Source: Halopiger xanaduensis SH-6 (lineage in GTDB: Archaea > Halobacteriota > Halobacteria > Halobacteriales > Natrialbaceae). From it: a stretch of DNA of 64,000 bases. The notes beneath the pieces were generated by a model, which was not told where the DNA came from, ran no database searches, and saw only the letters and a list, made by a program, of their open reading frames with translations. Below are positions 1 through 64,000 of the stretch, piece after piece; the first letter of the stretch is position 1; each line of letters begins with the position of its first letter. The position numbers and the translations under genes were made by a program. The stretch covers positions 2,988,270 through 3,052,269 of the forward strand of contig NC_015666.1 in NCBI RefSeq assembly GCF_000217715.1. The letters are read 5' to 3'.

Positions 1-2
1 TC

Positions 3-50
3 TCGACGCACCCGCCGACGGAGAAGCGCATCGAGAAACTCCGAAGCTAA
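3..50 (+). CDS. C-terminal end of an HtpX-like M48 metalloprotease (partial)
   Basis: Only the last 15 residues and the TAA are in the window. The frame reads STHPPTEKRIEKLRS. A serine-threonine-His-Pro-Pro-Thr block followed by a basic helix is the typical C-terminal signature of HtpX/Ste24-type M48 membrane metalloproteases, where it reads STHPPTxxRIxxL. The catalytic HExxH and membrane segments would lie upstream and cannot be checked. The assignment rests on this short motif alone, so any M48 peptidase is possible. Confidence 0.6.
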   Translation, partial: STHPPTEKRIEKLRS

Positions 51-146
51 CGCGGCTGGGCCCGACTCTTGCTATTCGGGCCGCGCGGCACACGGTTCCG
101 ACGCTGATCGCCGCGATTTTTACGGATGGCCGCCGGACGTTAGGCC

Positions 147-644
147 GTGACCGAAATTCATCCCGGCCAGCGCGTCGCCGTTCTCGTCGACGCCCAAAAC
201 CTCTACCACTCGGCACAGAGTCTCTACAGCCGCAACATCGACTATTCGTCGCTGCTCGAGAAGGCCGTACAGGACCGCCAGCTCACCCGCGCGATCGCCT
301 ACGTGATCCGCGCGGACGCCCCCGAAGAGGAGAGCTTTTTCGAGGCGCTGGTCGACATCGGCTTCGAGCCGAAGATCAAGGATATCAAGACCTTCGCCGA
401 CGGCTCCAAGAAGGCCGACTGGGACGTCGGCATGAGCTTGGACGCGGTGACGCTCGCGAACCACGTCGACACGATCGTCCTCTGTACGGGTGACGGCGAC
501 TTCTCGCGACTCTGCTCGCACCTGCGCCACGAGGGCGTCCGCGTCGAGGTGATGGCGTTCGAATCCTCGACCGCCGACGAACTCGTCGACGCGGCCGACT
601 CCTTCCTCGATCTGGACGAGCGGCGCGAAACGTTCCTGCTGTAA
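147..644 (+). CDS. NYN domain protein, LabA/DUF88 family (PIN-like nuclease fold)
   Basis: A 165-aa protein starting at GTG. The whole length fits the NYN (LabA/DUF88) domain, a PIN-like fold usually associated with metal-dependent RNA cleavage. The acidic motifs expected of the fold are present: VDAQN near residues 14-18, KADWDVGMSLD near residue 90, and TGDGDF near residue 115. The last is the most diagnostic. No signal peptide or membrane segment is visible, so it should be cytoplasmic. It stands alone between the HtpX-like gene and a convergent small membrane protein gene. The substrate is unknown. A regulatory role, as reported for cyanobacterial LabA, cannot be judged from sequence. Confidence 0.85.
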   Translation: MTEIHPGQRVAVLVDAQNLYHSAQSLYSRNIDYSSLLEKAVQDRQLTRAIAYVIRADAPEEESFFEALVDIGFEPKIKDIKTFADGSKKADWDVGMSLDAVTLANHVDTIVLCTGDGDFSRLCSHLRHEGVRVEVMAFESSTADELVDAADSFLDLDERRETFLL

Positions 645-752
645 GGTCGTCCGGTATCCTCGCAGCAGCCACGCGTCGCTGGTGTGCGTTTCGAGCGTTC
701 AGAGAGAAATCCGTAGCGTCGATTGCTGTCCCGTCCTCGGCCTCCCGACCGG

Positions 753-917
753 TTACGCTTCTCGAGCGACGGTCGTCAGTACCGCGCCCGTCCCCGCGAT
801 CAGCGCCGTCCCCGTCAGCAGCGACACGAGCGGCGGGTCGAGCGCCGCCGGCCCGACGAACGTCAGGCCGCTGACCGCGAGCAGCCCGAGCCCGAGGCCG
901 ATCTGCGTCAGATCCAT
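753..917 (-). CDS. Small two-TM membrane protein, 54 aa
   Basis: A short frame on the minus strand starts at ATG (complement of 915-917) and ends with TAA at 753. It reads MDLTQIGLGLGLLAVSGLTF and continues through a second hydrophobic stretch ending VLTTVAREA. Two hydrophobic helices (about residues 5-22 and 31-50) are separated by a short PAALDPP turn. The clean alternation of glycine-rich hydrophobic segments, and a start next to a short AT-rich tract (tatataatgg at about 940-950, on the upstream side of this minus-strand gene), argue that it is a real gene. No family is recognised. Confidence 0.7.
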   Translation of the reverse strand: MDLTQIGLGLGLLAVSGLTFVGPAALDPPLVSLLTGTALIAGTGAVLTTVAREA

Positions 918-1116
918 CGGACTCGACTATCCGCTCGGCGTATATAATGGTCATGATGCGTCGCTCCCGTGCTCATCGATGGGTAGCAGCGCTCTCGAGC
1001 CACCTGCGCGTCATCCCGTTACATCCGATGGCCGGTCGGAGAGCCGGACCGATCCTCGGAACCGCCGCCGGGACAGGTCGAAGGGCTTTCGACGGGCCGA
1101 GCCGAACGGCGACCCA

Positions 1117-1611
1117 ATGAGCGAGGTCGCTGACGGGAACGCGGATCTGACGACGCTTCGGACGATCGCGGACTACCAGTTCGGTGCGGGGGCGGGCACG
1201 GCACTCTTTCCGCCTACCGAAACCGACTCACTCGAGATCACCCGGACTTCCTCCGGGCGACCGCGACAGGTCCACGCCGACGCCGGCCGTATCGTCTCCT
1301 TCGGCACCGACGGCCGGTTCACGCTCGGCCTCGAGGGCGGTCGCCGGCTCGACGCGGCGCTCGAGCATCCCGCCTACCGCGTGGTCGTCGACGACGAGAG
1401 CGAACCGTTCGTCCGCGAGGAGAAGAACGTCTTCGCGAAGTTCGTCCTCGAGGCGGGGCCGGAAATCCGGCCGGGCGACGAAGTGCTGGTCGTCCACGAG
1501 CGCGGGGAGTTGCTCGCGGTCGGCCGAGCGGAACTCGACGCAGCGGCCATCGCCGATTTCGATACGGGGATGGCCGTCAACGTTCGCGAGGGTGCGCCCG
1601 CGGAGCGGTGA
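1117..1611 (+). CDS. PUA domain-containing protein (RNA-binding)
   Basis: The protein is 164 aa from the ATG at 1117 (MSEVADGN). An open frame runs upstream but lacks haloarchaeal protein character, so this ATG is preferred. The C-terminal half, about residues 85-155, has the archaeal PUA pattern: a hydrophobic start, FAKFVLEAGPEIRPGDEVLVV, a turn, then GELLAVGRAEL. PUA domains bind RNA in archaeosine transglycosylases, pseudouridine synthases and free-standing proteins. The N-terminal part (LRTIADYQFGAGAG) matches haloarchaeal PUA proteins. An archaeosine-related role is possible but not shown. Confidence 0.8.
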   Translation: MSEVADGNADLTTLRTIADYQFGAGAGTALFPPTETDSLEITRTSSGRPRQVHADAGRIVSFGTDGRFTLGLEGGRRLDAALEHPAYRVVVDDESEPFVREEKNVFAKFVLEAGPEIRPGDEVLVVHERGELLAVGRAELDAAAIADFDTGMAVNVREGAPAER

Positions 1612-1847
1612 GGACTGCGCGCTACGTACGGCCTGGATTGCGACGAGCGTCGCGTCGTCTCGGGAAGGCAACCCGTCCCTGTCCCCGTCCGGACGAACGG
1701 CCGACGTCCCGCGGTCGCCGCTATTTGCTGAGGCTGATTCTTCACGCTAGACTTTATTACGAGTTGACGCGAACGTTTCACGTACGAACATGTCAAGCGC
1801 GAAAACTACCCTCCCCGACGTGACCGGCCGCCGTGACTCGTGAGTCG

Positions 1848-2156
1848 ATGAACGACCAGCGTTCGCACCGGCAGCAGCTCCTCGATTCCGGGCTCGAGGT
1901 CTCACACCGGCTCGTCGACGTACTCGCGTCTAGCGCGATCATCGGAACGGCGGTGACGACGTCCGGCGCGGCCGTCGTCGGGATCGTCTACGTGGCCGGA
2001 TTCCCCGCCTCGGAGTGGTTCCGCAACGTGACCGTCACCGTCGCGGCGCTGGCCGCCGGCTTTCTGTTCGTAACGGTGTGTGCCGTCGCGGCGTATTACC
2101 TCCTCTATACGATTCGCGGCGAACACAGCCACGGCGGGATTCTCGACGGCGAGTAA
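1848..2156 (+). CDS. Two-TM membrane protein, hypothetical
   Basis: The protein is 102 aa from the ATG at 1848; a GTG five codons upstream (1833) is an alternative start. A short charged N-terminus (NDQRSHRQQLLDSG) precedes two hydrophobic segments, about residues 30-55 (ASSAIIGTAVTTSGAAVVGI) and 65-88 (VTVTVAALAAGFLFVTVCAV). A hydrophilic C-terminal tail ends in HSHGGILDGE. No domain is recognised. It precedes the NAC-trmI operon by about 80 nt but has its own start region. Confidence 0.7.
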   Translation: MNDQRSHRQQLLDSGLEVSHRLVDVLASSAIIGTAVTTSGAAVVGIVYVAGFPASEWFRNVTVTVAALAAGFLFVTVCAVAAYYLLYTIRGEHSHGGILDGE

Positions 2157-2234
2157 CGCGGTTCTGTCACCGTACGCGGGAGTCCCGCGCGAAAGACCGT
2201 AGAGTAAAAGAGTGCCGACGCCGACGTGTCGGGT

Positions 2235-2627
2235 ATGTTCGGAGGAGGCGGCGGCGGACTCAATCCGCGTAAAATGGAGCAGATGATGGAACAGATGGGC
2301 ATCGACGTCGACGACATCGATGCCGAAGAAGTGATCATCCGGACCGACGAGCACGACCTCGTCTTCAGCGACCCCGAGGTCACGAAGATGGACGCTCGCG
2401 GCCAGGAAACCTACCAGATTATCGGCTCGCCCGAGGAGGTCGAGTCCGGTGCGGCCGGCGGCGCTGCCGACAGCGGTGCCGGTGCCGACGAAGACGCCGG
2501 CCCGTCGATCCCCGACGAGGACGTCGAACTCGTCGCCACCCGCGCCGGCGTCAGCGAGGACGACGCCCGCGCCGCCCTCGAGGAGAACGACGGCGACCTC
2601 GCCGCGGCGGTCGAGGACCTCGAGTAG
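2235..2627 (+). CDS. nac: Nascent polypeptide-associated complex protein (archaeal alpha-NAC)
   Basis: The protein is 130 aa from ATG 2235; a GTG nine nt upstream is the other possible start. It begins with the glycine run and [16 protein letters not shown] typical of archaeal NAC. The NAC beta-barrel domain follows at about residues 15-75 ([29 protein letters not shown]). After an A/G/D-rich linker, a UBA domain closes the protein at about residues 92-130 ([20 protein letters not shown]). Archaeal NAC is a homodimer that binds nascent chains at the ribosome exit. The gene ends 9 nt before trmI, so the two are probably co-transcribed, as in many archaea. Confidence 0.95.
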
Positions 2628-2636
2628 AGGCTGCGC

Positions 2637-3443
2637 GTGACCGAGCACGATTCCGACGGCGGGAGCGACGCCGACTCCGGTACCGACGAGGACGCCGAAA
2701 CCGCAGCCGACCGCGTCCCCGTCCTCCTGGTCCGGGGCGACCGCGAGTACCTCGTCGAACCCGGCGCGGAGATGGGCACCGACCTCGGCGTCCTCGAGGT
2801 TCCCGAGGACGTCCAGCCCGGCGACACCCTCGAGACGCATCTGGGCGACGAGTTCCACGTCCGCCGACTGCGCGGCCCGGACCTCTTTCACCACTTCGAG
2901 CGCACCGGCGCGCCGATGGTCCCCCGCGACATCGGGCTGGTGATCGGCGAGACGGGCATCGCCCGCGGCGACCGCGTGCTCGACGCCGGCACCGGCACGG
3001 GCGTGCTCGCGGCGTCGATGGCCCGCGCCGGCGCCGACGTCGTCACCTACGAGCAGGACCCCGACTTCGCCGACGTCGCCCGCGAGAACATGGCGCTCGG
3101 CGGCGTCGACGACGTCGTCGACGTCCGTACCGGCGACGTCTGCGAGGAACTCGAGACCCTCGAGTCCTCGTCGTTCGACGTCATCACGCTGGATACGGCC
3201 GACGCGGCGGACGTGGTCGCCCATGCGCCCGAACTGCTGGTCGACGGCGGTTTCGTCGCGGTCTACAGCCCGTTCATCGAGTCGACCCGCGAGGTCGCGG
3301 AGACGGCCCGCGAGGCTGACCTCGCGAACGTCCGCACGCGCGAGACCATCCAGCGCGAGATGGAGTTCGACGACCGCGGCTCGAGGCCGTCGACGGCTCC
3401 CGTGGGTCACACGGGATACCTGACGTTCGCGCGCAACGAGTAA
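2637..3443 (+). CDS. trmI: tRNA (adenine-N1-)-methyltransferase TrmI
   Basis: This is a 268-aa class I SAM methyltransferase starting at GTG, directly behind NAC. An acidic N-terminal extension of about 25 residues (TEHDSDGGSDADSGTDEDAE) precedes a small beta-barrel domain. The Rossmann fold follows, with SAM motif I VLDAGTGTGVLAA near residue 120 and an acidic residue at the end of beta-2 (YEQDP). The phrase GAPMVPRDIGLVIGETGIARGD is typical of archaeal TrmI. The family makes m1A at tRNA position 58, and also 57 in some archaea, as a tetramer. The gene ends before a convergent region shared with TFS. Confidence 0.92.
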   Translation: MTEHDSDGGSDADSGTDEDAETAADRVPVLLVRGDREYLVEPGAEMGTDLGVLEVPEDVQPGDTLETHLGDEFHVRRLRGPDLFHHFERTGAPMVPRDIGLVIGETGIARGDRVLDAGTGTGVLAASMARAGADVVTYEQDPDFADVARENMALGGVDDVVDVRTGDVCEELETLESSSFDVITLDTADAADVVAHAPELLVDGGFVAVYSPFIESTREVAETAREADLANVRTRETIQREMEFDDRGSRPSTAPVGHTGYLTFARNE

Positions 3444-3617
3444 CAGTTATTTTCTCACCTTCGGCCGTGAGCGGGCTCCGAGCACCGCGAGGAGTCCGCG
3501 ACTCGGGGAAGGGCAGGGCTTCACACCGTTATCGACCGCGAGCAGCCGCAGGCTGCGAGCGGGCCGACGACCGACCCGTAGGGGAGGGAGGAGTGCTTTT
3601 CATCGAAGTTTTGCCGA

Positions 3618-3640
3618 GTGCGGTCGCGAAGCGACCGCAC
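3618..3640. terminator. Perfect 10-bp hairpin in the convergent trmI/TFS intergenic region
   Basis: GTGCGGTCGC, a GAA loop and GCGACCGCAC form a perfect stem. It sits 20 nt past the stop codon of the minus-strand TFS gene and 175 nt past trmI. There is no long T run next to the stem in either direction. It could end transcription of either convergent gene or be a haloarchaeal intergenic repeat. A second, weaker hairpin (GCAGCC, GCA, GGCTGC) lies at 3542-3556. Confidence 0.45.
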
Positions 3641-3659
3641 GCAGCGCAAAAGTTCGTTC

Positions 3660-3968
3660 TTAGTTGTCGTCCTCGCGCCACTTGTGCTCGCACTCGGTAC
3701 AGATGAAGAAGCGCGTCTCGGACTCGTCGGCCGAGCGGATCTGTTGCATGTACCAGTAGGCGCGGTCGTTGCCGCACTCGGGACAGTGGGCGTCGGTTTC
3801 GGGCAGCGAGGTTTCCTCGGAGGATTCGATGATCTCGCTGGCTTCCTGGCTGTCGGTGACGATGTACTGGTCGGCGTCGCCCTTCGGCTCCGTGTAGCCG
3901 CAGCTGCCGCACTTCCAGAGGCCATCGTCGGCTTTCATCATCGAACCGCATTCGTCGCAGAATTCCAT
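3660..3968 (-). CDS. tfs: Transcription factor S (TFS, TFIIS/RPB9-like)
   Basis: A 102-aa protein with two zinc ribbons. The N-terminal ribbon uses C4, C7, C20 and C23 (CDEC...CGSC). The C-terminal ribbon uses C62, C65, C90 and C93 (CPECGND...CTEC). The C-terminal ribbon carries the acidic hairpin RSADES with D81-E82. These two residues enter the RNA polymerase funnel and stimulate RNA cleavage, so this is an active TFS1-type elongation factor and not an inactive paralogue. The linker is short and acidic. It is convergent with trmI. Length and motifs are normal for haloarchaeal TFS. Confidence 0.96.
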   Translation of the reverse strand: MEFCDECGSMMKADDGLWKCGSCGYTEPKGDADQYIVTDSQEASEIIESSEETSLPETDAHCPECGNDRAYWYMQQIRSADESETRFFICTECEHKWREDDN

Positions 3969-4058
3969 CGTTGTCCGGGCTACGTGGGTCGACGGACTTA
4001 AGCGACCCGTTTACCGCCTCGAGTCGGCGGGCGGACACGATCGAGGCCGATCGATCCC

Positions 4059-5435
4059 TCACCGGTCGGCGTTGACAGCCTCGAGCACGGTCGGGAGCAC
4101 CGCGGCCTGTTCGGCGATCACGAGATAGTCCAGGCGAAGCGACGCGAGCCTGATCGTCCACGACCCCGCATCGTCCGCGTTGATCTTCTCGAGCGCGCGC
4201 TCGAGTCGCCCATCGTGCGACTCGAGGTCGGCCGCGAGTTCGGCACACAGGTACCGGACGAGCGGATCGTCGCCCTCCGCGTCGAGTCGCGCCTCGAGTT
4301 CGTCGACGGCGCGCCGTTTGGCTTCGCGAACGTCGTCGCCGTCGATGTCGGACTCGTCCACTATCGGATCGTCGTCGTCGAGAAATCTGGTGCTGGGGAC
4401 GTCCGCGAACGCCGCGAGGGAGAGCGCAGCCGCGTACCGCTCGGCCGCGATGCGGGTCGCGAGCGCGAGGCGCCCCTCGCCGCGCTCGTCCGAGCCGTCC
4501 GACCGGAACGGGTCGTCGTACCGCTCCCACACGTCCCACGCGTACGCGGCGTAGTCGTCGTCGTATTCGAAGTCAGTATCGTCGACGGTCGCCTCGATCT
4601 CCCCGTTCAGCGTCTCGTACCGCGCGTCGAGGACATCGTCGACGACGTCGGCGTCCGCGCCGGCCTCGTCGGCGAGGCGGTCCGCGAACCGCTCGACGTC
4701 CTCGAGTTCCGCGGCGGCGTCGGACGCGCGCATGGACGCCCGGGCCAGCATCATGTCGTCGGTCGAAACCGTCGCGTCGGCGTTTGACTGACCGGTAGAG
4801 CCGGTGGACTCGAGGGATCGGCGGCCGGCGCGGATCGTGAGGCGAACGTCCTCGAGTCGCTCGTCGAGTTCGCCGTAGGCGGCGACTGCCCGCGAAAGTT
4901 CGGTCGCGCGGTAGGTCAGGTCGTCCGCGACCGCCCCGTACTCGTCTTCGAGGGCGTCGAAGTCGTCGACGATCCCCTCGCGGTCGCGGTCGCCGCGGTC
5001 GACGCGCACCAGGGCCAGCGCCTCGCTCGCTCCCCGGAAGGCGGTTCGGAGGTCGTCGAGGAGCGCGAGCCGTTCGTCCGCCGAGAGCGTCCCGAACGCG
5101 TCGAGGCGATCGTCGGCCGCCTCGAGTTCCGCGGCGGCGTCTTCGAGTCGGGACTCGGCGTGCTCGACTCGTTTCCGCGGATCGTCCTCGACGTCGAAGT
5201 CGTCCCACGCGCGCTGCGCGTCGGTGAGGCGGCGCTCGAGGTCGTCGAGGGCGGCGGCGACGTGCGATTCGGCGACCGGCAGCGCCGTCCGCGGGCGGGG
5301 ATCGGGGGGATCGAGATCGAGAGCGGCTCGGAGCGCGTCGCGATCGGACCAGCGCCAGAGTCGCCGTCGCTGGTGGTAGCCGCCGAGGCCGACCGCGCCG
5401 ACGAGGCCGCCGGCCAGCAGCTCGCGTCGTTCCAT
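4059..5435 (-). CDS. Long acidic coiled-coil protein with an N-terminal anchor, hypothetical
   Basis: The protein is 458 aa. It starts MERRELLAGGLVGAVGLGGY, a positively charged N-terminus followed by a short glycine-rich hydrophobic stretch that looks like a Tat-type signal or anchor, and then basic HQRRRLWRW. The rest is rich in D, E, A and L with heptad-like helices (for example LDDLERRLTDAQRAWDDFD near residue 65), which predicts extended alpha-helical bundles outside the membrane. I do not recognise a domain. A minus-strand DUF5789 gene lies 140 nt upstream. A surface-exposed or periplasm-like structural role is only a guess. Confidence 0.75.
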   Translation of the reverse strand: MERRELLAGGLVGAVGLGGYHQRRRLWRWSDRDALRAALDLDPPDPRPRTALPVAESHVAAALDDLERRLTDAQRAWDDFDVEDDPRKRVEHAESRLEDAAAELEAADDRLDAFGTLSADERLALLDDLRTAFRGASEALALVRVDRGDRDREGIVDDFDALEDEYGAVADDLTYRATELSRAVAAYGELDERLEDVRLTIRAGRRSLESTGSTGQSNADATVSTDDMMLARASMRASDAAAELEDVERFADRLADEAGADADVVDDVLDARYETLNGEIEATVDDTDFEYDDDYAAYAWDVWERYDDPFRSDGSDERGEGRLALATRIAAERYAAALSLAAFADVPSTRFLDDDDPIVDESDIDGDDVREAKRRAVDELEARLDAEGDDPLVRYLCAELAADLESHDGRLERALEKINADDAGSWTIRLASLRLDYLVIAEQAAVLPTVLEAVNADR

Positions 5436-5575
5436 TGTGGGTGCAGCATGTCAGAGAGAAATAAGTTTTGTCTTCTTCGTCGCTCTCGAGGATCCTCGAG
5501 GGGCGGAGACGAAGGAACCGGCTCGCCGAGTGCTCCGACGACGGATCTCCCGGACGCCTCACCTGCCGTCGTCCG

Positions 5576-5842
5576 CTATCCTTCGCCCTCGGACTGGTAC
5601 GGCTCGCCCACCGCTTCGCGCGGTAACACGTTGTTCAGTTCCGACTCGAGGTCGTCCATCGACTCGAACCGCTCGGCGTCGCTGTCCGCGATGAGGGCCC
5701 CCAGGTTCCGCTCGCCGTCGGCGAGCAGGAGCGTAACGTCGTCGAACTCGCGGGCCGCCTCCTCGTTCGTGACGGGGTACTCGAGGTCGTCGAAGACCGA
5801 TTCGATGCGGCTCAGTTTCACGGACGTGGTATCGTCACCCAT
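5576..5842 (-). CDS. DUF5789 family protein
   Basis: An 88-aa acidic protein. It reads VKLSRIESVFDDLEYPVTNEEA near the N-terminus and DDVTLLLADGERNLGALI in the middle, a pattern I associate with the small haloarchaeal DUF5789 family, which resembles DUF2795 proteins. The fold is predicted to be small and helical with no membrane segment or cysteine. The function is unknown. It may be transcribed ahead of the coiled-coil gene that follows on the same strand. The family name is from memory of similar proteins, so treat it as likely, not certain. Confidence 0.75.
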   Translation of the reverse strand: MGDDTTSVKLSRIESVFDDLEYPVTNEEAAREFDDVTLLLADGERNLGALIADSDAERFESMDDLESELNNVLPREAVGEPYQSEGEG

Positions 5843-5986
5843 GCCAGATCGTACGCCGACCGGCGGCTTGTAACCCGTTGCCGCCGGTTGCGACAGTCGG
5901 GACGCGCGACAGTTTCGCGTTCAGTTCCGATCCCGATCAGTTTCGGTTCGAAACCGTAATCCGACACGGCGTCGCAGTTCGTAGCG

Positions 5987-7279
5987 ATGCGGCAGTTCGT
6001 CCGCTGGCTCGTCGCTCAGTTCGCGGTCGACCGGCGCGTCCTCGCGCTGGCGTTCGCCCGGATGGCCGACGGCATCGGCAACTCGTTTCTGATCATCGTC
6101 ATCCCGCTGTACGTCTCGAGCGGCCTCGTGGGCGGGCCGACCTTCGGCCTCGCGGAGTCGATGCTCATCGGGCTGATCCTCTCGCTCTTCGGCTTTCTCA
6201 ACAGTAGTTTCCAGCCGCTCACGGGGCGGCTCTCGGACCGGACCGGCCGCCGCAAGCCGTTCATCCTGATCGGGCTCGCCGGTCTCGCGGTGACGAACCT
6301 CGCGTACGTCCTCGCGGAGACGTACGCCGCGCTGGTCGTCATCCGCGGGTTGCAGGGGGTCAGCGTCTCCTTCATCATTCCCGCGTCGGTCGCGCTGGTC
6401 AACGAACTCGCGACGACGGAGGACCGCGGCGGGAACATGGGCGTCTACAACACGTTCCGGCTGGTCGGCTTCGGCGCCGGTCCAGTTGCGGCCGGCGCGG
6501 TCGTCAACCTCGGCCCCTACCGGCTGGGCGGACTGACGCTCAGCGGGTTCGACGCCGCGTTCTACGTCGCCGCGATCACGGCGACGATCAGCTACCTGCT
6601 CGTGACCGTCCTCATCACCGATCCCGAGTCGACGCAGGCGAACGCCGGCGCGGACCTCTCGATCGACGTGCTGGACCGGTCGGGACCGAACCTGCTCGAC
6701 CCGATCTTCACGCTGGGCGTCGCGTCGCTGTTCATGGCCGCGGCCATCGCCCTGTTCGCGACGATCCAGCCGCAGGTCAACGCCCGCCTCGAGCAGGGCT
6801 CGACCTGGTTCGGGCTGCAGTTCGCGGCCTTCATCGTCGCCCAGATCGTCCTCCAGACGCCGATCGGGCGGGCCTGCGATCGGTACGGACGGCGGCCGTT
6901 CATTCTGGGCGGGATGATCGTCCTCATCCCTTCGACGCTCGTGCAGGGGTTCGTGCTGACCTCCGAGGCGATGTTCTTGGCGCGCCTGGCGCAGGGAATC
7001 GCGGGCGCGATGGTGTTCGCGCCGTCGCTCGCGCTGGCGGGCGACCTCGCGGGCGAGGGCGAGTCCGGCTCGAAGCTGTCCGTGCTGACGATGGCGTTCG
7101 GCTTCGGAATCGCCGTCGGTCCGTTCGCCTCGGGCGCGCTGGTCGGATACGGCTTCGCCGCGCCGTTCGTTTTCGGGACCGTCCTCGCGTCCCTCGGCGC
7201 GATTCTGGTGTATACGCAGGTCGAGGAGACGCTCGAGACGACGGCGTCGGTGTCGCTGCCGTTCGTCGGGGGCGATTGA
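5987..7279 (+). CDS. MFS transporter, 12 TM
   Basis: A 430-aa major facilitator superfamily permease. About 12 hydrophobic helices are visible. The family motif A between helices 2 and 3 appears as GRLSDRTGRRKPFIL, and the related loop in the second half as GRACDRYGRRPFILGG. A large cytoplasmic loop between helices 6 and 7 holds the acidic stretch NAGADLSIDVLDRSGPN. The substrate cannot be read from sequence. Drug or metabolite export is common for this sub-type, which has the PASVALVNELAT phrase of multidrug-like MFS proteins. The ATG at 5987 sits at the N-terminus of the first helix and is preferred. Confidence 0.9.
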   Translation: MRQFVRWLVAQFAVDRRVLALAFARMADGIGNSFLIIVIPLYVSSGLVGGPTFGLAESMLIGLILSLFGFLNSSFQPLTGRLSDRTGRRKPFILIGLAGLAVTNLAYVLAETYAALVVIRGLQGVSVSFIIPASVALVNELATTEDRGGNMGVYNTFRLVGFGAGPVAAGAVVNLGPYRLGGLTLSGFDAAFYVAAITATISYLLVTVLITDPESTQANAGADLSIDVLDRSGPNLLDPIFTLGVASLFMAAAIALFATIQPQVNARLEQGSTWFGLQFAAFIVAQIVLQTPIGRACDRYGRRPFILGGMIVLIPSTLVQGFVLTSEAMFLARLAQGIAGAMVFAPSLALAGDLAGEGESGSKLSVLTMAFGFGIAVGPFASGALVGYGFAAPFVFGTVLASLGAILVYTQVEETLETTASVSLPFVGGD

Positions 7280-7410
7280 GCCGCCGTCGCTCGAGCGGTC
7301 CGCTCGACTGGAGGCGAGGATTTGGAGACGAGGGTCGGGAGATGACCGCGCGACCGTAACGGCGAGACGGGACGCAACGCAAAAGTAGCGGATCCGCATA
7401 CGCTCGGACG

Positions 7411-7920
7411 ATGACCCTTTCCGAGGAGGCCAGGGACCGGTTGGCCGACGTGGTGGAGCTACAGCCGACGAAAAATTCCGAGCTACAGGACCGGTGGGGG
7501 ATGGAAAGCGGCAGCGAGGTCCACCAGTACCTCGAGAACGAACTGAGCGACTACTACTTCCGGGACGACAACAGCTTGATCCGCGCGACCGCGGAGGCGG
7601 CCGACCTCGTCGACGTCGAGCCGGGCATCGAGAGCGATCCGGAGGCCGAGGGTGCACCCTCGCGCATTCGAGTACCGGAACTCCAGGCCCAGATCGTACA
7701 GGTGCTCGCCGGGCCCGACGAGGAATCCGAAAGCGTCGTCTCGGTGCTGCACAAGCTCCGCGACGAGTTCGACGTCGACCCCGACGCCGAGGACGTCCGG
7801 TCGGGGCTCCAGAGTCTCCGGCGCAAGGACGTCGTCGAGGTCGAGTACCGAACCGTCCCCACGTTCCGGCTGGCCGTCGACCGCGAGGAGCTCGAGGTCG
7901 CCGTTTCGGATTCGGATTGA
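7411..7920 (+). CDS. DUF5797 family protein, winged-helix-like
   Basis: A 169-aa cytoplasmic protein. Its N-terminus (LSEEARDRLADVVELQPTKN) and SGSEVHQYLENELSDYYFRDD resemble a helix-turn-helix with wing, and a second such unit follows the linker GAPSRIRVPELQ. The pattern matches the haloarchaeal DUF5797 family as I recall it. The YYFRDDNSLIRAT segment would be the wing. No catalytic residues are evident. The gene stands alone, and the nearest plus-strand gene upstream encodes the MFS transporter. A transcription-related role is inferred from fold only. Confidence 0.75.
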   Translation: MTLSEEARDRLADVVELQPTKNSELQDRWGMESGSEVHQYLENELSDYYFRDDNSLIRATAEAADLVDVEPGIESDPEAEGAPSRIRVPELQAQIVQVLAGPDEESESVVSVLHKLRDEFDVDPDAEDVRSGLQSLRRKDVVEVEYRTVPTFRLAVDREELEVAVSDSD

Positions 7921-7994
7921 ATTCGAACGCGGACTGAACAGTCGCCGTCCCGTCTGCAGTCGATCTAGCTTCTGTTTGCGTTACTTGGCCGCCG

Positions 7995-8975
7995 CTATCC
8001 GTCGAAATCACCATCCCGACCCGCGCTCGGACCGGCGTGTAACAGCTCCGCGGTCAGGTATTCGACGAACTTGTCCGGGTGTTCGGCGTGGGGCAGTTGC
8101 GTCGCGTAATCGATGACCACGAGGTCGGTGTCTGCAGCCTCGGCCAGGTCGCGTCCTTCCCGCAGCGGGACGAGTTCGGCGTCGCGGCCCCAGACGAGCG
8201 TGGTCGGCGTCTCGAGCGCCGCGAGTTCGGTTTTGAGGTCGAATTCCGAGTCCGCGTCGGGATCTAACATGCCAGCGGCGAACGAGGCCGTCGCGTACCG
8301 CGCGCCGGGCTGGTGGGCGCTGTCCCAGGCGTACCGGACCGCCTCCTCGTCGATGCGGTCGCTGTCGTAGTAGCCGTCGCGGTCGTAGAAGTACCGGATC
8401 GACGGCTTGCTCGCCAGCAGGTTGTAGAGCGTCGTCCCGACGATCGGCGTCCGGAGCAGCGTCCGCAGCCACGGTCGCTGGCCGCCCGTCTCGTCGGTCG
8501 GACAGATGAGGACGAGGTGTTCGAACTCGCTTTCCTGCTCGCCGGCGCCGTCGACGGCCAGCGCCCCGGTCAGCGACGACGCGACGACGATCGGCTCGTC
8601 GGTGACGTCGGCCGCGAAGTCCCGGATAAACTCGGCGTAGAGGGTCGGCGAGTAGACCAGCGGCGGACGTTCCGAGCGGCCGAAGCCGGGGAGGTCGACC
8701 GCGATCACGTGGTAGTCCTCGGCCAGTTGCTCGACGACCGGTTCGAACTCGTGGCTACTCGCGCCGGTGTAGATCCCGTGGCACAGGAGCATGTCCGGAT
8801 CGTTCGGGTTGCCGGCGACGGTGTAGCTCGTCTCGATTCCGCGCCACCGGTAGGTTCGCTCGACGCCGACCAGCGGGTTCTCGAGGTCGCCGGCGCGTCT
8901 CGCCAGCAGGCGGTTGCCGACGACGGCTGCACCGACGGTTCCGAGCGCCGCTCCGAGGACTGTGCGGACTTTCAT
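7995..8975 (-). CDS. Alpha/beta-fold hydrolase, membrane-anchored
   Basis: The protein is 326 aa from ATG 8975 (MKVRTVLGAALGTVGAAVVG); an in-frame start 57 nt upstream lacks character. The first 20 residues form a hydrophobic anchor. The fold follows with the oxyanion motif CHGIYTGASSHEF, the VIAVDLPGFGRSERP strand-loop, a nucleophile elbow VVASSLTGALA, the acid region VWGRDAELVPL and the histidine in LPHAEHPDKF. The elbow is SxSxT-like (A-S-S-L-T) and not the usual GxSxG, so activity should be tested and not assumed. Haloalkane dehalogenase-like or esterase-like enzymes are the nearest relatives. It is convergent with DUF5797. Confidence 0.85.
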   Translation of the reverse strand: MKVRTVLGAALGTVGAAVVGNRLLARRAGDLENPLVGVERTYRWRGIETSYTVAGNPNDPDMLLCHGIYTGASSHEFEPVVEQLAEDYHVIAVDLPGFGRSERPPLVYSPTLYAEFIRDFAADVTDEPIVVASSLTGALAVDGAGEQESEFEHLVLICPTDETGGQRPWLRTLLRTPIVGTTLYNLLASKPSIRYFYDRDGYYDSDRIDEEAVRYAWDSAHQPGARYATASFAAGMLDPDADSEFDLKTELAALETPTTLVWGRDAELVPLREGRDLAEAADTDLVVIDYATQLPHAEHPDKFVEYLTAELLHAGPSAGRDGDFDG

Positions 8976-9130
8976 GGGCTGTTGTAGGACGGCGACGGCC
9001 TTAGAACTGCGGTTGAACTGCACGCTCGTCAACGGCGGGCAGGCGCGAATCCGCGTGATCGGGATCGCGTTCTCCGTGTTTGATCATCGCCTGCCAGATG
9101 CCTTATTATCGCGGCGCCGACAGGGTACGC

Positions 9131-9454
9131 ATGGAAGCGACCGCACAACGGGAACTGGAGGCGTACCGGACGGCCGTCGAAAACATCGTCGTCGGAGACC
9201 ATCGGCGGTATAGGGTAGCTGCACCGTCGCACTCTACGCCAGACGGCGGAATCAAAGGGGGCGTCAAGACCATCGAAGCGATAGACCGGTTCGACGCCGA
9301 TACGAACACACTCACCTGCGAGGTAACGGGACCGCAGGGCGGCGACTACTCCCTTCGGATCGACTTCGCGAATAAGCGAGCGTATCACGGGCACGGCTCG
9401 CCGACCGGCGGTGACGGCGCGTCGCCGATATATGCGATCGAAACGATGTCCTGA
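9131..9454 (+). CDS. Hypothetical protein, 107 aa
   Basis: It starts at ATG 9131, 27 nt after a TTATTAT element at about 9104-9110, which fits a leaderless haloarchaeal promoter. The protein is soluble, starts EATAQRELEAYRTAVENIVV and contains RRYRVAAPSHST and FANKRAYHGHGSP. No family is recognised. The composition is less acidic than its neighbours. It precedes the DUF6438-like gene by 58 nt in the same direction, so the two may share a transcript. Confidence 0.65.
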   Translation: MEATAQRELEAYRTAVENIVVGDHRRYRVAAPSHSTPDGGIKGGVKTIEAIDRFDADTNTLTCEVTGPQGGDYSLRIDFANKRAYHGHGSPTGGDGASPIYAIETMS

Positions 9455-9512
9455 GTCGGTTCTCCCCACTCCCTCGGTTTCAGCGCAGTATCAGTGCACG
9501 CAACCCGAAACC

Positions 9513-10592
9513 ATGGTCATCTCCATTCAACAGTACAACGACGAGCAACGAGCCACGGAAGAACTCGGTCGAATCCACAACGGCGAGATCCTGACGGCAA
9601 ACGTGGACGGGTTCGACGACGTCGTCGACCGAATGCGGACGGAGGTTCGGCAGGAGCGACGGCGAGAACGAAAGTACGACGAGCGACGCCGCGAGTCGCT
9701 GTCTTACCGCACGCGAACCGTCCTCCACCGACCGCCGCCATCGCTGAAAGACGAACTCTCGATGGTGGGGCGGTACGACCCTCCCTACGGGAAGTTTGCC
9801 GTTGTCCGCCCGCCGAAAGCTGATCGCGAGCGACTGCTCGAGATGGACCGTGAGGAACGCGTCTCGCTTCCTGACGAGCCACGCAGTCTCGACGATATCG
9901 AGTTCCGACTATACCACGGGCCGTTCGACGACTCACAGCCGGTATATCTGCTCTGTATCACGGCCGACGGATACGGTTTCTACGAGGGGCGGGAAAATAC
10001 CCCGCTCGGCGGTCCGTACGCGTTTCGAGTTTCCAAATCGAAACGGCATGAACTGCTCGATCTGTGCCTCGAAAGCGGGTTTTTCGAGTTCGATCATACG
10101 TTCGTCTCGGCCGAGGACGTCGCGCCCCTTCCGTCGGTGTCGACCGGCGTTCGGGTCGGCGAGAGCGAGAAGTGGGTGTACAACTACAGTCGCTCGGCTC
10201 CAAGGGCGGTACAGCGGATCGAAACCGCGATCCAGGAGGCCTGTCTGGTCGATCAGTGGCTCGAGCCGGACTGGCGTGCCATCCTCGAGACGCTTACAAC
10301 GGCACCCGAGGCTGCGGGTCCGGCTCTCGCGCTCCTTGCTGCCGCTCACGACGAACGGGTACTAGCGGACGCCGATCCGGACGCGGTCTTCGAAGCGGTT
10401 CGGCCGTATCTCTCGTCTCCGGACCGGACCACGCGTCGCGATGCGACCGAAACTGCCACGCGAATATTCATGCTCGCCGACTGTTCGTTGGGGGAGGCGA
10501 GGGAGCTGTTCGAACCGCTACTCGACGATGACGACGAAGAGATACGGACGTATGCGGCCGATGCGCTGGAACTGATCGAGTGCAACGACTGA
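9513..10592 (+). CDS. DUF6438-like domain plus HEAT-like C-terminus, hypothetical
   Basis: The protein is 359 aa from ATG 9513 (MVISIQQYNDEQ). After a basic, arginine-rich N-terminal third (RQERRRERKYDERRRESLSY), residues of about 125-225 show the DUF6438 pattern: P-VYLL-I-ADG-G-YEGRENT, a Kx-HELL-LCLESGFFEF helix and a VSTGVRVGESEKWVYNY strand pair. The C-terminal 100 residues are short helical pairs (FEAVRPYLSSPDRTTRRDAT, LFEPLLDDDDEEIRTYAAD) that look like HEAT or ARM repeats. The function is unknown. The call is by pattern only. The mixed composition suggests relatively recent acquisition. Confidence 0.6.
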   Translation: MVISIQQYNDEQRATEELGRIHNGEILTANVDGFDDVVDRMRTEVRQERRRERKYDERRRESLSYRTRTVLHRPPPSLKDELSMVGRYDPPYGKFAVVRPPKADRERLLEMDREERVSLPDEPRSLDDIEFRLYHGPFDDSQPVYLLCITADGYGFYEGRENTPLGGPYAFRVSKSKRHELLDLCLESGFFEFDHTFVSAEDVAPLPSVSTGVRVGESEKWVYNYSRSAPRAVQRIETAIQEACLVDQWLEPDWRAILETLTTAPEAAGPALALLAAAHDERVLADADPDAVFEAVRPYLSSPDRTTRRDATETATRIFMLADCSLGEARELFEPLLDDDDEEIRTYAADALELIECND

Positions 10593-10628
10593 CTCGAGTC
10601 GACGAGTCTCGTTCGAGTGGCCGCGACG

Positions 10629-11798
10629 CTACGGCGAGTCGCGATCGGAACCGCCCTCGAGATCGAGGTCGAGATCGGCTTCGAGTTCCCCCACGCAGGT
10701 TTCGACCGGCTCGAGGACGGCGTCGACGATCGAGTAGGGATCGGTCTCGCCTTTGCGGACGGCCTCCGCCAGATCGTCGACGCCGCCGGCCCGCTCGAGT
10801 TCGGCCTCGAGCAGGGCGTGGACGTCCTCGCGGAGGTGGGTGCGGATCTCCTCGGCGTAGCGCTGGCGGGCGTTGTCGGCGAGGGTTCCGGAATCGACGA
10901 GGTAGTCGCGGTGGGCGGCGAGTTCGTCGACGAACGCCTCGACGCCGTCGCCGGTGGTGGCGACGGTTTCGACGATCGGGGGGCGCCAGCTGTCGTCCTC
11001 GCCGTTCCCGTCAGCATCCTCGCTCCGCTCGCCGTGGTTCGCCGCGCCGACGCCGTGGTGACCGGCGCCCGCTCCGGCTCCCGGTCCGCCGCCCTCGCCC
11101 AAGTTGATCATCTCGCGCAGTTCCTGAACCGTGCGATCGGAACCGTCGCGGTCGGCCTTGTTGACGACGAAGACGTCGGCGATCTCGAGGATGCCGGCCT
11201 TCAGTGTTTGCACGTCGTCGCCGGAACCGGGCGGGACGAGGACGGCGACGGTGTCGGCGGTCCGGACGATGTCGATCTCGTTCTGGCCGGCGCCGACGGT
11301 CTCGATGATGATCTTGTCCTTGCCGAAGGCGTCCATGGCCTTGACGGCGTCCGCTGTTGCGGTCGAGAGCCCGCCCAGCGTCCCGCGGGCGCTCATCGAG
11401 CGCACGAAGACGTCCATGTCGCCGACCGTCGAGGCCATCCGGATGCGGTCGCCGAGCACCGCGCCGCCGGAGAACGGCGAGGAGGGATCGATCGCGATGA
11501 TCCCCACCGTCTCGCCGCGGTCGCGGTAGGTCTCGGCCAGTTTGTCCACCAGCGTCGATTTGCCGGCGCCGGGACTGCCCGTGATTCCGATGACGTCGGC
11601 CTCGCCCGTATGGGCGTAGAGTTCCGAGACCAGCGCGCGGTAGCCCGGCGATCGGTCCTCGATCTTCGAGATAACTCGTGCCAGCGCGCGGTGTTTCCCC
11701 GCAAGAAGGTCCTCGAGCAGCGCCCGGTCGTCTTCGGTCAGCGTCCGGTTCGGGCGATCGGATGCGCCGCTCGAGCGGTCGGACTCGTCGCCGCTCAT
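10629..11798 (-). CDS. meaB: Methylmalonyl-CoA mutase-associated GTPase MeaB
   Basis: A 389-aa G3E-type GTPase (MeaB/ArgK/MMAA). The P-loop GSPGAGKS is at about 74-81, the switch region IAIDPSSPFSGGAVLGDRIRM at about 101-121, and ETVGAGQNEIDI and NKAD (base recognition) follow. The family loads and protects adenosylcobalamin in methylmalonyl-CoA mutase. It overlaps the B12-subunit gene by 4 nt (ATGA), which shows coupling. An insertion rich in G, A, H and acidic residues sits at about 235-269, before WRPPIVETVA. Most MeaB proteins lack it, which explains the extra length. Confidence 0.95.
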   Translation of the reverse strand: MSGDESDRSSGASDRPNRTLTEDDRALLEDLLAGKHRALARVISKIEDRSPGYRALVSELYAHTGEADVIGITGSPGAGKSTLVDKLAETYRDRGETVGIIAIDPSSPFSGGAVLGDRIRMASTVGDMDVFVRSMSARGTLGGLSTATADAVKAMDAFGKDKIIIETVGAGQNEIDIVRTADTVAVLVPPGSGDDVQTLKAGILEIADVFVVNKADRDGSDRTVQELREMINLGEGGGPGAGAGAGHHGVGAANHGERSEDADGNGEDDSWRPPIVETVATTGDGVEAFVDELAAHRDYLVDSGTLADNARQRYAEEIRTHLREDVHALLEAELERAGGVDDLAEAVRKGETDPYSIVDAVLEPVETCVGELEADLDLDLEGGSDRDSP

Positions 11799-12211
11799 CG
11801 GCGGGGTGCGTTCTCGCGGACGAATTCGACGGTCTCCGCGATCGACGTGCCGGGGCCGAAGATGGCCGCGACGCCCGCTTCCTCGAGTTCGGGGCGGTCC
11901 TCCTCGGGGATCACGCCGCCGACGAGGACGAGGGTGTCATCCTTGGCGCCGTACTCCTCGAGGCCGTCCATGACCTTCGGGACGAGCGTGTCGTGGGCGC
12001 CCGACAGAATGGAGATACCGAGGACGTCGACGTCCTCTTGGACCGCAGCCTGCACGATCTCCTCCGGCGACTTGTGGAGGCCGGAGTAGATGACTTCGAA
12101 GCCGGCGTCCCGAAACGCCCGCGATACGACGTGTGCGCCGCGATCGTGCCCGTCGAGGCCGACCTTGGCGACGAGACACCGGATCGATTCCCCTTCCTGT
12201 TGGCTGCTCAT
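11795..12211 (-). CDS. mcmA2: Methylmalonyl-CoA mutase, cobalamin-binding subunit
   Basis: A 138-aa stand-alone B12-binding domain. The cobalamin-ligating motif is LDGHDRG (D-x-H-x-x-G), with the SxL equivalent in GISILSGAH and the glycine-rich VLVGGVIP. In haloarchaea the mutase is made of separate catalytic and cobalamin subunits. The catalytic subunit is not in this window. The start is ATG 12211. It is followed without a gap by meaB, so the complex and its chaperone are made together. The enzyme interconverts methylmalonyl-CoA and succinyl-CoA, which is needed for propionate and odd-chain metabolism. Confidence 0.95.
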   Translation of the reverse strand: MSSQQEGESIRCLVAKVGLDGHDRGAHVVSRAFRDAGFEVIYSGLHKSPEEIVQAAVQEDVDVLGISILSGAHDTLVPKVMDGLEEYGAKDDTLVLVGGVIPEEDRPELEEAGVAAIFGPGTSIAETVEFVRENAPRR

Positions 12212-12490
12212 ACGCTTCCTTCCTCGCCCGTCCGTTTGACTTTAACGGACGTTACTGAACGTTATCGCGGCTCGTACTCGTCCGCTCGGCTCGAGGCGAC
12301 GCGGGGGCCGTCGGTCACATCGCGGTCCGCGCCGGCTCGCTCGAGTCGGAACGAATCCGTCAACGCCGGTTACTCTCCGCGTCTCGCGACGCTCGCCGGA
12401 TCGGTAACTCGAACGAACCAAAGGCTAAAGAGCGAAACTACCGAACATTCTGTCAATGACTATCGTTCGTCTATTGCGGAGGGATCTCTC

Positions 12491-13162
12491 GTGGGCGTCG
12501 AAATAAAAGAGACCAGGGTAACCGACGCCGAATTCGAGGCGATGAAGGAGTTCGTCTTCGAGTATCTCGCGGCCAGCGTCGAGAAGGAGGAGGAAGGCGG
12601 CCGCATGCGCTGGTACCCGTGGCACTCCGCGGAGTACCGGTTCAACCACATCCTCAACGTGGTCGACCTCTCGACGGAGATCGCGGAGGGCGAGGGCGCC
12701 GACGTCGACGTCACCCGCGTCGCCGCCCTCTTTCACGACGTGGCCAAACTCGAGACCGATCAGGAACTCCACGCCGAGGCCGGCGCGCGCGTCGCCCGTG
12801 AGTACCTCGAGTCCCGCGTCGATTACCCCGAATCGTTCATCACGCAGGTGTGTCGCGCGATCGAACACCACTCGTATCAGGGCGACCTGACCGACCTCGC
12901 GCTGGAGACGCAGTGTCTCATCGAGGCCGACATGCTCGACAAGGTCGGCGCGAACGGCACCGCCCTCATGCTGCTGCGGATGGGCTACGAGGCCCGCACG
13001 CACATGGACTGCGACGAGATGGTCGAACGCGTCCTTGAGCGAGGCTACGACGCCGCCTCGCGGGTCCAGAGCGATACCGCCGAAGGCATCGCCCACCAGC
13101 GGCTCAAGCGCGTCAAGTGGTTCAGCGAGTGGATGGAAGACGAGATCGCGGCGATGGGATAG
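12491..13162 (+). CDS. HD domain-containing phosphohydrolase
   Basis: The protein is 223 aa from GTG 12491, which is preceded by GGAGGG seven nt upstream. The HD metal-binding residues are visible: an N-terminal histidine region YPWHSAEYRFNHILNVVD, HD in AALFHDVAKLE, the IEHHSYQGD histidine pair and EADMLDKVGANG. This is the YedJ/uncharacterised HD class, active on nucleotides or cyclic nucleotides in some bacteria. There is no membrane segment. It is divergent from the methylmalonyl-CoA gene pair. An ATG at 12456 opens a 16-codon frame overlapping this start and is probably not a gene. The substrate is unknown. Confidence 0.85.
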   Translation: MGVEIKETRVTDAEFEAMKEFVFEYLAASVEKEEEGGRMRWYPWHSAEYRFNHILNVVDLSTEIAEGEGADVDVTRVAALFHDVAKLETDQELHAEAGARVAREYLESRVDYPESFITQVCRAIEHHSYQGDLTDLALETQCLIEADMLDKVGANGTALMLLRMGYEARTHMDCDEMVERVLERGYDAASRVQSDTAEGIAHQRLKRVKWFSEWMEDEIAAMG

Positions 13163-13337
13163 CGCGAGCGGCGAACTGCCCCTCGAGTTCGGCGCTCAAC
13201 CCGCGACCGACCGCGGGGTCCGCGACCGGTCTCGGAGCCGCTACGGACGAAGAGCCGGTACTGGCGGTTCGGGTCCGTCGACTGTTCTCGGTCGGTTCCC
13301 GCTCGAGTGACGCCTCCCGCTCAAACGCGATTACAAC

Positions 13338-14036
13338 TCACAGGACGCTCATCGCACCGACACCAAGAAAGAGCAGGCCGAATCCGACGAGCACGGCCGC
13401 GCTGCCGGCGGCGACCGCCGGCGCGAGCGCGTCGACGCGCTTCCCCGCCGAGGACAGCGCCGCCGGGTAGGTGACGATCCAGATCGCGATGCCGCCGAAG
13501 AAGCCCACCAGCAGCGCCGGCGAGCCGGTCTGGACGAGCAGCGTGCCAGCGAGTTGCTCGCCGACCGCCGGGACGTGCGAGAAGACGTCGAGGGTACCCG
13601 TCTCGAGGAGGCCGACGCCGACGGTGAGCCAGAAGCCGATCTGGTAGGGGTTGGTCAGCGAGAGGACGAACGTCTTGCGGAATCCGCGAACCTTCGCGGC
13701 CGCGGCGGCGACGTCGCGGTCCCCCTCAGCGGTGAACGACGCGGCAGCGCGCGCTTCTTCGATCGCGCCGACGGCGAAGTACAGCATGAGCAGCCCGCCG
13801 GCGAGGTAGAGCGCGGGCCGGACGAACGGGTAGCGGTCGATCACGGCGACGACGCCGGCCAGCGTCAGGACGAAAAAGAGCGCGTCCGCGAGCATCGCGC
13901 CCAGGCCGGCCCAGAAGCCCGCCGCCCAGCCGCGGACGACGCTCTCCTCGGCGATGATGGCGTTCATCGGTCCCGGCGGCGCCGCGAGGGCCAGTCCGAA
14001 GACGACTCCGGCGAGTGCTGTCGTGGCGATCGACAC
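13338..14036 (-). CDS. LysE family translocator
   Basis: A 232-aa membrane protein with six hydrophobic helices and the LysE/RhtB signature near the N-terminus: GLALAAPPGPMNAIIAEES. FVLSLTNPYQIGFWLTVGVG in the middle is also typical. Members export lysine, threonine or other amino acids. The start is GTG, next to the first helix. It sits between an MFS gene and the HD gene, on the same strand as the MFS gene and 90 nt downstream of it. The exact amino acid cannot be predicted. Confidence 0.9.
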   Translation of the reverse strand: MSIATTALAGVVFGLALAAPPGPMNAIIAEESVVRGWAAGFWAGLGAMLADALFFVLTLAGVVAVIDRYPFVRPALYLAGGLLMLYFAVGAIEEARAAASFTAEGDRDVAAAAAKVRGFRKTFVLSLTNPYQIGFWLTVGVGLLETGTLDVFSHVPAVGEQLAGTLLVQTGSPALLVGFFGGIAIWIVTYPAALSSAGKRVDALAPAVAAGSAAVLVGFGLLFLGVGAMSVL

Positions 14037-14126
14037 GTGTTCTCGCCCTCGAGTCGGCGCTGCGGTGTGAAAAGGACAGCGACCTCGAGCGCACGGCGCT
14101 GCTTGTCGACGCGCTGTCGCCGGCGC

Positions 14127-15311
14127 TCACTGAATCCGCGTGCCGGTCACGACCAGCCAGAAGGCGCCGAGGACGACGACTAACGTCAGCAGGATCGCGA
14201 CGGTGTAGCTGCCCGTGTACGTGACGCTCGCCGTCCCCAGCGGTGGCATCGCGAGCGCGCCGATACCGGCGGCGACGTTGAACACCCCGATGACGGCCGT
14301 GTCCTTCTCCGGATCGTAGATCTCCATTAACAGCGGGATGTACAGCGTCGCGGAGCCGCCGAGTCCCAGCCCGACGAAGAAGACGCCGAGCGCGAGCATC
14401 GCGAATTGTGGCACGACGAGCAGGCCGACTCCGAGGCCCGCGCAGGCCAGCGACGCGAGGAACGCCCGCCTCGAGCCGACGACGTCGGCGACGTAGCCGC
14501 CGCCGATCCGCGAGATGATGCTGACGCCGCCGATGAGGCCGAACGCCGTCGAGGCGGCCGCGTCGGTCAGGCCGCGCGCGGCGAAGAAGTCGACCGCGTA
14601 GGCGGCCAGCAGCTGGTACCACGCGAACGCGAGGCTCATCCCGACGAACAGCAGCTGGAACGTCCGCGTGCCGGCCAGTCGGCGGACCCAGCCGAGCAGT
14701 TCGCCCGTCGACGTCGCCGACTGCTCGGCCCACGCCGGCCGCCGGCAGACGACCCCCGCGACGACGAAGGCGGCCGCGGTGATCGACATGATGTAGAGGA
14801 AACCGCGCCGAACGCCGAACGTCGAAATCGCGCCCTGCCAGATCGGCGGCAGGACGGTCAGTCCCAGCCCGTTGCCGACGAAGATCAGCCCCGTCGCGGC
14901 GCCGCGGCGCTCGTCGAACCACCGCGGGACGATCGACGCCGTCAGGACGAACACCGTCCCCAGCGCGATCCCGAGCACCGCGAAGACGAGCATGAGGGCG
15001 CCGTAGGAGTCCACGACGTACAGCGACGGCGCCAGCACTGCCGACGCAGCCGCACACGCGAGGAGGACGGCTCGAGCGGAGACCCGCGCGGAGAGGACGC
15101 CGACCAGCCCGGAGCCGATGAAGAACGTGAACAGCATGACCGAGAAGACCGTCGACATTGCGACCGTCGAGACGGCGAACGTCTCGGCGAAGGGCTCGCG
15201 GAAGATGCCGTAGGACAGCGGCGTCCCGAAGGTAAACACCATCGCGACCGCGCCGACGAGGGCGACGATCCAACTGCGGCGACTATCCGGGCGCTCTCGA
15301 GACGACGTCAC
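14127..15311 (-). CDS. MFS transporter, oxalate/formate antiporter-like (OFA)
   Basis: A 394-aa protein with 12 hydrophobic helices, starting at GTG. The N-terminal part (FGTPLSYGIFREPFAETF) and the opening VGVLSARVSARAVLLACAAA fit the OFA/monocarboxylate-type MFS. The inter-domain loop is short. The second half contains GLIGGVSIISRIGGGYVADV, which carries the G-x-x-x-D-x motif of this type. Likely cargo is an organic anion, but substrate choice in this group is not readable from sequence. It may be co-transcribed with the LysE gene downstream. Confidence 0.88.
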   Translation of the reverse strand: MTSSRERPDSRRSWIVALVGAVAMVFTFGTPLSYGIFREPFAETFAVSTVAMSTVFSVMLFTFFIGSGLVGVLSARVSARAVLLACAAASAVLAPSLYVVDSYGALMLVFAVLGIALGTVFVLTASIVPRWFDERRGAATGLIFVGNGLGLTVLPPIWQGAISTFGVRRGFLYIMSITAAAFVVAGVVCRRPAWAEQSATSTGELLGWVRRLAGTRTFQLLFVGMSLAFAWYQLLAAYAVDFFAARGLTDAAASTAFGLIGGVSIISRIGGGYVADVVGSRRAFLASLACAGLGVGLLVVPQFAMLALGVFFVGLGLGGSATLYIPLLMEIYDPEKDTAVIGVFNVAAGIGALAMPPLGTASVTYTGSYTVAILLTLVVVLGAFWLVVTGTRIQ

Positions 15312-15417
15312 GGGAGCAGGTTACGCGCTGGTCGGCGAAAGGGTTCGGATTCGAGCGCGGCTTACCGCTTGTCGACTGCCCTCGAGATCGAGGTTGAGGT
15401 TGAGGTGGCGGTCGAGG

Positions 15418-16059
15418 TTACGCAGGATCGGCGTCCCCCGACTCGAGGCGCGGATACGACTGCGCGCCGCCGCTCGAGCTCCGCGCGACTATCGTCGCGA
15501 CCGCGGCGGTGCCGTCGTTGACGGTGCGACGCCGCTCCTCGTAGGACAGTACCGTCAGGTCCAGACACGCCCGCAGGAGGTCGTTCGACCGGTAGCGGTA
15601 CCGGTCGCCGGAGGGACCGACGTCGATCGGATCGCTCGAGCGGAGGTGGTGCTCGTAGACGAGGACGCCGCTTGGCGCGAGCGCCTCTTTGATGTCGGGA
15701 AGGTGCTCGAGGGCGGCGAAGAAGCCGATCGTAATCACGTCGTACGCGCCGCTCTCGAACTCGTACTCGGCCAGATCGGCGCGGATCCAGTCGACGCTGT
15801 CGTCGACGCCGCGCTCGTCGGCTCGCTGTTGGGCGCGCTCGAGGGCCTCGTCGGAAACGTCGACCGCGTCGACGTCGTACCCGTTGGCGGCGAGGAAAAC
15901 GGCGTTGCGCCCGGTGCCGGTCGCGACGTCGAGCGCGCGGCCCTCCGGCAGCGTCTCGAGGCGGCGCTCGAGGACCGGAATCGGGTCGCCGGGAAGTTCG
16001 AAGTCGGCGTCGTTGTACTTCTCGTTCCACCGCTCGCGGTCGTCTCGGTCGTCGGTCAC
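15418..16059 (-). CDS. Class I SAM methyltransferase, TehB-like
   Basis: A 213-aa protein starting at GTG. SAM motif I is ALDVATGTGRNAVFLAANGY near residue 39. VDAVDVSDEAL is the acidic loop, and GAYDVITIGFFAALEHLP is motif IV. The N-terminus RWNEKYNDADFELPGDPI is characteristic of TehB/UbiE-type small-molecule methyltransferases. The family includes tellurite-resistance and thiopurine-like enzymes. The true substrate is unknown. It is divergent from the thioredoxin-like gene that follows, with a 225-nt region in between. Confidence 0.85.
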   Translation of the reverse strand: MTDDRDDRERWNEKYNDADFELPGDPIPVLERRLETLPEGRALDVATGTGRNAVFLAANGYDVDAVDVSDEALERAQQRADERGVDDSVDWIRADLAEYEFESGAYDVITIGFFAALEHLPDIKEALAPSGVLVYEHHLRSSDPIDVGPSGDRYRYRSNDLLRACLDLTVLSYEERRRTVNDGTAAVATIVARSSSGGAQSYPRLESGDADPA

Positions 16060-16160
16060 GGGTGCAGGGACGGGCGGGACGGTCTTGTAGGTTGGACTCG
16101 TCGTGGTTCGCCGAACCGAACCGTTCCGGATTCGGGGACCCGGCTACGGCCGCCCGTGGT

Positions 16161-16167
16161 TATTTTT
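16161..16167 (+). promoter_or_regulatory. TATA-like element ahead of the short upstream ORF
   Basis: The element TATTTTT lies in a G+C-rich surrounding, 24-30 nt before the ATG at 16191. This spacing matches a leaderless haloarchaeal transcript that begins at or just before that ATG. It is the best promoter candidate for the thioredoxin-like gene. Confidence 0.5.
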
Positions 16168-16190
16168 CGCTGGTCGTGGTCGCCGGTCCT

Positions 16191-16289
16191 ATGATCGCTC
16201 GTTCGCTCGACTGCCGTCTGCGGACTCGAGGCGTTTGCTCCGATGGGGCGGCGCCGTCGCCGGCGTTGACGGTGGTGATCCGTCAGTGA
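16191..16289 (+). CDS. Possible 32-codon upstream ORF coupled to the thioredoxin-like gene
   Basis: Reads MIARSLDCRLRTRGVCSDGA through to TGA at 16287-16289, which overlaps the GTG of the next gene (cagTGAaa / GTGA). It begins at the expected transcript start behind the TATA-like element. The peptide has two cysteines and no helix or signal features. It could be a leader peptide that controls translation of the thioredoxin, or the gene could simply start at GTG with an untranslated leader. Codon use is not strongly coding-like, so confidence is low. Confidence 0.35.
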   Translation: MIARSLDCRLRTRGVCSDGAAPSPALTVVIRQ

Positions 16290-16876
16290 AACGCCGCGAG
16301 GTCGTCGCCGGCATCGCGAGCGTCGGCGTACTCGGAACCGGCGTCGCGGTCCTGCAGCGCGGGCTTCCGTTCGGGGACGGCGGGCCGGCCCAGGAGACGG
16401 CGGGCGACGGGGACGACGGCGGTATCGAGCCCATCGAGGTCGACGTTCTCGAGGACGCGCGCGGGGATGCGCCCGACGCGCTTTCCGTCCCGAACGACGG
16501 CGTTACGCTCGCGATGATCTTCTCGCCGGTCTGTAGCCGCTGTCGGGCGCTGATGCCCGAACTCGAGGCGGCGCGCGAGGAGCTTCGGGCGGACTACGGC
16601 GACGCGCTGACCGTCCTTTCGGTGACGGCCGAGCAGACGCCCGACCGGCTTCGCGACTGGTGGGCCGAAAACGACGGCGAGTGGGTGCTGGGCTACGATC
16701 CGGACCGCCGACTCGGCGAGCGGTACGACGTCGTCGGCCACCCGATGCTGCTGGCGATCGACGACGCCGGGGAACTGCACTGGGACAACCGCGGCCGCCT
16801 CGAGGCTGGACAGATCGTCGAACAGGTTGCGCCGGTGCTCGAGGCGCACGCGGACGCGAACGGCGAGACGGAGTAA
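16286..16876 (+). CDS. TlpA/thioredoxin-like protein, membrane-anchored or Tat-exported
   Basis: The protein is 196 aa from GTG 16286. The N-terminus KRREVVAGIASVGVLGTGVAV is a twin-arginine-like signal or anchor, followed by a low-complexity acidic linker. The thioredoxin fold starts near residue 65, with the redox motif CSRC in FSPVCSRCRALMPELE. The cis-proline equivalent is in VVGHPMLLAID. It resembles TlpA/ResA-type proteins that act outside the membrane, for example in cytochrome maturation or thiol repair. The upstream short ORF overlaps its start. The partner protein is unknown. Confidence 0.85.
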   Translation: MKRREVVAGIASVGVLGTGVAVLQRGLPFGDGGPAQETAGDGDDGGIEPIEVDVLEDARGDAPDALSVPNDGVTLAMIFSPVCSRCRALMPELEAAREELRADYGDALTVLSVTAEQTPDRLRDWWAENDGEWVLGYDPDRRLGERYDVVGHPMLLAIDDAGELHWDNRGRLEAGQIVEQVAPVLEAHADANGETE

Positions 16877-16903
16877 CCGCGAAGAAGAAAGCGAACCGCA
16901 GCC

Positions 16904-19384
16904 TCAGGCTTCGGCCTGCCAGTTGCGAATCCGGTCGGCGCTGACGCCGTCGACGTCCTCCGCGACGGCGTCCGGATCGGCCTCGGTCAGGTCGTCGATA
17001 CTCTCGATGCCCGCGTCGGCGAGCTTCTCGACCGTTTTCGCACCGAGGCCATCGAGCGCCTCGAGATCCGATCCCGAGTCGCTCTCGCGGGCCTGGAACT
17101 CCTGATAGTTGCAGATCGGACAGCCCAGTTCCCACGGCTCGTCGCCGCTGTGAACGACGAGTTCGGGCAGGTCGTGTTCGTCGCAGCGCTCGTCGGTGAC
17201 TTCGATCTCGCCGCGCCGCGGCAGGGGCAGCGAGTACTCGCAGTCGGGGTAGCGGGTGCAGCCGACCAGCCGCGAGCCGCTCTGGAGGGTCTTGACCGCG
17301 AGGTCGCCGTCGTGCTCCTCGCCGCAGTCCGGACACTCGCCCAGCACGGGCCCTTCGCCGGCGTCTTCGGCCTTACAGAGCGGGCAGCCGTGGACGAACG
17401 TCTGCCGGCCGGCGAGCATCTTGACCTCGTTCAGGCCGTGCTCCTCGCACTCGCTTTCCAGAATGAGCGGCTTACCCGTCGAGGGCAGCGGCAGCGTGTT
17501 CTCGCAGTCGGGGTAGCCGTCGCAGCCGATGAAGTAGGAGCCGTGGCGGCTGTTGCGCACGAGCAGGTCTTCGCCGCACTCGGGGCAGGGACCCAGCCGC
17601 TTGTCGTCCTTGAGCGACTTTCGGAGGTGGTCGCCGATCTCCTCGCGCGACTCGGCGAGGTTCGCGAAGATCTCCTCGAGCATCTCCCGGGACTCGTCGG
17701 TGACGTCCTCGAGCCCTGCTTCGCCGGAGGCGATGGCGTCCATGTCGGCCTCGAGTTGGGCCGTCATCTCCTCGCTGACGACGCGGTCGGCGTAGTTCTC
17801 GGCCGCGTCGACGACGGCCATCGCGAGCTTCGTTGGTCGCGGCGGATCGCTCTCGATGTAGCCCCGATCGTACAGTTTCTCGAGGGTGTTGTGACGGGTC
17901 GACTTCGTCCCGATGCCCATGTCCTCCATGGTCTCGATGAGCCGCGACTGGCCGTACCGGCGGGGCGGCTGGGTCTGCTTCTCCTCGAGTTCGACGTCGG
18001 AGAGCGCGAGTTCCTCGCCTTCCTCGACGTCGGGGACGTAGTTCTCCGCGGTGGAGAAGTACGGGTAGACGTCGTGGTAGCCGGGCTCGACGAGGCGCTT
18101 GCCGTTTGCCTTCAGGCGGTAGTCCTCGACCTCGCTGACGACCTTGAGGTGCTCCCAGACCGCGGCCTCGGCGACGGTCGCGTAGAAACGCCGGACGACG
18201 AGTTCGAAGATCTCCCACTCGTCGTCGCTCACGTCGCCCCGGGCGGGGATCTCGCCGGTCGGGTGGATCGGCGGGTGGTCGGTCGTCTCCTCGTCACCTT
18301 CCGTCGGCTGGATTTCGTCGGCCTCGAGCAGGTCTTCGGCGGACTCGCCCAGCGTCGGATGGCCGACGAAGTCGTCGAGCAGTTCCTCGGGATCGAGGTC
18401 GTCGGGGTAGACGGTGTTGTCCGTCCGCGGGTACGTGATGTATCCGGCCGTGTAGAGGTCCTCGGCGATCGACATCGCCCGCTGGGCGGAGTAGCCCAGG
18501 GCGCCGGCCGCGCGGATGAACTGGGTGGTGTTGAACGGGGTCGGCGGCGCATCGGTGCGCGTTCGGCGGTTGACGTCGACCACGGTGGCCGAATCGCGCT
18601 GCGAGAGGGTGTCGTAAACCTCCTCGGCGGCGGCCTCCTCCCAGACGCGCTCGGCCTCGTTGTCGTCCTCGTCGCGGTAGAAGTACTGGGACTCGAAGGT
18701 GGTGTCGTCCTTCGCGAGATCCGCGAACAGTTCCCAGTAGTCCTCGGGATCGAACGCCTGAATCTCGCGCTCGCGGTCGACGATCAGCTTCAGCGTCGGC
18801 GACTGGACCCGCCCGACGGAGATGAAGTCGTTGCCCAGTTGGCCCGCAGACAGCGAGAGGAAGCGGGTCAGCGCGGCGCCCCAGACGAGGTCGATGATCT
18901 GGCGGGCCTCGCCGGCGGCCGCGAGGTCGAAGTCCAGATCGTCGGGGTTCTCGAAGGCTTCTTGCACCTCGTTTTCGGTGATCGAGGAGAACCGCACCCG
19001 ACGGATCGGGACGTCCTCGTTGACGTCGCGGACGATCTCGTAGGCCTCCTTGCCGATGAGTTCGCCCTCGCGGTCGTAGTCGGTCGCGATCGTCACGCTG
19101 GTCGCCTTGCGGGCGAAGATGCGCAGGGTCGCGACGATGTTCTCCTTCGTCGCCGTCTTCTCGACGTCGGCGTCGATGAGTTCGGCGGGCTCGACGTCGC
19201 GCCAGTCGGAGTACTCGTCGGGGAAGTCGACGCCGACGACGTGGCCCGACAGCCCGACGCAGCGCTTGCCGCCCCACTCGTAGACGTTGACGCCGTTCTC
19301 GCGGCTCGAGTCGTACGTGCCGCCGGAGAGGATGTCGGCGATCCGTCGCGCGGCGTTGTCCTTCTCGGTGATGATCAGTTCCAC
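16904..19384 (-). CDS. topA: DNA topoisomerase I (type IA)
   Basis: An 826-aa type IA topoisomerase starting at GTG. The TOPRIM domain has TEKDNAARRI near the start and the acidic triad DYDREGE at about 102-108. The active-site tyrosine is Y318 in TYPRTD. After the cleavage domain come several C4 zinc ribbons (CPECGED...CDGYPDC, CPLC, CPDCGEE...CTRYPDC, CPIC) and a final helix-hairpin-helix ending RNWQAEA. It relaxes negatively supercoiled DNA. Archaeal TopA proteins of this size with multiple C-terminal zinc ribbons are normal. The gene stands alone. Confidence 0.96.
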   Translation of the reverse strand: MELIITEKDNAARRIADILSGGTYDSSRENGVNVYEWGGKRCVGLSGHVVGVDFPDEYSDWRDVEPAELIDADVEKTATKENIVATLRIFARKATSVTIATDYDREGELIGKEAYEIVRDVNEDVPIRRVRFSSITENEVQEAFENPDDLDFDLAAAGEARQIIDLVWGAALTRFLSLSAGQLGNDFISVGRVQSPTLKLIVDREREIQAFDPEDYWELFADLAKDDTTFESQYFYRDEDDNEAERVWEEAAAEEVYDTLSQRDSATVVDVNRRTRTDAPPTPFNTTQFIRAAGALGYSAQRAMSIAEDLYTAGYITYPRTDNTVYPDDLDPEELLDDFVGHPTLGESAEDLLEADEIQPTEGDEETTDHPPIHPTGEIPARGDVSDDEWEIFELVVRRFYATVAEAAVWEHLKVVSEVEDYRLKANGKRLVEPGYHDVYPYFSTAENYVPDVEEGEELALSDVELEEKQTQPPRRYGQSRLIETMEDMGIGTKSTRHNTLEKLYDRGYIESDPPRPTKLAMAVVDAAENYADRVVSEEMTAQLEADMDAIASGEAGLEDVTDESREMLEEIFANLAESREEIGDHLRKSLKDDKRLGPCPECGEDLLVRNSRHGSYFIGCDGYPDCENTLPLPSTGKPLILESECEEHGLNEVKMLAGRQTFVHGCPLCKAEDAGEGPVLGECPDCGEEHDGDLAVKTLQSGSRLVGCTRYPDCEYSLPLPRRGEIEVTDERCDEHDLPELVVHSGDEPWELGCPICNYQEFQARESDSGSDLEALDGLGAKTVEKLADAGIESIDDLTEADPDAVAEDVDGVSADRIRNWQAEA

Positions 19385-19621
19385 GGCGGATCACCTCCGT
19401 AACCGTGCTCGTAACCGTGACCGTAGCCGGCACCGGCGTCGGCGACGGTCCCCTGCCGGAGCCGGACGTCCGGCGAACGCGTGTCGTTCATCGTCGCCGG
19501 GTACGACTGAAGATCGGATAACCCTTTCGCCGAAAACCGGGAGACAGCGCGGGTGTGCGCGCGGTACGCGCGCTCGAGCGTCGCGCGTGCGTGAGGTGTG
19601 TGAAACGCGGCTGCCCCCAGC

Positions 19622-22600
19622 CTACAGCGGGGTAAACGGTAGGGTTGCCAACTCGTTCGCGTCGTACGCGAGCGCCTCGGATTGGTCGACGCCGGACGGC
19701 GTCAGGAGGTCGATCACCCGCGGCGCGTTTTCCGCCGCGCCTTCCTTCGCGCCGCCGAAGGTGTAGGCCGCCGCCTCGACGGCGACGTTGCGGAACGTCC
19801 CCCGGTCCTCGGAGCCGACGACGGGCAGGACTTCGGCGTTCGCGACGTCGAGTTCCAGCGCGTCCTTCGGAACTGAGAGGATAGCCGTGCCGCTCTCGAA
19901 GTCGACGGTCGTCTCCGGCGCCCCGAGGTTGCTCCCGTCCGCGTCGACGACGCTCGAGCCGAAGCCGCTGGCGGCGACGCGGTAGTGCCACGGATCGCCG
20001 AATTCGGCCGTGACCTCGAGGTCGCCGAGTTCGGTCGTCCGACCGCCGTCGCGGTCAGGATCGCGGAGGTAGACGACGAAGTAGTGGGGCGAGAACTCGC
20101 CGCCGAAGGTGTCGTAGAGCTCCTCGACTTCGAAGACGAACCGGTAGGCGTCGTCGGCCTCGTAGACGGCGAACGACCGCAGGTCGAACGCGCCGTCCCG
20201 GAAGTCGTCGCTGGTCGGGTAGGTGTACTCGCCCGGGCCGTGGTCGTCGCCCTGCGGGTCGTCGAACTCGGCCACGAGGTCGCCTGGCGCGACGGTGACT
20301 GTACCGGACTCGAGGACGCTGCCGTCGTCGGGATCGCGCAGGACGACGTCGTAGGTGCCGATCGACGAGATCACGTAGCCGAGTTCGACCGTCTCGTCGG
20401 TCGCGCCGGGCGGGAGCCGGACGTTGTCGACGGCCGCGCGCTCGCCGTCGACCTCGATCGCGACGGTCGTGCCGCCGACGAAGTCGCCGTCGTTCGAGCC
20501 GGTGGCGGTAATGAACGGCTCGCCGAGGTCGGCCTCGTCGTCGATGCCGTAACGCAGGTCCTGCTCGGGGCGTTCGTACGTCGGGAGGTCCTCGCGCTCC
20601 TTCCCCGTCGCGGGGCGGAGCCTGACGGCCGTGCCGCCGCTGCGTGCCATCGAGGCCAGCAGCGTCGTGCTCGGGTCGACGACGGCCTCGTCGATCCGGA
20701 CGGGGTCGGGGTCGGACTCGTAGTCGGCGCCGATCCCGTCCGAGTAGATTTCGGCGACGTACTTCGGTCCCCGCGGGCCGTTTCCGTTCCCCTTCCCCGC
20801 GGAATTGCCCGGCGCGAGGAAGGACAGCGGCACGTCGACCGCGCGCCCGCCCTCGTCGGTCATCGCGCCGACGTACCACTCCTCGCCCTTGCGGCGAGCG
20901 GTGACGGTGTAGTCGCCGATTTCGGCGTCGACGATCCGCGTCTCGTCCCAGCCGGCCGCCGGGACGGCCTCGAGGAACGCAAACTCGGGTTCCGCGTCGA
21001 AGTTTTCGTTTTCGGGCGTATAGCCCTCGTAGTCGGCGGGTACGGGAGACGGTGCGCCGGGTTCGCTGACGCCGATCGTATTGAGGTTGAAGCCGCCGAC
21101 GTCGCCCTGGAACGCCTCGCCCGAGTCGTCGTAGTCGAGTTCGATCGCGATTTCGTTGTCGCCGTCCTCGAGTTCGACCTCCGTCGTGAACACCTCCCAC
21201 TGGTCCCAGTAGTCGGTGAACGCGGGGGTGATCGTCCGCGTCGAATCGTTGACCCGCAGGGTCGCCTGCGTCCGGCCGGCGTCGACGACCCGCTGGGCGT
21301 TGTCCTCGGGCGCGGCCGCGTACCGGAGGTGAAGCTCGTACGTACCCGCGTCGGCGTCTTTGACCGTGAACGAGACTGAGGAGCCAGACGGGACGCGGTT
21401 GGGATCGACCGCGACGTAGTTCGTGCCGAAGGCGTTGCGCCACTCGTCTAACGTGACGAAGCCGTCGATGTCGCCCGAGGCCGCCTGCAGGCACTCGCCG
21501 ACTTCGAGGCTCTCGTCGACGTAGGCCTCGATGCGGTCGGCGGCCATCTGCAGGCCGCTGAGGTAGGTCGGGTACATCGCGAGTTGTTTCGTCCGCGTGG
21601 TCTGGATCTGCCCGCCCCTGTCGTCGGTGAAGGTGATGTCGAAGATACCCGGCTGGAAGCTGACCGGGCCGGCCAGGTTCCGCGTGAACGGCAGCGTGAC
21701 GTGGTGGTCCGGGTCGACGTTCGAACTCAACTGGCCGAAGCCGTCGTACTCCTGGGCCTTGACGACCTCGCGGTTGGCCACGTTCGGGTAGGTGCGGATC
21801 TCGCCGGTCGGCTTGATTCCTTCGTGGATCTCGAGCAGTTGGCGATCGGCCGCGGCGGCTTCGATGACCAGCCGGTGGTGGTTGACCGCGAGTTGGTTGT
21901 GCTGGTTGTGTGTCGGGTCCGAACCGTCGCCCTCGATGCCCAGCCCCGCGTCGGAGACGTAGCCGTTCTTGATCGAGCGAATCCCGACGTCCTCGTACTG
22001 TTGGAAGATATCGTCCTCGAGGATCTGCTCCTCGTAGTGGGGAAGGGCGCCGGCAGTTTCATTGTGGATCGTCATCTCCACGTCGGACTCGAGCGACCGG
22101 CCGAAGTCGGTCACTTCGCGCACGTCGAAGTCCGGGTAGGAGTCGTCGACGCCGAACCGCAGCCCGGTGCCGTCGCCGGGGTAGGTGTCCCAGCCCTGAT
22201 TCCACCCCTCGACGAGGACGCTGTCGATGCCGTTTTCGGCGGCGAAGCTCATGTAGCGCTTCATCCGCTCGGTGCGGGCGCCGTGGACGTACGACGCGGG
22301 ATCGTTGCCCTCGACGCTGATCTCGTCGTCGCTCTTGTACTCCCAGTTGGCGGAGCCGGCGATCATCGTCCACCAGATGCCGACGTACTTGCGGGGCTCG
22401 ATCCAGCCGGTGTCCGGCTCGCCGTCGACGGTCGGCAGCGCCGACTCCTCGAGGTCGGAACTCAACAGCGGCACCAACTGGGACTCGATCAGGTCGCCCG
22501 GCCGCCGGCCGATCTGGATCGTCCGCCACGGGGTCGCGTTCGGCACCTCGAGCGAGACCTTGGTTCCGTCGGGCAGCGGGGTCAGTTCTGTGGTGAACTC

Positions 22601-23446
22601 AGTGTCTCCCTCATCTACTCGAGGCGCGAGCGTCGCGGCCGCGTAGTCCTCGAGGCCGGCCTCGTGGACGCTCAGGTAGGCGTCGCCGTCGCCGGCCTCG
22701 ACGGTCAGCGGCGTGTGAGCGCCCGTTTGCATCGGCGTCCCGGTGGGCCGGGTCTCCCGCCGGCCGCCGGGAATCTCGCTCAGCGGCGTCTCCTCGTACT
22801 CCTGCTCGAACCGCGGGTTGGTGACCTCGTTGCGGATCCACCAGGCGGTGTAGTCGTCCGCGAAGGCGAAGGCGGTGTTCTCCGACTCGAGGACCGCTTT
22901 GCCGGCGTTGCTCGCGAAGCTCTCGTCGAAGACGACCCGGAATCCGAGCCCGTCGTCGAAGACCCGGAGCTCGAGGTTGGCCGTCCGTCCCGGCCCCTCC
23001 GTTTCCTCGAGGCCGACGACGAGGGCGTTGTAGTCGGCAGTGACCTCGTCGTAGGCGCCCCAGACGGGCTCCCACTCCTCCGTTTCGGACCGGCGCTCGG
23101 AGCCGGTTACGGTGAGATTGGGGCCGCTGCTTCCGTCCCCGGCCGCCCCGAACGACGGCTGATTCCGGAAGTCGAAGCCGAGCGGCGAGGGTTCGAGGTA
23201 GGTCGTCCCGTCGATCGCGACCGCGTAGGTCGGCGTCCCGCTCGAGACGTCGGCGGTGACCGCGATCGATCCGTCGGGCGAACGCACTCGCTGGACGGCG
23301 TCGTCGTTCCCCTGAGTCACCCGCGCTGCGACCTCGTCGGATATCGCCCGTGTGTACGCTGCTGCGGCGACTAGCGACGCTGCACCGCCGAGGAAGTGCC
23401 GTCTTCTCGGCTCGTTTGACGTATGCCGTAATTTTTCTTCAGACAT
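19622..23446 (-). CDS. Glycoside hydrolase family 97 alpha-glucosidase, Tat-exported, multidomain
   Basis: The protein is 1274 aa. The ATG at 23446 is chosen because GGGAGGA lies just upstream; TTG 23464 is in frame but unlikely. The N-terminus has a Tat signal (RRRHFLGGAASLVAAAA). Residues about 45-330 form the GH97 N-domain and about 335-640 the catalytic barrel. Acidic candidates are E463 (HNET), E542 (HEGIKPTG) and E566 (QEYDG). The 24-residue spacing of the last two equals that of the known inverting SusB enzyme. A CBM6/35-like domain (about 660-795), the C-domain, an Ig-like part and a glucodextranase-type C-terminal module follow. It should degrade alpha-glucans outside the cell. A typical GH97 is about 700 aa. 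Confidence 0.93.
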   Translation of the reverse strand: MSEEKLRHTSNEPRRRHFLGGAASLVAAAAYTRAISDEVAARVTQGNDDAVQRVRSPDGSIAVTADVSSGTPTYAVAIDGTTYLEPSPLGFDFRNQPSFGAAGDGSSGPNLTVTGSERRSETEEWEPVWGAYDEVTADYNALVVGLEETEGPGRTANLELRVFDDGLGFRVVFDESFASNAGKAVLESENTAFAFADDYTAWWIRNEVTNPRFEQEYEETPLSEIPGGRRETRPTGTPMQTGAHTPLTVEAGDGDAYLSVHEAGLEDYAAATLAPRVDEGDTEFTTELTPLPDGTKVSLEVPNATPWRTIQIGRRPGDLIESQLVPLLSSDLEESALPTVDGEPDTGWIEPRKYVGIWWTMIAGSANWEYKSDDEISVEGNDPASYVHGARTERMKRYMSFAAENGIDSVLVEGWNQGWDTYPGDGTGLRFGVDDSYPDFDVREVTDFGRSLESDVEMTIHNETAGALPHYEEQILEDDIFQQYEDVGIRSIKNGYVSDAGLGIEGDGSDPTHNQHNQLAVNHHRLVIEAAAADRQLLEIHEGIKPTGEIRTYPNVANREVVKAQEYDGFGQLSSNVDPDHHVTLPFTRNLAGPVSFQPGIFDITFTDDRGGQIQTTRTKQLAMYPTYLSGLQMAADRIEAYVDESLEVGECLQAASGDIDGFVTLDEWRNAFGTNYVAVDPNRVPSGSSVSFTVKDADAGTYELHLRYAAAPEDNAQRVVDAGRTQATLRVNDSTRTITPAFTDYWDQWEVFTTEVELEDGDNEIAIELDYDDSGEAFQGDVGGFNLNTIGVSEPGAPSPVPADYEGYTPENENFDAEPEFAFLEAVPAAGWDETRIVDAEIGDYTVTARRKGEEWYVGAMTDEGGRAVDVPLSFLAPGNSAGKGNGNGPRGPKYVAEIYSDGIGADYESDPDPVRIDEAVVDPSTTLLASMARSGGTAVRLRPATGKEREDLPTYERPEQDLRYGIDDEADLGEPFITATGSNDGDFVGGTTVAIEVDGERAAVDNVRLPPGATDETVELGYVISSIGTYDVVLRDPDDGSVLESGTVTVAPGDLVAEFDDPQGDDHGPGEYTYPTSDDFRDGAFDLRSFAVYEADDAYRFVFEVEELYDTFGGEFSPHYFVVYLRDPDRDGGRTTELGDLEVTAEFGDPWHYRVAASGFGSSVVDADGSNLGAPETTVDFESGTAILSVPKDALELDVANAEVLPVVGSEDRGTFRNVAVEAAAYTFGGAKEGAAENAPRVIDLLTPSGVDQSEALAYDANELATLPFTPL

Positions 23447-23487
23447 TTCCTCCCGTGGCTGCAACGTTATTCCGTATAAAATTAATG

Positions 23488-23499
23488 TAGTTTAAACTA
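23488..23499. promoter_or_regulatory. 12-bp perfect palindrome in the GH97 promoter
   Basis: TAGTTTAAACTA is self-complementary and lies 42-53 nt upstream of the GH97 start. It overlaps a TTTAAA element that could be the TATA box, with a second AT-rich element (TTTATACGG on the minus strand) nearer the start. It could be an operator for a sugar-responsive regulator. No regulator gene is adjacent. Confidence 0.4.
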
Positions 23500-23595
23500 A
23501 TTCACATAACCGCCGATAGGTGATCGATAGTCGATCGTTCGGCCTCAACGGAAGTGGTGCGTATTCGTTGCACTCGAGACGGATCGCAGCGTCCT

Positions 23596-25116
23596 CTACC
23601 CGACCGGCAGCCACCTCTCGAGGGTCGGGCTGAACTCGGCGGCCATCCGGACGTCCTCGTCGGTGAAGGCGTCGGTCGCGATCAGCGTTCCCAGGTAGGT
23701 GCCGATCACCGCGACCGGCAGGAGACCGACGATCAGCGCGTCCGACTCGAGGAAGACGACGATCGGCGCGCCCGCGACGGTCGCCGGGACGCCGGCGGCG
23801 ACGACCTTGGCGAAGTCCCTGGTGAACGGATGGATGCCGTCGAGGTAGTAGATCTCGGCGAGCGAGAGGCAGCCGACGAGCACGAGCGCCGTCGCCGAGC
23901 CGATCGCGGCGCCCTCGATGCCGACGAGCGGGACGAGCGCCGCCGAGACGAGGAAGTTCGCGCCGAAGAGCACGAGCGTATTGGCGAAGACGAACCGGGA
24001 GTAGCCCATCCCTTGCAGCAGGGAGCCGTCGGGACCGCCGAAGGTGACGTTGAACAGGAAGGCGCCACAGAGCAGGATGACGACGAGGCTCGCCGCCGCG
24101 TACTGGGGCGTGTAGAGGACGGCGAGGTACGAGTCCGCGCCCAGCGAGAGGACGATCGCGATCGGGAGGGTGATCCCGACGATCCAGCGGGCCATGATCC
24201 GGAACCGCTGTTCGACCAGGTCGACGTTCTCCCTGGTTTCGGCGATCAGCGGCTTGAACACCGGCGACAGCGAGTTGAAGATGATCATCAGCCCGGAGCC
24301 GAGCATGTAGCCGACCCGGTAGATGCCGACGTCGTCGGAATTCAAGAAGTAGCCGACGACGAAGTAATCGACCTGGCCCATCAACACGAAGACGACGCTG
24401 GTCATCGCCAGCGGCACCGAGTACGTCACGAGCGGCTTCGCCGCGACGAGTTCGGTAGTCGTCGTCAGCAGGTCCCAGGCTTTGTAGACGAACAGCGCCG
24501 TCCCGACCGCGATCGCGACGAAGAGCCCGACGACGTAGCCGCCGATCAGCCCCAGCAGTCCGAATCCCGACAGCAGGAGCCCCGCGGTGACGGCGAACCG
24601 GACCGTCGGCCGGACCAGATCCCGCATGACGACCCGGTACTGGAGCTTCTTGATGCTGTAGTAGGAGGTCAGCAGGACGTTGTAGATCGCCAGCATCGGG
24701 ATCGTCACCGAGAGCAACAGGAGCGCGATCCGCATCGCCGGCTCCTGGAAGAAGTCACCGACGACCCGCGATCCCGCTGCGAGCGCGAACGCGACCAGCG
24801 ACGACGTGACGAGGACGGTCGCGGTCACCTGGAGGATGACGCCCTTCGCCTTCCCGCGCTCGCCGTCGTCCAGATACTGCGGCACGAAGTAGTCGATCGC
24901 CAGCGGGAGTCCCAGGTTGCCGAAGACCTGGGCGAACAGGATCACCGACGTCGACAGGACCCACAGCCCGTACACCGACGGGCTGACGAACCGGGTCATC
25001 AGCATGACGATCGCGAACCCGAACGCGCCGTTGATGACGTTGCCGACGAACGTGATGCTCCCCTGTTTCGCGAGCGTCGTGACGCCTTCGTCGTGTCCCT
25101 CGTCGTGCTCGCTCAT
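23596..25116 (-). CDS. Oligosaccharide flippase (Wzx/MOP superfamily)
   Basis: A 506-aa protein with about 14 hydrophobic helices. The N-terminus LAKQGSITFVGNVINGAFGF and NLGLPLAIDYFVPQYLDDGE are typical of polysaccharide-repeat-unit flippases (MOP superfamily, PF01943/PF13440 type). The helical pattern continues through LGSGLMIIFNSLSPVFKPL. It probably moves a lipid-linked glycan across the membrane for surface glycosylation or exopolysaccharide. Glycosyltransferases are not in this window, so the pathway is unknown. It precedes the GH97 gene on the same strand with a 149-nt gap. Confidence 0.88.
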   Translation of the reverse strand: MSEHDEGHDEGVTTLAKQGSITFVGNVINGAFGFAIVMLMTRFVSPSVYGLWVLSTSVILFAQVFGNLGLPLAIDYFVPQYLDDGERGKAKGVILQVTATVLVTSSLVAFALAAGSRVVGDFFQEPAMRIALLLLSVTIPMLAIYNVLLTSYYSIKKLQYRVVMRDLVRPTVRFAVTAGLLLSGFGLLGLIGGYVVGLFVAIAVGTALFVYKAWDLLTTTTELVAAKPLVTYSVPLAMTSVVFVLMGQVDYFVVGYFLNSDDVGIYRVGYMLGSGLMIIFNSLSPVFKPLIAETRENVDLVEQRFRIMARWIVGITLPIAIVLSLGADSYLAVLYTPQYAAASLVVILLCGAFLFNVTFGGPDGSLLQGMGYSRFVFANTLVLFGANFLVSAALVPLVGIEGAAIGSATALVLVGCLSLAEIYYLDGIHPFTRDFAKVVAAGVPATVAGAPIVVFLESDALIVGLLPVAVIGTYLGTLIATDAFTDEDVRMAAEFSPTLERWLPVG

Positions 25117-25248
25117 GTCCGCAGGTCGTACGCGATGCGTTCGCTCCGTCGGCTGTGGCCGCCCGGTTCACGGCGGGACGACAGGGGACGCCGCGTCCGG
25201 GTTGCGACGGCGGTGATCACGGTTGGGAGCACGATCAACATCACCGCC

Positions 25249-25644
25249 TCAGACGCCGGTCGCCGGCTCGAGTTCGTACGTTTCGACTTCGGCGGCGGCC
25301 TCGCCGAAGTGCGGATACTCGACCTCGAACGGCCACTCCTCGTCGGCGGAGACGTCCGCGTCGACGTTCTCGATGACGCTCTCGAGTTCCTCGCCCTCGG
25401 CGTCGAAGAACGTCGCCCGGAGTTCGACGTAGCTCAGCGTCCGGTCCCCGACGTTCCTGACGATTCCCCAGACCGTAACGCGCTCGTCCTCCGTCCCGGG
25501 ATCGTCCCGGACGAGGTCCGACCAGACGACCTCGACGTCGCCCGGATCGGTGATCTCTTCGCCGTCGTTCTCGACGAACTCGAGGCAGCCGCCCGCGAGC
25601 GCGAGGAGCCCGACCGGGGCCGCGAGGAACGAGCGACGGTGCAT
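25249..25644 (-). CDS. FxLYD domain-containing lipoprotein
   Basis: A 131-aa secreted lipoprotein. The signal is MHRRSFLAAPVGLLALAGGC with a lipobox LAGGC, so C20 would be lipidated. The mature part has the Ig-like FxLYD pattern: VTVWGIVRNVGDRTLSYVEL followed by RATFFDAEGEEL. FxLYD domains occur in bacterial and archaeal surface proteins of unknown role. It lies on the same strand ahead of the flippase gene with 132 nt between them. Confidence 0.85.
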   Translation of the reverse strand: MHRRSFLAAPVGLLALAGGCLEFVENDGEEITDPGDVEVVWSDLVRDDPGTEDERVTVWGIVRNVGDRTLSYVELRATFFDAEGEELESVIENVDADVSADEEWPFEVEYPHFGEAAAEVETYELEPATGV

Positions 25645-25784
25645 CGGTCCGTCGTACGACGGGACGAGCCTTGAGGATTCGGGAAGACGTGGCAGGGGAC
25701 GGACAGCACGCGCTCGAGTCGACCGCCCGCTCCCGACCGGCGCCGAAACGGGGTCGTTTTACACCTCCGACGGCAACCGCCGAT

Positions 25785-26570
25785 ATGGAGTGTCGCCACT
25801 GCGCCTCGCCCCTCGAGAAACCCGGCGACTTCTGTCTCGTCTGCCGGGAGCGAAACGCCGAGGCGGTGGTCCTCGAGGCGGGGCGCGAGCGGGCGACGCT
25901 GACGATGCTGGCCGGCGAGTCCGACGACGGGGCCGACGGTCACGGCCGGGGCCAGGGCCACGGGCACGGGCACGGCGCGGACGACGATCCAGTTTTGGGG
26001 AAAACGACCATCACGACGACGCCCGAGGACGGCGAGAACGAACCCGTCGAACTCCGGAACTTCGCGGGGCTGATCGGCGACGAGATCCGCCGCAAGCGCC
26101 CCGAGGAGGTCTACGCCGGCGGCGAGCGTGCGGTGATTCGCGCGGTCCGCGAGGACATCCACCACTCGCTGTACCGCGTCGACGACGAGAACCCCGTCGA
26201 GACCGTCATCGACCGTCGCGGCAACCGCGCGCTCGACGTCGTCGAGACGCCGCCGATCGAGAAGATCGGCGGCAGCCACTCGACGCTCATCGGCGGCCGA
26301 ACGGGGATGGAGGCCATCCGGGCCGTCGCTGGCCATCCGCACGTCAAGAAGGTGATTCCGGGCCCCATCGACGCCGGCGGGAAGGGGTCCCAGTCCGGTT
26401 TGCGCGCGAAGGTTACCCGCGCCGACGACGGCGGCAACGTTCGCATGCTTCTCCGAGACGGCTCGAGCGTGCAGGAAAACCGCGTCGTGACGACCGCTCG
26501 CGACCGCGAGATGGGCGAGCGGATCCGCGAGGACCTGAACGACGTCCTCAGCGAGGCGGAATTTCAGTGA
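25785..26570 (+). CDS. DUF2103 domain protein with N-terminal zinc ribbon
   Basis: The protein is 261 aa from ATG 25785. A TTG start 114 nt upstream gives an unlikely N-terminus. Residues 1-25 form a compact zinc ribbon (ECRHC...CLVC). After a linker with a Gly-His repeat (GHGRGQGHGHGHG, about residues 47-60), a DUF2103-like core follows: GGSHSTLIGGRTGMEAIRAV and HPHVKKVIPGPIDAGG. DUF2103 is a conserved archaeal family of unknown function. RNA metabolism is suspected from its frequent neighbours. The Gly-His stretch may bind metal. Cytoplasmic; no signal. Confidence 0.82.
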   Translation: MECRHCASPLEKPGDFCLVCRERNAEAVVLEAGRERATLTMLAGESDDGADGHGRGQGHGHGHGADDDPVLGKTTITTTPEDGENEPVELRNFAGLIGDEIRRKRPEEVYAGGERAVIRAVREDIHHSLYRVDDENPVETVIDRRGNRALDVVETPPIEKIGGSHSTLIGGRTGMEAIRAVAGHPHVKKVIPGPIDAGGKGSQSGLRAKVTRADDGGNVRMLLRDGSSVQENRVVTTARDREMGERIREDLNDVLSEAEFQ

Positions 26571-26676
26571 CTCGGTGACGGTGTTCGCGCAAGTATTGTC
26601 GCGAGCCGATGGAAGAGACACTCTCTGCTGGCAGGTCCTGCCTTTACGGACCCGGAGTAATTAGATATAATTAGCC

Positions 26677-26877
26677 ATGCTCGAGCGTCCCGACGCCGTC
26701 CTGGCTGCCATTCCGCTGCTCGCGCTCAGCGGTCTCGTCCTCCGCTCGGTGATCGCGGTGACGGGCGTGGGGACGGGACTGCTCGCAGCACCCCTCGCAC
26801 CGGTGGGGTACCTCGCAGCGCTCGCGTTCGTCTTTCGAGAACTGCTGACTGGACCGGTCGCGAAACGGATGCGATGA
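26677..26877 (+). CDS. Small two-TM membrane protein, 66 aa
   Basis: Two hydrophobic helices, about residues 8-30 and 35-55, separated by the glycine-rich VTGVGTGLL. A positively charged tail (TGPVAKRMR) closes the protein, so the C-terminus is likely inside. The ATG is at 26677, right after the AT-rich tract taattagatataattag. No family is recognised. It lies upstream of rpl37Ae by 96 nt. Confidence 0.75.
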   Translation: MLERPDAVLAAIPLLALSGLVLRSVIAVTGVGTGLLAAPLAPVGYLAALAFVFRELLTGPVAKRMR

Positions 26878-26940
26878 GGGTTCGCCAGGGCGGGGGCCGA
26901 GCGTCCCACTACCGTGCCGGCGCGGATGCGACTCAACAGG

Positions 26941-26946
26941 TTTAAG
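26941..26946 (+). promoter_or_regulatory. TATA-like box of the rpl37Ae-rpoP-pcc1 operon
   Basis: TTTAAG stands out from the G+C-rich context, 28-33 nt upstream of the rpl37Ae ATG (26974). The spacing fits a leaderless or very short-leader transcript, the usual arrangement in haloarchaea. Confidence 0.55.
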
Positions 26947-26973
26947 AATCCGCTGGCGATAGATATCCCTACT

Positions 26974-27234
26974 ATGGCCGACAAAGGAAGCGTTGGTAGC
27001 GCGGGCCGCTTCGGCGCACGCTACGGTCGCGTCGCACGACGCCGCGTCAGCGAGATCGAAGACGACATGGAGAACGCGCAGGTCGACGGCGACGACGTGA
27101 CCCGCATTGGAACCGGCATCTGGAAGAACGAAGAAACCGGCGAGGTCTTCACCGGCGGCGCCTACCGTCCGGAGACCCCCGCCGGCCGCACCGTCACGCG
27201 CTCGATCCGCGCCGCGCTCGCCGAGGACGAATAA
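26974..27234 (+). CDS. rpl37Ae: 50S ribosomal protein L37Ae (zinc-less variant)
   Basis: The protein is 86 aa from ATG 26974. The N-terminus [20 protein letters not shown], and GTGIW, FTGGAY and RSIRAAL in the C-terminal half, are diagnostic of L37Ae (eL43). The family normally carries a zinc ribbon of four cysteines in the middle. Here no cysteine remains anywhere: the CxxC positions read AQVDGD and NEET. The start of the transcript is probably just before the ATG. The gene is followed by rpoP with 27 nt between them. Confidence 0.95.
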
Positions 27235-27261
27235 CCGCACACCCCCGCTCCAGTTTCACGC

Positions 27262-27396
27262 ATGAGCTACAAGTGCTCCCGATGTAAACGCGACGTCCAG
27301 CTCGACGAATACGGCGGCGTCCGCTGTCCCTACTGCGGTCACCGCGTCCTGCTGAAAGAGCGCAGTCGCGACGTCAAGGAAGTCGACGTCCAGTAA
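27262..27396 (+). CDS. rpoP: DNA-directed RNA polymerase subunit P (RpoP)
   Basis: A 44-aa protein, homologous to eukaryotic Rpb12. One zinc ribbon uses C5, C8, C22 and C25 (KCSRCKR...[10 protein letters not shown]). The C-terminal LLKERS tail is typical. RpoP stabilises the Rpo3/Rpo10 platform of archaeal RNA polymerase. It sits between rpl37Ae and pcc1, which is the classic archaeal order. It is short but unmistakable. Confidence 0.97.
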
Positions 27397-27415
27397 CGTC
27401 GTCTCGTCTCCGCCC

Positions 27416-27670
27416 GTGTCTTCTCACGACGCAACGCTCGAGTTCGACTACGAGAGCGCCGCTCGCGCTCGCACCGTCGCCGAGAGCGTCGCCCGCGAAA
27501 TCGGCGAGATCGACGACGACCGGTCGCAGACGACGCTCGAGCGCGACGGCGCGACGGTGCAGATTGCGATCGACGCCGCCGACGTCGTCGCCCTGCGAGC
27601 CGCGTTGAACACCTGGTTTTCGCTGGTCGACGTGGCCGAACGGACGGCGGCGATCGGCGAGGCGGCGTAG
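27416..27670 (+). CDS. pcc1: KEOPS complex subunit Pcc1
   Basis: An 84-aa protein starting at GTG. It has the beta-alpha-beta fold of Pcc1: LEFDYESAARARTVAESVA at the N-terminus and ALRAALNTWFSLVDVAERT in the C-terminal helix. KEOPS makes the t6A modification at tRNA position 37. The gene follows rpoP by 19 nt. Its 3' end (27587-27670) is repeated at 29141-29227 beyond the beta-lactamase-like gene, so the copy here is the intact one. Confidence 0.93.
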   Translation: MSSHDATLEFDYESAARARTVAESVAREIGEIDDDRSQTTLERDGATVQIAIDAADVVALRAALNTWFSLVDVAERTAAIGEAA

Positions 27671-27671
27671 G

Positions 27672-29036
27672 CTACCGGTCCGTCAGGACGGCGGTCCACT
27701 TGCCCATCGAAAGGATCAGCTGCGGCTCCGTCTCGCGGTCGCGAAACTCCGCGGTCCACCGCACCCCGCTTCCCGTACCCGCCGAAAACGAGTACGGCGA
27801 GCGCTCGACGGCGTCCGGGGAGGCGGTGAACGCGACGTCTCGCTCCGGGACGCGGATTCTGATCGTTCCGGCGGCCGCCGGTTCGACGGTTGCGGTCAAC
27901 GCGCCGCGATACGATTCGTAGGTGCCGGCGACGGCGTCGATCGCCTCGCGCACTCGGAGCGCCCGGACGGCGTCCTCGGGCCGCTCGCCGCACAGCGCAG
28001 CCAGAATCCCCGCGCCGACCGCCGTCACCGACGGACCGTGCGTGTTGAACGCCAGTGCGACAGCGACATCGTGCTCCCGAAGACATCCCATGTAGGCCCC
28101 GGAAACGCCGATGCCGCCGAGGTGAGAGACGAGCGTCTCGTCCAGGAAATCGCGGACTTCCCAGCCGTACCCGTACCCGCGGTACGTCCCGTCGACGGTC
28201 GGCAGGGACGGCGATTGACGACCGCACATCGCCTCGACGAGGTCCGGCTCGAGAATCCGCGTCCCGTCGACCGTCCCGTCGTTCAGTACGCAGCGAAGCA
28301 CCGTCGCGAGTTCCCGCGCGGGGCTGATCAGCCCGCCGGCCGGCCCGGCGCCGCCGTCGTACGCGTCCGGCGAGAGCTCGCCGTCCGCCCTCGTGTAGCC
28401 GGTCATCGCGTCGTCGGCTCGAGCGAGCGCGTCGGGATCGTACGTCGATCGGGTCATGCCCAGCGGCTCGAAGATCTCGGTCCGCACGTACTCCTCGTAC
28501 GGTCGCCCGTCGACGGCTTCGACGAGTTCGCCGAGGACGAAGTACCCGCCGTTGTAGTACATGTACCGATCGTCGTCGACCAATCGTCGATCCGCCGCGC
28601 CGTCGACGTGTTCGAACAGGTCGAGGTTCCGCCCGTCGTCGATGGCCGGGCGGCGCGCGACGAAGTCCTGCGGCATCCCCGACGAGTGGGCCAACAACTC
28701 CCGAACAGTGATCGGCGGTCCCGGAGCCTCGTTCAGGACGGCGACGTACTCGCGGAGCTCGTCCTCGAGGTCGATATCGCCGCGTTCGACCAGTTGCAGG
28801 ACGGCGATCGCGGTGACGGACTTCGTCAGCGACGCGACCGCGTACAGGGTATCGGGGGTTGCGGGAGCTTCCGATTCGACGTCTCGAACGCCGAAGCCGT
28901 TCGCGTAGCGGATCCCGTCCCGATCCGCGACGACGACGCTGGCGCCCGGAATCGATTCGGACTCCATCCACTCCTCGACGAGCGCCTCGATCTCGGTGCG
29001 AGTCGACGCCGAAACTGCGTTCTGATCCGGTGCCAT
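27672..29036 (-). CDS. Serine hydrolase of the class C beta-lactamase family
   Basis: A 454-aa penicillin-binding-protein-like enzyme. The nucleophile motif SxxK is S69-L-T-K72 in VASLTKSVTAIA. The YxN motif is Y160-Y-N162 (YMYYNGGYFVLGE). The third motif is HLGG in VSHLGGIGVSG, near residue 330. There is no signal peptide, so it is likely cytoplasmic. A C-terminal domain with ESYRGALTATVEP may be a lipocalin-like part found in such esterases. It ends 1 nt after the pcc1 stop, on the opposite strand, and its 5' flank holds a second copy of the pcc1 end. This suggests insertion. The substrate is unknown. Confidence 0.9.
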   Translation of the reverse strand: MAPDQNAVSASTRTEIEALVEEWMESESIPGASVVVADRDGIRYANGFGVRDVESEAPATPDTLYAVASLTKSVTAIAVLQLVERGDIDLEDELREYVAVLNEAPGPPITVRELLAHSSGMPQDFVARRPAIDDGRNLDLFEHVDGAADRRLVDDDRYMYYNGGYFVLGELVEAVDGRPYEEYVRTEIFEPLGMTRSTYDPDALARADDAMTGYTRADGELSPDAYDGGAGPAGGLISPARELATVLRCVLNDGTVDGTRILEPDLVEAMCGRQSPSLPTVDGTYRGYGYGWEVRDFLDETLVSHLGGIGVSGAYMGCLREHDVAVALAFNTHGPSVTAVGAGILAALCGERPEDAVRALRVREAIDAVAGTYESYRGALTATVEPAAAGTIRIRVPERDVAFTASPDAVERSPYSFSAGTGSGVRWTAEFRDRETEPQLILSMGKWTAVLTDR

Positions 29037-29140
29037 GCGACCACTTACACACTCGTCATCGAAACATCACTTCTTCGCGCAATATTCGCAGCACGCCGAA
29101 CGGGCGGATCAGCGGTTTGAATCGAGATCGACACTGCAAC

Positions 29141-29227
29141 GTCGCCCTGCGAGCCGCGTTGAACACCTGGCTTTCGCTGGTCGACGTCGCGGAGCGGACG
29201 GCGGCGATCGGCGAGGCGGCGACGTAG
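29141..29227 (+). pseudogene. Degraded duplicate of the 3' end of pcc1
   Basis: This segment encodes ALRAALNTWLSLVDVAERTA then IGEAAT and a stop. It matches pcc1 at 27587-27670 almost base for base, with several silent changes and one extra codon. Weaker similarity (ATCGAGATCGAC) runs on to about 29121 in another frame. No start codon or promoter is present, so it is a remnant. Confidence 0.85.
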
Positions 29228-29269
29228 TTAGTCGCCTACAACTATCTTGTTGGCGTCTAATCCGGACAC

Positions 29270-29677
29270 ATGGACACGATTCGCTCGTGGTCGTACTCTC
29301 GCCCGGACAGTGCGGACGTGTGGGACTGGGAGTCCGGCGATTTCGAGGCGAGCGACTGGCCGCTTCCGGAAACGGGTGCAGACGTCACGTACGAGGACGG
29401 CGGCTACCGAGTGCTGGTTCGCGGCGTGATCCACACCCCGCCCCACGCCGAAGCACTCCCACGACGAGTAGCTGCCGACGAGGACGGTCTGCATCTCGAA
29501 CTCGAGGAAGTACGCGAAGACGTGGACGGTCTCATCCCGGATGTCGAGGTTCACAGACCGTACGAAGTCGTCGTCGAGTTCGACGATCGAACGGAGGAGG
29601 CGGATCTTCCGCGGCAAACCGTCGTCGAGTACTATCGTAACGAGACGCCCTTCTTCCGGACGGCCGCCGAGCGCTGA
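29270..29677 (+). CDS. Hypothetical protein, 135 aa
   Basis: Starts at ATG with MDTIRSWSYSRPDSADVWDW and ends TPFFRTAAER. The protein is soluble and acidic, with beta-rich stretches such as GGYRVLVRGVIH and EVVVEFDD. No domain is recognised. The gene begins 42 nt after the pcc1 remnant and may belong to the same inserted segment. It is convergent with the small membrane-protein gene that follows. Confidence 0.65.
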   Translation: MDTIRSWSYSRPDSADVWDWESGDFEASDWPLPETGADVTYEDGGYRVLVRGVIHTPPHAEALPRRVAADEDGLHLELEEVREDVDGLIPDVEVHRPYEVVVEFDDRTEEADLPRQTVVEYYRNETPFFRTAAER

Positions 29678-29682
29678 TTGAG

Positions 29683-29850
29683 TCAGCCGACCGATCCCAG
29701 CGACGATTGCAGGCCCCGATCCGTCCGTCCCGCCTCGAGTTCGTCGGTGTACTGTCGCTGGTTGGCGTGGTAGACGCCGATGCCGAAGGCGGCGACGACG
29801 CCGAAGAGGACGCCGTTGAGCGCGAGCACGTACGGTTTCGGCTCCGACAT
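29683..29850 (-). CDS. Small membrane protein, 55 aa, with a DUF2797-like C-terminal tail
   Basis: Reads MSEPKPYVLALNGVLFGVVA and continues with one transmembrane segment (about residues 7-27). The C-terminus TDRGLQSSLGSVG is almost identical to the tail of the DUF2797 protein at 30268-31029 (TDRSLQSSLGSFS). The DNA is also similar over about 57 nt. It lies 9 nt after the three-TM gene upstream on the same strand, so the two form an operon. The function is unknown. Confidence 0.8.
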   Translation of the reverse strand: MSEPKPYVLALNGVLFGVVAAFGIGVYHANQRQYTDELEAGRTDRGLQSSLGSVG

Positions 29851-29859
29851 TACCCGCAG

Positions 29860-30165
29860 TTAGATCAGGACGACCCACAGGAACAGCGCCGCGATCGCCC
29901 CGCCGACCAGCAGGTACCACTTCGCGACCGTCACGACGTAGTCGGTCTCCCAGTTCAGGCGGACGAGCCACGCGCCCGCGAGGACGAGGCCGAACGCGAG
30001 CACGAGCAGCGCACTGTTCTCGAGGAGCGTCCACGTCAGCTCCCACGAGAGGTTCCGACGGTCGTCCCAGATGTCGTACAGGGGGACGAGCAAGAGTATC
30101 GCGCCGAGTCCGGAGACGCACCCGCTGGCGAGGTATCGACGGACGCGGTCGCTGCCGAGCGACAC
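29860..30165 (-). CDS. Three-TM membrane protein, hypothetical
   Basis: A 101-aa protein. Hydrophobic helices are visible at about residues 12-28 (LASGCVSGLGAILLLVPLY), 46-66 (LLENSALLVLAFGLVLAGAW) and 80-100 (VAKWYLLVGGAIAALFLWVV). The alternating topology resembles the membrane part of haloarchaeal sensor proteins, but no signalling domain is attached. It is transcribed ahead of the 55-aa membrane protein. Confidence 0.75.
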   Translation of the reverse strand: MSLGSDRVRRYLASGCVSGLGAILLLVPLYDIWDDRRNLSWELTWTLLENSALLVLAFGLVLAGAWLVRLNWETDYVVTVAKWYLLVGGAIAALFLWVVLI

Positions 30166-30267
30166 GCCCGGGCGTACGAGGTGGTGGTCCGAAGAACTAG
30201 TCGACCGGCGGCGATTTCCGGTCGTCGTCGAAACCGGGTCGGCGTTACGACCGCGGGCCGCGGCAGT

Positions 30268-31029
30268 CTAACTGAACGATCCCAGCGACGACTGCAGGCT
30301 TCGATCGGTCGCTCCCTCCTCGAGCTCGTAGCCGACCAGATCGCGCATGTCGACGGCGTAGGTCGTCCCGCCGTTCTCGAGGACGAGCAGCCGACCCTTC
30401 ACGCCGACGACCGTCCCGGACGCGATCGTCTCGCGAACGGGTCGGCCCCGGAGTTCGAGCCCGTAGTCGAACGAAAAGCGGTCGATGACGTCGGTCTTGA
30501 GGGACTCGAGCGTTCGTTCCCAGGCCGCTTGATCGACGGTCGCCGCGAGCGAGGCGATCTTCGGCCCGGTGCGGACGCGGTCCGTCAGCCGCCGGGCGAT
30601 CTCGGCCTCGATTTCGCGGGCGATGCGGCCGTTCGAGACGGTGTGGACGTGGGCCGCGCGGTCGGCCCCCTGCTCGCGGAGGCGGGTCTCGAGGCGCCGC
30701 GATTTGGTGACGCCGACCTTGAACGTGTCCGGGGCGAACGCGGCGATGTAGACCGCGTGCTCCTCGTAGCAGTCCATTTCGTCCTTGAGGCAGGTGCCGG
30801 TACAGCGGGCGCAGACCCACGTGCTGGTGTGATATTCGCAGTACGGCGCCGCCGGGCGGTCGCAGGCGACGTGCTCGCCGTCGTCGATCGTGCCGGCGCA
30901 GCGTCGCTCTCCGAGCGCGTACGAGAGGGCGTCGCCGGACTCGAGTTCGCGGCGTTCGATCGCGCCGCTCTCGTCGGCCAGCAACAGTGCGGACCCGCGA
31001 CCGCTCGGCTCGTAACCCACCAGTTGCAC
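30268..31029 (-). CDS. DUF2797 family protein: zinc cluster, GIY-YIG-like stretch, C-terminal PIP-box-like tail
   Basis: A 253-aa protein. A cysteine-rich part holds C44, C56, C64, C73, C76, C80 and C87 (WVCARCTGTC in the middle) and should bind zinc. VYIAAFAPDTFKVGVTKSRR (from residue 93) then looks like the start of a GIY-YIG fold, with arginines near 111-116 and glutamates near 139-143. The last ten residues SLQSSLGSFS fit a PCNA-binding motif, Q246-x-x-L249-x-x-F252. The FEN1 of this window ends the same way (QTGLDRWT). DUF2797 has no established function. A DNA-repair or replication-linked role is my inference. Confidence 0.85.
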   Translation of the reverse strand: MQLVGYEPSGRGSALLLADESGAIERRELESGDALSYALGERRCAGTIDDGEHVACDRPAAPYCEYHTSTWVCARCTGTCLKDEMDCYEEHAVYIAAFAPDTFKVGVTKSRRLETRLREQGADRAAHVHTVSNGRIAREIEAEIARRLTDRVRTGPKIASLAATVDQAAWERTLESLKTDVIDRFSFDYGLELRGRPVRETIASGTVVGVKGRLLVLENGGTTYAVDMRDLVGYELEEGATDRSLQSSLGSFS

Positions 31030-31446
31030 GGTCCGAGTTGGTAACGAAAACGGATAGCTGTACCGGGATCGGCGGTGTAGGCGACTCTCCGCGATTCCGG
31101 AATCCGAAACAAGGACGGGGACGGGAACGGTGGAAACCGACCCCGTCGTCGCGCGGGGCTCGCTGTTCGCTGAAACGGGCCGCGCGAATGGTGGCTCGGC
31201 TCCGCACGTAGCACGATCCCGATCCGGCGGAGGCGCGGCCCGTCTCGTCGCGGGTGGCTCGCACGCGATGCGTCGACCAGCCGTTCACCGGGCTTGCTAT
31301 CGTCCGGTGACGTTCAGTCGTCCGCGGCCGACCCATATAACTGGTGTGCTTGTTATTCCCACGCGTCACTGTCGCTCCCGTCGCGGGCTCCTCACGACCG
31401 CCTGTGCCGGCGAACGGTTATACGTCCGACCGGCGAACGTCCCGCC
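31030..31446. other. 417-nt intergenic region without a supported gene
   Basis: No open frame here has haloarchaeal protein character. A CATATAACTGG element lies near 31335 and a GGTTATACGTC element near 31418-31428. The second is about 20-28 nt before the ATG at 31447 and is probably the promoter of the BsuPI-like gene. I see no hairpin, tRNA or repeat of note. Confidence 0.5.
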
Positions 31447-31806
31447 ATGACGCTCGAGGGATCGCTCGAGGCGCGGGTATCGACGGACGGGGACGGGACG
31501 GGATCGCCGGCGGTCGCGTTCAGGTTTACCGTGACGAATACGGGCGCGGAGCCGCTCGAGTTGCAGTTCTCGGACGCGGCCAAGGCCGAGTTCGTCGTGC
31601 AGGACGAGGACCGTGAGGTCTGGCGGTTCACCGAGGGACGGGCGTTCATGCAGATGCTAAGCGCCGAGCGGCTCGCCCCCGAGGAGTCGACGACCTACGA
31701 CGGCGAGTGGGAACGTCCGCGGCCGGGCGAGTACACCGCCGTCGCCGAGTTGCGCGCGCAGGAGGCGTCCTGCGAGGCCCGAACCGAGTTCATCGTGCCT
31801 GACTGA
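31447..31806 (+). CDS. BsuPI-related proteinase-inhibitor domain protein
   Basis: A 119-aa protein from ATG 31447. The fold is all-beta: VAFRFTVTNTGAEPLELQFS then AEFVVQDEDREVWRFTEGRA, and GEYTAVAELRA near the C-terminus. This is the BsuPI pattern (PF12690), named after an intracellular proteinase inhibitor of Bacillus. In haloarchaea such proteins are short and of unknown role. No signal peptide is visible. It is convergent with the next gene, 54 nt apart. Confidence 0.8.
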   Translation: MTLEGSLEARVSTDGDGTGSPAVAFRFTVTNTGAEPLELQFSDAAKAEFVVQDEDREVWRFTEGRAFMQMLSAERLAPEESTTYDGEWERPRPGEYTAVAELRAQEASCEARTEFIVPD

Positions 31807-31860
31807 CGAGTACGGACCAACGGCGGGCATCAGCGGTGAGCCGTCGGCCGATCGGTTCGT

Positions 31861-32244
31861 CTAGTCGGCGTTCGACGGAACGTCCCCGTCGGCCGCCGTA
31901 TCGTCCGTCGGCGGGACCCGAAACTGATCGCGAGCGAACAGCAGGTACGCGAGAACGGCGACCGGGACGACGACGGTCGGAACTCCCTCGGGACCGAAGA
32001 CGGCCACTCCGAGGAGTCGGTCGCCGAGCAGGAGCGCGTACAGCACGAGCGCACCGATCCAGCCCGCCAAGCGGCCGCGAACGAGGAGGTACGCGACGAG
32101 GATCCCGCCCATGCCGGCGACGAACCCCGGTTTGCCGACGGGGGAATAGACGCCCGTAATCAGCCGATAGAGGCTGTATCCCACCGTGAGCAGAGCGACG
32201 CCGATGACGCCGTGCGAGGGGGAGGGCCGCGAGTCGTCGTCCAT
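31861..32244 (-). CDS. Membrane protein with about four TM segments, hypothetical
   Basis: A 127-aa protein. Hydrophobic segments at about residues 12-32 (VIGVALLTVGYSLYRLITGV), 42-55, 60-78 (GWIGALVLYALLLGDRLLGV) and 88-104 (VVVPVAVLAYLLFA). The C-terminal tail is acidic. No family is recognised. It is divergent from the gene at 32329. Confidence 0.75.
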   Translation of the reverse strand: MDDDSRPSPSHGVIGVALLTVGYSLYRLITGVYSPVGKPGFVAGMGGILVAYLLVRGRLAGWIGALVLYALLLGDRLLGVAVFGPEGVPTVVVPVAVLAYLLFARDQFRVPPTDDTAADGDVPSNAD

Positions 32245-32328
32245 AGCGGCCGTTCGTCCGGCCGGTAAATGAATGTACCCGGATCGAAACCGAAATTAAT
32301 ATCGAACCGGTGAGATAGTTGACCAGTG

Positions 32329-32811
32329 ATGGAACGACCGGCCCGGCGATCCGTCCTCGAGGTGCTCGGCGGCCTGGCGCTCGGCGGCGCGGCATTTTCG
32401 GATCGGCCCCGCTGGCCCGGGTTCTTCGGCGGATACGTCGAAGCGACTCCGATCGACCCACTTCTCGAGGACGAGGCGGAAGCCCGGTCGCTGCCCGACG
32501 AGTTCGTCACGCCCCGCGACGACGAGTCGATCGCCGACTTTGAACCGCTGCAGACGGCGCTTCGACGTGACGACGAGCGCGTCGAGGTATCCCGACGCGA
32601 GTTCGGGGAGGTGTACGATGCGATGGCGGAGCTTCCAGTTTTCAACCCCTATCGCCACGACGGGTACGAGCACTCGGGCATCGCTTCCGGACACTACGTC
32701 CGCGATAGCACGGCCACACAGTGGGTCAGACTCGTCCCCTGGTGTAGCGATTCGTGGTGGATCGAGACGAGCGGGTCTCCGACGAACGGAGCCGCCTGCT
32801 CCCGTCGATAA
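32329..32811 (+). CDS. Hypothetical protein with Tat-like or hydrophobic N-terminus
   Basis: A 160-aa frame from ATG 32329; a GTG directly before it is in frame. A TATA-like ATTAAT lies about 30 nt upstream. The N-terminus ERPARRSVLEVLGGLALGGA looks like a twin-arginine signal. The mature part is acidic and includes YDAMAELPVFNPYRHDGYEH. The end, from WWIETSG to NGAACSRR, does not resemble the acidic style of the rest, so the gene may be frameshifted near 32760 and the true C-terminus lost. No family is recognised. Confidence 0.55.
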   Translation: MERPARRSVLEVLGGLALGGAAFSDRPRWPGFFGGYVEATPIDPLLEDEAEARSLPDEFVTPRDDESIADFEPLQTALRRDDERVEVSRREFGEVYDAMAELPVFNPYRHDGYEHSGIASGHYVRDSTATQWVRLVPWCSDSWWIETSGSPTNGAACSRR

Positions 32812-32993
32812 CGGATCGTCCGGTCGGTCCCTCGTCGTCGCTCGGGGCCGCGACCGACGCCGAACGGTCTCCCGCTGCGTCGCTGTCGAATCGATACCTC
32901 GAGTTCTCAATCCGGAAAGCGATTTTCGGAACTGCGGACGATATCTTCGCCGTTGGCGGTGGGTATAAACTGTCGCCAACCCAACGGGCGGGT

Positions 32994-33926
32994 ATGCAAG
33001 CGCTGGTCATCGCGGCGCACGGCTCTCACCTCAATCCGGACGCCTCGGACCCCACCTACGCCCACGCGGACCGCGTCCGCGAGACGGGCGCGTTCGACGA
33101 GGTCCGCGAGGCGTTCTGGAAGGAGGAACCGCACTTCCGCGAGGTGATTCGCACCCTCGAGTCCGACGAGGTTTTCGTCGTTCCGCTCTTTATCAGCGAG
33201 GGCTACTTCACCGAGCAGGTCATTCCTCGAGAGCTTCGACTCGAGGAGTGGCACCCCGAAAAGTGGGACTCCGACGGCACGAGCGCCTCGCAGGTCACGC
33301 TCGAGGCGACCGACGTCGACAAGACGGTCCACTACTGCGGCCCGGTCGGCACCCACGACGCGATGACGGACGTGATCGTCCAGCGCGCCGAAACCGTGAC
33401 CGAGGACCCCGACGTGGGGGAGGGGGTCGGCCTCGCGGTCGTCGGCCACGGCACCGAGCGCAACGAAAACTCCGCGAAGGCCGTCGAGTACCACACCGAG
33501 CGCATCCGCGAGCGGGATCGCTTCGACGAGGTGGAGGCGCTGTTCATGGACGAGGAGCCAGAGGTCGACGACGTCACGGAGTACTTCGAGAGCGAGGATA
33601 TCGTCGTCGTCCCGCTGTTCATCGCGGACGGCTACCACACCCAGGAGGACATCCCCGAGGACATGGGGCTGACCGAGGACTACCGGCTCGGCTGGGACGT
33701 TCCCGCGGAAGTCGACGGCCATCGCATCTGGTACGCCGGCGCCGTCGGCACCGAGGGGCTGATGGCCGACGTCATCCTCGAGCGCGCGGCGGATGCCGGC
33801 GCAGACCTTGGTGACGCTCTCGAGACCGTCCGGGCGAACGAACGGGTCGCGACCGGGACCGACGGCCGCGAACGCGAGTCTGGAACCGACGCGGGAGCAG
33901 GAACCGGCGCCGGCGCGGGTGACTGA
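32994..33926 (+). CDS. cbiX: Sirohydrochlorin cobaltochelatase CbiX, two-domain
   Basis: The protein is 310 aa from ATG 32994. Two halves each carry the chelatase histidine: IAAHGSH near residue 10 and VVGHGTER in the second half. VVPLFISEGYFTEQ and VVPLFIADGYHTQEDI repeat the same strand-loop. The enzyme inserts cobalt (or iron) into sirohydrochlorin in cobalamin or siroheme synthesis. The DR2241 partner gene begins 2 nt after the stop. The C-terminus is a G/A/T-rich tail. The double-length form is usual in haloarchaea. Confidence 0.92.
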   Translation: MQALVIAAHGSHLNPDASDPTYAHADRVRETGAFDEVREAFWKEEPHFREVIRTLESDEVFVVPLFISEGYFTEQVIPRELRLEEWHPEKWDSDGTSASQVTLEATDVDKTVHYCGPVGTHDAMTDVIVQRAETVTEDPDVGEGVGLAVVGHGTERNENSAKAVEYHTERIRERDRFDEVEALFMDEEPEVDDVTEYFESEDIVVVPLFIADGYHTQEDIPEDMGLTEDYRLGWDVPAEVDGHRIWYAGAVGTEGLMADVILERAADAGADLGDALETVRANERVATGTDGRERESGTDAGAGTGAGAGD

Positions 33927-33928
33927 CC

Positions 33929-35098
33929 GTGGCGGACGCGACGACCGACGCCGTCGACGCGCTGATCGCGGCGCTCGAGGACGACGAGGGTGAGAGAGGG
34001 GACGGCGGCGTCGAGTTCGACGGCCTCTCCCTCGAGCGAGAGCGCGACGGCGACGCCTACGTCCTCGAGACGCCCGAAATTGACCCGCGCCGAGTTGAGG
34101 CGGACGACCTCCCGACGGTCCTCGAGACGGTCGCGGAGTACGCGACCAACTGGCGCTACTGGCAGCGGTCGGTCGGCGGCGAGGGAACCTACCGCCGAGC
34201 CTTCCTCCGGTGGTGCGAACGGGCCCCGATCGCCGAGGACGGCGCTCGAGAGCCGACCGACGACCCGCTCGCCGTCCCCGAACGGTACGAGGCGCTGCGG
34301 GACGGCATCGATCGCGAGTGGGGACAGCTTTCGATCACCGCCCGGTTCGTCGACGTCGCAAACCCCGACGGCGAGCGCGTCTACGACCTCTGGCACGTCG
34401 ACGACGCCGGCGCGGATCTGGCCGATCTCGAGGTCTACGACGACCCTCGCGACGCTCGCGAACTCGCGACCGACGACGAGGACGGCCGCTACCGGCCGCT
34501 GAAGACCGCGCCGACGCTGCTATCGGGGTGGGCCTTCACCGGCCTCTCCGGGGCGGAACTCGTCGAGGCGGTCGAGTTCTTCTACCCGGCGACCGTCGCC
34601 AACTGGCACCGCGAACTGCGGGGGAACCTGGACGTCGACCACTGGCGCGAGACCGCCGAGCGACAGACGGGGATCTACGACGTTCTCGACGAACTGCCCC
34701 GCGAAGCCGTCGACTGGGTGGCCGAAGCCTGCTGCGTCGACTCCCAGTGTCTCCGCCGCCGCAAGTGGGAGTACGAGGCGGGCGACGACCTCGAGCCCCC
34801 GGGCGGCGACGGGCCGTTTCCCTGTCGGGAGCCCTGCTCGCTGGTCGTCGCCGCCGCGCGCCAGTGGACCATCCTCGAGTCCGAACAGGAGCGGACCTAC
34901 GAACTCGAGCTCACGCCGAGCGAGCGCAACCAGCTCGAGGAGTTGATCGACGCCGTTGCGGAGGACCGGACCGACGAGATCCGCGAGGCCGACGTCGCCG
35001 ACGGCGCGAACCGCTACCGGGCGCGGTACCTGCGGGCCAAGCGGTTCGACGAGGACGGATCGCTCGAGATTCGAGAGCGGTCCGCAGAGACTGAGTAA
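33929..35098 (+). CDS. DR2241 family [4Fe-4S] protein linked to CbiX
   Basis: A 389-aa protein from GTG 33929, right behind cbiX, so the two are made together. The cluster ligands are C268, C269, C274 and C299, C303 (ACCVDSQC...PCREPC), which matches the iron-sulfur part of DR2241-type proteins. The long N-terminal half is the stabilising domain. Members occur beside cobaltochelatases and probably help metal insertion or cofactor handling. Acidic and cytoplasmic. The exact reaction is not established. Confidence 0.85.
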   Translation: MADATTDAVDALIAALEDDEGERGDGGVEFDGLSLERERDGDAYVLETPEIDPRRVEADDLPTVLETVAEYATNWRYWQRSVGGEGTYRRAFLRWCERAPIAEDGAREPTDDPLAVPERYEALRDGIDREWGQLSITARFVDVANPDGERVYDLWHVDDAGADLADLEVYDDPRDARELATDDEDGRYRPLKTAPTLLSGWAFTGLSGAELVEAVEFFYPATVANWHRELRGNLDVDHWRETAERQTGIYDVLDELPREAVDWVAEACCVDSQCLRRRKWEYEAGDDLEPPGGDGPFPCREPCSLVVAAARQWTILESEQERTYELELTPSERNQLEELIDAVAEDRTDEIREADVADGANRYRARYLRAKRFDEDGSLEIRERSAETE

Positions 35099-35101
35099 GG
35101 A

Positions 35102-35713
35102 TTACCACAGCAGCAACGCGAGTGCGATGACGACGCCGCCGGCGACGACGATGAACCCGAACATCGCAGCGAGTCCGCCGATCGTCGCGGCCGTCGCCGT
35201 CGCGATGGCGAGCGCGACCAGCCCCAGCGCGAGCACGGCGAGCGTCCCCGTATCGAGGCCGCTCGCGCCGAACAGCCGCTGCAGTACCTTCTCGGCGGCT
35301 GTTTGATCGGCCGACTGATCCCGCGACGGCGGTTTGGAGAGCGACTCGTCGACGTCGACCGCGGCCGGCTTCGGTTTGACGGTGACGTCGATCGTCACCG
35401 ATTCGGAACCGTAGCCGGTTACGACCTCGAGTCGACCCGTGACGGGATCGTCGATCGCTTCGGCGTCGACACCGACCGGAACCTCGATCGTCTCGCCCGC
35501 TTCGACGTAGTAGTTCGACTGATCGAGCGAGACGTGCCGGGAAAAGGACGCGTCGGTGTCGGCGTCGGCGAGCCGACAGTGGACGTGCGCGGGCGATTCG
35601 TGGCCCCGTAACGCGAGGACGAACGAGCCGCGAGTCGACACCGTAGTCGTCGCTGCCTCGAGCGTATCGGGCGACTCGCGGTTGACGTGGACGGTGACCT
35701 CGGTTCGGGACAC
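35102..35713 (-). CDS. DUF7524-type membrane-anchored protein
   Basis: A 203-aa protein. The N-terminal 110 residues are beta-rich: TEVTVHVNRESPDTLEAATT, ESPAHVHCRLADAD and VGVDAEAIDD form an Ig-like unit. After a linker (KPPSRDQSADQTAAEK) two hydrophobic helices close the protein (GTLAVLALGLVALAIATATA and FIVVAGGVVIALALLLW). The pattern fits a haloarchaeal family I recall as DUF7524. It is convergent with the DR2241 gene, 3 nt apart. The function is unknown. Confidence 0.75.
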   Translation of the reverse strand: MSRTEVTVHVNRESPDTLEAATTTVSTRGSFVLALRGHESPAHVHCRLADADTDASFSRHVSLDQSNYYVEAGETIEVPVGVDAEAIDDPVTGRLEVVTGYGSESVTIDVTVKPKPAAVDVDESLSKPPSRDQSADQTAAEKVLQRLFGASGLDTGTLAVLALGLVALAIATATAATIGGLAAMFGFIVVAGGVVIALALLLW

Positions 35714-35753
35714 GATTACGGTGCGCGCACGGGGATGGAGTTAGTCGACCGGT

Positions 35754-35954
35754 TCAGGCGGGCGTCTCCTCCCGCATGTCCGGCGGGAGCAGGTTCGGGA
35801 TGCCGTCGTCGACGGGATATCGTTCGCCGCACTCGGTACAGACGAGGTCGCCGCCGACGACTTCCTCGCCGTCGTCGCCGTACTCGGCGTCCTCGAGTTC
35901 GAGCTCGTGTTTGTCGAGCGGACAGCGGAGAATATCCAGCAAGGACTCCTTCAT
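35754..35954 (-). CDS. Trm112 family methyltransferase activator
   Basis: A 66-aa protein. The zinc site uses C11 in ILRCPLDKH and C39, C42 in VCTECGERYPV; the fourth ligand of some members is replaced by aspartate (CPLD). The tail DGIPNLLPPDM is typical of Trm112. The protein binds and stabilises several class I methyltransferases that act on tRNA, rRNA or release factors. A candidate client, a Trm9-like enzyme, lies at 48335-49066. The start ATG (35954) is inside a longer open frame that is not coding upstream. Confidence 0.88.
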   Translation of the reverse strand: MKESLLDILRCPLDKHELELEDAEYGDDGEEVVGGDLVCTECGERYPVDDGIPNLLPPDMREETPA

Positions 35955-36076
35955 AGTACGTAGGCTGGCCGCATCCAGCAAAAGGTTTCGGGAACGAGCC
36001 CGCGCTTTCGCGCTTCCGCGTCGACGCGGACGAGCGGTGCGGGAGCGCAAGCGCTCAGCGCGAAACGCCGCGCCGA

Positions 36077-37441
36077 TTACTCGTACGGGTCTTCGACGAC
36101 GACGGTCTCCTCGCGGCCGGGACCGACGCCGACCGCGTAGATCGGCGCGTCGAGCTCGTCGCTGACGTACTCGAGGTAGGTCCGGGCGTTCTCGGGGATG
36201 GCGTCGTAGCCGTCCTCGGCGACCGCTTCCCAGTCGACCTCGTCCCAGCCGTCGAACGTTCGGAGGGTCGCCTCGCAGTCGCCCCACTTCTCGGTGGTCG
36301 GCGGCATCGTGAATACCTCCTCGCCGTCGAGTTCGTAGCTGTGGCCGACCTTTACCTCGTCTAAGCCGGCGAGCACGTCGATGTGGTTGATCGCGAGGCC
36401 GGTAAAGCCGTTCGCGCGGGCCGCGTGGCGCAACATTGGCATGTCGAGCCAGCCGACGCGGCGCGGACGGCCGGTGACGGTGCCGTACTCGCCGCCCTCG
36501 TCGCGGATGTAGGTCGCGAGTTCCTCCTCCTCGTCGCCCGCGCCCTCGTCGGCGTCGTAGTCGGGGGTCTGGCCCTCGACGCCGCCGAGTTCGGTCGGTA
36601 GCGGGCCGGTGCCGACCCGCGAGAGGTAGGCCTTGACGATGCCGATGACCTCGCCGTCGCCGACGACCGTCGGGCCGAGGCCGGTGCCGACGCTGGCGCC
36701 GCCCGCGGTCGGGTTCGAGGAGGTCACGTAGGGGTAGATGCCGTGGTCGATGTCGATCGAGGTACCCTGCGCGCCCTCGAGCATGACGTTGTCGCCGGCG
36801 TCGATACGCTCCTGCAGGAAGGTGCCGCAGTCGACGGTCATGTTCTCCTCGGCCAGGCGCTCGCCGTACTCGCGGTAGGTCTCGAAGAGGTGATCGACGT
36901 CGAACTCCTCGCCGGTCTCCTTGCCGAAGACGTCCTCGGCGAGAGCCTTCTTCTGCGGCACGACGTACTCGAGCCGTTCTCGGAGCGTGTCGGGGTCGAG
37001 CAGGTCGCCGACGCGGACGCCGCGGCGGCCGGCCTTGTCCTCGTAGGTGGGGCCGATGCCCCGGCCCGTGGTGCCGGCCGCGAGGTCTTCCTTCTCGTTC
37101 TCTTCGATGCCGTCGAGCGCGCGGTGGTAGGGGAGAATGACATGTGCGCGCTCGGCGACGCGGACGTCGGGCTTGAGGCCGCGCTCGCGGAGCGTGTCGA
37201 TCTCCCCGAACAGCGTCTCGGGGTTGACGACGCAGCCGTTGCCGAGGACGCCGATCTTCCCCCGGACGGCCCCGGAGGGGACGAGCGATAGCTTGTACGT
37301 CTCGCCGTCGTGGACGACGGTGTGTCCAGCGTTGTCGCCGCCCTGATAGCGGGCGACGACATCGGCGGCGTCGCCGTACAGATCGACGACGCCACCCTTG
37401 CCTTCGTCGCCGAGTTGCGACCCGACGATTGTGACGGTCAT
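36077..37441 (-). CDS. purA: Adenylosuccinate synthetase
   Basis: The protein is 454 aa from ATG 37441; the frame open upstream of this is not coding. GTP-binding and catalytic signatures are VGSQLGDEGKGGVVD at the N-terminus, the GDNAGHTVV loop, ERAHVILPYHRALDG and GRGIGPTYEDK. The enzyme makes adenylosuccinate from IMP, aspartate and GTP in AMP synthesis. Length is normal apart from an acidic insertion (DADEGAGDEEEEL) near residue 310 that many haloarchaeal proteins carry. It is divergent from the winged-helix gene by 329 nt. Confidence 0.96.
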   Translation of the reverse strand: MTVTIVGSQLGDEGKGGVVDLYGDAADVVARYQGGDNAGHTVVHDGETYKLSLVPSGAVRGKIGVLGNGCVVNPETLFGEIDTLRERGLKPDVRVAERAHVILPYHRALDGIEENEKEDLAAGTTGRGIGPTYEDKAGRRGVRVGDLLDPDTLRERLEYVVPQKKALAEDVFGKETGEEFDVDHLFETYREYGERLAEENMTVDCGTFLQERIDAGDNVMLEGAQGTSIDIDHGIYPYVTSSNPTAGGASVGTGLGPTVVGDGEVIGIVKAYLSRVGTGPLPTELGGVEGQTPDYDADEGAGDEEEELATYIRDEGGEYGTVTGRPRRVGWLDMPMLRHAARANGFTGLAINHIDVLAGLDEVKVGHSYELDGEEVFTMPPTTEKWGDCEATLRTFDGWDEVDWEAVAEDGYDAIPENARTYLEYVSDELDAPIYAVGVGPGREETVVVEDPYE

Positions 37442-37770
37442 AACAGCGGCGGGTTCTTGCCCGGCCGATAAACAGATTACGGTATTGCCGGCGGATTCAG
37501 GGGCGCAACTCGAGTGTGCGAGCGTTGATATCGTCACCCATGGAAGTATCGCCCACCGATGTTGCGAGCGAGGCGCCGCGGCGCAGGCGGCCCGACCGAC
37601 GAGTCTATAGGGTTTCAGCGGCGAGACACCGTTCGTCGGACTGTCGGCAGCATCGCGGCCGAATCGGAACGGAATCGTTAACTACTCCCAATAGTAATCA
37701 AAACGTTGAGTAAACTGTTCAGCGCTCGAGGGTAACCTTTAAAGGCCCCAAAGACAAGTTAACAAATGCC
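37442..37770. other. 329-nt divergent intergenic region with promoter element
   Basis: Holds the start region of purA on one side and, at 37736-37745, CCTTTAAAGG, a self-complementary element with TTTAAA 28 nt before the ATG at 37771. It is the likely TATA box of the winged-helix gene. A frame from 37541 (MEVSPTDVASEA) is rich in arginine and unlikely to be a gene. Confidence 0.5.
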
Positions 37771-38076
37771 ATGATAGACCGACTTGAGAAGGAAGTCGAT
37801 ATGCTGGAACGTCATCTGCAGGTCCTGAAGATGGTCATCGAAAACGAGCCGATCGGCATCGTCAAGATGTCCAACGAGACCGGCTATCCTCACCACAAGG
37901 TTCGCTACTCGCTGCGCGTTCTCGAGGAAGAAAACCTCATCGAGCCCTCGAGCCAGGGTGCGATCAAGACCGAGCGCACCGTCGAATTCGTCGACGAACT
38001 CGACGACAAGCTCGACGACATCATCGACAAGCTCGACGGGATGAAGATCGAAGACGTCGCCGAGATCGAAGGCTAA
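37771..38076 (+). CDS. Winged-helix transcriptional regulator, small
   Basis: A 101-aa protein. An N-terminal coiled helix (IDRLEKEVDMLERHLQVLKM) precedes a winged-helix core: NEPIGIVKMSNETGYPHHKV and RYSLRVLEEENLIEPSSQGA. The C-terminal part is acidic and helical (ELDDKLDDIIDKLDGMK). No sensor domain is attached. The pattern is common in haloarchaea. It is well supported by codon use and by a leaderless-type promoter. The target genes are unknown; purA is its divergent neighbour. Confidence 0.85.
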   Translation: MIDRLEKEVDMLERHLQVLKMVIENEPIGIVKMSNETGYPHHKVRYSLRVLEEENLIEPSSQGAIKTERTVEFVDELDDKLDDIIDKLDGMKIEDVAEIEG

Positions 38077-38376
38077 CTGTTCGATCGCCGCGGGTTCGCA
38101 CCGATCGATCATCGCGACCGCTGCAACGACCGGTATACCGATAGGCGAAACGGGTGCGACCGACGCAGTGCGTTCGCGATCTCTTCTCCGACTCCCGCTC
38201 GCTATTCGCAGCGACTGTGACTCTCCGTTTGCTGGTTCTCACACTCGAGATACCTCCTCTGGAGACGTAGCGACGACTGCGCGACGTCATCTGATGACTC
38301 GCGTTCGAAAATGACACCGCGCAGCCGATAGAATCGCCGTCGATCGGTCCGCCCTATCCGAAGGCGTCCGTCCCGA
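38077..38376. other. 300-nt intergenic region without a supported gene
   Basis: No open frame with coding character. The sequence is of mixed composition, less G+C-rich than the genes. It separates two convergent genes. I see no strong hairpin or repeat. Confidence 0.45.
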
Positions 38377-40980
38377 TTACAGCTCGGGAACGGTCATGTG
38401 GAACCCTTCCGAGCGCGACTCGACCAGACAGAGGTGGTAGCCCTGCTTCCGCGAGAGGCTGACGTAGCTCAGCTTCGAGCTCCGGCTGAGGAAGCCGCTG
38501 CTCGTCGCCTCCTCGGTCACCTCGTGGGCGCCGGACTCGAAGTAACTCGAGGTGACGGCGATCGCGGCTGCGAGATCGGGATAGTTCGCCTTGACCGCGG
38601 AGGCGGCCTCCTCGAGGCCCGCGAGGGTATCCTCGCTGAGCGGCTTGCGCGAGTCGTTGAGCATCGCAACCAGCAGCGGGTTCCCCATCTTGTCGAACGC
38701 GACGACGTCGAAGGTGACCTCGTCGGGAACGTCGTCGGTGTCGTCGTCCTCGAGCGAGATCGTCGCGTCGAGTTCGGCCCGGTCGATCTGTGGGATGACG
38801 TCGTAGAGGTCCGACAGCCCGTTCGCGTGGCCGGTGTCGCGGATCTCGTAGAGCGTCGTGTCGGTCAGCCACTCGACGAACCGGTAGGCCATCGTCCCGG
38901 TGAGGAACTCTTCGTACGGCACACCCTCGACGGCCACGTCGGAGGCGTCGAACTCGGTGTGGTGCTCGAGTTGCAGGTTCGACGCGACCTCGTCGCGGTC
39001 GGCGTCGCCCCCGTGTGCGGTCTCGAGGGTCGGCTGGCTCTTCGAGCGGTACCGGACGAACAGGTTCGTCCCGGCGAGCGCGCGGTCGGGCGAGAGTTCG
39101 GTGCCGGCCGCGGCGCCCGCACCTGCACCCGCGCCCGCTCCGTCGCCGGCTCGCGCCGCCTCCAGTTCCGACTCGAGTTCCTCGATGCGGGACTCGAGGC
39201 GGTCGATCGTCTCTGACAGCTGTTGGTTCTTCTCTCGAAGTTGGTCGCGTTCGGCGACGAGGTCCTTATTTTTCGACTCGAGGGCTTCGCGCTGTTCCTC
39301 GAGGCGTTCGATGCGGTCGGAGAGCCGTTCGATGCGCTCGCTTTGGTTTCGGTCGGCGGTGGCGCCGCTCGGTGCTGTCGTTCGAGTTCCAGAGCCGGCG
39401 GCACCGTCGGCTTGCCCGGATCCGCGGGTTCCGCTCGCGGAGTCCTGCGTTGCCGATCCGGTCGATCGCTGAGCCTCGGTTCGGGCGCCGGCTTCCTTCC
39501 GAGTGGACTGGCTCGCGGATTGCGATCCTGACGCTGCCCCCGACCCCGAGACGGCACTCGTCGAGCCGTCCGCGGTCGTCTTCTCCGGGTCGATCGACGG
39601 AATGCGTCGCGTTTCCCGCCACTGTTCTTCCTCCTCGAATCGCTCCTCGAGTTGGTTCTCGCCGTCCGCGTCGGCGTCGGCAGCGGGAGAGTCGGCGTCC
39701 GCGGCTCCGGACCCCGTTCGCTCGGTCGCACTCGGCGGTCGGACGTCGCCCGCGGTCGTCTCGGGCTGCTCGTCCTCGTCGTCGCCGGTCCAGGAGATGT
39801 CGTTCTGGTCGAGCTGTTCGGCGGCCGCCTCGACCTCGGCGGGGTCCGGCGATCCGGAGCCGGTCCCGGTTCCACTTTCAGTTTCGGACGTCCCTGCCGG
39901 GGACGCTTCGGAATCGGGGCCGGCCTCGACGGAATCAGCGTCGGCTTCGGCTGCGGTCGACGCGTCAGGTTCGGCCTCGAGTCCGGGTTCGTGATCGGTT
40001 CCGGTCTCGAGTTCGACGCCGTCCGGGTCCGGGTCCGGTTCCGGTTCCGGTTCCGGATCCGATTCGGGTTCCGGTTCAGATTCGACGGCGGCGACCGAAT
40101 CAGCTGCCGCGTCGGCGGAATCGGGATCCGGGTCCGGGGCGGCGTCGGTCGAAATCGAATCGTCGTCCGTGATCCCCGGCGTCGTCGACTCGCGAGCGGT
40201 TGCGTCCGGGTCCGTCGCCGTGATCCCCGACGGGCCGTCGCTTCCGGTCACTGCATCGTCGGTACTGCTGCCGGTGTCGACCGACGAGCCGGCGCTCGAG
40301 CCGCCGGAGATGTCGATCGGTTCGACGCCCGAAACGCCGCCGACGGACGGCTCGTCGTCCGAGCCGCCGTCGTCGCTGTCGGTCGTCGCGCCCGTTTCCG
40401 TGTCCGCGTCCGTGCCCGCGCTGGGCGTGTCGTCCGCGCCCGGAACGTCGGTCACCTCGACGTCGACGTCGACGACCTCGTAGATCCCGACCTCGTCGTC
40501 GGCGCGTTCGAACGCCTCGTCGCCGGTAACCAGCCGCTCGGCGTTGCCGATGTAGGCGGCGGCCATCCGGCGCCCGCCGTAGTAGACGGCGTAGTAGTCG
40601 CCGCTGAGAACGTTCTCGCTCAGTATGATGTAACCCGTAAACGAACCGCTCTGGAGCGTCTCGTCGACCTCCCGGAGCGGCGTTTCGTTCGTGTAGTACT
40701 TGGCCCGGGTGTCGCCCCCCTGTTCCTCCATCGAGCAGAGCAACGGCAGCGACGGATGCGGCGCCTGGTAGACCGTGCCCGAGGCCCCGTCGAAGTCTTC
40801 GATCGCCCCCTCGAAGACGCCGACGATACGGCCGTTAAGCATAAAGAGCCAAGTGCCGCCTGTACCCGTCGTTACGGCCCCCGAAAAGCCGCTCTCGGCG
40901 AGATCAGAGAGCCCATCGTAGCCGCCGTTGAACGGGCGAGAATCCCATTGTTCGACGCGCTCTTGCGTGCGCGAGTCCAT
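38377..40980 (-). CDS. DUF7527-type protein: N-domain, long disordered D/S/P region, coiled coil, nuclease-like C-domain
   Basis: An 867-aa protein in four parts. Residues 1-180 form a folded domain (TWLFMLNGRIVGVFEGAIED, SGDYYAVYYGGRRMAAAYIG). Residues about 185-555 are low-complexity and acidic with many Pro, Ser and Glu; short repeats of the type PEPESDPEPEPEPDP lie near residue 310. Residues about 565-635 are a coiled coil (ERLEEQREALESKNKDLVAE). The last 200 residues have TFDVVAFDKMGNPLLVAML and KANYPDLAAAIAVTSS, which resemble a PD-(D/E)xK restriction-like fold but with the catalytic lysine not clear. The function is unknown. Confidence 0.78.
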   Translation of the reverse strand: MDSRTQERVEQWDSRPFNGGYDGLSDLAESGFSGAVTTGTGGTWLFMLNGRIVGVFEGAIEDFDGASGTVYQAPHPSLPLLCSMEEQGGDTRAKYYTNETPLREVDETLQSGSFTGYIILSENVLSGDYYAVYYGGRRMAAAYIGNAERLVTGDEAFERADDEVGIYEVVDVDVEVTDVPGADDTPSAGTDADTETGATTDSDDGGSDDEPSVGGVSGVEPIDISGGSSAGSSVDTGSSTDDAVTGSDGPSGITATDPDATARESTTPGITDDDSISTDAAPDPDPDSADAAADSVAAVESEPEPESDPEPEPEPDPDPDGVELETGTDHEPGLEAEPDASTAAEADADSVEAGPDSEASPAGTSETESGTGTGSGSPDPAEVEAAAEQLDQNDISWTGDDEDEQPETTAGDVRPPSATERTGSGAADADSPAADADADGENQLEERFEEEEQWRETRRIPSIDPEKTTADGSTSAVSGSGAASGSQSASQSTRKEAGARTEAQRSTGSATQDSASGTRGSGQADGAAGSGTRTTAPSGATADRNQSERIERLSDRIERLEEQREALESKNKDLVAERDQLREKNQQLSETIDRLESRIEELESELEAARAGDGAGAGAGAGAAAGTELSPDRALAGTNLFVRYRSKSQPTLETAHGGDADRDEVASNLQLEHHTEFDASDVAVEGVPYEEFLTGTMAYRFVEWLTDTTLYEIRDTGHANGLSDLYDVIPQIDRAELDATISLEDDDTDDVPDEVTFDVVAFDKMGNPLLVAMLNDSRKPLSEDTLAGLEEAASAVKANYPDLAAAIAVTSSYFESGAHEVTEEATSSGFLSRSSKLSYVSLSRKQGYHLCLVESRSEGFHMTVPEL
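40021..40080 (-). repeat. Simple repeat encoding Pro-Asp/Glu runs
   Basis: A run of near-identical 6-nt units (GGTTCC, GGGTCC, GGATCC) inside the disordered part of the DUF7527-type gene. It encodes alternating P and D/E. Such arrays can change length by slippage. Boundaries are approximate. Confidence 0.6.
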
Positions 40981-41046
40981 AGTTCAACAAGCGGTAACTG
41001 AAACAAATACGTTTCGCCTAGATGTTCGCCGCTATATGTCGTCCGA

Positions 41047-41325
41047 CTAAATCTTCGATTCGGCGTCTTCCGCGAGTTCTTTCATGCGCTTGCCAATTCG
41101 GCCGGCGCTCGAGAACTCGTCTTCGCTCATGCCCTTCGCGAGGGCGTTGCCGAGGACGAAGACCGCGTGCTTGTGTTCGCTCTTCGATTTGTGGACGTGC
41201 GAGGGGTCGACGTCGAGCTGGCGGTACGGTTCGAAGAGCTCTTCGTCGACCTCCTCGCGCTGGGCGAAATACTCCATAATAGTCACGAGTTCTTCGTGCA
41301 GCTCGAGGAGTTCGTCTTTGTGCAT
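41047..41325 (-). CDS. UPF0058 family protein
   Basis: The protein is 92 aa from ATG 41325 (MHKDELLELHEELV); an in-frame start 42 nt upstream is less likely. It is helical, with HKSKSEHKHAVFVLGNALAK in the second half, the signature of UPF0058. The family is archaeal and of unknown function. It is small, acidic and cytoplasmic, with no cysteine. It is upstream of the large DUF7527-type gene on the same strand, 66 nt apart. Confidence 0.88.
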   Translation of the reverse strand: MHKDELLELHEELVTIMEYFAQREEVDEELFEPYRQLDVDPSHVHKSKSEHKHAVFVLGNALAKGMSEDEFSSAGRIGKRMKELAEDAESKI

Positions 41326-41406
41326 ACCCGCGTGTATGGACGGTCTGGGCTTAAGGATTGTGTGCATACCCGTCGCAAAATCCGGCGCGAGTCGGGGGAC
41401 CCCGAG

Positions 41407-42075
41407 TTACGCCGCTTCTCCGGTGCGTGAGAGTCCCTCGAGATCGACGGCGAGGAAGCCGATCCACGCGCCGAACGCGACGGCGGCGACGAACTCGGGG
41501 ACGGCGAACCACGCGCCGGCGTCGCCGCCGGCGACGAGGACGAGGAGCCAGCCCAGCCACGCCAGCGGATGGACGATACCGAGCCAGATCGAGACGAGGC
41601 CGCGACGGAGCCGCCCGGCGAGCACCGCACCGGTGCCGTAGATCAACTGCGCCAACGGCGCGGCGGCGAAGTACGTCAGCGCGGCCGGGCCGTGGAAACT
41701 CCGCTCGAGGTACCAGTCTGCGTGGCCGAGAAAGAAGACGCCGACGCCGATCAGCCCGACCGTCGCGACGACCAGTAGGGCGACGCCGATCCGCTCGAGG
41801 ATCGTTTCGCTCGCGCGCCAGAGCCGCCAGCCGAAGGGCACGCCGAGCAGGCCGCTCAGGACGAGCCCGCCGTTGAACAGCGGAAACGTGCGGGTTTCGT
41901 ACCGGCCCATATCGGAGAGGGCGGCGCTGCGCCAGGTGAACGTCTCCGGGGACGCGACGAGGGTCGCGAGAACGATCGCGCCCAGGCCGACGACCGCCGC
42001 GGCGAGCCCGCAGTGCGTTGCGACTCGAGTCGCGGTCGAACTGCGGGGCCGGCGTCGGCGTTGGTTTCCTCCCAT
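41407..42075 (-). CDS. DUF998 domain membrane protein
   Basis: A 222-aa protein with about six hydrophobic helices. The start GGNQRRRRPRSS is basic, so the N-terminus is inside. RSAALSDMGRYETRTFPLFN and RSFHGPAALTYFAAAPLAQL fit the DUF998 pattern, where a short loop with an acidic residue follows helix 1. The family is common and its function is unknown; some members lie with phosphatidylserine or lipid enzymes. It is separate from the ABC ATPase by 83 nt. Confidence 0.8.
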   Translation of the reverse strand: MGGNQRRRRPRSSTATRVATHCGLAAAVVGLGAIVLATLVASPETFTWRSAALSDMGRYETRTFPLFNGGLVLSGLLGVPFGWRLWRASETILERIGVALLVVATVGLIGVGVFFLGHADWYLERSFHGPAALTYFAAAPLAQLIYGTGAVLAGRLRRGLVSIWLGIVHPLAWLGWLLVLVAGGDAGAWFAVPEFVAAVAFGAWIGFLAVDLEGLSRTGEAA

Positions 42076-42158
42076 TCGGTGATCGGTAGCTATCGAACCG
42101 CGCCGCTATCAAAGTGTGTGGTCGGACCGCAGAATCGAACGCGGAAGCGGAAGAGCCG

Positions 42159-43337
42159 TTAGTCGGCGGCGACGTCGCGCTCGCGCTGGCCCGCGGGGAA
42201 CCACGCGAGCTCGTGGTCGGCGACGACGCGAACGCCGACCCGCTCGTCCAAGTCGATCCGGTCTGAGTGGTTGTGCATGCACTCGACGGTTTCCCCGGAG
42301 TCGAGTTCGACGCGGTAGAGAACGGTCGGGCCGAGGTAGCGCCGGTAGACGACGCGGCCGTTCGGCTCCGCAGCCTCGTCGGCCGGCACGGCCACGACGT
42401 CGTCCGGACGCACGAGCAGGTCGATCGCCGAGTCGTCGTACTCCTCGGCCAGCCCGTTGACGTCGTCCCGGAGGACGCGGCCGACGGCCGTGTCGACGTG
42501 GTCGCCCCGCACCTCGCCCGAGACGAAGCTCGCGTGGCCGAGGAAGCCGGCGACGAACCGCGACTTGGGCTGCTGGAACACCCGTTCGGGCGCGCCGATC
42601 TGTTCGATGTCGCCCTCGTTCATCACGGCGACCCGGTCCGAGATCGACAGCGCCTCCTCCTGGTCGTGGGTCACGGAGACGGCGGTGACGCCGGCCTCCT
42701 TGATGATCCGGCGCACCTCCTCGCGCATCTCGACGCGCAGGTCGACGTCGAGGTTCGAGAAGGGTTCGTCCAGCAGCAGCATTTCGGGTTCCGGCGCGAG
42801 CGAGCGGGCCAGCGCGACCCGCTGTTGCTGGCCGCCCGAGAGTTCGTCCGGGTAGTCGTCGCCGTGGGCCTCGAGACCGACGAGTTCGAGGAGTTCATCG
42901 ACACGGGCCTCCCGTTCCGCTTCGGACCAGTCCTGCAGGCCGAAGGCGATGTTCTCGCGAGCCGTCAGGTGCGGAAAGAGTGCGAATTCCTGAAAGACGA
43001 TGCCGACACCGCGATTCTCCGGCGGGACGAACCGGCCCTCCTCGGCGACTGCGACGGGGTCGTCCTGCAGCCGAACCCGACCCGCGTCGGGCGTCTCGAG
43101 GCCGGCGATCAGCCGCAGCGTCGTCGTCTTGCCACAGCCCGACGGTCCCAGCAGCGTGAGGATCTCGCCGTCGCGGACCGACAGCGACAGGTCCGGGATG
43201 ACGGCCTCGCTCCCGTACCGCTTCGCGACGCCGTCGAGCTCGAGGACGACGTCGTCCGTCGCGGCGGGCTCGGGCGCGGACGCGGGCTCGGGCGCCGATT
43301 CGTCGGCTGCGGTCGTGAGTAGGTCTCCGTTCGCCAT
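42159..43337 (-). CDS. ABC transporter ATP-binding protein with TOBE domain (Fe3+/polyamine/thiamine type)
   Basis: A 392-aa ATPase. Walker A is GPSGCGKTT at about 64-72. The signature motif LSGGQQQRVALARSLA and Walker B LLLDEPFSNLD are intact. The C-terminal TOBE part (LLVRPDDVVAVPADEA and VVYRRYLGPTVLYRVELDSG) places it in the CUT1/PotA/FbpC group. The first 28 residues are a P/A/E-rich tail before VLELDGVAKRYG. No permease or binding protein is adjacent. A perfect palindrome of the DtxR type lies in its promoter. An iron-uptake ATPase (FbpC-like) is the best guess. Confidence 0.9.
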   Translation of the reverse strand: MANGDLLTTAADESAPEPASAPEPAATDDVVLELDGVAKRYGSEAVIPDLSLSVRDGEILTLLGPSGCGKTTTLRLIAGLETPDAGRVRLQDDPVAVAEEGRFVPPENRGVGIVFQEFALFPHLTARENIAFGLQDWSEAEREARVDELLELVGLEAHGDDYPDELSGGQQQRVALARSLAPEPEMLLLDEPFSNLDVDLRVEMREEVRRIIKEAGVTAVSVTHDQEEALSISDRVAVMNEGDIEQIGAPERVFQQPKSRFVAGFLGHASFVSGEVRGDHVDTAVGRVLRDDVNGLAEEYDDSAIDLLVRPDDVVAVPADEAAEPNGRVVYRRYLGPTVLYRVELDSGETVECMHNHSDRIDLDERVGVRVVADHELAWFPAGQRERDVAAD

Positions 43338-43375
43338 AATCGATTCCGGCCGGACCGGTGCCGGCGCTTGTTCGA

Positions 43376-43391
43376 TTTAGGCACTCCTAAA
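43376..43391. promoter_or_regulatory. TTTAGG-N4-CCTAAA palindrome, DtxR/IdeR-like operator
   Basis: Arms TTTAGG (43376-43381) and CCTAAA (43386-43391) are perfect inverted repeats. The half-site TTAGG is that of the iron-dependent DtxR/IdeR family. The site sits between the TATA-like CTATAAGT (minus strand, 43394-43401) and the ABC ATPase start, where a bound repressor would block initiation. Confidence 0.55.
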
Positions 43392-43393
43392 AC

Positions 43394-43401
43394 ACTTATA
43401 G
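43394..43401 (-). promoter_or_regulatory. TATA-like box of the ABC ATPase gene
   Basis: CTATAAGT on the minus strand lies about 60 nt upstream of the start codon at 43337. Initiation about 25 nt downstream would give a leader of about 30-35 nt and would place the palindrome over the start of transcription. Confidence 0.5.
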
Positions 43402-43493
43402 TTGCCGGTCAGTTCCCGCCGGTCGGGAGCGGGTAACTGAGTGGCGGCGATCGGCGTTGCAATCGCAGGCGAACCGGGAATGCAACGGGGTGA

Positions 43494-43970
43494 CTAGAGC
43501 TCGACGCCGCTCGGGATCAAGCTGTGCTGGCGCAGGAGACTGCCCTCGTCGTCGTAGACGAGAAAGGTCCGCTTATCGTAGGTGACGAACGGCTCGTCGT
43601 CCCCCTCGAGGGTGATCTCGACGGTGTAGCGCCCCTCGTCCTCGGTGGCGTCCTCGCCGTAGCCTCGAGCCGCGCGGATGAACTTCAGGACGTCGTCGGC
43701 GTCCTCGTTGAGCTCGAGGATGAACTCGCCCGTGATTCTGTTCGTGACGCTGACGACGCCGGCGGTGTCGTTGCCGAGCGGCTCCTGGAGACGGAGTGCG
43801 ACGTCGGTTTCGTCGGCGTCGAGGAGGTCGCCCTCGGGACCGGTAAGGCGCTCGCGAAGCATCGTCGACGGGCCGGTGAAGTCGATCGATACCGCGGGTT
43901 TGCGCGGCTCGCCGTCGGTCTCGACCCAGTCGATGTTAGTAACGTTTAGCGTGAAGTCCTCGCGCCTCAT
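43494..43970 (-). CDS. DUF5793 family protein
   Basis: The protein is 158 aa from ATG 43970 (MRREDFTLNVTNIDWVE); a longer frame upstream is not preferred. It is beta-rich: KPAVSIDFTGPSTMLRERLT, DVALRLQEPL and GRYTVEITLEGDDEPFVTYD. The pattern matches the haloarchaeal DUF5793 family as I recall it. It has no signal or membrane segment. A poorly conserved C-terminus ends HSLIPSGVEL. The function is unknown. Confidence 0.78.
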   Translation of the reverse strand: MRREDFTLNVTNIDWVETDGEPRKPAVSIDFTGPSTMLRERLTGPEGDLLDADETDVALRLQEPLGNDTAGVVSVTNRITGEFILELNEDADDVLKFIRAARGYGEDATEDEGRYTVEITLEGDDEPFVTYDKRTFLVYDDEGSLLRQHSLIPSGVEL

Positions 43971-44228
43971 TCCGTACCCACGGATTAGCGCTCCCGCCGT
44001 ATGAACGTAACGCACAACCGATCTTCGAACGAACATGTCCGGGCCGATCGGCCGTTCGGGTCGGCGCTCGTCGACTGCGTGACTCGCGTCGCCACTGGCG
44101 CTTGATCGGCCTGTCGGCAGGAAGCGGCCACAGAGGTAGATTCGGTCGGGATATTTATGATGGTGCGGTTGGGATATGCGACGAACGCTCCCCCCTCTCG
44201 GCGGTGAGGGGCCCGTATTGATGTCAGG

Positions 44229-46130
44229 ATGTCAGAACGCACCGATTCAGCTGGGGACGGTTCGGAGAATGACCACGCAGCGTCGCATCCCGACCCGACC
44301 GCAGCCCGCGGCGATGCCGCCGATGCTACTACGGACAGCGGTGGTGCTGCCGATGCCGACGCCCCGCCGCTCGAGTCCACGTTCGAAACCGCCAAGCGGA
44401 CGATCCGGCGGGTCCTCGAGACGCTGCGCGGGTCGACGATCGAGGTCGACGACTACGATCCGCGCGATCACGGCCCGCTGGTCGAGTTCGAGGGCGTCGA
44501 CGGCCTCGAGGAGGTCGACCGGTACTGGGTCGACGCGCCCTTTTCGTTCGTCTCGATCGGCTACGACGAGTCGGCCAGCCAGCACCGCTACCGCGTCGTC
44601 GAACCGCAACTGACCGAGGAGGAACGGGTCCTGCTCGAGACGCTCTTCGAGGACGTTCGCGATCCCCTGCTGTACCGGGCCGACGACGCCGAAGACGTCG
44701 AGGGACTGCTGCGGGAGACGATCCACGAGTACCTCGAGCGCTACGGCGCCGAGGTCGACATGGCGACCTTCTACCGGCTCTTTTACTACATTCACCGGGA
44801 CTTCCGGGGATACGGCCGACTGGAGCCGATCATGCACGACCCCCACGTCGAGGACGTCTCCTGCGACGGCTACGACCTGCCGATCTTCGTCTACCACGAC
44901 GAGTACACCGACGTCGAGACGACCGTTTCGTTCGGCGCCGACGAACTCGACGGGTTCGTCGTCCGGCTGGCCCAGCACTCCGGCCGGCACATCTCCATCG
45001 GCGAGCCGATGGTCGAGACGACCCTGCCGGACGGCTCCCGGGCCGAACTGGCGCTGGGGAAGGAAGTGACGCCGCGCGGGTCGGCCTTCACCATCCGGAA
45101 GTACGCCAGCGAGCCGTTCACGCCCGTCGACCTGCTCGAGTACGGCACCTTCAGCGTCGAGCAGATGGCCTACCTCTGGCTGGCGATCGAGCACAACAAG
45201 AGCCTGCTCTTCGCGGGCGGGACCGCGTCGGGCAAGACCACGAGCATGAACGCGATCTCGATGTTCATCCCGCCCCGGGCGAAGGTGCTGACGATCGAGG
45301 ACACCCGCGAACTCGAGCTCTACCACGACAACTGGCTCTCCTCGGTCACGCGCGAGCGCGTCCACGAAGGGAAGGACGTGACGATGTACGACCTGCTGCG
45401 CTCGGCGCTGCGTCACCGCCCCGAGTACATCGTCGTCGGCGAGGTCCGCGGCGAGGAGGCGATCACCCTCTTCCAGGCGATGAACACGGGCCACACGACC
45501 TACTCGACGATGCACGCCGACTCGGTTCAGACGGCGATCAACCGGCTCGAGAACGAGCCGATCAACGTCCCGCGGTCGATGGTCCAGAGCCTGGACATCC
45601 TCTCGGTCCAGACGCTGACCCGCCTCGGCGACAAACGGGTCCGCCGGAACAAGGTGCTGGCCGAGATCGAGGGGATCGACCAACGGACCGGCGAACTCGA
45701 CTACTCGACGGCCTACACCTGGGACGGCGAAAACGATGCGTTCCGGGGGACCGGCAGCCGCGTTCTGGAGGAGATCCGCGACGAACAGGGCTGGTCCCGG
45801 ACCGAACTGCTGACGGAACTGCGCAACCGCGAGCGGTTCCTCGAGTACCTGCGGGACAACGACATCTCGGACTACCGGCGCTTTACCGCCCTGGTCAACG
45901 AGTACTACGCGGACAAGGAGAGCGTCCTCGAGACGATCGCGGCCGACGAGGATGACGGCGACGGCGCGGACCCGAAAGCGAACGATCCGACGGCCGACGC
46001 GATCATCAGCAACCCGCTCGCAGGAGAGGGTGCCGACTCTGACGAGGCGGGTTCCGCAGACTCGAGCGATCGGGACCGGCTCGAGGAGACGGTCGTCGAC
46101 GAATCCGAAAACGCGGCCGAGGACGGGTGA
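44229..46130 (+). CDS. Type II/IV secretion system ATPase (PilB/TadA-like)
   Basis: A 633-aa ATPase. A long acidic N-terminal region of about 110 residues precedes the domain of the GspE/VirB11 family. Walker A is GGTASGKTT near residue 330. EDTRELELYHDNW is the Asp box, and HRPEYIVVGEVRGEEAITLF is Walker B followed by the TadA-type GEVR. A histidine box STMHADSVQTA completes the set. It powers assembly of archaeal type IV pili. The inner-membrane partner begins 9 nt downstream, which makes an operon. The C-terminal tail is acidic and unstructured. An archaellum role (FlaI) is less likely because no flagellin is nearby. Confidence 0.93.
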   Translation: MSERTDSAGDGSENDHAASHPDPTAARGDAADATTDSGGAADADAPPLESTFETAKRTIRRVLETLRGSTIEVDDYDPRDHGPLVEFEGVDGLEEVDRYWVDAPFSFVSIGYDESASQHRYRVVEPQLTEEERVLLETLFEDVRDPLLYRADDAEDVEGLLRETIHEYLERYGAEVDMATFYRLFYYIHRDFRGYGRLEPIMHDPHVEDVSCDGYDLPIFVYHDEYTDVETTVSFGADELDGFVVRLAQHSGRHISIGEPMVETTLPDGSRAELALGKEVTPRGSAFTIRKYASEPFTPVDLLEYGTFSVEQMAYLWLAIEHNKSLLFAGGTASGKTTSMNAISMFIPPRAKVLTIEDTRELELYHDNWLSSVTRERVHEGKDVTMYDLLRSALRHRPEYIVVGEVRGEEAITLFQAMNTGHTTYSTMHADSVQTAINRLENEPINVPRSMVQSLDILSVQTLTRLGDKRVRRNKVLAEIEGIDQRTGELDYSTAYTWDGENDAFRGTGSRVLEEIRDEQGWSRTELLTELRNRERFLEYLRDNDISDYRRFTALVNEYYADKESVLETIAADEDDGDGADPKANDPTADAIISNPLAGEGADSDEAGSADSSDRDRLEETVVDESENAAEDG

Positions 46131-46139
46131 CCGCCGCCG

Positions 46140-48272
46140 ATGCCCCTCTCGAATTTCCTGCCGCTGGCCGTCGCCGCCGGGCTCTGTTCGCTCGTCGTCC
46201 TCGCGCAAGTTCATGCCGGACTCGATCGGACGCTCACTCGAGCGGCGATCGGGCTGTTCGGCGGCTACGTCGCCGAGTTCAAGGGCGAACACCCCAACAG
46301 ACAGTCGGCGCTCCGGGCGGCGCACTTCGCGACGACCTACCGGGAGTACGGCGCGACGACGATGCTGTACGCGATGCTGTTCGCGGTCGCCGGCTCGATC
46401 GTCGGCATCTACGTCGTCTGGGGGCTGTTGTTCGTCCTTGCAGTCGATCCCGCCGCCATGCGCGAGGCGCTCCCCGGAACGCTCGCGTTCCTGGCGAACC
46501 TCGGCGGCGTGCCGTCGCTGTCGCCGACCGAACTGTTCGGCCTCTTCGCCCTCTCCTGTCTGACGATCGGTACCGTCGCGGGCTTCGGCGCGTACTGGCT
46601 CCGCTGGTGGTACCCGAGCTACGTGGCCGACGGCCGCACCCGGCGGATCGAAACCGGCCTCCCCTCGACGGTCGCGTTCATGTACGCGCTCTCGCGCAGC
46701 GGGATGGAGTTCCCGAAGATCGTCCGCATCCTCGCGCGCCACGAGGACACCTACGGCGAGGCGGCCGCCGAGTTCGGCGTCGCGGTCCGGAACATGGACA
46801 CCTTCGGCATGGACGTCATCACCGCGCTCCAGACGACCGGCCGGCGCTCCCCGAGCCCGAAGTTCGCCGACTTCGTCGAGAACCTCGTCAGCGTCCTCCA
46901 GAGCGGCAACAGCCTCTCTACCTTCCTCGAGACCCAGTACCGGGACTTTCAGGAGGAGTCCGAGTCCCAGCAGGAGTCAACCATCGAGTTGCTCGGGACG
47001 CTCGCGGAGGCGTACGTCACGGTGCTGGTCGCCGGCCCGCTCTTTCTCATCACGATTCTGGTGGTCATCGGCATCTCCGTCGGCAACACGTTCGATCCGC
47101 TGCGGGCGTTGATCTACCTCATCCTGCCGTTGGGCAACGTCGCCTTTATCGTCTACCTGAGCATGGTGACCGACACGATCACGCCCGGCGGCGTCGCCGA
47201 ACCGGATTCAGACGCGGACGAGGCCGCGCCGACCCCTGTCGTCATGGTACGCGAACAGCCGCGGGCCGACGGCGGCCGGAACGCGGCGCGCTCGACCTCG
47301 AGCCGACGGGGTCGCGAGCAGCGAAACCTCGAACGGGTGCGCTACTACCGCCGGTTGCAGCGGCTCCGCGAGCGCGTCGGGTCGCCCCTGACGACGCTGC
47401 GCGAGCGGCCCCGGCTCTCGCTCGTCCTCACCGTGCCGGTCGCACTCGCCGCAGTTCTGTGGCGGCTGCCGGCGGCGATCACCGATCAGGGGTTCGACGT
47501 TACCGCCGTCGACGACGTCGTCGCCGTCGGCGCGCTGTTCGTCGTCGCCGTCTTCGCCGGCTGTTACGAACTCCACCGCCGGCGGATCGAGGCGACCGAG
47601 GGCGCGATTCCCGACCTGCTCGAGCGGCTCGCGAGCGTTAACGACGCCGGAATGCCGCTGGTGTCCGCGATCGATCAGGTCCGCGGGTCCGATCTGGGGA
47701 CGCTCGGGGCCGAACTCGACCGCATCTGGGCGGACGTCCAGTGGGGTGCCGACCTCCAGACTGCCCTCGAACGGTTCGGTCGGCGCGTCCGCACTCGGGC
47801 GACGTCTCGAGTCGTCACGCTGGTGACGGAGGCGATGAACGCGAGCGGCAATCTCGCGACCGTGCTTACCATCGCGGCCAGACAGGCGGCGGCCGACCGG
47901 CGCCTCAAGCGCGAGCGCAAGCAGGCGATGGTCGAGTACCTGGTCGTCGTCTACATCGCGTTCTTCGTCTTCCTCTTTATCATCACCGTGCTCGCGGCGT
48001 TCCTCCTGCCGAACCTCCCCACGGAGGGGATCGAGGCCGCCAGCGGCGGGAGCGGGGGCGGGGGCGGGGGCGGCGGCATCGACGGACTCGGCGGGCTCTC
48101 CCAGAACGCCGCCGCGCAGTACAACACGCTGTTCTACCACGCGACGCTGGTGCAGGGGCTGCTCTCGGGACTGATCGCCGGCCAGCTGAGTACCGGCGAC
48201 GTCAGAGCCGGCGCGAAACACGCGGCCGCGATGCTCGCGCTGTCGGTCCTGTTGTTCGCCGTCGTGGTCTGA
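46140..48272 (+). CDS. Type II secretion system F family protein (PilC/TadC-like)
   Basis: A 710-aa polytopic membrane protein starting 9 nt after the ATPase. Two T2SSF domains are separated by a basic, disordered linker (about 360-425). The first contains RSGMEFPKIVRILARHEDTY and the second GMPLVSAIDQVRGSDLGTLG. Several strongly hydrophobic helices flank each. A glycine-rich stretch (ASGGSGGGGGGGGIDGLGG) lies near residue 630. With the ATPase it forms the platform of a type IV pilus. No pilin gene is seen in the window. Confidence 0.92.
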   Translation: MPLSNFLPLAVAAGLCSLVVLAQVHAGLDRTLTRAAIGLFGGYVAEFKGEHPNRQSALRAAHFATTYREYGATTMLYAMLFAVAGSIVGIYVVWGLLFVLAVDPAAMREALPGTLAFLANLGGVPSLSPTELFGLFALSCLTIGTVAGFGAYWLRWWYPSYVADGRTRRIETGLPSTVAFMYALSRSGMEFPKIVRILARHEDTYGEAAAEFGVAVRNMDTFGMDVITALQTTGRRSPSPKFADFVENLVSVLQSGNSLSTFLETQYRDFQEESESQQESTIELLGTLAEAYVTVLVAGPLFLITILVVIGISVGNTFDPLRALIYLILPLGNVAFIVYLSMVTDTITPGGVAEPDSDADEAAPTPVVMVREQPRADGGRNAARSTSSRRGREQRNLERVRYYRRLQRLRERVGSPLTTLRERPRLSLVLTVPVALAAVLWRLPAAITDQGFDVTAVDDVVAVGALFVVAVFAGCYELHRRRIEATEGAIPDLLERLASVNDAGMPLVSAIDQVRGSDLGTLGAELDRIWADVQWGADLQTALERFGRRVRTRATSRVVTLVTEAMNASGNLATVLTIAARQAAADRRLKRERKQAMVEYLVVVYIAFFVFLFIITVLAAFLLPNLPTEGIEAASGGSGGGGGGGGIDGLGGLSQNAAAQYNTLFYHATLVQGLLSGLIAGQLSTGDVRAGAKHAAAMLALSVLLFAVVV

Positions 48273-48334
48273 CTACCGCCGGTGCCGGTGGCGGTGCGAA
48301 CGCTTTTTGCACGCGCCCCGACCACTCCGAACCA

Positions 48335-49066
48335 ATGGGTACGGGCGACCGCGGTGACGACGAGTCGGACTCGAGCCAGCCGGACCGCCGGAGCGTCCGC
48401 GCGACCTACGACCGAATCGCGGACCACTTCGCGTCGACGCGCGAGTACGCGTGGCCCGAGGTCGAATCGTTCGTCGACGAGCGCGCGGCCGCACTCGAGA
48501 GCGGGGTCGGGGACGGAGACGGGGCCGAACCCGCCGTGGGCCTCGACCTCGGCTGCGGCAACTGCCGCCACGCCGAACTGCTCGCCGCCGACTGCGAGAC
48601 CGTCGTCGGACTCGACGCGAGCCGCGGACTCCTCGAGACCGGCCGAGAGCGCGGGCGGGAGCGCGGATTCGACGTCACGCTCTGCCAGGGCGACGCGAGT
48701 TCGCTGCCGCTGGCCGCCGACTGCGTCGATATCGCCGTCTACGTCGCGACGCTGCACCACCTGCCGACCCGCGAGGTTCGCCGGGCGAGCCTGAACGAAC
48801 TCGCGCGAGTGCTCTCGCCGGACGGCCGCGCGCTCGTCAGCGCGTGGTCGACGGCCCACGATCGGTTCGACGCGGACCCCGAGGCGGCCGGGGGGTTCGA
48901 TACGACCGTCGAGTGGACGCTCCCCGGCGGCGAGGCGGTCGATCGGTTCTACCACATCTACGCGCCCGCGGAGTTCGAGGCCGACCTCGCGGCCAGCGAC
49001 CTCGACCTGCTCGAGTGGGAGGTCTCGAGCGGGAACTGCTACGCTCATGTGGCCGGTTTAGAGTGA
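48335..49066 (+). CDS. Class I SAM methyltransferase, Trm9-like
   Basis: The protein is 243 aa from ATG 48335. Motif I is GLDLGCGNCRHAELLAADCE, a variant of the usual GxGxG. The sequence TLHHLPTREVRRASLNELAR then RALVSAW and a YHIYAPAEFEADL end are the pattern of Trm9/ABH8-type enzymes that act on the wobble uridine of tRNA with Trm112. The Trm112 gene is 13 kb away. Without a partner test the target is only likely. It is 62 nt downstream of the pilus gene and may be independent. A terminator-like hairpin follows. Confidence 0.85.
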   Translation: MGTGDRGDDESDSSQPDRRSVRATYDRIADHFASTREYAWPEVESFVDERAAALESGVGDGDGAEPAVGLDLGCGNCRHAELLAADCETVVGLDASRGLLETGRERGRERGFDVTLCQGDASSLPLAADCVDIAVYVATLHHLPTREVRRASLNELARVLSPDGRALVSAWSTAHDRFDADPEAAGGFDTTVEWTLPGGEAVDRFYHIYAPAEFEADLAASDLDLLEWEVSSGNCYAHVAGLE

Positions 49067-49091
49067 ATGCGGCCGTGTTACGGACCTTCAA

Positions 49092-49112
49092 CCCTCAAAT
49101 GAGGGTATTTTT
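49092..49112 (+). terminator. Hairpin plus T-run after the Trm9-like gene
   Basis: CCCTCA, an AA loop and TGAGGG form a 6-bp stem, followed by TATTTTT at 49106-49112. It resembles a bacterial-type terminator, though archaea mainly use T-runs. It lies 26 nt beyond the methyltransferase stop. Confidence 0.6.
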
Positions 49113-49281
49113 AAGTAAAATTACTAAAGGTTACTTTCCAGCGGCTAAGGCTATAGTTTCCGATCTATTTCATTATGTATAAGTTAGAAGTAAATCGAAT
49201 AAAACGTTCGCAAACGGGATCAATCGCGCAAAAAGGCCGCCGACTTTTATTGACATCTCGCTCCCCAGTGCCGGATGCGCT

Positions 49282-50232
49282 ATGACGCGCTTCACGCGAC
49301 GGACGACGCTGAAGGTCGCAGGCGCATCGCTTGCCGCAGCTACCCTCCCCGCGACGGCCGCCGCCGAAGAGGAAGAATCCACGTGGACGGTCGCCGAATC
49401 CCCCATCGACAGCACCGTCCACGACGTCATCCACACGGCGACGAACGCCCACGCGGTCGCGAGCGGGGGTCTCGTCATCGAACGCACCGACGCCGGCTGG
49501 GAAGTCGTCCTCCAAGGCGGTCCCACCGGCAACGGGAACGACCTCTACGGCGTCGACACCACCGACGACGGCGGGCGGCTCTGGATCGTCGGCGCCAGCG
49601 GCGCGATCGGCGAGTACGACGTGACGACGGGCAACCTCGTCGACCGCTCCGCGCCCAACGACTTCACGGCCAACTTCAACGACGTCGCAGTCACCGGCCC
49701 CGCGGGCGACGCGGACGTCTACGTGGCCGACGACTCCGGCTCGATCCACTACAGCTTCGAGAACGGCGAGGAAGGCACCTGGGACTACGAGGTCCCCGGC
49801 AGCGGCTCCGGCTTCAACGCCGTCGAGTTCTACGACGACCGCGCCGGCCACGTCATCGACACGAACGGGAAGGTGTTCGCCACCGACGACGGCACCACCT
49901 GGAACCCGATCGGCATCGAGGACGCCGGCGTCACGTTCTACGGCCTCGACAGCGACGCCGCGGACGACGTCGTCGTCAGCGGCGGCAACGCCTCCGTCTT
50001 CGAGTACGACGGCAGCCGGTGGGTTCCCGAAAGCCTCGGCGACGCCGACCTCCTCGACGTCGAAATCGAGGACGGCGACGGCTACGCCGTCGGCGGTGGC
50101 GGCGTCATCTTCGAGCAGACCGACGGCGAGTGGTCGCAGGTCCAGACCCCGACCGGCGAGAACCTCAAGGCCGTCGCCACCGGCGAGACCGACATCGCCG
50201 TCGGCGCCGGTGCCGAGGTCCTCGAGAAGTAA
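49282..50232 (+). CDS. Tat-exported beta-propeller (Ycf48/WD40-like) protein
   Basis: A 316-aa secreted protein. The N-terminus is RRTTLKVAGASLAAATLPATAAA, a clear Tat signal with an AxA site. The mature part has repeated blades of W-V-x-x-x-G-A-x-G-x-I pattern (GGRLWIVGASGAIGEYD, DVYVADDSGSIHYSFENG, VVVSGGNASVFEYDGSRWV). It resembles Ycf48-like propellers, which in other organisms help assemble membrane complexes. Here it is a free extracellular protein of unknown role. The upstream 215 nt is A+T-rich and should hold the promoter (TTTTATT near 49244). Confidence 0.88.
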   Translation: MTRFTRRTTLKVAGASLAAATLPATAAAEEEESTWTVAESPIDSTVHDVIHTATNAHAVASGGLVIERTDAGWEVVLQGGPTGNGNDLYGVDTTDDGGRLWIVGASGAIGEYDVTTGNLVDRSAPNDFTANFNDVAVTGPAGDADVYVADDSGSIHYSFENGEEGTWDYEVPGSGSGFNAVEFYDDRAGHVIDTNGKVFATDDGTTWNPIGIEDAGVTFYGLDSDAADDVVVSGGNASVFEYDGSRWVPESLGDADLLDVEIEDGDGYAVGGGGVIFEQTDGEWSQVQTPTGENLKAVATGETDIAVGAGAEVLEK

Positions 50233-50471
50233 CGCTACCGCTGTAATCGCGTCCGGTTCCCTCTGGTAAGCCGGCGCACTGCCGGTTCGATCGTCCCCTA
50301 ACTCCCCCACCCACCGATCGTCTCCGGACGGATCACCCCATCACTCCTGCTTCTTCGTTTTGAACGAGTCTCGAGTCGGTCGTTGAGCGAGCCGGCTCGA
50401 GTCAGCGACTCGACCGAATCGATAGACGAAACAGGAAGACCCTTAAACTCGGAGCGAAAATCGGGGAGTGC

Positions 50472-50542
50472 GCGCGGATGGTCTAGTGGTAGGACCTGAG
50501 CCTTCCAAGCTCATGGCCCGGGTTCAAATCCCGGTCCGCGCA
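50472..50542 (+). tRNA. tRNA-Gly(TCC)
   Basis: A 71-nt cloverleaf. The acceptor stem GCGCGGA pairs with TCCGCGC, discriminator A. The anticodon stem TGAGC/GCTCA holds the loop CTTCCAA, so the anticodon is TCC (glycine, GGA/GGG/GGN reading). The T-arm CCGGG-TTCAAAT-CCCGG is complete. No intron is seen. The CCA is not encoded. Its T-loop to 3' end is repeated at 50643. Confidence 0.96.
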
Positions 50543-50642
50543 TTTCTGTGCGCGCAAACCCGCGAGCAACAGCACTCGTATGAGGGATTTGCATTCGGGA
50601 AGTCACAGCGCGTGAGCGTAGCGAACGCGACCGTCTTCGCGT

Positions 50643-50664
50643 GGTTCGAATCCCGATCCGCGCA
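50643..50664 (+). repeat. Copy of the tRNA-Gly 3' end, possible att scar
   Basis: The last 22 nt of the tRNA (50521-50542), from the T-stem to the discriminator base, occur again here with two differences. The segment in between is about 100 nt and holds no gene. This is the pattern left by a site-specific element that used the tRNA as attachment site and has been lost. Confidence 0.7.
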
Positions 50665-50713
50665 CGTTTCAACAGCCGATCGTTCGCAGCGTTGCCGACA
50701 ACTCCCGAGTCGA

Positions 50714-51142
50714 CTAGCGATCGCGTTCGAACTCGGCGATCCGCTCGTAGATTTCCTCGAGGCGGTCGTTGCTGCGATACCGGATCGTCTGGCTGCGGAC
50801 GTCGTATTCGATGATGCCGGCGTCGGCCAGTTTCGGGAGGTGGTGTTGCTGCAGGTCGACCTGGATGTCGTCGTGGTTCGGTTGCGACCCGTATTTCCGT
50901 CCGAGTTGCGCGATCGTGTGTTTGGTCGCGGCCTCGAACGAACCGACGCGTCCAGGTTGGTCCCAGAGGAACTCGAGGAGGTAGCGACGCCGCTCGTTGG
51001 CCAGAACATCGAGGTGTGCGTCGAGGGAGAGCAGAATGTCCTCGAGCGGATCGGTCGTGGACGACTCGGGAGGGGCCGGCGAGTCCGGCGGGTCTGACTG
51101 ATCGGATTGCTCCTGCGGGTCGGACTCGTCATCGTCGGTCAT
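50714..51142 (-). CDS. DUF7344-type winged-helix regulator
   Basis: The protein is 142 aa from ATG 51142 (MTDDDESD); an in-frame start 18 nt upstream exists. A disordered acidic N-terminus (PPDSPAPPESSTTDP) precedes a winged-helix domain: DAHLDVLANERRRYLLEFLW and LPKLADAGIIEYDVRSQTIR. This pattern is frequent in haloarchaea (DUF7344, HTH-type). Its target is unknown. It lies downstream of the histidine kinase on the same strand, 195 nt apart. Confidence 0.8.
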   Translation of the reverse strand: MTDDDESDPQEQSDQSDPPDSPAPPESSTTDPLEDILLSLDAHLDVLANERRRYLLEFLWDQPGRVGSFEAATKHTIAQLGRKYGSQPNHDDIQVDLQQHHLPKLADAGIIEYDVRSQTIRYRSNDRLEEIYERIAEFERDR

Positions 51143-51337
51143 TCTGTCACGTGCATCCAATCTATGGCGGTGCGGATAGGTTTGGGCCCGGCAGACTCGG
51201 ATGGACGGCCGATCGTGACCGAATTTCGGCTGTTCGAATCGACCGCTCGAGACGGATTTGTGACGGCTCGAGCGTCGGTCCGTAACCGTATGTGGCTGCC
51301 CTGCCAGAATGAGGGAGGGCGCGAGATGCGCGTCGAC

Positions 51338-53650
51338 TCAGTCCTCGTTTCCGACCGCCGGCAGCGTAAACGAGAACGTCGCCCCCTCGTCCGGTTCGGA
51401 GTCGACCCAGATGTCGCCGCCGTGGCGCTCGACGATCCGCTCGCACAGCGCCAGGCCGATGCCGGTCCCCTGGTGATCGCTGTGGCTGTGCAACCGCTGG
51501 AAGACCTCGAAGACGCGGTCGGCTTCGTCGGGGTCCATCCCGATCCCTTCGTCGGCGACCGTAATCACCCACCGGTCGCCGCGGCGCTCGGCGTCGATTC
51601 GCACCCGCGGCGGCTCGTCACCGCTGTACTCGAGGGCGTTCGAGAGCAGATTCTGGAACACCTGTCGCAACTGACTGGCGTCGCCCTCGACGGTCGGTAG
51701 CGCATCCGCGTCAATCTCGGCGTCGGTGTCCTCGATCTGCAGCCGCAGGTCGTCCAGCACGTCCGCGAGCACCGCGTTCAGGTCGATCGGCTCGAGCGGA
51801 TCGCCCCGAGTTTCGATGCGGGAGTACTCCAGCAGGCCGTCGATCATCTCGCGCATGCGGTCGGCGCCGTCGACGGCGAACGCGAGGAACTCCTCGCCGT
51901 CCGCGTCGAAGGCGTCGCCGTACTGCGTGTCGATCAGTCGGAGGTAGCTCGAGACCATCCGCAGGGGTTCCTGCAGGTCGTGGCTCGCTGCGTACGCGAA
52001 CTGCTCTAACCGTTCGTTCGACTCCTCGAGTTTGCGCTGGTACTCCTTGCGCTCGGTGATGTCCTGGGCGATGGTGATGCCGCTGAACACGTCGCCGTTG
52101 TCGTCGGTGATCGGGACGGCGCGGACGATCCACTCGCGACCGGCGTACTCGAACTCGGTCGCTCGGCGCTCGCCCGCGAGGGCAGCCTCGAAGGCCTCCT
52201 CGAGCGGCTCTGAGACGTGATCGGGCCAGACGTCGCCGACGTAGGCGCCTTCGACGTCGCTCGGGGAGACCGGCAACTCGTCGAACATCCGTCCCGCGGC
52301 GAGGGTGTAGCGCCGCTCCTCGTCGAACATCGTGACGATGCCGTTCGGGAAGTTCTCGGCGAGCGTGCGGTGGCGCTGTTCGGACTTGCGGAGTTGGCGC
52401 TCGCGGCGCTTGCGCTCGCTGACGTCGCGGTCCGACACGATGATCGAGACGACGTCGCCGTCGTCGTCGGTGACCGGCCTGAAGGTGCCCTCGAGCGTGT
52501 ACCGGTTTCCGTCCGGGCGCGTGAGGTCGGCCTCGAACTCGACGTACTCGCCCGCGGCCGCGCGCTCGGTCCACTCCCGGACGTCGTCCCCCACGTCGTC
52601 GCCCTCGCCCCACCACGGCGTCTCCCAGAACGGTTCGCCCCTGACCGCCTCGAGGTCGGCGTCGATGTACGCCATCGCCGTCCCGTTGATGTCGATAACC
52701 GTCCCGTCGGGCTCGAGCAGGCCGACGAGGATGTTCGGGTCCTCGAAGATCGCTTCGAAGCGCCGCTCCGTCTGCTCGAGTTCGTGCTCGCGCTGGACCC
52801 GCTCGGTGACGTCGCGGAAGTACACCGAGAGGCCGGTCTCGGAGGGGTAGGCGTGGACTTCGAACCACGTCTCGAGCGGCTCGGGATAGTAGAACTCGAA
52901 GGAGGTCGACTCCTGGGTCTCGAGCGCCCGCTCGTACTCCTCGCGGAGCGTCGAGTCGGCGCCCCACTCGAAGACGTCCCAGATGGTCTCGCCGCGCAGT
53001 CCCTCGCCGGTGAAGTCGATCAGTTCCGCGGCGCGATCGTTGAGGTAGGTAAACTCCCAGTCGGCGTTGAGCGAGTAGAAGGCGTCCGTGATGCGGTCGT
53101 GGAGCGTCTCGAGTTCGCGTTTCGTCCGCCGGTTCTCGATCGCGGTCGCGAGGACGTTCGCGATGCTCTGGACGAAGTTCGCGTCGTGTTCGGAGACCGC
53201 CTGCGGTTCGGTCGCGTACGTGCCGAGCACGCCCCACGGATCGTCGGCGGAGCCGATGCGGGCGCTCACGCCGCTGACCACGCCGTGGTCGGCGAACAGA
53301 TCCGCGGCGTCGAACCGGTCGTCGGTCCGGCGGTCGGCGACGATCACTGGATCGCTCTCCTCGAGCGCGCGGCCGGGCTGGCAGTCCGACGCGGCCGGGA
53401 CCGTTGCAGCGCCGACGCGGTCGTCGCTCCAGCCGACGCCCCGCCGTAGAAGGGCGCGCTCGTCGTCGGGATCGAGGTCGAACACGGCCCCGTACTCGTT
53501 GCCGAGCGTGTCGGCGATCGTGCTCGCGGCGTCGGCCAGCAACTGCTCGAGATCGTTCGTCTCGAGGGCCAGTTGTCCGAAGCGGGCGACTTCCTCCTGC
53601 TGTTGGATCCGACGGCGGAGGGTCGCGTCCCCCTCGGAAGTGGAACTCAT
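51338..53650 (-). CDS. Multi-PAS histidine kinase with GAF domain
   Basis: A 770-aa cytoplasmic sensor kinase. A GAF domain (about 20-175) is followed by three PAS domains (about 180-285, 290-412, 420-535). The dimerisation and phosphoacceptor helix has H557 in FAYAASHDLQEPLRMVSSYL. The kinase domain has the N box QNLLSNALEYSG, G1 DEGIGMD and G2 GTGIGLAL. No membrane segment is visible. Such haloarchaeal kinases often sense light, redox or small molecules. No response regulator is adjacent, so its partner is elsewhere. Confidence 0.95.
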   Translation of the reverse strand: MSSTSEGDATLRRRIQQQEEVARFGQLALETNDLEQLLADAASTIADTLGNEYGAVFDLDPDDERALLRRGVGWSDDRVGAATVPAASDCQPGRALEESDPVIVADRRTDDRFDAADLFADHGVVSGVSARIGSADDPWGVLGTYATEPQAVSEHDANFVQSIANVLATAIENRRTKRELETLHDRITDAFYSLNADWEFTYLNDRAAELIDFTGEGLRGETIWDVFEWGADSTLREEYERALETQESTSFEFYYPEPLETWFEVHAYPSETGLSVYFRDVTERVQREHELEQTERRFEAIFEDPNILVGLLEPDGTVIDINGTAMAYIDADLEAVRGEPFWETPWWGEGDDVGDDVREWTERAAAGEYVEFEADLTRPDGNRYTLEGTFRPVTDDDGDVVSIIVSDRDVSERKRRERQLRKSEQRHRTLAENFPNGIVTMFDEERRYTLAAGRMFDELPVSPSDVEGAYVGDVWPDHVSEPLEEAFEAALAGERRATEFEYAGREWIVRAVPITDDNGDVFSGITIAQDITERKEYQRKLEESNERLEQFAYAASHDLQEPLRMVSSYLRLIDTQYGDAFDADGEEFLAFAVDGADRMREMIDGLLEYSRIETRGDPLEPIDLNAVLADVLDDLRLQIEDTDAEIDADALPTVEGDASQLRQVFQNLLSNALEYSGDEPPRVRIDAERRGDRWVITVADEGIGMDPDEADRVFEVFQRLHSHSDHQGTGIGLALCERIVERHGGDIWVDSEPDEGATFSFTLPAVGNED

Positions 53651-53800
53651 GACGTCACGTAAACGCCATGCGCGGCTAAAGTCTTCCGCGTAATGTCATG
53701 TTTAGCGACTGTATCGACTACCGCCGGCGACCCTTCGCGCAAGGCGCGTCCCTTCCGACCGCCGTCGATCGGCGGCTCGTGGGAGGCGTGTGCCGATGAC

Positions 53801-53953
53801 ATGACCGACGAGTTCGAGGAGGAACGCGCCCGCGACCACTGTTCGGCGATGAAAGACGAGGTGTTGCGGACCCAGCGCTGGCGCAACCGGTTCTACCTGC
53901 CGAAGGTCGATACTCTCGAGCGCAGTTTTCGTGCGTGCATTCCCGAGAAATAG
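53801..53953 (+). CDS. Possible small protein, 50 aa
   Basis: A short frame from ATG 53801 with GGGAGG upstream (about 53780). It reads MTDEFEEERARDHCSAMKDE and ends RSFRACIPEK. It is hydrophilic, with one basic patch (RTQRWRNRFYLPK). The upstream part of the same open frame is not coding-like. It is a fair candidate because of the SD-like sequence, but no family is known. Confidence 0.4.
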   Translation: MTDEFEEERARDHCSAMKDEVLRTQRWRNRFYLPKVDTLERSFRACIPEK

Positions 53954-53998
53954 TCAACAGTCCAAAACTATTCCTGCTAGAACTACTGATGAAATGAT

Positions 53999-54406
53999 AT
54001 GAACCGTCGGGAGCGGCCGTCCCTTCTGCTCGGGGTGCTGTGTCTGAGCATTCCGCTCCTGTGGGCGGTCGCAGCGGTGACGATCGACGGCGGGTCGGAC
54101 ATGTTGTCTCCCGTCGACGCAGCCTGCTACTCCGTCGCCGGCGTCTTCGTGATCGCCCTCCGCGTTTCGTCGCGAGTCCGAACCGCCTGTCGGTCCCTCG
54201 CGGAAACGACTGTCGTCCAGTTCGGCGGACTCGTATTCGGACTCGGGCTGTTAGCGGTGGCGGGGATCGCGATTTACGGTGTCGCGGTCGCCATCGACGC
54301 GGGATCGACCGGGGACTACCTCGGGGCCGCGTTCTGGATCGTCGTCTTGGGTACCGGGGGCATCGGGGTGACCTGTGCGAGTGCTCGAGCGCTTCTCCAT
54401 CGGTAG
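53999..54406 (+). CDS. Four-TM membrane protein, hypothetical
   Basis: A 135-aa protein. Helices at about 7-27 (PSLLLGVLCLSIPLLWAVAA), 40-58, 75-95 (QFGGLVFGLGLLAVAGIAIY) and 110-130 (AAFWIVVLGTGGIGVTCASA). The N-terminus is basic (NRRERP). No family is recognised. The GNAT gene follows 11 nt later in the same direction, so the two are probably co-transcribed. Confidence 0.72.
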   Translation: MNRRERPSLLLGVLCLSIPLLWAVAAVTIDGGSDMLSPVDAACYSVAGVFVIALRVSSRVRTACRSLAETTVVQFGGLVFGLGLLAVAGIAIYGVAVAIDAGSTGDYLGAAFWIVVLGTGGIGVTCASARALLHR

Positions 54407-54417
54407 TATCGACGGGA

Positions 54418-55074
54418 GTGCGGAATCGGTTCGAGTCCGATCGAGCAGTCGTCACGGTCAGTGGCTACTATAATCCTCGCGGGCGAAAGCCGGCCGTGGA
54501 GTACGAACTGCTCGACTGGCCGCCGGACGGACCGAAACTGCGCCTCGACTACGAGCGGTTCAGCTACGCCGGCAAGTTCGTCATGACGAACACGGGCAAG
54601 GCCGTCGCGCGCGAGGGCGAGAGCGATGGCGAGGATGAAGACGGCGAAATCGTCGCCGCCGTCGCGTTCAACGAGGACCGCACCGACGCGGACACGCTCT
54701 GGCTGCGCTACGTCACGGTCGCCCGCGACCGCCGCGGCGAGGGCGTCGGCCCCGACCTCTGCCGGCTGGTCCGGAACCGCGCCCTCGAGCGCGGCTACGA
54801 CCGCCTCCGAATCGCCGTCAACAACCCCTTCGCCTACGAGGCGCTCTACCGCTGCGGGTTCGCTTACACCGGCGAGACGACCGGCATCGCCGAACTCGTC
54901 CTCGAGTACCCGCGCCCGGATCCGATCGACGAGGTCGAAGCGCCGGACCGGCACGCCGCCGAGCGGTACCGGACCGGCCTCGAGGAGTTCCGCGAGCGCG
55001 ATCTGTCCGCGGAAGAGGAAGCGTTTCTCGAGTCGCACCGCGGAAGCGAGCCGCCCGCGGTCGACGAGACGTAA
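54418..55074 (+). CDS. GNAT family N-acetyltransferase
   Basis: The protein is 218 aa from GTG 54418. The acetyl-CoA-binding motif is RDRRGEGVGPDLCRLVRNRA (R-x-x-G-x-G). WLRYVTVA before it and NPFAYEALYRCGFAYTGETT after it are the usual beta-4 and the C-terminal helix and strand of GNAT. An acidic loop (GESDGEDEDGE) interrupts the N-terminal part. The C-terminal 40 residues are helical and acidic. It may acetylate an amine or protein; the substrate is unknown. Confidence 0.88.
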   Translation: MRNRFESDRAVVTVSGYYNPRGRKPAVEYELLDWPPDGPKLRLDYERFSYAGKFVMTNTGKAVAREGESDGEDEDGEIVAAVAFNEDRTDADTLWLRYVTVARDRRGEGVGPDLCRLVRNRALERGYDRLRIAVNNPFAYEALYRCGFAYTGETTGIAELVLEYPRPDPIDEVEAPDRHAAERYRTGLEEFRERDLSAEEEAFLESHRGSEPPAVDET

Positions 55075-55115
55075 AGTCGAGCCACGCCGGCATGCCGTCA
55101 ACTGCAGCTACCGAA

Positions 55116-55994
55116 CTACTCTTCTATTGGAATCGGACGCAGGCGGTACGACGCGGCGACGACGAGCGCGTGTGCGGTCCCCGTGACGGTCGCGCTGACG
55201 ACGGTCCCCGCCGCCGTCCCGAGCGGCGACGCCGGGGCAAACTGCGCGACGCCGGTCAGCGCGTAGCCGACGTACCCCACTCCGAGGAGAAGCACCGGAA
55301 TCGAAAACGGGTGATCGGCGGCGAACCTGACGCTCTCGCGGATCGCCGCTCGCGGCCGGTGTCCGCCGAGCACGAGCGAGGCGGGCGTCAGAAAGAGCGC
55401 GATCGCGACCGGTGCGATCGCGAGGAAGGCCAGTAGCGTGACCCCGGGATTGGACATTCGGCCTAGGACGTACACGACCGCGAACCCCGCGCCGCCGGCC
55501 GACGCCGCGTACGCGACCAGCCAGCCGACCCGCTCGAGCGGCGGCACGGTGCCGTCCCTGCCGGCAGCCATCCAGAGGCAGGCGGCCAAGGCGACCCCGA
55601 CCGCGCCACCGCAGAGAATCTGCCAGCCGAGGAGGACGACGAGAAAGCGCGGCTTCAGGCCGAGGAACAGGGCGGGGGTGAGATCGACGACGGGCTCGAG
55701 CGACGGGACGACGGGCAGCCGAAACCGGAGCAGGCCGGCCTCGGGAAACGGCGCGACCCCGACCGGGAAACTCGACTCGCGTCTCGCGATCGTGCTCGCC
55801 GCGCCGAGCAGGCTCGCGAGGGCGAAGGGAACGGCCGCGAGCGGCCGCGCGCGACACAGCCCGGCCGCGGTTCGGAGGATGGACGCGAACCCGGGATCGG
55901 CACTGAGCCGCTGCCGGATCGGATCCGGCGGGTGCGGTGCGTCGGTGCGGTCTTGGCTTGTCTCGGCGTCGGGATCGGTATCAGTATCGGTCAT
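55116..55994 (-). CDS. Polytopic membrane protein, hypothetical
   Basis: The protein is 292 aa from ATG 55994. An acidic N-terminal tail (TDTDTDPDAETSQD) precedes about six hydrophobic helices: LAAVPFALASLLGAAST, FLVVLLGWQILCGGAVGVAL, VGWLVAYAASAGGAGFAVVY, LLAFLAIAPVAIALFLTPAS and two more near the end. The arrangement resembles haloarchaeal DUF-type membrane proteins that resemble the glycerophosphoryl-diester-phosphodiesterase membrane domain, but I cannot name it. It starts 2 nt after the PQQ-propeller stop, so both are one operon. Confidence 0.8.
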   Translation of the reverse strand: MTDTDTDPDAETSQDRTDAPHPPDPIRQRLSADPGFASILRTAAGLCRARPLAAVPFALASLLGAASTIARRESSFPVGVAPFPEAGLLRFRLPVVPSLEPVVDLTPALFLGLKPRFLVVLLGWQILCGGAVGVALAACLWMAAGRDGTVPPLERVGWLVAYAASAGGAGFAVVYVLGRMSNPGVTLLAFLAIAPVAIALFLTPASLVLGGHRPRAAIRESVRFAADHPFSIPVLLLGVGYVGYALTGVAQFAPASPLGTAAGTVVSATVTGTAHALVVAASYRLRPIPIEE

Positions 55995-55996
55995 CG

Positions 55997-57436
55997 TTAC
56001 TCGAGTCCGTACAACCGCAGGGTCGCGCCGAGGACGATCCGGTCGTTCGAGACGACCGCCGGCGTGATGCCGGCGCGCTCGTCCTCGCTGCCGCCTGCCG
56101 TCGGGACCGTTTCGGTGAACGTCCACAGGCGTTCGCCGCTCGTCCGCTCGAGGGCGTGCAGGCCCTTTCCGGCGGGAACGAGTAGCTGATCGCCGGCGAC
56201 CGTCGGCGACGGCTGGTTTGTGGCCCAAACACCGCCGCCGGGGTCGTCGTCGAGGACCACCTCCCAGCGAACGGTGCCGTCCTCGCGGTCGACGGCGGCG
56301 ACGGCGGCCCGCTCGCCGCGGTCGTCCGTCTCGACCGTTCCGAGGTGGTAGACGGTCGTTCCGTCGACGGCGAGGCCGACGTGTGACTCCCGTTCGAGGG
56401 ACCGGCTCCAGCTGTCGTCCCCGGACGCCGCATTTACTTCGCGGAGCCGTAGCGGGCTCCAGTCCGTCCAGTCGGTGACGTAGACCGACCGGTCGGCGGC
56501 GGCCAGCCGATCGTACTCCTCGAGCCGTAGCTCCGGGACGCCGTGGTCGGTCGATTCCGCCTCGGGTGATCCGTTCGCGGCGTCGAGCCACTCGAGGCTC
56601 CCGGTCGTAAGGTCGAGGCCGACGAGCGTGGGGGTCCAGCCGACGCGTCCGTAGACGACGACGGTCGCGCTGGCGGGATCGACGACGTACTCGAACGGGT
56701 CGAACGAACGCAAGTCGTCGCGGTCCGCATCCGCGAAGGCGTATCGCCAGCGGGGGGTACCGTCATCCGGGGAAACGGCGGCGACGATTCCTCGCGGGTG
56801 GAGCGTGATGACGGCACCGTCGTGGACGACCGGGGTGGCGGACCACGACGGCGGCGAGTGACCGCCGGGCGGTCTGCTATCGGCCCGGTCGCCGTCGAAC
56901 CACCAGCGCGCGCGTCGCTTGCCCCGTCCGGACACCTCGTCGGGCCACCCGTCGGGGGCGGCGGCGTATCCAGCCACGGCGCGGCCATAAGGGACGAGCA
57001 ATGCGCCGTCCCGGTAGAGCGTCGTCGAGGCGAACGCCATCGGCCCGGCGCCGCGCCCGAACCCGCCGTAAGTCCTGACCTCCTTCCCGTCGCCGCTCTC
57101 GACGTCGAGCACGAACAGGCCGTTCGTGTACTGGCAGTAGACGGTCCCGTTCGCGACGACCGGCGGGAGCCAGCCGTCGGCGCTAACCGACCGCTCCCAG
57201 GCGACGTCGACGCCGTCGCGCGGCAAGTCGGCGTCCGGAACGTGTCGCGTCCGCCCCGGATCGCGACCGTACATCCGCCAGTCGCCGTCGCGTTCGGGGG
57301 GCGTCGGGTCCGCCCCGAGATAGCCGCGGTCGCCGTCTCCCGGGCCTCTCCGACCCGCACCGAGACAGCCCGCGGCGAGTAGCGTCCCCGCCGCAGCGAT
57401 GGCTTCTCGGCGCCGGAATTTCGGTGTGCGGACCAT
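55997..57436 (-). CDS. PQQ-binding-like beta-propeller lipoprotein
   Basis: The protein is 479 aa from ATG 57436. The signal is FRRREAIAAAGTLLAAGC: twin arginines plus a lipobox, so a Tat-exported lipoprotein anchored at the mature cysteine. Blades of an eight-bladed propeller follow, with the pattern GTVYCQYTNGLFVLDVESGD, VYVTDWTDW, TTVYHLGTVETDDRG and LHALERTSGERLWTFTE. These are PQQ_2-like repeats without an obvious catalytic site, as in BamB-like or lipoprotein scaffolds. It is co-transcribed with the polytopic protein after it. A sensory or assembly role is possible. Confidence 0.9.
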   Translation of the reverse strand: MVRTPKFRRREAIAAAGTLLAAGCLGAGRRGPGDGDRGYLGADPTPPERDGDWRMYGRDPGRTRHVPDADLPRDGVDVAWERSVSADGWLPPVVANGTVYCQYTNGLFVLDVESGDGKEVRTYGGFGRGAGPMAFASTTLYRDGALLVPYGRAVAGYAAAPDGWPDEVSGRGKRRARWWFDGDRADSRPPGGHSPPSWSATPVVHDGAVITLHPRGIVAAVSPDDGTPRWRYAFADADRDDLRSFDPFEYVVDPASATVVVYGRVGWTPTLVGLDLTTGSLEWLDAANGSPEAESTDHGVPELRLEEYDRLAAADRSVYVTDWTDWSPLRLREVNAASGDDSWSRSLERESHVGLAVDGTTVYHLGTVETDDRGERAAVAAVDREDGTVRWEVVLDDDPGGGVWATNQPSPTVAGDQLLVPAGKGLHALERTSGERLWTFTETVPTAGGSEDERAGITPAVVSNDRIVLGATLRLYGLE

Positions 57437-57524
57437 TCGCAACTCTTGTCGAATCAACACTTACGGCTGAAAGAAATAACCTCCGGTCGGCGGCGACCGC
57501 TCGAGACGTCGGGGCGAAGCCAAC

Positions 57525-57546
57525 GATTCAAATCCCGGTCGGCCCA
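57525..57546 (+). repeat. tRNA T-loop/3'-end-like fragment upstream of FEN1
   Basis: ATTCAAATCCCGGTCGGCCC resembles the last part of a tRNA: T-loop, T-stem and acceptor end. The 5' T-stem half does not pair, so no tRNA is formed here. It could be an old integration scar or chance. It lies 12 nt before the FEN1 start. Confidence 0.35.
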
Positions 57547-57557
57547 ATACCACGGCA

Positions 57558-58535
57558 ATGGGAAACGCTGCACTCCGGGACATTGCGGTCATCGAGGAGA
57601 TCCCCTTCTCCGAAATCGAGGGCGTCGTCGCCGTCGACGCGCACAACTGGCTCTACCGCTACCTGACGACGACGGTCAAGTGGACCGATAGCTCGGTGTA
57701 CACGACAGCCGACGGGACCGAGGTCGCAAACCTCGTCGGCATCGTCCAAGGCCTCCCAAAATTCTTCGAGAACGACGTCACGCCCGTGATGGTCTTCGAC
57801 GGCGGCCCCTCCGAACTGAAGGAGGACGAGATCGAATCCCGCCGCGACCAGCGCCGGACCTACGAGGAGCAACTCGAGACCGCTCGCGAGGAGGGCGACG
57901 AGGTCGCCATCGCGCAACTCGAGTCGCGCACCCAGCGGCTGACGCCGACGATCCAGGAGACCAGCCGCGAGCTCCTCCGGCTGCTCGACGTGCCGATCGT
58001 CGAGGCGCCCGCCGAGGGCGAGGCCCAGGCGGCCCACATTGTCCGCCGCGGCGACGCCGACTACGTCGGCTCGGAGGACTACGACGCCCTCCTGTTCGGC
58101 GCGCCGCTTACCCTCCGCCAGCTGACGAGCAAGGGCGATCCCGAACTGATGGACCTCGAGGCCACCCTCGCACACCACGACCTGACCCTCGAGCAACTGA
58201 TCGACGCGGCCATCCTCATCGGCACGGACTTCAACGAGGGGGTCTCCGGGATCGGCCCGAAGACCGCGATCAAAGAGATCACCGAGCACGGCGACCTCTG
58301 GAGCGTCCTCGAGGCCCGCGGCGACTCGATCGAGTACGGCGACCGCGTCCGGCAACTGTTCCGCGATCCGAACGTCACCGACGAGTACGAGTTCGACACG
58401 GCGATGGATCCGGACCTCGAGGCGGCCCGCGAGTACGTCACCGACGAGTGGGGCGTCGCCCCCGACGAGGTCGAACGCGGCTTCGAGCGCATCAAGGAGA
58501 GCGTCACCCAGACTGGCCTGGATCGCTGGACGTAA
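57558..58535 (+). CDS. fen1: Flap endonuclease 1 (FEN1)
   Basis: A 325-aa XPG/FEN1 nuclease. The N-terminal domain has [14 protein letters not shown] and [14 protein letters not shown]; the internal domain [20 protein letters not shown] and DALLFGAPL. The helix-two-turn-helix is [20 protein letters not shown]. The final residues QTGLDRWT form a PCNA-binding box. The enzyme removes 5' flaps of Okazaki fragments and acts in base excision repair. Its length is normal for haloarchaea. The promoter region is short and overlaps a tRNA-like fragment. Confidence 0.96.
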
Positions 58536-58649
58536 ACTCGAAGACGGCGCACCGAGGATCAAACCTGCCGCGTTGCCGGTTGTTCGCGGAGCCAGCAAAA
58601 CGCTCGTCGGACCGAGGACCGAAGTTCCGCCGGTTCCATTTGTCAGCTG

Positions 58650-59672
58650 ATGAAAGCCTACGAAGTGCAAGAACCCTCGAGCGACTACTCCGGCGTCGTC
58701 GAGGTCGAGCGCGACCGTCCCGAACCGGCCGCGAACGAGGCGCTCGTCGAGATGCGCGCGGCGTCGATCAACTACCGCGATCTGGCGATCGCCCACGAAG
58801 ATCTGGTGTATCCCGGCGCGGAACTGCCCGTCGTGCCGCTCTGCGACGGCGCCGGCGAGGTCGTCGCGGTCGGCGACGACGTCGAGCGTCTCTCCGAGGG
58901 CGACCGCGTCGCGACCCCCTTCGCGCCGGACTGGGTCGACGGCCCCGTGACCCCCGAGAAAGTCGCGCGGACGACGGGCGGGAACGTCGACGGGACGCTG
59001 GCCGAGTACGCCACCTTCCCCGCCGACTCGCTCGCGGAACTCCCCGAGAACCTCTCCTGCGAGCAGGGCGCGACGCTGACCTGCGCCGGGCTGACCGCGT
59101 GGCGCGAACTGATGGAAGCCGGCGATCTGACCGCCGACGAGACCGTCCTCGCACTCGGTACCGGCGGCGTCTCCACGTTCGCCCTGCAGTTCGCGACGAT
59201 GCAGGGCGCAGACGTCTTCGTCACCTCCTCGAGCGACGCGAAACTCGAGCGCGCCCGCGAGTTGGGCGCGACGTGGACGCTCAACTACGAGGAGACGCCC
59301 GAGTGGGGCGACGCGGTACAGGAGGAGGTCGGCGGCGTCGACCACGTCATCGAGGTCGGCGGCCCGGGCACGCTCCAGCAGTCGATCGAGGCTGCAACCT
59401 TCGACGGCTACGTCCACCTGATCGGCGTCCTCTCCGGCCCGGAGGGGCAGGTCCACCCCGGGCCGATCCTCCAGAAGGCGCTCACCGTCAAGGGCTCGAT
59501 GGGCGTCGGCAGCCGCGCGATGTTCGACCGGATGAACAGCGCGATCGAAGCCGCGGCCCTCGAGCCGGTGATCGACCGCACCTTCGGCTTCGAGGAAGAC
59601 GAGGTCCGCGAAGCGTACCGCTACGTCGACGAGGGCGCGCACCAGGGCAAGGTCGTTATCTCGCTCGAGTGA
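58650..59672 (+). CDS. Zinc-independent MDR oxidoreductase, quinone-oxidoreductase-like
   Basis: A 340-aa protein of the medium-chain dehydrogenase family. The N-terminal catalytic domain has SINYRDLAIAHEDLVYPG and PLCDGAGEVVAVGDDVERL. The structural-zinc cysteine loop is absent, as in quinone reductase-type members. The NAD(P)-binding fold has LALGTGGVSTFALQFATMQG. The C-terminus VGSRAMFDRMNSAI matches alcohol-dehydrogenase-like members. It likely reduces a quinone or an unsaturated carbonyl. The cofactor, NADPH or NADH, is unresolved. Confidence 0.88.
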   Translation: MKAYEVQEPSSDYSGVVEVERDRPEPAANEALVEMRAASINYRDLAIAHEDLVYPGAELPVVPLCDGAGEVVAVGDDVERLSEGDRVATPFAPDWVDGPVTPEKVARTTGGNVDGTLAEYATFPADSLAELPENLSCEQGATLTCAGLTAWRELMEAGDLTADETVLALGTGGVSTFALQFATMQGADVFVTSSSDAKLERARELGATWTLNYEETPEWGDAVQEEVGGVDHVIEVGGPGTLQQSIEAATFDGYVHLIGVLSGPEGQVHPGPILQKALTVKGSMGVGSRAMFDRMNSAIEAAALEPVIDRTFGFEEDEVREAYRYVDEGAHQGKVVISLE

Positions 59673-59696
59673 GCGGAAGCGGCCGTTCTCGGACGC

Positions 59697-60884
59697 TCAC
59701 TCGCGATCAAATCGCCCCTCGAGAACCCCGCGATACAAGCGGTCGGTCGCGTTCCCGACTGCGCCGACCGCGGAGAGGTAGCCCAGGCCGACGGTGGCTT
59801 TCAGCGCCTTCGCGGGTCGGCCCGTGAGGACGGCGGGACCGATCTGTGCGACGGCGTCGTCGCCGACGCTGACCAGCCAGCCCGGCGAGTCGAACGCGAA
59901 GCGCTCGAGGTCGACCTCGCCGTGCGTCGTACCCCCTTCGAGCGCCGTTTCGTCGCCGTCGCCCGCGAGCCGCGAAACGTTCTCCGCAACTGTCCGCGCC
60001 TCGCGCACCGCCGCCTGCGCGCTCGCCGGCACCGGCTCCCCGTCGGCGTCGGTCGCGCGAACCGCGTCGCCGAGCGCGAACGTTCGCTCGTCCAGTCGCA
60101 GGTCGCTCTCGACGAGCGGTCGTTCACCCGCGAGCGCGTCCGAACCGGCAATGCCGCCGGTCCAGACGAACTGGTCGTACGGGAGTTCCTCGCCCGACTC
60201 GAGGTGGACGTGCGTCCCGTCGGCTCGCCGGACGGCCGACCGGGTCCGCACCTCGATCCCCTGCTCCTCGAGCGCCGATCGAACCGCTCGCTGGAAGTTT
60301 TCGGGGAAGGTCGGCGCGACGCTGTCGAGTTGCTCGAGGAGCGTGATCGTGACCGTCGCCGTCCCGCGCTCCTCGTCCGCCAGCGCCGCCAGTTCGCCGG
60401 CGACTTGGATGCCGGAGAGGCCGGCGCCGCCGACGACGATGCGGCCGTCGCCGTCTCTGGCGGACCGGTCCTGCAACACCTCGAGCGCCCGCGACCGAAT
60501 CTGCAGGGCGTGTGAGAGGCGCTTCAGCGGCATCGAATGCTCGCGAACCCCCTCGAGATCGTAGTACGCCGTCCGTGCGCCGAGACAGATCGCCGCGACG
60601 TCGTACTCGAGTCGGCCGCTCGAGAGGTCGACGACGCGCTCCTCCCTGTCGATCCCCTCGACGCGAGCGACGCGGACGGTCGCGCGCTCAAGCACCTCCG
60701 GGAGCGACACGGTGATCGCCGAGGCGAGTTCGGGTCGGCGCACGACCCGGTGAAGTTCGTGCTGGACGAGGTGATCCGGCGACTCGTTGACGATCGTGAT
60801 GTCGGCGGCTTCGGGAAGCTTCTCCTCGAGCAGCCGCGTCAGCGTCAGGCCCGCGTAGCCCGCGCCGAGCACGACGACGTGCAT
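59697..60884 (-). CDS. NAD(P)/FAD-dependent oxidoreductase, NDH-2-like
   Basis: The protein is 395 aa from ATG 60884. The first Rossmann motif is VVVLGAGYAGLTLTRLLEEK, the second GRIVVGGAGLSGIQVAGELA. QFVWTGGIAGSDALAGERPL and TFALGDAVRATDADG are typical of type II NADH dehydrogenases. Type II enzymes pass electrons from NADH to quinone without pumping protons, as an alternative to complex I. It should be a peripheral membrane protein. A nuoCD gene lies 470 nt away, on the other strand. Confidence 0.9.
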   Translation of the reverse strand: MHVVVLGAGYAGLTLTRLLEEKLPEAADITIVNESPDHLVQHELHRVVRRPELASAITVSLPEVLERATVRVARVEGIDREERVVDLSSGRLEYDVAAICLGARTAYYDLEGVREHSMPLKRLSHALQIRSRALEVLQDRSARDGDGRIVVGGAGLSGIQVAGELAALADEERGTATVTITLLEQLDSVAPTFPENFQRAVRSALEEQGIEVRTRSAVRRADGTHVHLESGEELPYDQFVWTGGIAGSDALAGERPLVESDLRLDERTFALGDAVRATDADGEPVPASAQAAVREARTVAENVSRLAGDGDETALEGGTTHGEVDLERFAFDSPGWLVSVGDDAVAQIGPAVLTGRPAKALKATVGLGYLSAVGAVGNATDRLYRGVLEGRFDRE

Positions 60885-60968
60885 GGGTGGTGGTAGGGAC
60901 TCGAGGCGTATAGAGATGTGCTGCTGACCGACACGTACTTGTGACAATGTTCGAAACGGAACACGAAA

Positions 60969-61130
60969 ATGGTCCTCGACCTCCTCGGCCTCGCGCTGAT
61001 CGGATTCACCTTCGTCATGGCGGCCGCCTACGCCGGCACGCTTCGGGCGTTAGACGTGTACTTCGATCCGGAACAGGACAGCATCTTCCTCTCGGACGGT
61101 GCCGAGCCGCCGAAACGGAACGGCCGGTAA
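60969..61130 (+). CDS. Small membrane protein, 53 aa
   Basis: Reads MVLDLLGLALIGFTFVMAAA, a single hydrophobic helix at about residues 3-22, then a soluble tail (VYFDPEQDSIFLSDGAEPPK). It is divergent from the NDH-2-like gene, 84 nt apart. No family is recognised. The ATG, the hydrophobic start and a clean TAA support it. Confidence 0.75.
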   Translation: MVLDLLGLALIGFTFVMAAAYAGTLRALDVYFDPEQDSIFLSDGAEPPKRNGR

Positions 61131-61181
61131 CGAGTCCGCAACCGAGCCGACTCGAGCGCTCGCTTTGACGAGTCGTTACGC

Positions 61182-61197
61182 TCCGGTACGTACCGGA
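61182..61197. promoter_or_regulatory. Perfect 16-bp palindrome upstream of nuoCD
   Basis: TCCGGTACGTACCGGA equals its own reverse complement. It lies 157 nt before the nuoCD ATG, and a 7-bp inverted pair (GTAACGA at about 61126 and TCGTTAC at 61173-61179) surrounds the end of the small membrane gene. It may be an operator or part of a terminator. Confidence 0.35.
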
Positions 61198-61353
61198 ATC
61201 GAGAACCGGCACGTCAGTTCTCGCCGCCGGCGGCCGGTTCGTTCGACTCGAGCGAACAGTCAGCACAATCCGGCAAAATCCTCATTTCCGAGTCAGGTGT
61301 AGCTCAGTCGAAACCCGCGCCCGTCGCCGATCGCGCGAGGAGATTCCCATCCC

Positions 61354-63051
61354 ATGAGCGAGACACCACAGCGCGAGCGACCGAGCATCGACCCCGAGTA
61401 CGACCACCGGCGGACCGAGTCCGTCGACGAGGCCGAACTCGAGGCGCTCCTCTCCGAGTACGCGCTCCGCCGGGACGAGCACGAGAACGCGCCGGCGTTC
61501 GTCATTCGGCCCGACGACGTCCAAGAGGTGCTGGGACTGTTGCGCGACGAGGCGGGGTTCGACCACCTCTCGTGTCTCACGGCCCAGGAGTACGAGGACC
61601 GCTACGAGTCGATCCTCCACCTGACGAAGTACGACGAGCGCCAGCACGAGGTGTCGCTGGTGGTCCAGTTGCCGCAGGGCGATCCGGTCGCCCAGAGCGC
61701 CGAACCCGTCTTCCGGACCGCCGACTGGCACGAGCGCGAGGCCTACGACCTCGTCGGCATCGAGTACGAGGGCCACCCCGACCCGCGCCGAATCCTGCTC
61801 CCCGACTCCTGGCAGGGCCACCCCCTCTCGCTCGACTACGATCAGGAGAAGCCGCAGGTCGTCAAGTTCGCCGAGCACCGGAACCCGCTCGAGGACGACC
61901 GCCGGGTCGAGGGCGACGAGTCCGAGTCGGACACCATGCTGCTCAACATCGGGCCCCACCACCCGGCGACCCACGGGGTGTTGCACCTGAAGACGATCCT
62001 CGACGGGGAGACGGTCGCGGACGTCGATCCCGACGTGGGCTACCTCCACCGCTGCGAGGAGCAGATGTGCCAGGACGGCACCTACCGCCACCAGATCATT
62101 CCCTACGCCGACCGCTGGGACTACACGTCGAACCTGCCCAACGAGTGGGCGGTCGCCCGCGCCATCGAGGACTTGGCGGACATCGAGGTCCCCGAGTACG
62201 CGCAGGTGCTCCGGACGATGTCGACCGAGTTCGCCCGGATGCTCGGCCACTTCCTCGCGCTCGGGACGTTCGCCCTGGACGTCTACGGCGAGTTCACCGC
62301 CATCTTCCAGTACGCCTTCCGCGACCGGGAGGTCGTTCAGGACATCTTAGAGGACCTGACGGGCCAGCGGATGATGTTCTACTACTTCCGGCTGGGCGGG
62401 GTCGCCTGGGACCTGCCCCGGCCTCGCGAGGAGTTCATCGAGAAGTGCCGGGACTTCCTCGACGAACTGCCGGCGAAGGTCGACGAGTACCACGACCTCA
62501 TCGTCACCAACGAGATCTTCCGCATGCGGACCGTCGACACGGGGATCCTCGAGCCCGAAGTCGCCAAGGACTACGGCTGTACGGGCCCGGTCGCCCGCGG
62601 TTCCGGCATCGACTACGACCTCCGGCGCGACGACCCCTACGGCTACTACGAGAACTTGGAGTGGGACGTCGTCACCCGCGACGGCTGCGACAACCACGCC
62701 CGGGTGCTCTGCCGGATCGAGGAGGTCGAGGAGTCGGCCAAGATCATCGAGCAGTGTCTCGACCTGCTCGAGGACTGGCCCGAGGACGAGCGCGAGGTCC
62801 AGAGCAACGTGCCCCGGACGCTGAAACCCGACGCCGGGAAGGAGACCTACCGCGCGGTCGAGATCGCGAAGGGCGAACTCGGCGTCTACATCCGCTCGGA
62901 CGGCACGAACTCGCCGGCCCGGTTCAAGATCCGCAGCCCGTGTTTCCACAACCTCTCGGCGCTGCCGGAGATGTCCGAAGGCGAGTACGTCCCGGACCTG
63001 GTCGCCTCGCTCGGGAGTCTGGATATCGTCTTGGGGAGCGTCGATCGATAG
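61354..63051 (+). CDS. nuoCD: NADH-quinone oxidoreductase subunit C/D fusion
   Basis: A 565-aa fusion. The C part (about 1-175) has DHLSCLTAQEYEDRYESILH and the 30-kDa-subunit signature EREAYDLVGIEYEGHPDPRR. The D part starts near 190 with GPHHPATHGVLHLKTILDG, followed by VGYLHRCEEQM, FALDVYGEFTAIFQYAF and GPVARGSGIDYDLRRDDPYG. All expected conserved blocks are intact. Subunit D forms the quinone site with the conserved histidine of HHPATHG. In haloarchaea nuoCD normally sits inside a nuo operon. Here the flanks are a small membrane protein and trpB, so this copy is alone. Confidence 0.94.
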   Translation: MSETPQRERPSIDPEYDHRRTESVDEAELEALLSEYALRRDEHENAPAFVIRPDDVQEVLGLLRDEAGFDHLSCLTAQEYEDRYESILHLTKYDERQHEVSLVVQLPQGDPVAQSAEPVFRTADWHEREAYDLVGIEYEGHPDPRRILLPDSWQGHPLSLDYDQEKPQVVKFAEHRNPLEDDRRVEGDESESDTMLLNIGPHHPATHGVLHLKTILDGETVADVDPDVGYLHRCEEQMCQDGTYRHQIIPYADRWDYTSNLPNEWAVARAIEDLADIEVPEYAQVLRTMSTEFARMLGHFLALGTFALDVYGEFTAIFQYAFRDREVVQDILEDLTGQRMMFYYFRLGGVAWDLPRPREEFIEKCRDFLDELPAKVDEYHDLIVTNEIFRMRTVDTGILEPEVAKDYGCTGPVARGSGIDYDLRRDDPYGYYENLEWDVVTRDGCDNHARVLCRIEEVEESAKIIEQCLDLLEDWPEDEREVQSNVPRTLKPDAGKETYRAVEIAKGELGVYIRSDGTNSPARFKIRSPCFHNLSALPEMSEGEYVPDLVASLGSLDIVLGSVDR

Positions 63052-63221
63052 CCGTTCTGGCCGGTGCGTCTGCTTTCCGAGCCGGTATCGCGATCTGACG
63101 GCGTGGCTGGAGCGTCGAACGGTCCGAAAGCCCCGACGGCTCGAGCCGGGTCGATCCGGCGTGGCGCTGACGGAACGAAACGGAGGCTACCTTTACGGTG
63201 TCCGAGCGCCAGCAGGGACGT

Positions 63222-64000
63222 ATGCCCGACGGAAACGGAGAGTTCGAGGGATACGGCGGACGACACGTTCCGGAACCGCTCGAGGGACCGCTTGCCCAAC
63301 TCGCCGAGGCCTACGACGAGGTCGCGACCACCGACGACTTTCAGGCGGAGTTTCGCGGCCTGCTCGAGGAGTTCGCCGGTCGCCCGACGCCGCTGTACTA
63401 CGCGCGCAACCTGAGCGAGCGCTACGGCGCCGACATCTACCTCAAGCGCGAGGACCTGCTCCACGGCGGCGCCCACAAGATCAACAACTGCCTCGGCCAG
63501 GCCCTGCTGGCCAAGCGCGCGGGACGCGAGCGACTCATCGCCGAAACCGGCGCCGGCCAGCACGGCACCGCGACGGCGATGGTCGGCGCCCTGCTGGGGC
63601 TGGACACGGAGATCTACATGGGGAAGAAAGACGCCGAGCGCCAGGAGATGAACGTCTTCCGCATGCGGCTGATGGGCGCCGAGGTCAACGAGGTCACCCG
63701 CGGCAACGAAGGACTCGCGGACGCCGTCGACGCCGCGCTCGAGGACTTCGCCGCGAACGTCGACGACACCCATTACCTCGTCGGCAGCGTGGTCGGTCCA
63801 GATCCGTTCCCGCGGATGGTCCGGGACTTCCAGAGCGTCATCGGCGAGGAGGCCCGCGAGCAGTTCCGGGAGCGGACCGGCGGCCTCCCGGACGCCGCGG
63901 TCGCCTGCGTCGGCGGCGGCTCGAACGCGATCGGCCTCTTTCACGCCTTCCGCGACGATGACGTCGACTTCTACGGCACCGAGGGCGGCGGCGAGGGACC
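63222..64000 (+). CDS. trpB: Tryptophan synthase beta chain (5' part, cut by window end)
   Basis: The first 259 codons from ATG 63222 are in the window. The PLP lysine is K86 in [18 protein letters not shown], and the catalytic glutamate is E108 in [10 protein letters not shown]. The glycine-rich phosphate loop GGGSNA is near residue 230. The type is TrpB1-like. The enzyme joins indole and serine to tryptophan, and its alpha chain is expected downstream. The N-terminus is short ([20 protein letters not shown]) as in haloarchaea. The gene is downstream of nuoCD by 170 nt and probably has its own promoter. Confidence 0.94.

Follow-up and report, generated by a model that had tools for sequence, protein, structure and literature searches.

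A segment of about 641 nt downstream of pcc1, the gene of a KEOPS subunit, in Halopiger xanaduensis SH-6 consists in order of a second pcc1 3' end, a small gene termed orf135 and a facing DUF2797 3' end. Its content and orientation match those expected of an excised pcc1-DUF2797 interval holding orf135, and from its sequence it looks like an alternative occupant of that same interval, set inside the resident one. The window analysed here is a stretch of 64,000 nt (NC_015666.1, positions 2,988,270 to 3,052,269) on the 3.67-Mb contig of a genome of 4.36 Mb in 4 contigs (G000). Comparisons were made within a family set of 125 genomes, in which G001 is the sole other member of the same genus, g1. 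The features of the locus are collected in Table 1.

Table 1. Features of the pcc1-DUF2797 locus and its upstream genes, in window coordinates.
Feature	Position	Strand	Evidence
L37Ae ribosomal protein gene, first in the conserved upstream group	26974..27234	+	Pfam PF01780, 1.9e-22
RNA polymerase subunit P gene (rpoP)	27262..27396	+	Pfam PF03604, 4.8e-9
pcc1 (KEOPS subunit), intact	27416..27670	+	Pfam PF09341, 1.5e-19; NCBIfam PRK14887
Repeat copy 1, the 3' part of intact pcc1	27586-27667	+	repeat search
S12 / class C beta-lactamase fold serine hydrolase, Pab87-like; resident, common to G001	27672..29036	-	PF00144, 1.1e-69
Segment without G001 counterpart, ~641 nt	29091..29731	.	blastn colinearity with G001 stops at 29090, restarts at 29732
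Second pcc1 3' end: 82 nt (78/82 to resident) + ACG + TAG	29140..29227	+	
orf135, small gene, family unassigned	29270..29677	+	rarity among genomes; no family match
DUF2797 3' end fragment with stop codon	29682..29744	-	similarity to DUF2797 ends; window repeat
Right junction, 13 nt, 12/13 common to G001 kinase and window DUF2797 end	29732..29744	.	
Sensor histidine kinase, truncated to its first ~144 codons; in-frame with DUF2797 end	29735..30165	-	
Resident DUF2797 gene	30268..31029	-	PF10977, 6.6e-23

The intact pcc1 encodes a full-length Pcc1 domain (PF09341 positions 2-74 of 75 in Pfam). A repeat search of the window aligned the 3' part of this gene with 29140-29221 over 82 nt (78/82 alike, 95%), the second copy lying 1,554 nt downstream of the first. 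The same copy was recovered by a genome search at E 4e-31, which rules out a chance repeat. The four differences between the two ends comprise three silent changes and one TTT to CTT replacement (Phe to Leu), and the second end carries an added ACG codon ahead of its TAG at 29225-29227. A first-pass annotation of the window had described the last 84 nt of pcc1 as repeated at 29141-29227 with silent differences and one added codon. The repeat and the ACG codon were borne out, but the alignable extent is 82 nt beginning at 29140, and one of the differences alters the protein. Among the matches listed for the 125 family genomes, two close pcc1-end matches were present in G000 only. Upstream of 29140, a faint and frame-broken likeness to pcc1 continues to about 29097. 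When this extension was anchored and compared with 56 pcc1 sequences, the best score was 17 against a maximum of 16 for a null of 97 random 49-mers from the window, and the mean was 8.1 against a null 95% value of 6.8; without anchoring, the best score of 35 was not clearly above the window null, whose 95% point was 33 and whose highest value was 42. The weaker shifted-frame match reported earlier thus exists, but it barely exceeds chance.

Dispersed repeats that reach 45 nt and exceed 80% identity number just two in the whole window, namely the pcc1 end and a DUF2797 end (29689-29744 against 30274-30329, 84%). The two mark both ends of one segment. The third window repeat above 80% is a local pair, a direct repeat of 46 nt (87%) at 17220-17265 and 17484-17529, 264 nt apart, perhaps reflecting repeated domains of one protein.

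The order of events was read from G001, in which rpl37ae, rpoP and pcc1 are followed by the hydrolase, the sensor kinase and DUF2797. Alignment by blastn to G001 was unbroken over window positions 27331-29090 (94.0%) and restarted at 29732 (89.6%). Between these colinear blocks, G001 holds 1,341 nt, consisting of spacer and most of the kinase, against 641 nt in the window. A search for resident spacer continuing beyond 29090 was negative. The hydrolase of G001 occupies the same place (92% amino acid identity), and both orf135 and the second pcc1 end are absent from that genome, where pcc1 gave one match only. Because G001 has the hydrolase without the repeat, the hydrolase gene is older than the repeat. 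The kinase gives the same polarity. It is full length in G001 (529 codons) and in two relatives from G072 and G076 (74-76% identity), and the truncated form in the window, which keeps about 144 codons, is therefore derived. On these two lines, one sister species and the intactness of the kinase, the arrangement in the window as a whole reads as the derived one.

The kinase remnant and the DUF2797 end form one frame over 29678-30165, save for a single nonsense codon at 29860-29862, and constitute an accidental gene fusion. Divergence of the remnant was 0.11 at first, 0.028 at second and 0.124 at third codon positions. On balance, these values suggest that the kinase was constrained during a large part of the period after the split from G001, and given the low divergence at second relative to third positions, the event is probably younger than that split. 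The high first-position value speaks against simple constraint.

Across the family, the site downstream of pcc1 is variable. At each of 17 loci inspected in other genera, pcc1 has prefoldin beta and DUF3194 no more than a few kb downstream of it, often with one or two variable genes intervening. At loci L053-L070, L143 and L145, these intervening genes vary by genus and include a DUF2243 membrane protein and other ORFs. As read by eye from coordinates, nine of the 125 family genomes (G000, G001, five of genus g14 and two of g20) have pcc1 and DUF2797 placed end to end, and in all nine prefoldin lies elsewhere, 0.8 Mb away in G000. The first-pass annotation had proposed that an insertion separated pcc1 from its usual partners. 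The separation is real, but pcc1 is also split from the prefoldin beta gene (pfdB) and DUF3194 in two other genera that have no hydrolase at the site, so the split is older than all the other events described here. The interval between pcc1 and DUF2797 is empty in G014, G121 and G122 and contains one gene of 208-221 residues in G123, G124, G020 and G132; in G020, a second small ORF was observed after the 221-residue gene, between pcc1 and DUF2797 (locus L136). A broader generalization, which we offer tentatively and consider unlikely, is that in this clade the interval downstream of pcc1 acts as a recombinase-free cargo dock, its whole contents exchanged and stackable, with scars of gene ends recording earlier occupants.

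The cargo of the segment, orf135, is rare, occurring in 2 of the 125 family genomes and 3 of 392 genomes of the order, its own genome counted. No match to it was found in Pfam, NCBIfam, PHROG or PADLOC. An origin from a phage or plasmid was considered and found no support, as searches of phages, plasmids and viral contigs gave no match. The copy in G106 carries an internal stop, and the sequences around it resemble, and may be, transposase remnants. Neither pcc1 nor DUF2797 was found around the relatives of orf135 in G106 and G407. Modelled with AlphaFold from its sequence alone, orf135 gave a poor structure (mean pLDDT 39.4).

The source of the segment was approached by comparing its gene ends with those of the family, using for pcc1 the 96 distinct sequences from the loci examined, a part of the 123 genomes with a match. 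The second pcc1 end is nearest to the resident gene (78/82), followed by G001 (75/82) and G121 (71/82; locus L149), and its 24-nt tail occurs elsewhere among the 96 sequences only in the two g1 genomes. At position 29188, it has the base of the family majority (70/84 sequences), from which both g1 genes differ, and its silent states GTC, GCG and GAG equal those of other genera. The DUF2797 end of the segment agrees at 53/64 positions with the resident gene, 55/62 with G121 and 51/58 with G102. The simplest donor suggested by these comparisons is a relative of the genus other than G000 and G001. None of the genomes searched contained a donor allele of the form pcc1-orf135-DUF2797. The second pcc1 end is itself a mosaic, with 82 nt that are genus-like adjoining a barely recognisable stretch. 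This mosaic may stem from later gene conversion, with the resident pcc1 acting on the 82-nt part, which would blur the identification of a donor.

A local origin, with the resident genes as the source of both gene ends and orf135 acquired separately between them, would account for the second pcc1 end being closer to resident pcc1 than to that of G001. It would also require two independent copying events that happened to yield the right order and orientation, and sits poorly with silent states that match other genera and with a DUF2797 end that is nearer to those of G102 and G121 than to its resident counterpart. We consider local duplication improbable.

The earlier annotation had proposed that the hydrolase was itself the inserted gene, arriving together with a foreign pcc1 end that rebuilt the host gene. 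The hydrolase does lie between the two copies and, at the loci examined from other genera, is absent from the site. Its gene abuts the pcc1 stop as described, whereas its other end falls 103 nt before the second copy and not exactly against it. Joint insertion of hydrolase and repeat is contradicted by the arrangement in G001, a relative that has the hydrolase and a single pcc1 end. The repeat is tied instead to orf135 and the DUF2797 end, on its far side from the hydrolase, and secondary loss of the repeat in G001 would also demand that a full kinase be regained. There is no sign that pcc1 was ever split. We therefore regard this proposal as very improbable; what survives of it is the insertion of a segment carrying a foreign pcc1 end, with no hydrolase aboard. 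A gene standing between two repeat copies is not necessarily the inserted piece, as the sister species shows here.

The hydrolase itself carries the motifs of S12 enzymes, SxxK (S69LTK), YxN (Y160YN) and HxG (H305LG). The Pab87 octamerisation domain (PF13969, Pab87_oct) was matched at 2.4e-6 with 28.2 bits, a narrow pass over the cut-off of 27. The closest solved structure is 2qmi (3.5e-56; alignment over residues 16-439), which we take to be the entry of Pab87 itself. In the Pab87 paper (PMC2651629), where the code 2QMI is mentioned, the CubicO / Pab87 peptidases share the three catalytic motifs of the hydrolase and have motifs of their own, YAEA(F/L), FFYLN and ERY, which are absent from the hydrolase (nearest, YANGF). 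Against the curated class C beta-lactamase model NF033085 the score of 64.2 bits is far under the cut-off of 415. By these motif and profile matches, the enzyme appears to be a Pab87-like S12 peptidase homologue, with beta-lactamase function not evident. Among the 125 family genomes, 22 carry homologues at E 1e-60 or better, of which the nearest from another genus has 55% identity. Separately, of the 20 matching genomes from other genera, eight (G026, G090, G091, G014, G124, G126, G128 and G136) have a distant homologue (37-40%) at 6-25 kb from pcc1, as read by eye.

The breakpoints of the segment differ in how closely they can be placed. The right junction lies within GCCTCGAGTT[C/T]GT, of which 12/13 positions are common to the G001 kinase and the DUF2797 end. 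The left junction was placed only between 29091 and 29140, and no shared sequence or microhomology was shown there. A scan of the genes from pcc1 to DUF2797 found no recombinase within the segment or next to it. Because the right junction falls within 13 nt of near-identity, microhomology-mediated capture is suspected, and the right junction would point to it.

Duplicated 3' ends of genes are a classical sign of integration by integrative elements, and a pcc1 3' end serving as attachment site would explain the duplication as a product of such an element. This explanation is extremely improbable, given that no recombinase was found and the segment holds orf135 only, that its two ends differ (pcc1 on the left and DUF2797, the end of another gene and not a second att half, on the right), and that a close second pcc1 end was found in 1 of the 125 genomes among the matches listed, though others carry different cargo. 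No intact element with a flanking repeat was seen at the same pcc1 position in other genomes.

The reading that we favour, and consider probable overall, is capture of part of an alternative version of the interval. The interval from pcc1 to the convergent DUF2797 gene would be a site of accessory-gene turnover, and in the ancestor of the genus it would have held the Pab87-like hydrolase and the sensor kinase. A piece of about 640 nt from an alternative version of the interval, originating in a relative of the genus, would then have been captured inside the resident interval, replacing 1.3 kb and cutting the kinase to its first quarter. Short microhomologies would most likely have guided the end joining, possibly while a break was being repaired in a polyploid cell that held both versions of the interval. 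The sequence comparisons show the order of events, as far as a single sister species allows, together with the make-up of the segment, the two breakpoint zones and the loss of the kinase; the donor allele, repair of a break as the route and a cell with both versions are inferred.

The locus is a real and well-bounded recombination scar with unusually clear edges, ordinary in kind, and can be set beside known processes. Like the gene-end integration sites of integrative elements, it shows a duplicated gene 3' end, but here no recombinase was found and the second end of the segment derives from another gene. Microhomology-mediated end joining (MMEJ) with microhomologies of 3-5 bp is described in Haloferax volcanii (PMC2700283), where the joining is Ku-independent and takes place in a polyploid haloarchaeon. 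The likeness lies in the short sequence shared at the junction; in that system the products are deletions in a cut plasmid, whereas here a filler segment was captured, with 13 nt (12/13) shared at the right junction and none shown at the left. Homology-facilitated illegitimate recombination, as presented in PMC3240628, likewise brings in a short foreign piece whose ends are not both joined by homology. It depends on homologous recombination at one end, whereas the segment here was not joined at its homologous gene on either side. Beside these systems, the pcc1 locus offers a clean and polarised case of foreign DNA entering an archaeal chromosome with the homologous site unused and no transposase or integrase in sight.

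Follow-up and report, generated by a model that had tools for sequence, protein, structure and literature searches.

The window analyzed here is a stretch of 64,000 nucleotides from the Halopiger xanaduensis SH-6 genome (NC_015666.1). On its reverse strand, at 30268–31029, lies an open reading frame of 253 codons that starts with GTG and ends with a stop codon at 30268–30270. The encoded protein had been assigned to the DUF2797 family, and the assignment is correct: it matches the Pfam profile PF10977 with an E-value of 6.6e-23 and 82.2 bits, where the curated cut-off is 25. The GTG start is backed by the N-terminal sequence M-Q-[LIV]-V-G-Y, which is kept in the orthologue alignment. DUF2797 is a single-copy gene in the 4.36-Mb genome, and orthologues are present in 57 of 61 related haloarchaeal genomes. 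(Natronorubrum bangense has two equal-scoring copies with the same C-terminus, one on the chromosome and one on an 828-kb plasmid.) No relatives were found in viral contigs or phages by the searches used. There is no repair operon in the gene neighborhood; the genes nearby encode CbiX, BsuPI and a small membrane protein, and are kept in only part of the family. Elsewhere in the window (27672–29036, reverse strand) is a gene for a serine beta-lactamase-family protein with a C-terminal Pab87-type octamerisation domain.

The most telling part of the protein is its end. The last eight residues (246–253; 30271–30294, reverse strand like all features of the gene) read QSSLGSFS, that is, Q246-S-S-L249-G-S-F252-S, and have the conserved Q-x-x-hydrophobic-x-x-aromatic pattern of a PIP box in a flexible end. 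In an alignment of 55 orthologues reaching down to 48% identity, Q246 is found in all 55 and L249 and F252 in 53 each, and positions 237–244 vary freely. The linker that precedes the tail (residues 239–245; 30295–30315) has high column entropy over most of its length, and the mean pLDDT of residues 241–250 is only 47. Of 152 distinct archaeal DUF2797 proteins, 147 have a tail of the form Q..[LF]..[FWY], with leucine (143) or phenylalanine (4) at position 4 and phenylalanine (139), tryptophan (5) or tyrosine (3) at position 7. Two divergent haloarchaeal members (about 30% identity) end in QTGLTDFE and QQGLSDY, and members from beyond the Halobacteria carry F, Y or W in the tails LQTSLLEF, LQSSLLTY and VQTSLREW. 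The five archaeal proteins without the full motif still have the glutamine and the leucine and have lost the aromatic residue (LQTSLRMINK and RQISLRTS are examples), possibly a sign of decaying clamp binding in these lineages. At position 248, serine is found in 72 of 76 sequences and is encoded by both TCN and AGY codons, so selection must be acting on the peptide.

Such endings are rare by chance. Among 5519 open reading frames of at least 100 codons, taken from 80 haloarchaeal loci and the window, 83 end in the pattern Q..[LIM]..[FWY]; 79 of these are DUF2797, one is FEN1 and three are spurious, a frequency of about 0.07% outside DUF2797. The likeness to the tail of FEN1, on which the original prediction relied, is borne out and is not limited to that protein: FEN1 (57558–58535) ends in QTGLDRWT (58509–58532, forward strand), and two further proteins of the same genome, which like FEN1 belong to families already known to bind PCNA, have tails of the same type, RNase HII (QTGLEQF) and NreA (LQANLSAF). 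The PIP consensus for Haloferax volcanii, which the tail fits, is QxxLxxFx (PMC7776575), and the peptide crystallized with Archaeoglobus PCNA is KTTQSTLDSFFK (PMC4929162). By sequence criteria, then, the tail is a PIP box, without binding data; clamp binding itself is inferred and not shown, but can be expected with considerable confidence. As long as PCNA binding is unmeasured, it remains conceivable that the tail has some other binding partner, or serves as a localization signal or degron, and resembles a PIP box only by convergence, since conservation extends to Ser248 within the motif and to Arg243 and Leu245 immediately ahead of it. However, this would sit poorly with the exchange of F, W and Y at position 7, with the matching tails of FEN1, RNase HII and NreA in the same genome and with the beta-clamp peptide that takes its place in Actinobacteria (see below), and such a role is improbable.

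The protein has seven cysteines (44, 56, 64, 73, 76, 80 and 87) and the conserved histidines His53, His67 and His91. All seven cysteines of the zinc cluster that had been proposed are indeed there, but they appear to fall into two separate sites rather than one. Site 1 (30829–30900) would consist of Cys44, Cys56, Cys64 and His67, the last two forming a C-x2-[H/C] motif in relatives, and is deduced from conservation among 46 members, its confidence in the structural model being low. Site 2 (30769–30813), Cys73-x2-Cys76-x3-Cys80-x6-Cys87, also rests on conservation and is missing as a block in some members. Both are nearly invariant in Halobacteria, and His67 is replaced by cysteine in most members outside that class. 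The two sites are separate units, because each can be lost alone: the Cys73–Cys87 block is gone from one haloarchaeal protein (L053) that keeps its GIY-YIG residues and PIP tail, and appears absent in Streptomyces, while site 1 is missing in L175 and L176. Judged from sequence conservation, the Cys/His cluster is real and probably consists of two sites. The bound metal is likely to be zinc; an iron-sulfur center is not excluded, and the sequence cannot decide.

The original prediction also held that a stretch of the protein fits the start of the GIY-YIG fold, and this agrees with the predicted structure. In an AlphaFold2 model based on 44 sequences (pLDDT 81), residues 91–176 (30502–30759) are arranged as strand-strand-helix-strand-helix-helix, and each end of the chain forms beta strands; the metal sites are modeled with low confidence and the tail is disordered. 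The N-terminal strands (residues 1–42; 30904–31029; pLDDT about 86–93), which have weak matches to small beta barrels, appear in the model to pair with the C-terminal strands (residues 183–238; 30316–30483). When the isolated domain was compared with the PDB, the top 15 matches were all GIY-YIG structures (Z 3.6–5.0; the next unrelated match had 3.1), the best being Slx1 (Z 5.0 over 82 residues, 3.1 Å), with HIGLE, UvrC, I-TevI and UPF0213 (3.6) among the others. Re-alignment of the whole model to the PDB likewise gave GIY-YIG structures in the top 13 places, and the matches covering residues 4–239 were small beta barrels, all weak. In Foldseek, the first four matches of the isolated domain were GIY-YIG proteins (probability 0.87; the best E-value, 0.08, is not significant alone), and T5orf172 and GIY-YIG proteins recur in a comparison with viral models. 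With the whole model, none of the PDB matches in Foldseek reached significance, probably because the domain is inserted into the barrel.

Neither the protein nor its profile has a significant match in a sequence search of the PDB; Pfam MUG113 matches the window protein below threshold (E 0.094, 13.7 bits, cut-off 22.3), and some other members have weak T5orf172/MUG113 matches, the best T5orf172 value being 0.022. Compared by profile with 29 GIY-YIG (COG2827-like) proteins of haloarchaea, DUF2797 scored 26.4 (probability 49%), and 30 column shuffles reached no more than 15.3. A single T5orf172 sequence did no better than chance (19.8, versus 19.6 for shuffles), so only the comparison with the 29 proteins is used as evidence. 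Each of these lines is modest on its own, with Z-scores no higher than 5, but the beta-beta-alpha-beta-alpha order of the model and its nearest solved folds point the same way, and in combination they make a GIY-YIG fold highly likely.

Does the domain cut DNA? Its GIY-YIG-like stretch, VYIAAFAPDTFKVGVTKSRR, contains Tyr94 (30748–30750) and Lys104-Val-Gly106 (Lys104 at 30718–30720), and downstream of it are Arg112/Arg116 (Arg116 at 30682–30684) and Glu141 (30607–30609), all invariant or nearly so. Tyr94, Lys104, Gly106, Arg116, Gln120, Gly121 and Glu141 are identical in 46 of 46 members, including all the bacterial ones. In the profile alignment, Tyr94 and Lys104 fall on the GIY and YIG tyrosines, Arg116 on the catalytic arginine, Glu141 on the metal-binding glutamate and Gln120 on the histidine. 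The expected start of the fold with Arg and Glu downstream is thus found in Tyr94, Arg116 and Glu141, but the "YIG" tyrosine is a lysine in all 46 members, and for this reason the domain is described here as GIY-YIG-like and not as canonical. That tyrosine is not strictly required, since the nuclease R.Hpy188I has a lysine in the same position (PMC2630997), and Gp88, a T5orf172 nuclease, likewise does without the His/Tyr that is usual in the first helix (PMC8263062). These precedents make nuclease activity plausible, although the replacement of both the tyrosine and the usual catalytic histidine means that it should not be assumed; that DUF2797 is an active nuclease is inferred, not shown, and only fairly probable. 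The same two replacements are what one might find in a non-catalytic protein, a GIY-YIG-derived adaptor that is tethered to the clamp, recognizes a DNA structure and brings in or controls further factors there. The GIY-YIG domain of Arabidopsis MSH1 binds branched DNA and does not cut on its own (PMC6963530). However, the complete retention of Tyr94, Lys104, Arg116 and Glu141 across archaea and bacteria is more than one would expect a binding fold to need, and with the lysine of R.Hpy188I as a counterexample, an adaptor without activity is the unlikelier reading.

What happens to the tail outside the archaea? The bacterial sample is small: only seven genes, all on plasmids and drawn from three or four lineages, with no bacterial chromosomes. 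In six of the seven actinobacterial proteins the C-terminus meets the criterion for a beta-clamp motif (QxxLF or QxxLxL): QASLF (twice), QTTLF and QPALF in Streptomyces, QEALF in Kitasatospora and QMALPLG in Miltoncostaea. The seventh, from Streptantibioticus, ends in PQALF and fits only in part. QxxLPL is the form that the clamp motif takes in Hda. No other open reading frame carries the motif (0 of 481, comprising 192 from the same loci and 289 from a 50-kb Streptomyces plasmid stretch), and the bacterial clamp consensus at C-termini is QL(S/D)LF (PMC9690074). A tree of 46 DUF2797 members separates a clamp-tailed archaeal/actinobacterial clade (31 with a PIP box, four with a beta-type motif and three archaeal ones whose tail is degenerate) from a second clade, in which all eight copies, from Gammaproteobacteria, Cyanobacteria and in a few cases haloarchaea, lack a tail motif, with support of 100/99; two long-branched actinobacterial sequences are of uncertain placement. 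It had been suggested that alignment of DUF2797 C-termini would show whether the tail is conserved. It is among the best-conserved parts of the archaeal proteins, but is not a PIP box throughout the family: Actinobacteria carry a beta-clamp-like version, and the gammaproteobacterial/cyanobacterial clade has none.

In the tail-less clade, a Pseudomonas aeruginosa plasmid has the order rhomboid, DUF1315, DUF2797, pepN. Evo has been used to link DUF2797 to rhomboid and M1 peptidase (PMC12804078); this link is explained by gene order in this clade and is silent on function. A plasmid of Halocatena salina has a tail-less, gammaproteobacterial-type DUF2797 gene directly before a gene for a Piwi-domain (Argonaute) protein (L199, 1342–3726). 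On three Streptomyces plasmids, DUF2797 lies in a conserved cassette with folE (in two of the three), unknown genes, thymidylate kinase, a SAM methyltransferase and NUDIX, possibly a modified-nucleotide cluster. With such neighbors, and with zinc-ribbon-like sites that could bind RNA, the domain might be thought to have RNA or a nucleotide, and not DNA at the fork, as its substrate; but the clamp motifs in two domains of life point to double-stranded DNA, and little credence can be given to this idea.

A clamp-bound DNA enzyme, by comparison, has a close parallel in NucS/EndoMS. That nuclease likewise carries a C-terminal PIP box in archaea and a C-terminal beta-clamp motif in Actinobacteria, on a flexible tail past the nuclease core (PMC8228993, PMC4929162), the actinobacterial form being [EK][LY][TR]LF (PMC8228993). 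A switch between PIP box and beta-clamp motif in DUF2797 therefore has a well-studied precedent. The two proteins are otherwise distinct: NucS has a RecB-like nuclease domain, whereas DUF2797 has a GIY-YIG-like domain, Cys/His metal sites and no known substrate; the window protein has no NucS_C (PF01939) match, and NucS is a separate gene in the same genome. (In this genome, the NucS reading frame closes with LEPPAE and has no PIP-like tail, in contrast to the thermococcal protein, and a stop codon lies inside the profile match.) Within the GIY-YIG proteins, DUF2797 resembles the T5orf172/MUG113 branch, with a tyrosine at +0, a lysine at +10 followed by V/I-G, an arginine in the next helix and a glutamate in the one following, and differs from it in that the first helix of DUF2797 begins with two additional residues and in having metal sites, a beta barrel in two parts and a clamp tail. 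R.Hpy188I shares the lysine but is a sequence-specific restriction enzyme. We know of no clamp motif in that enzyme. Slx1, the N-terminal domain of UvrC and I-TevI are the nearest solved folds, but have the canonical YIG tyrosine, other partners and low sequence identity. NreA, a haloarchaeal PCNA-binding repair protein, also has a C-terminal PIP tail, but belongs to another Pfam family (Nre_C) and is found only in archaea.

Taken as a whole, DUF2797 of the archaeal/actinobacterial clade is probably a sliding-clamp-tethered GIY-YIG-like endonuclease, in which both clamp binding and cleavage are inferred; a role in repair or at the fork, also inferred, is favored only slightly. In the proposed mechanism, a nuclease domain of the T5orf172/MUG113 type would split a small beta barrel into two halves and follow one or two Cys/His metal sites; these probably contribute to gripping the DNA, which the barrel would hold too. 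The flexible linker would present the C-terminal peptide, and this would dock in the pocket of PCNA in archaea (the PIP tail) or in the beta clamp in Actinobacteria (QxxLF or QxxLPL). The clamp would thus place the protein on DNA that has just been replicated or is damaged. There the GIY-YIG-like domain would cleave a substrate with a branch, a mismatch or damage, akin to NucS/EndoMS; the actual substrate is unknown, and no binding, structural or phenotypic data on DUF2797 were found. In evolutionary terms, DUF2797 may be a family of clamp-tethered nucleases spanning two domains of life. On moving between archaea and Actinobacteria, the gene would have exchanged a clamp peptide of the PCNA type for one of the beta-clamp type, or vice versa, and the family would represent an unrecognized pathway of replication-coupled repair or fork processing in nearly all haloarchaea. 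The chances that this larger picture is right are about even.

What would be new is the clamp-tethered nuclease with a GIY-YIG-like domain, a pairing that is undescribed in the searchable literature. No description of the DUF2797 tail or fold was found there (most subscription literature lies outside it), none of the papers in it that name DUF2797 concerns its function, and PF10977 is unmentioned. The accessible part of a review of archaeal PCNA does not name DUF2797, and GIY-YIG, PIP box and PCNA occur together only in a paper on plant organelles, which, in the portion available, does not join them in one protein. Few partners of archaeal PCNA are known beyond a core set, and two of them, NucS and NreA, each gave a pointer to a repair pathway. 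If the interpretation is true, DUF2797 would add a partner that has a predicted active site and is present in 57 of the 61 sampled haloarchaeal genomes, and would join NucS as an example of a switch between PCNA and beta-clamp peptides. Its tail can be removed in the genetically tractable Haloferax volcanii. DUF2797 may thus be an overlooked replication-linked DNA-repair nuclease in almost all salt-loving archaea.
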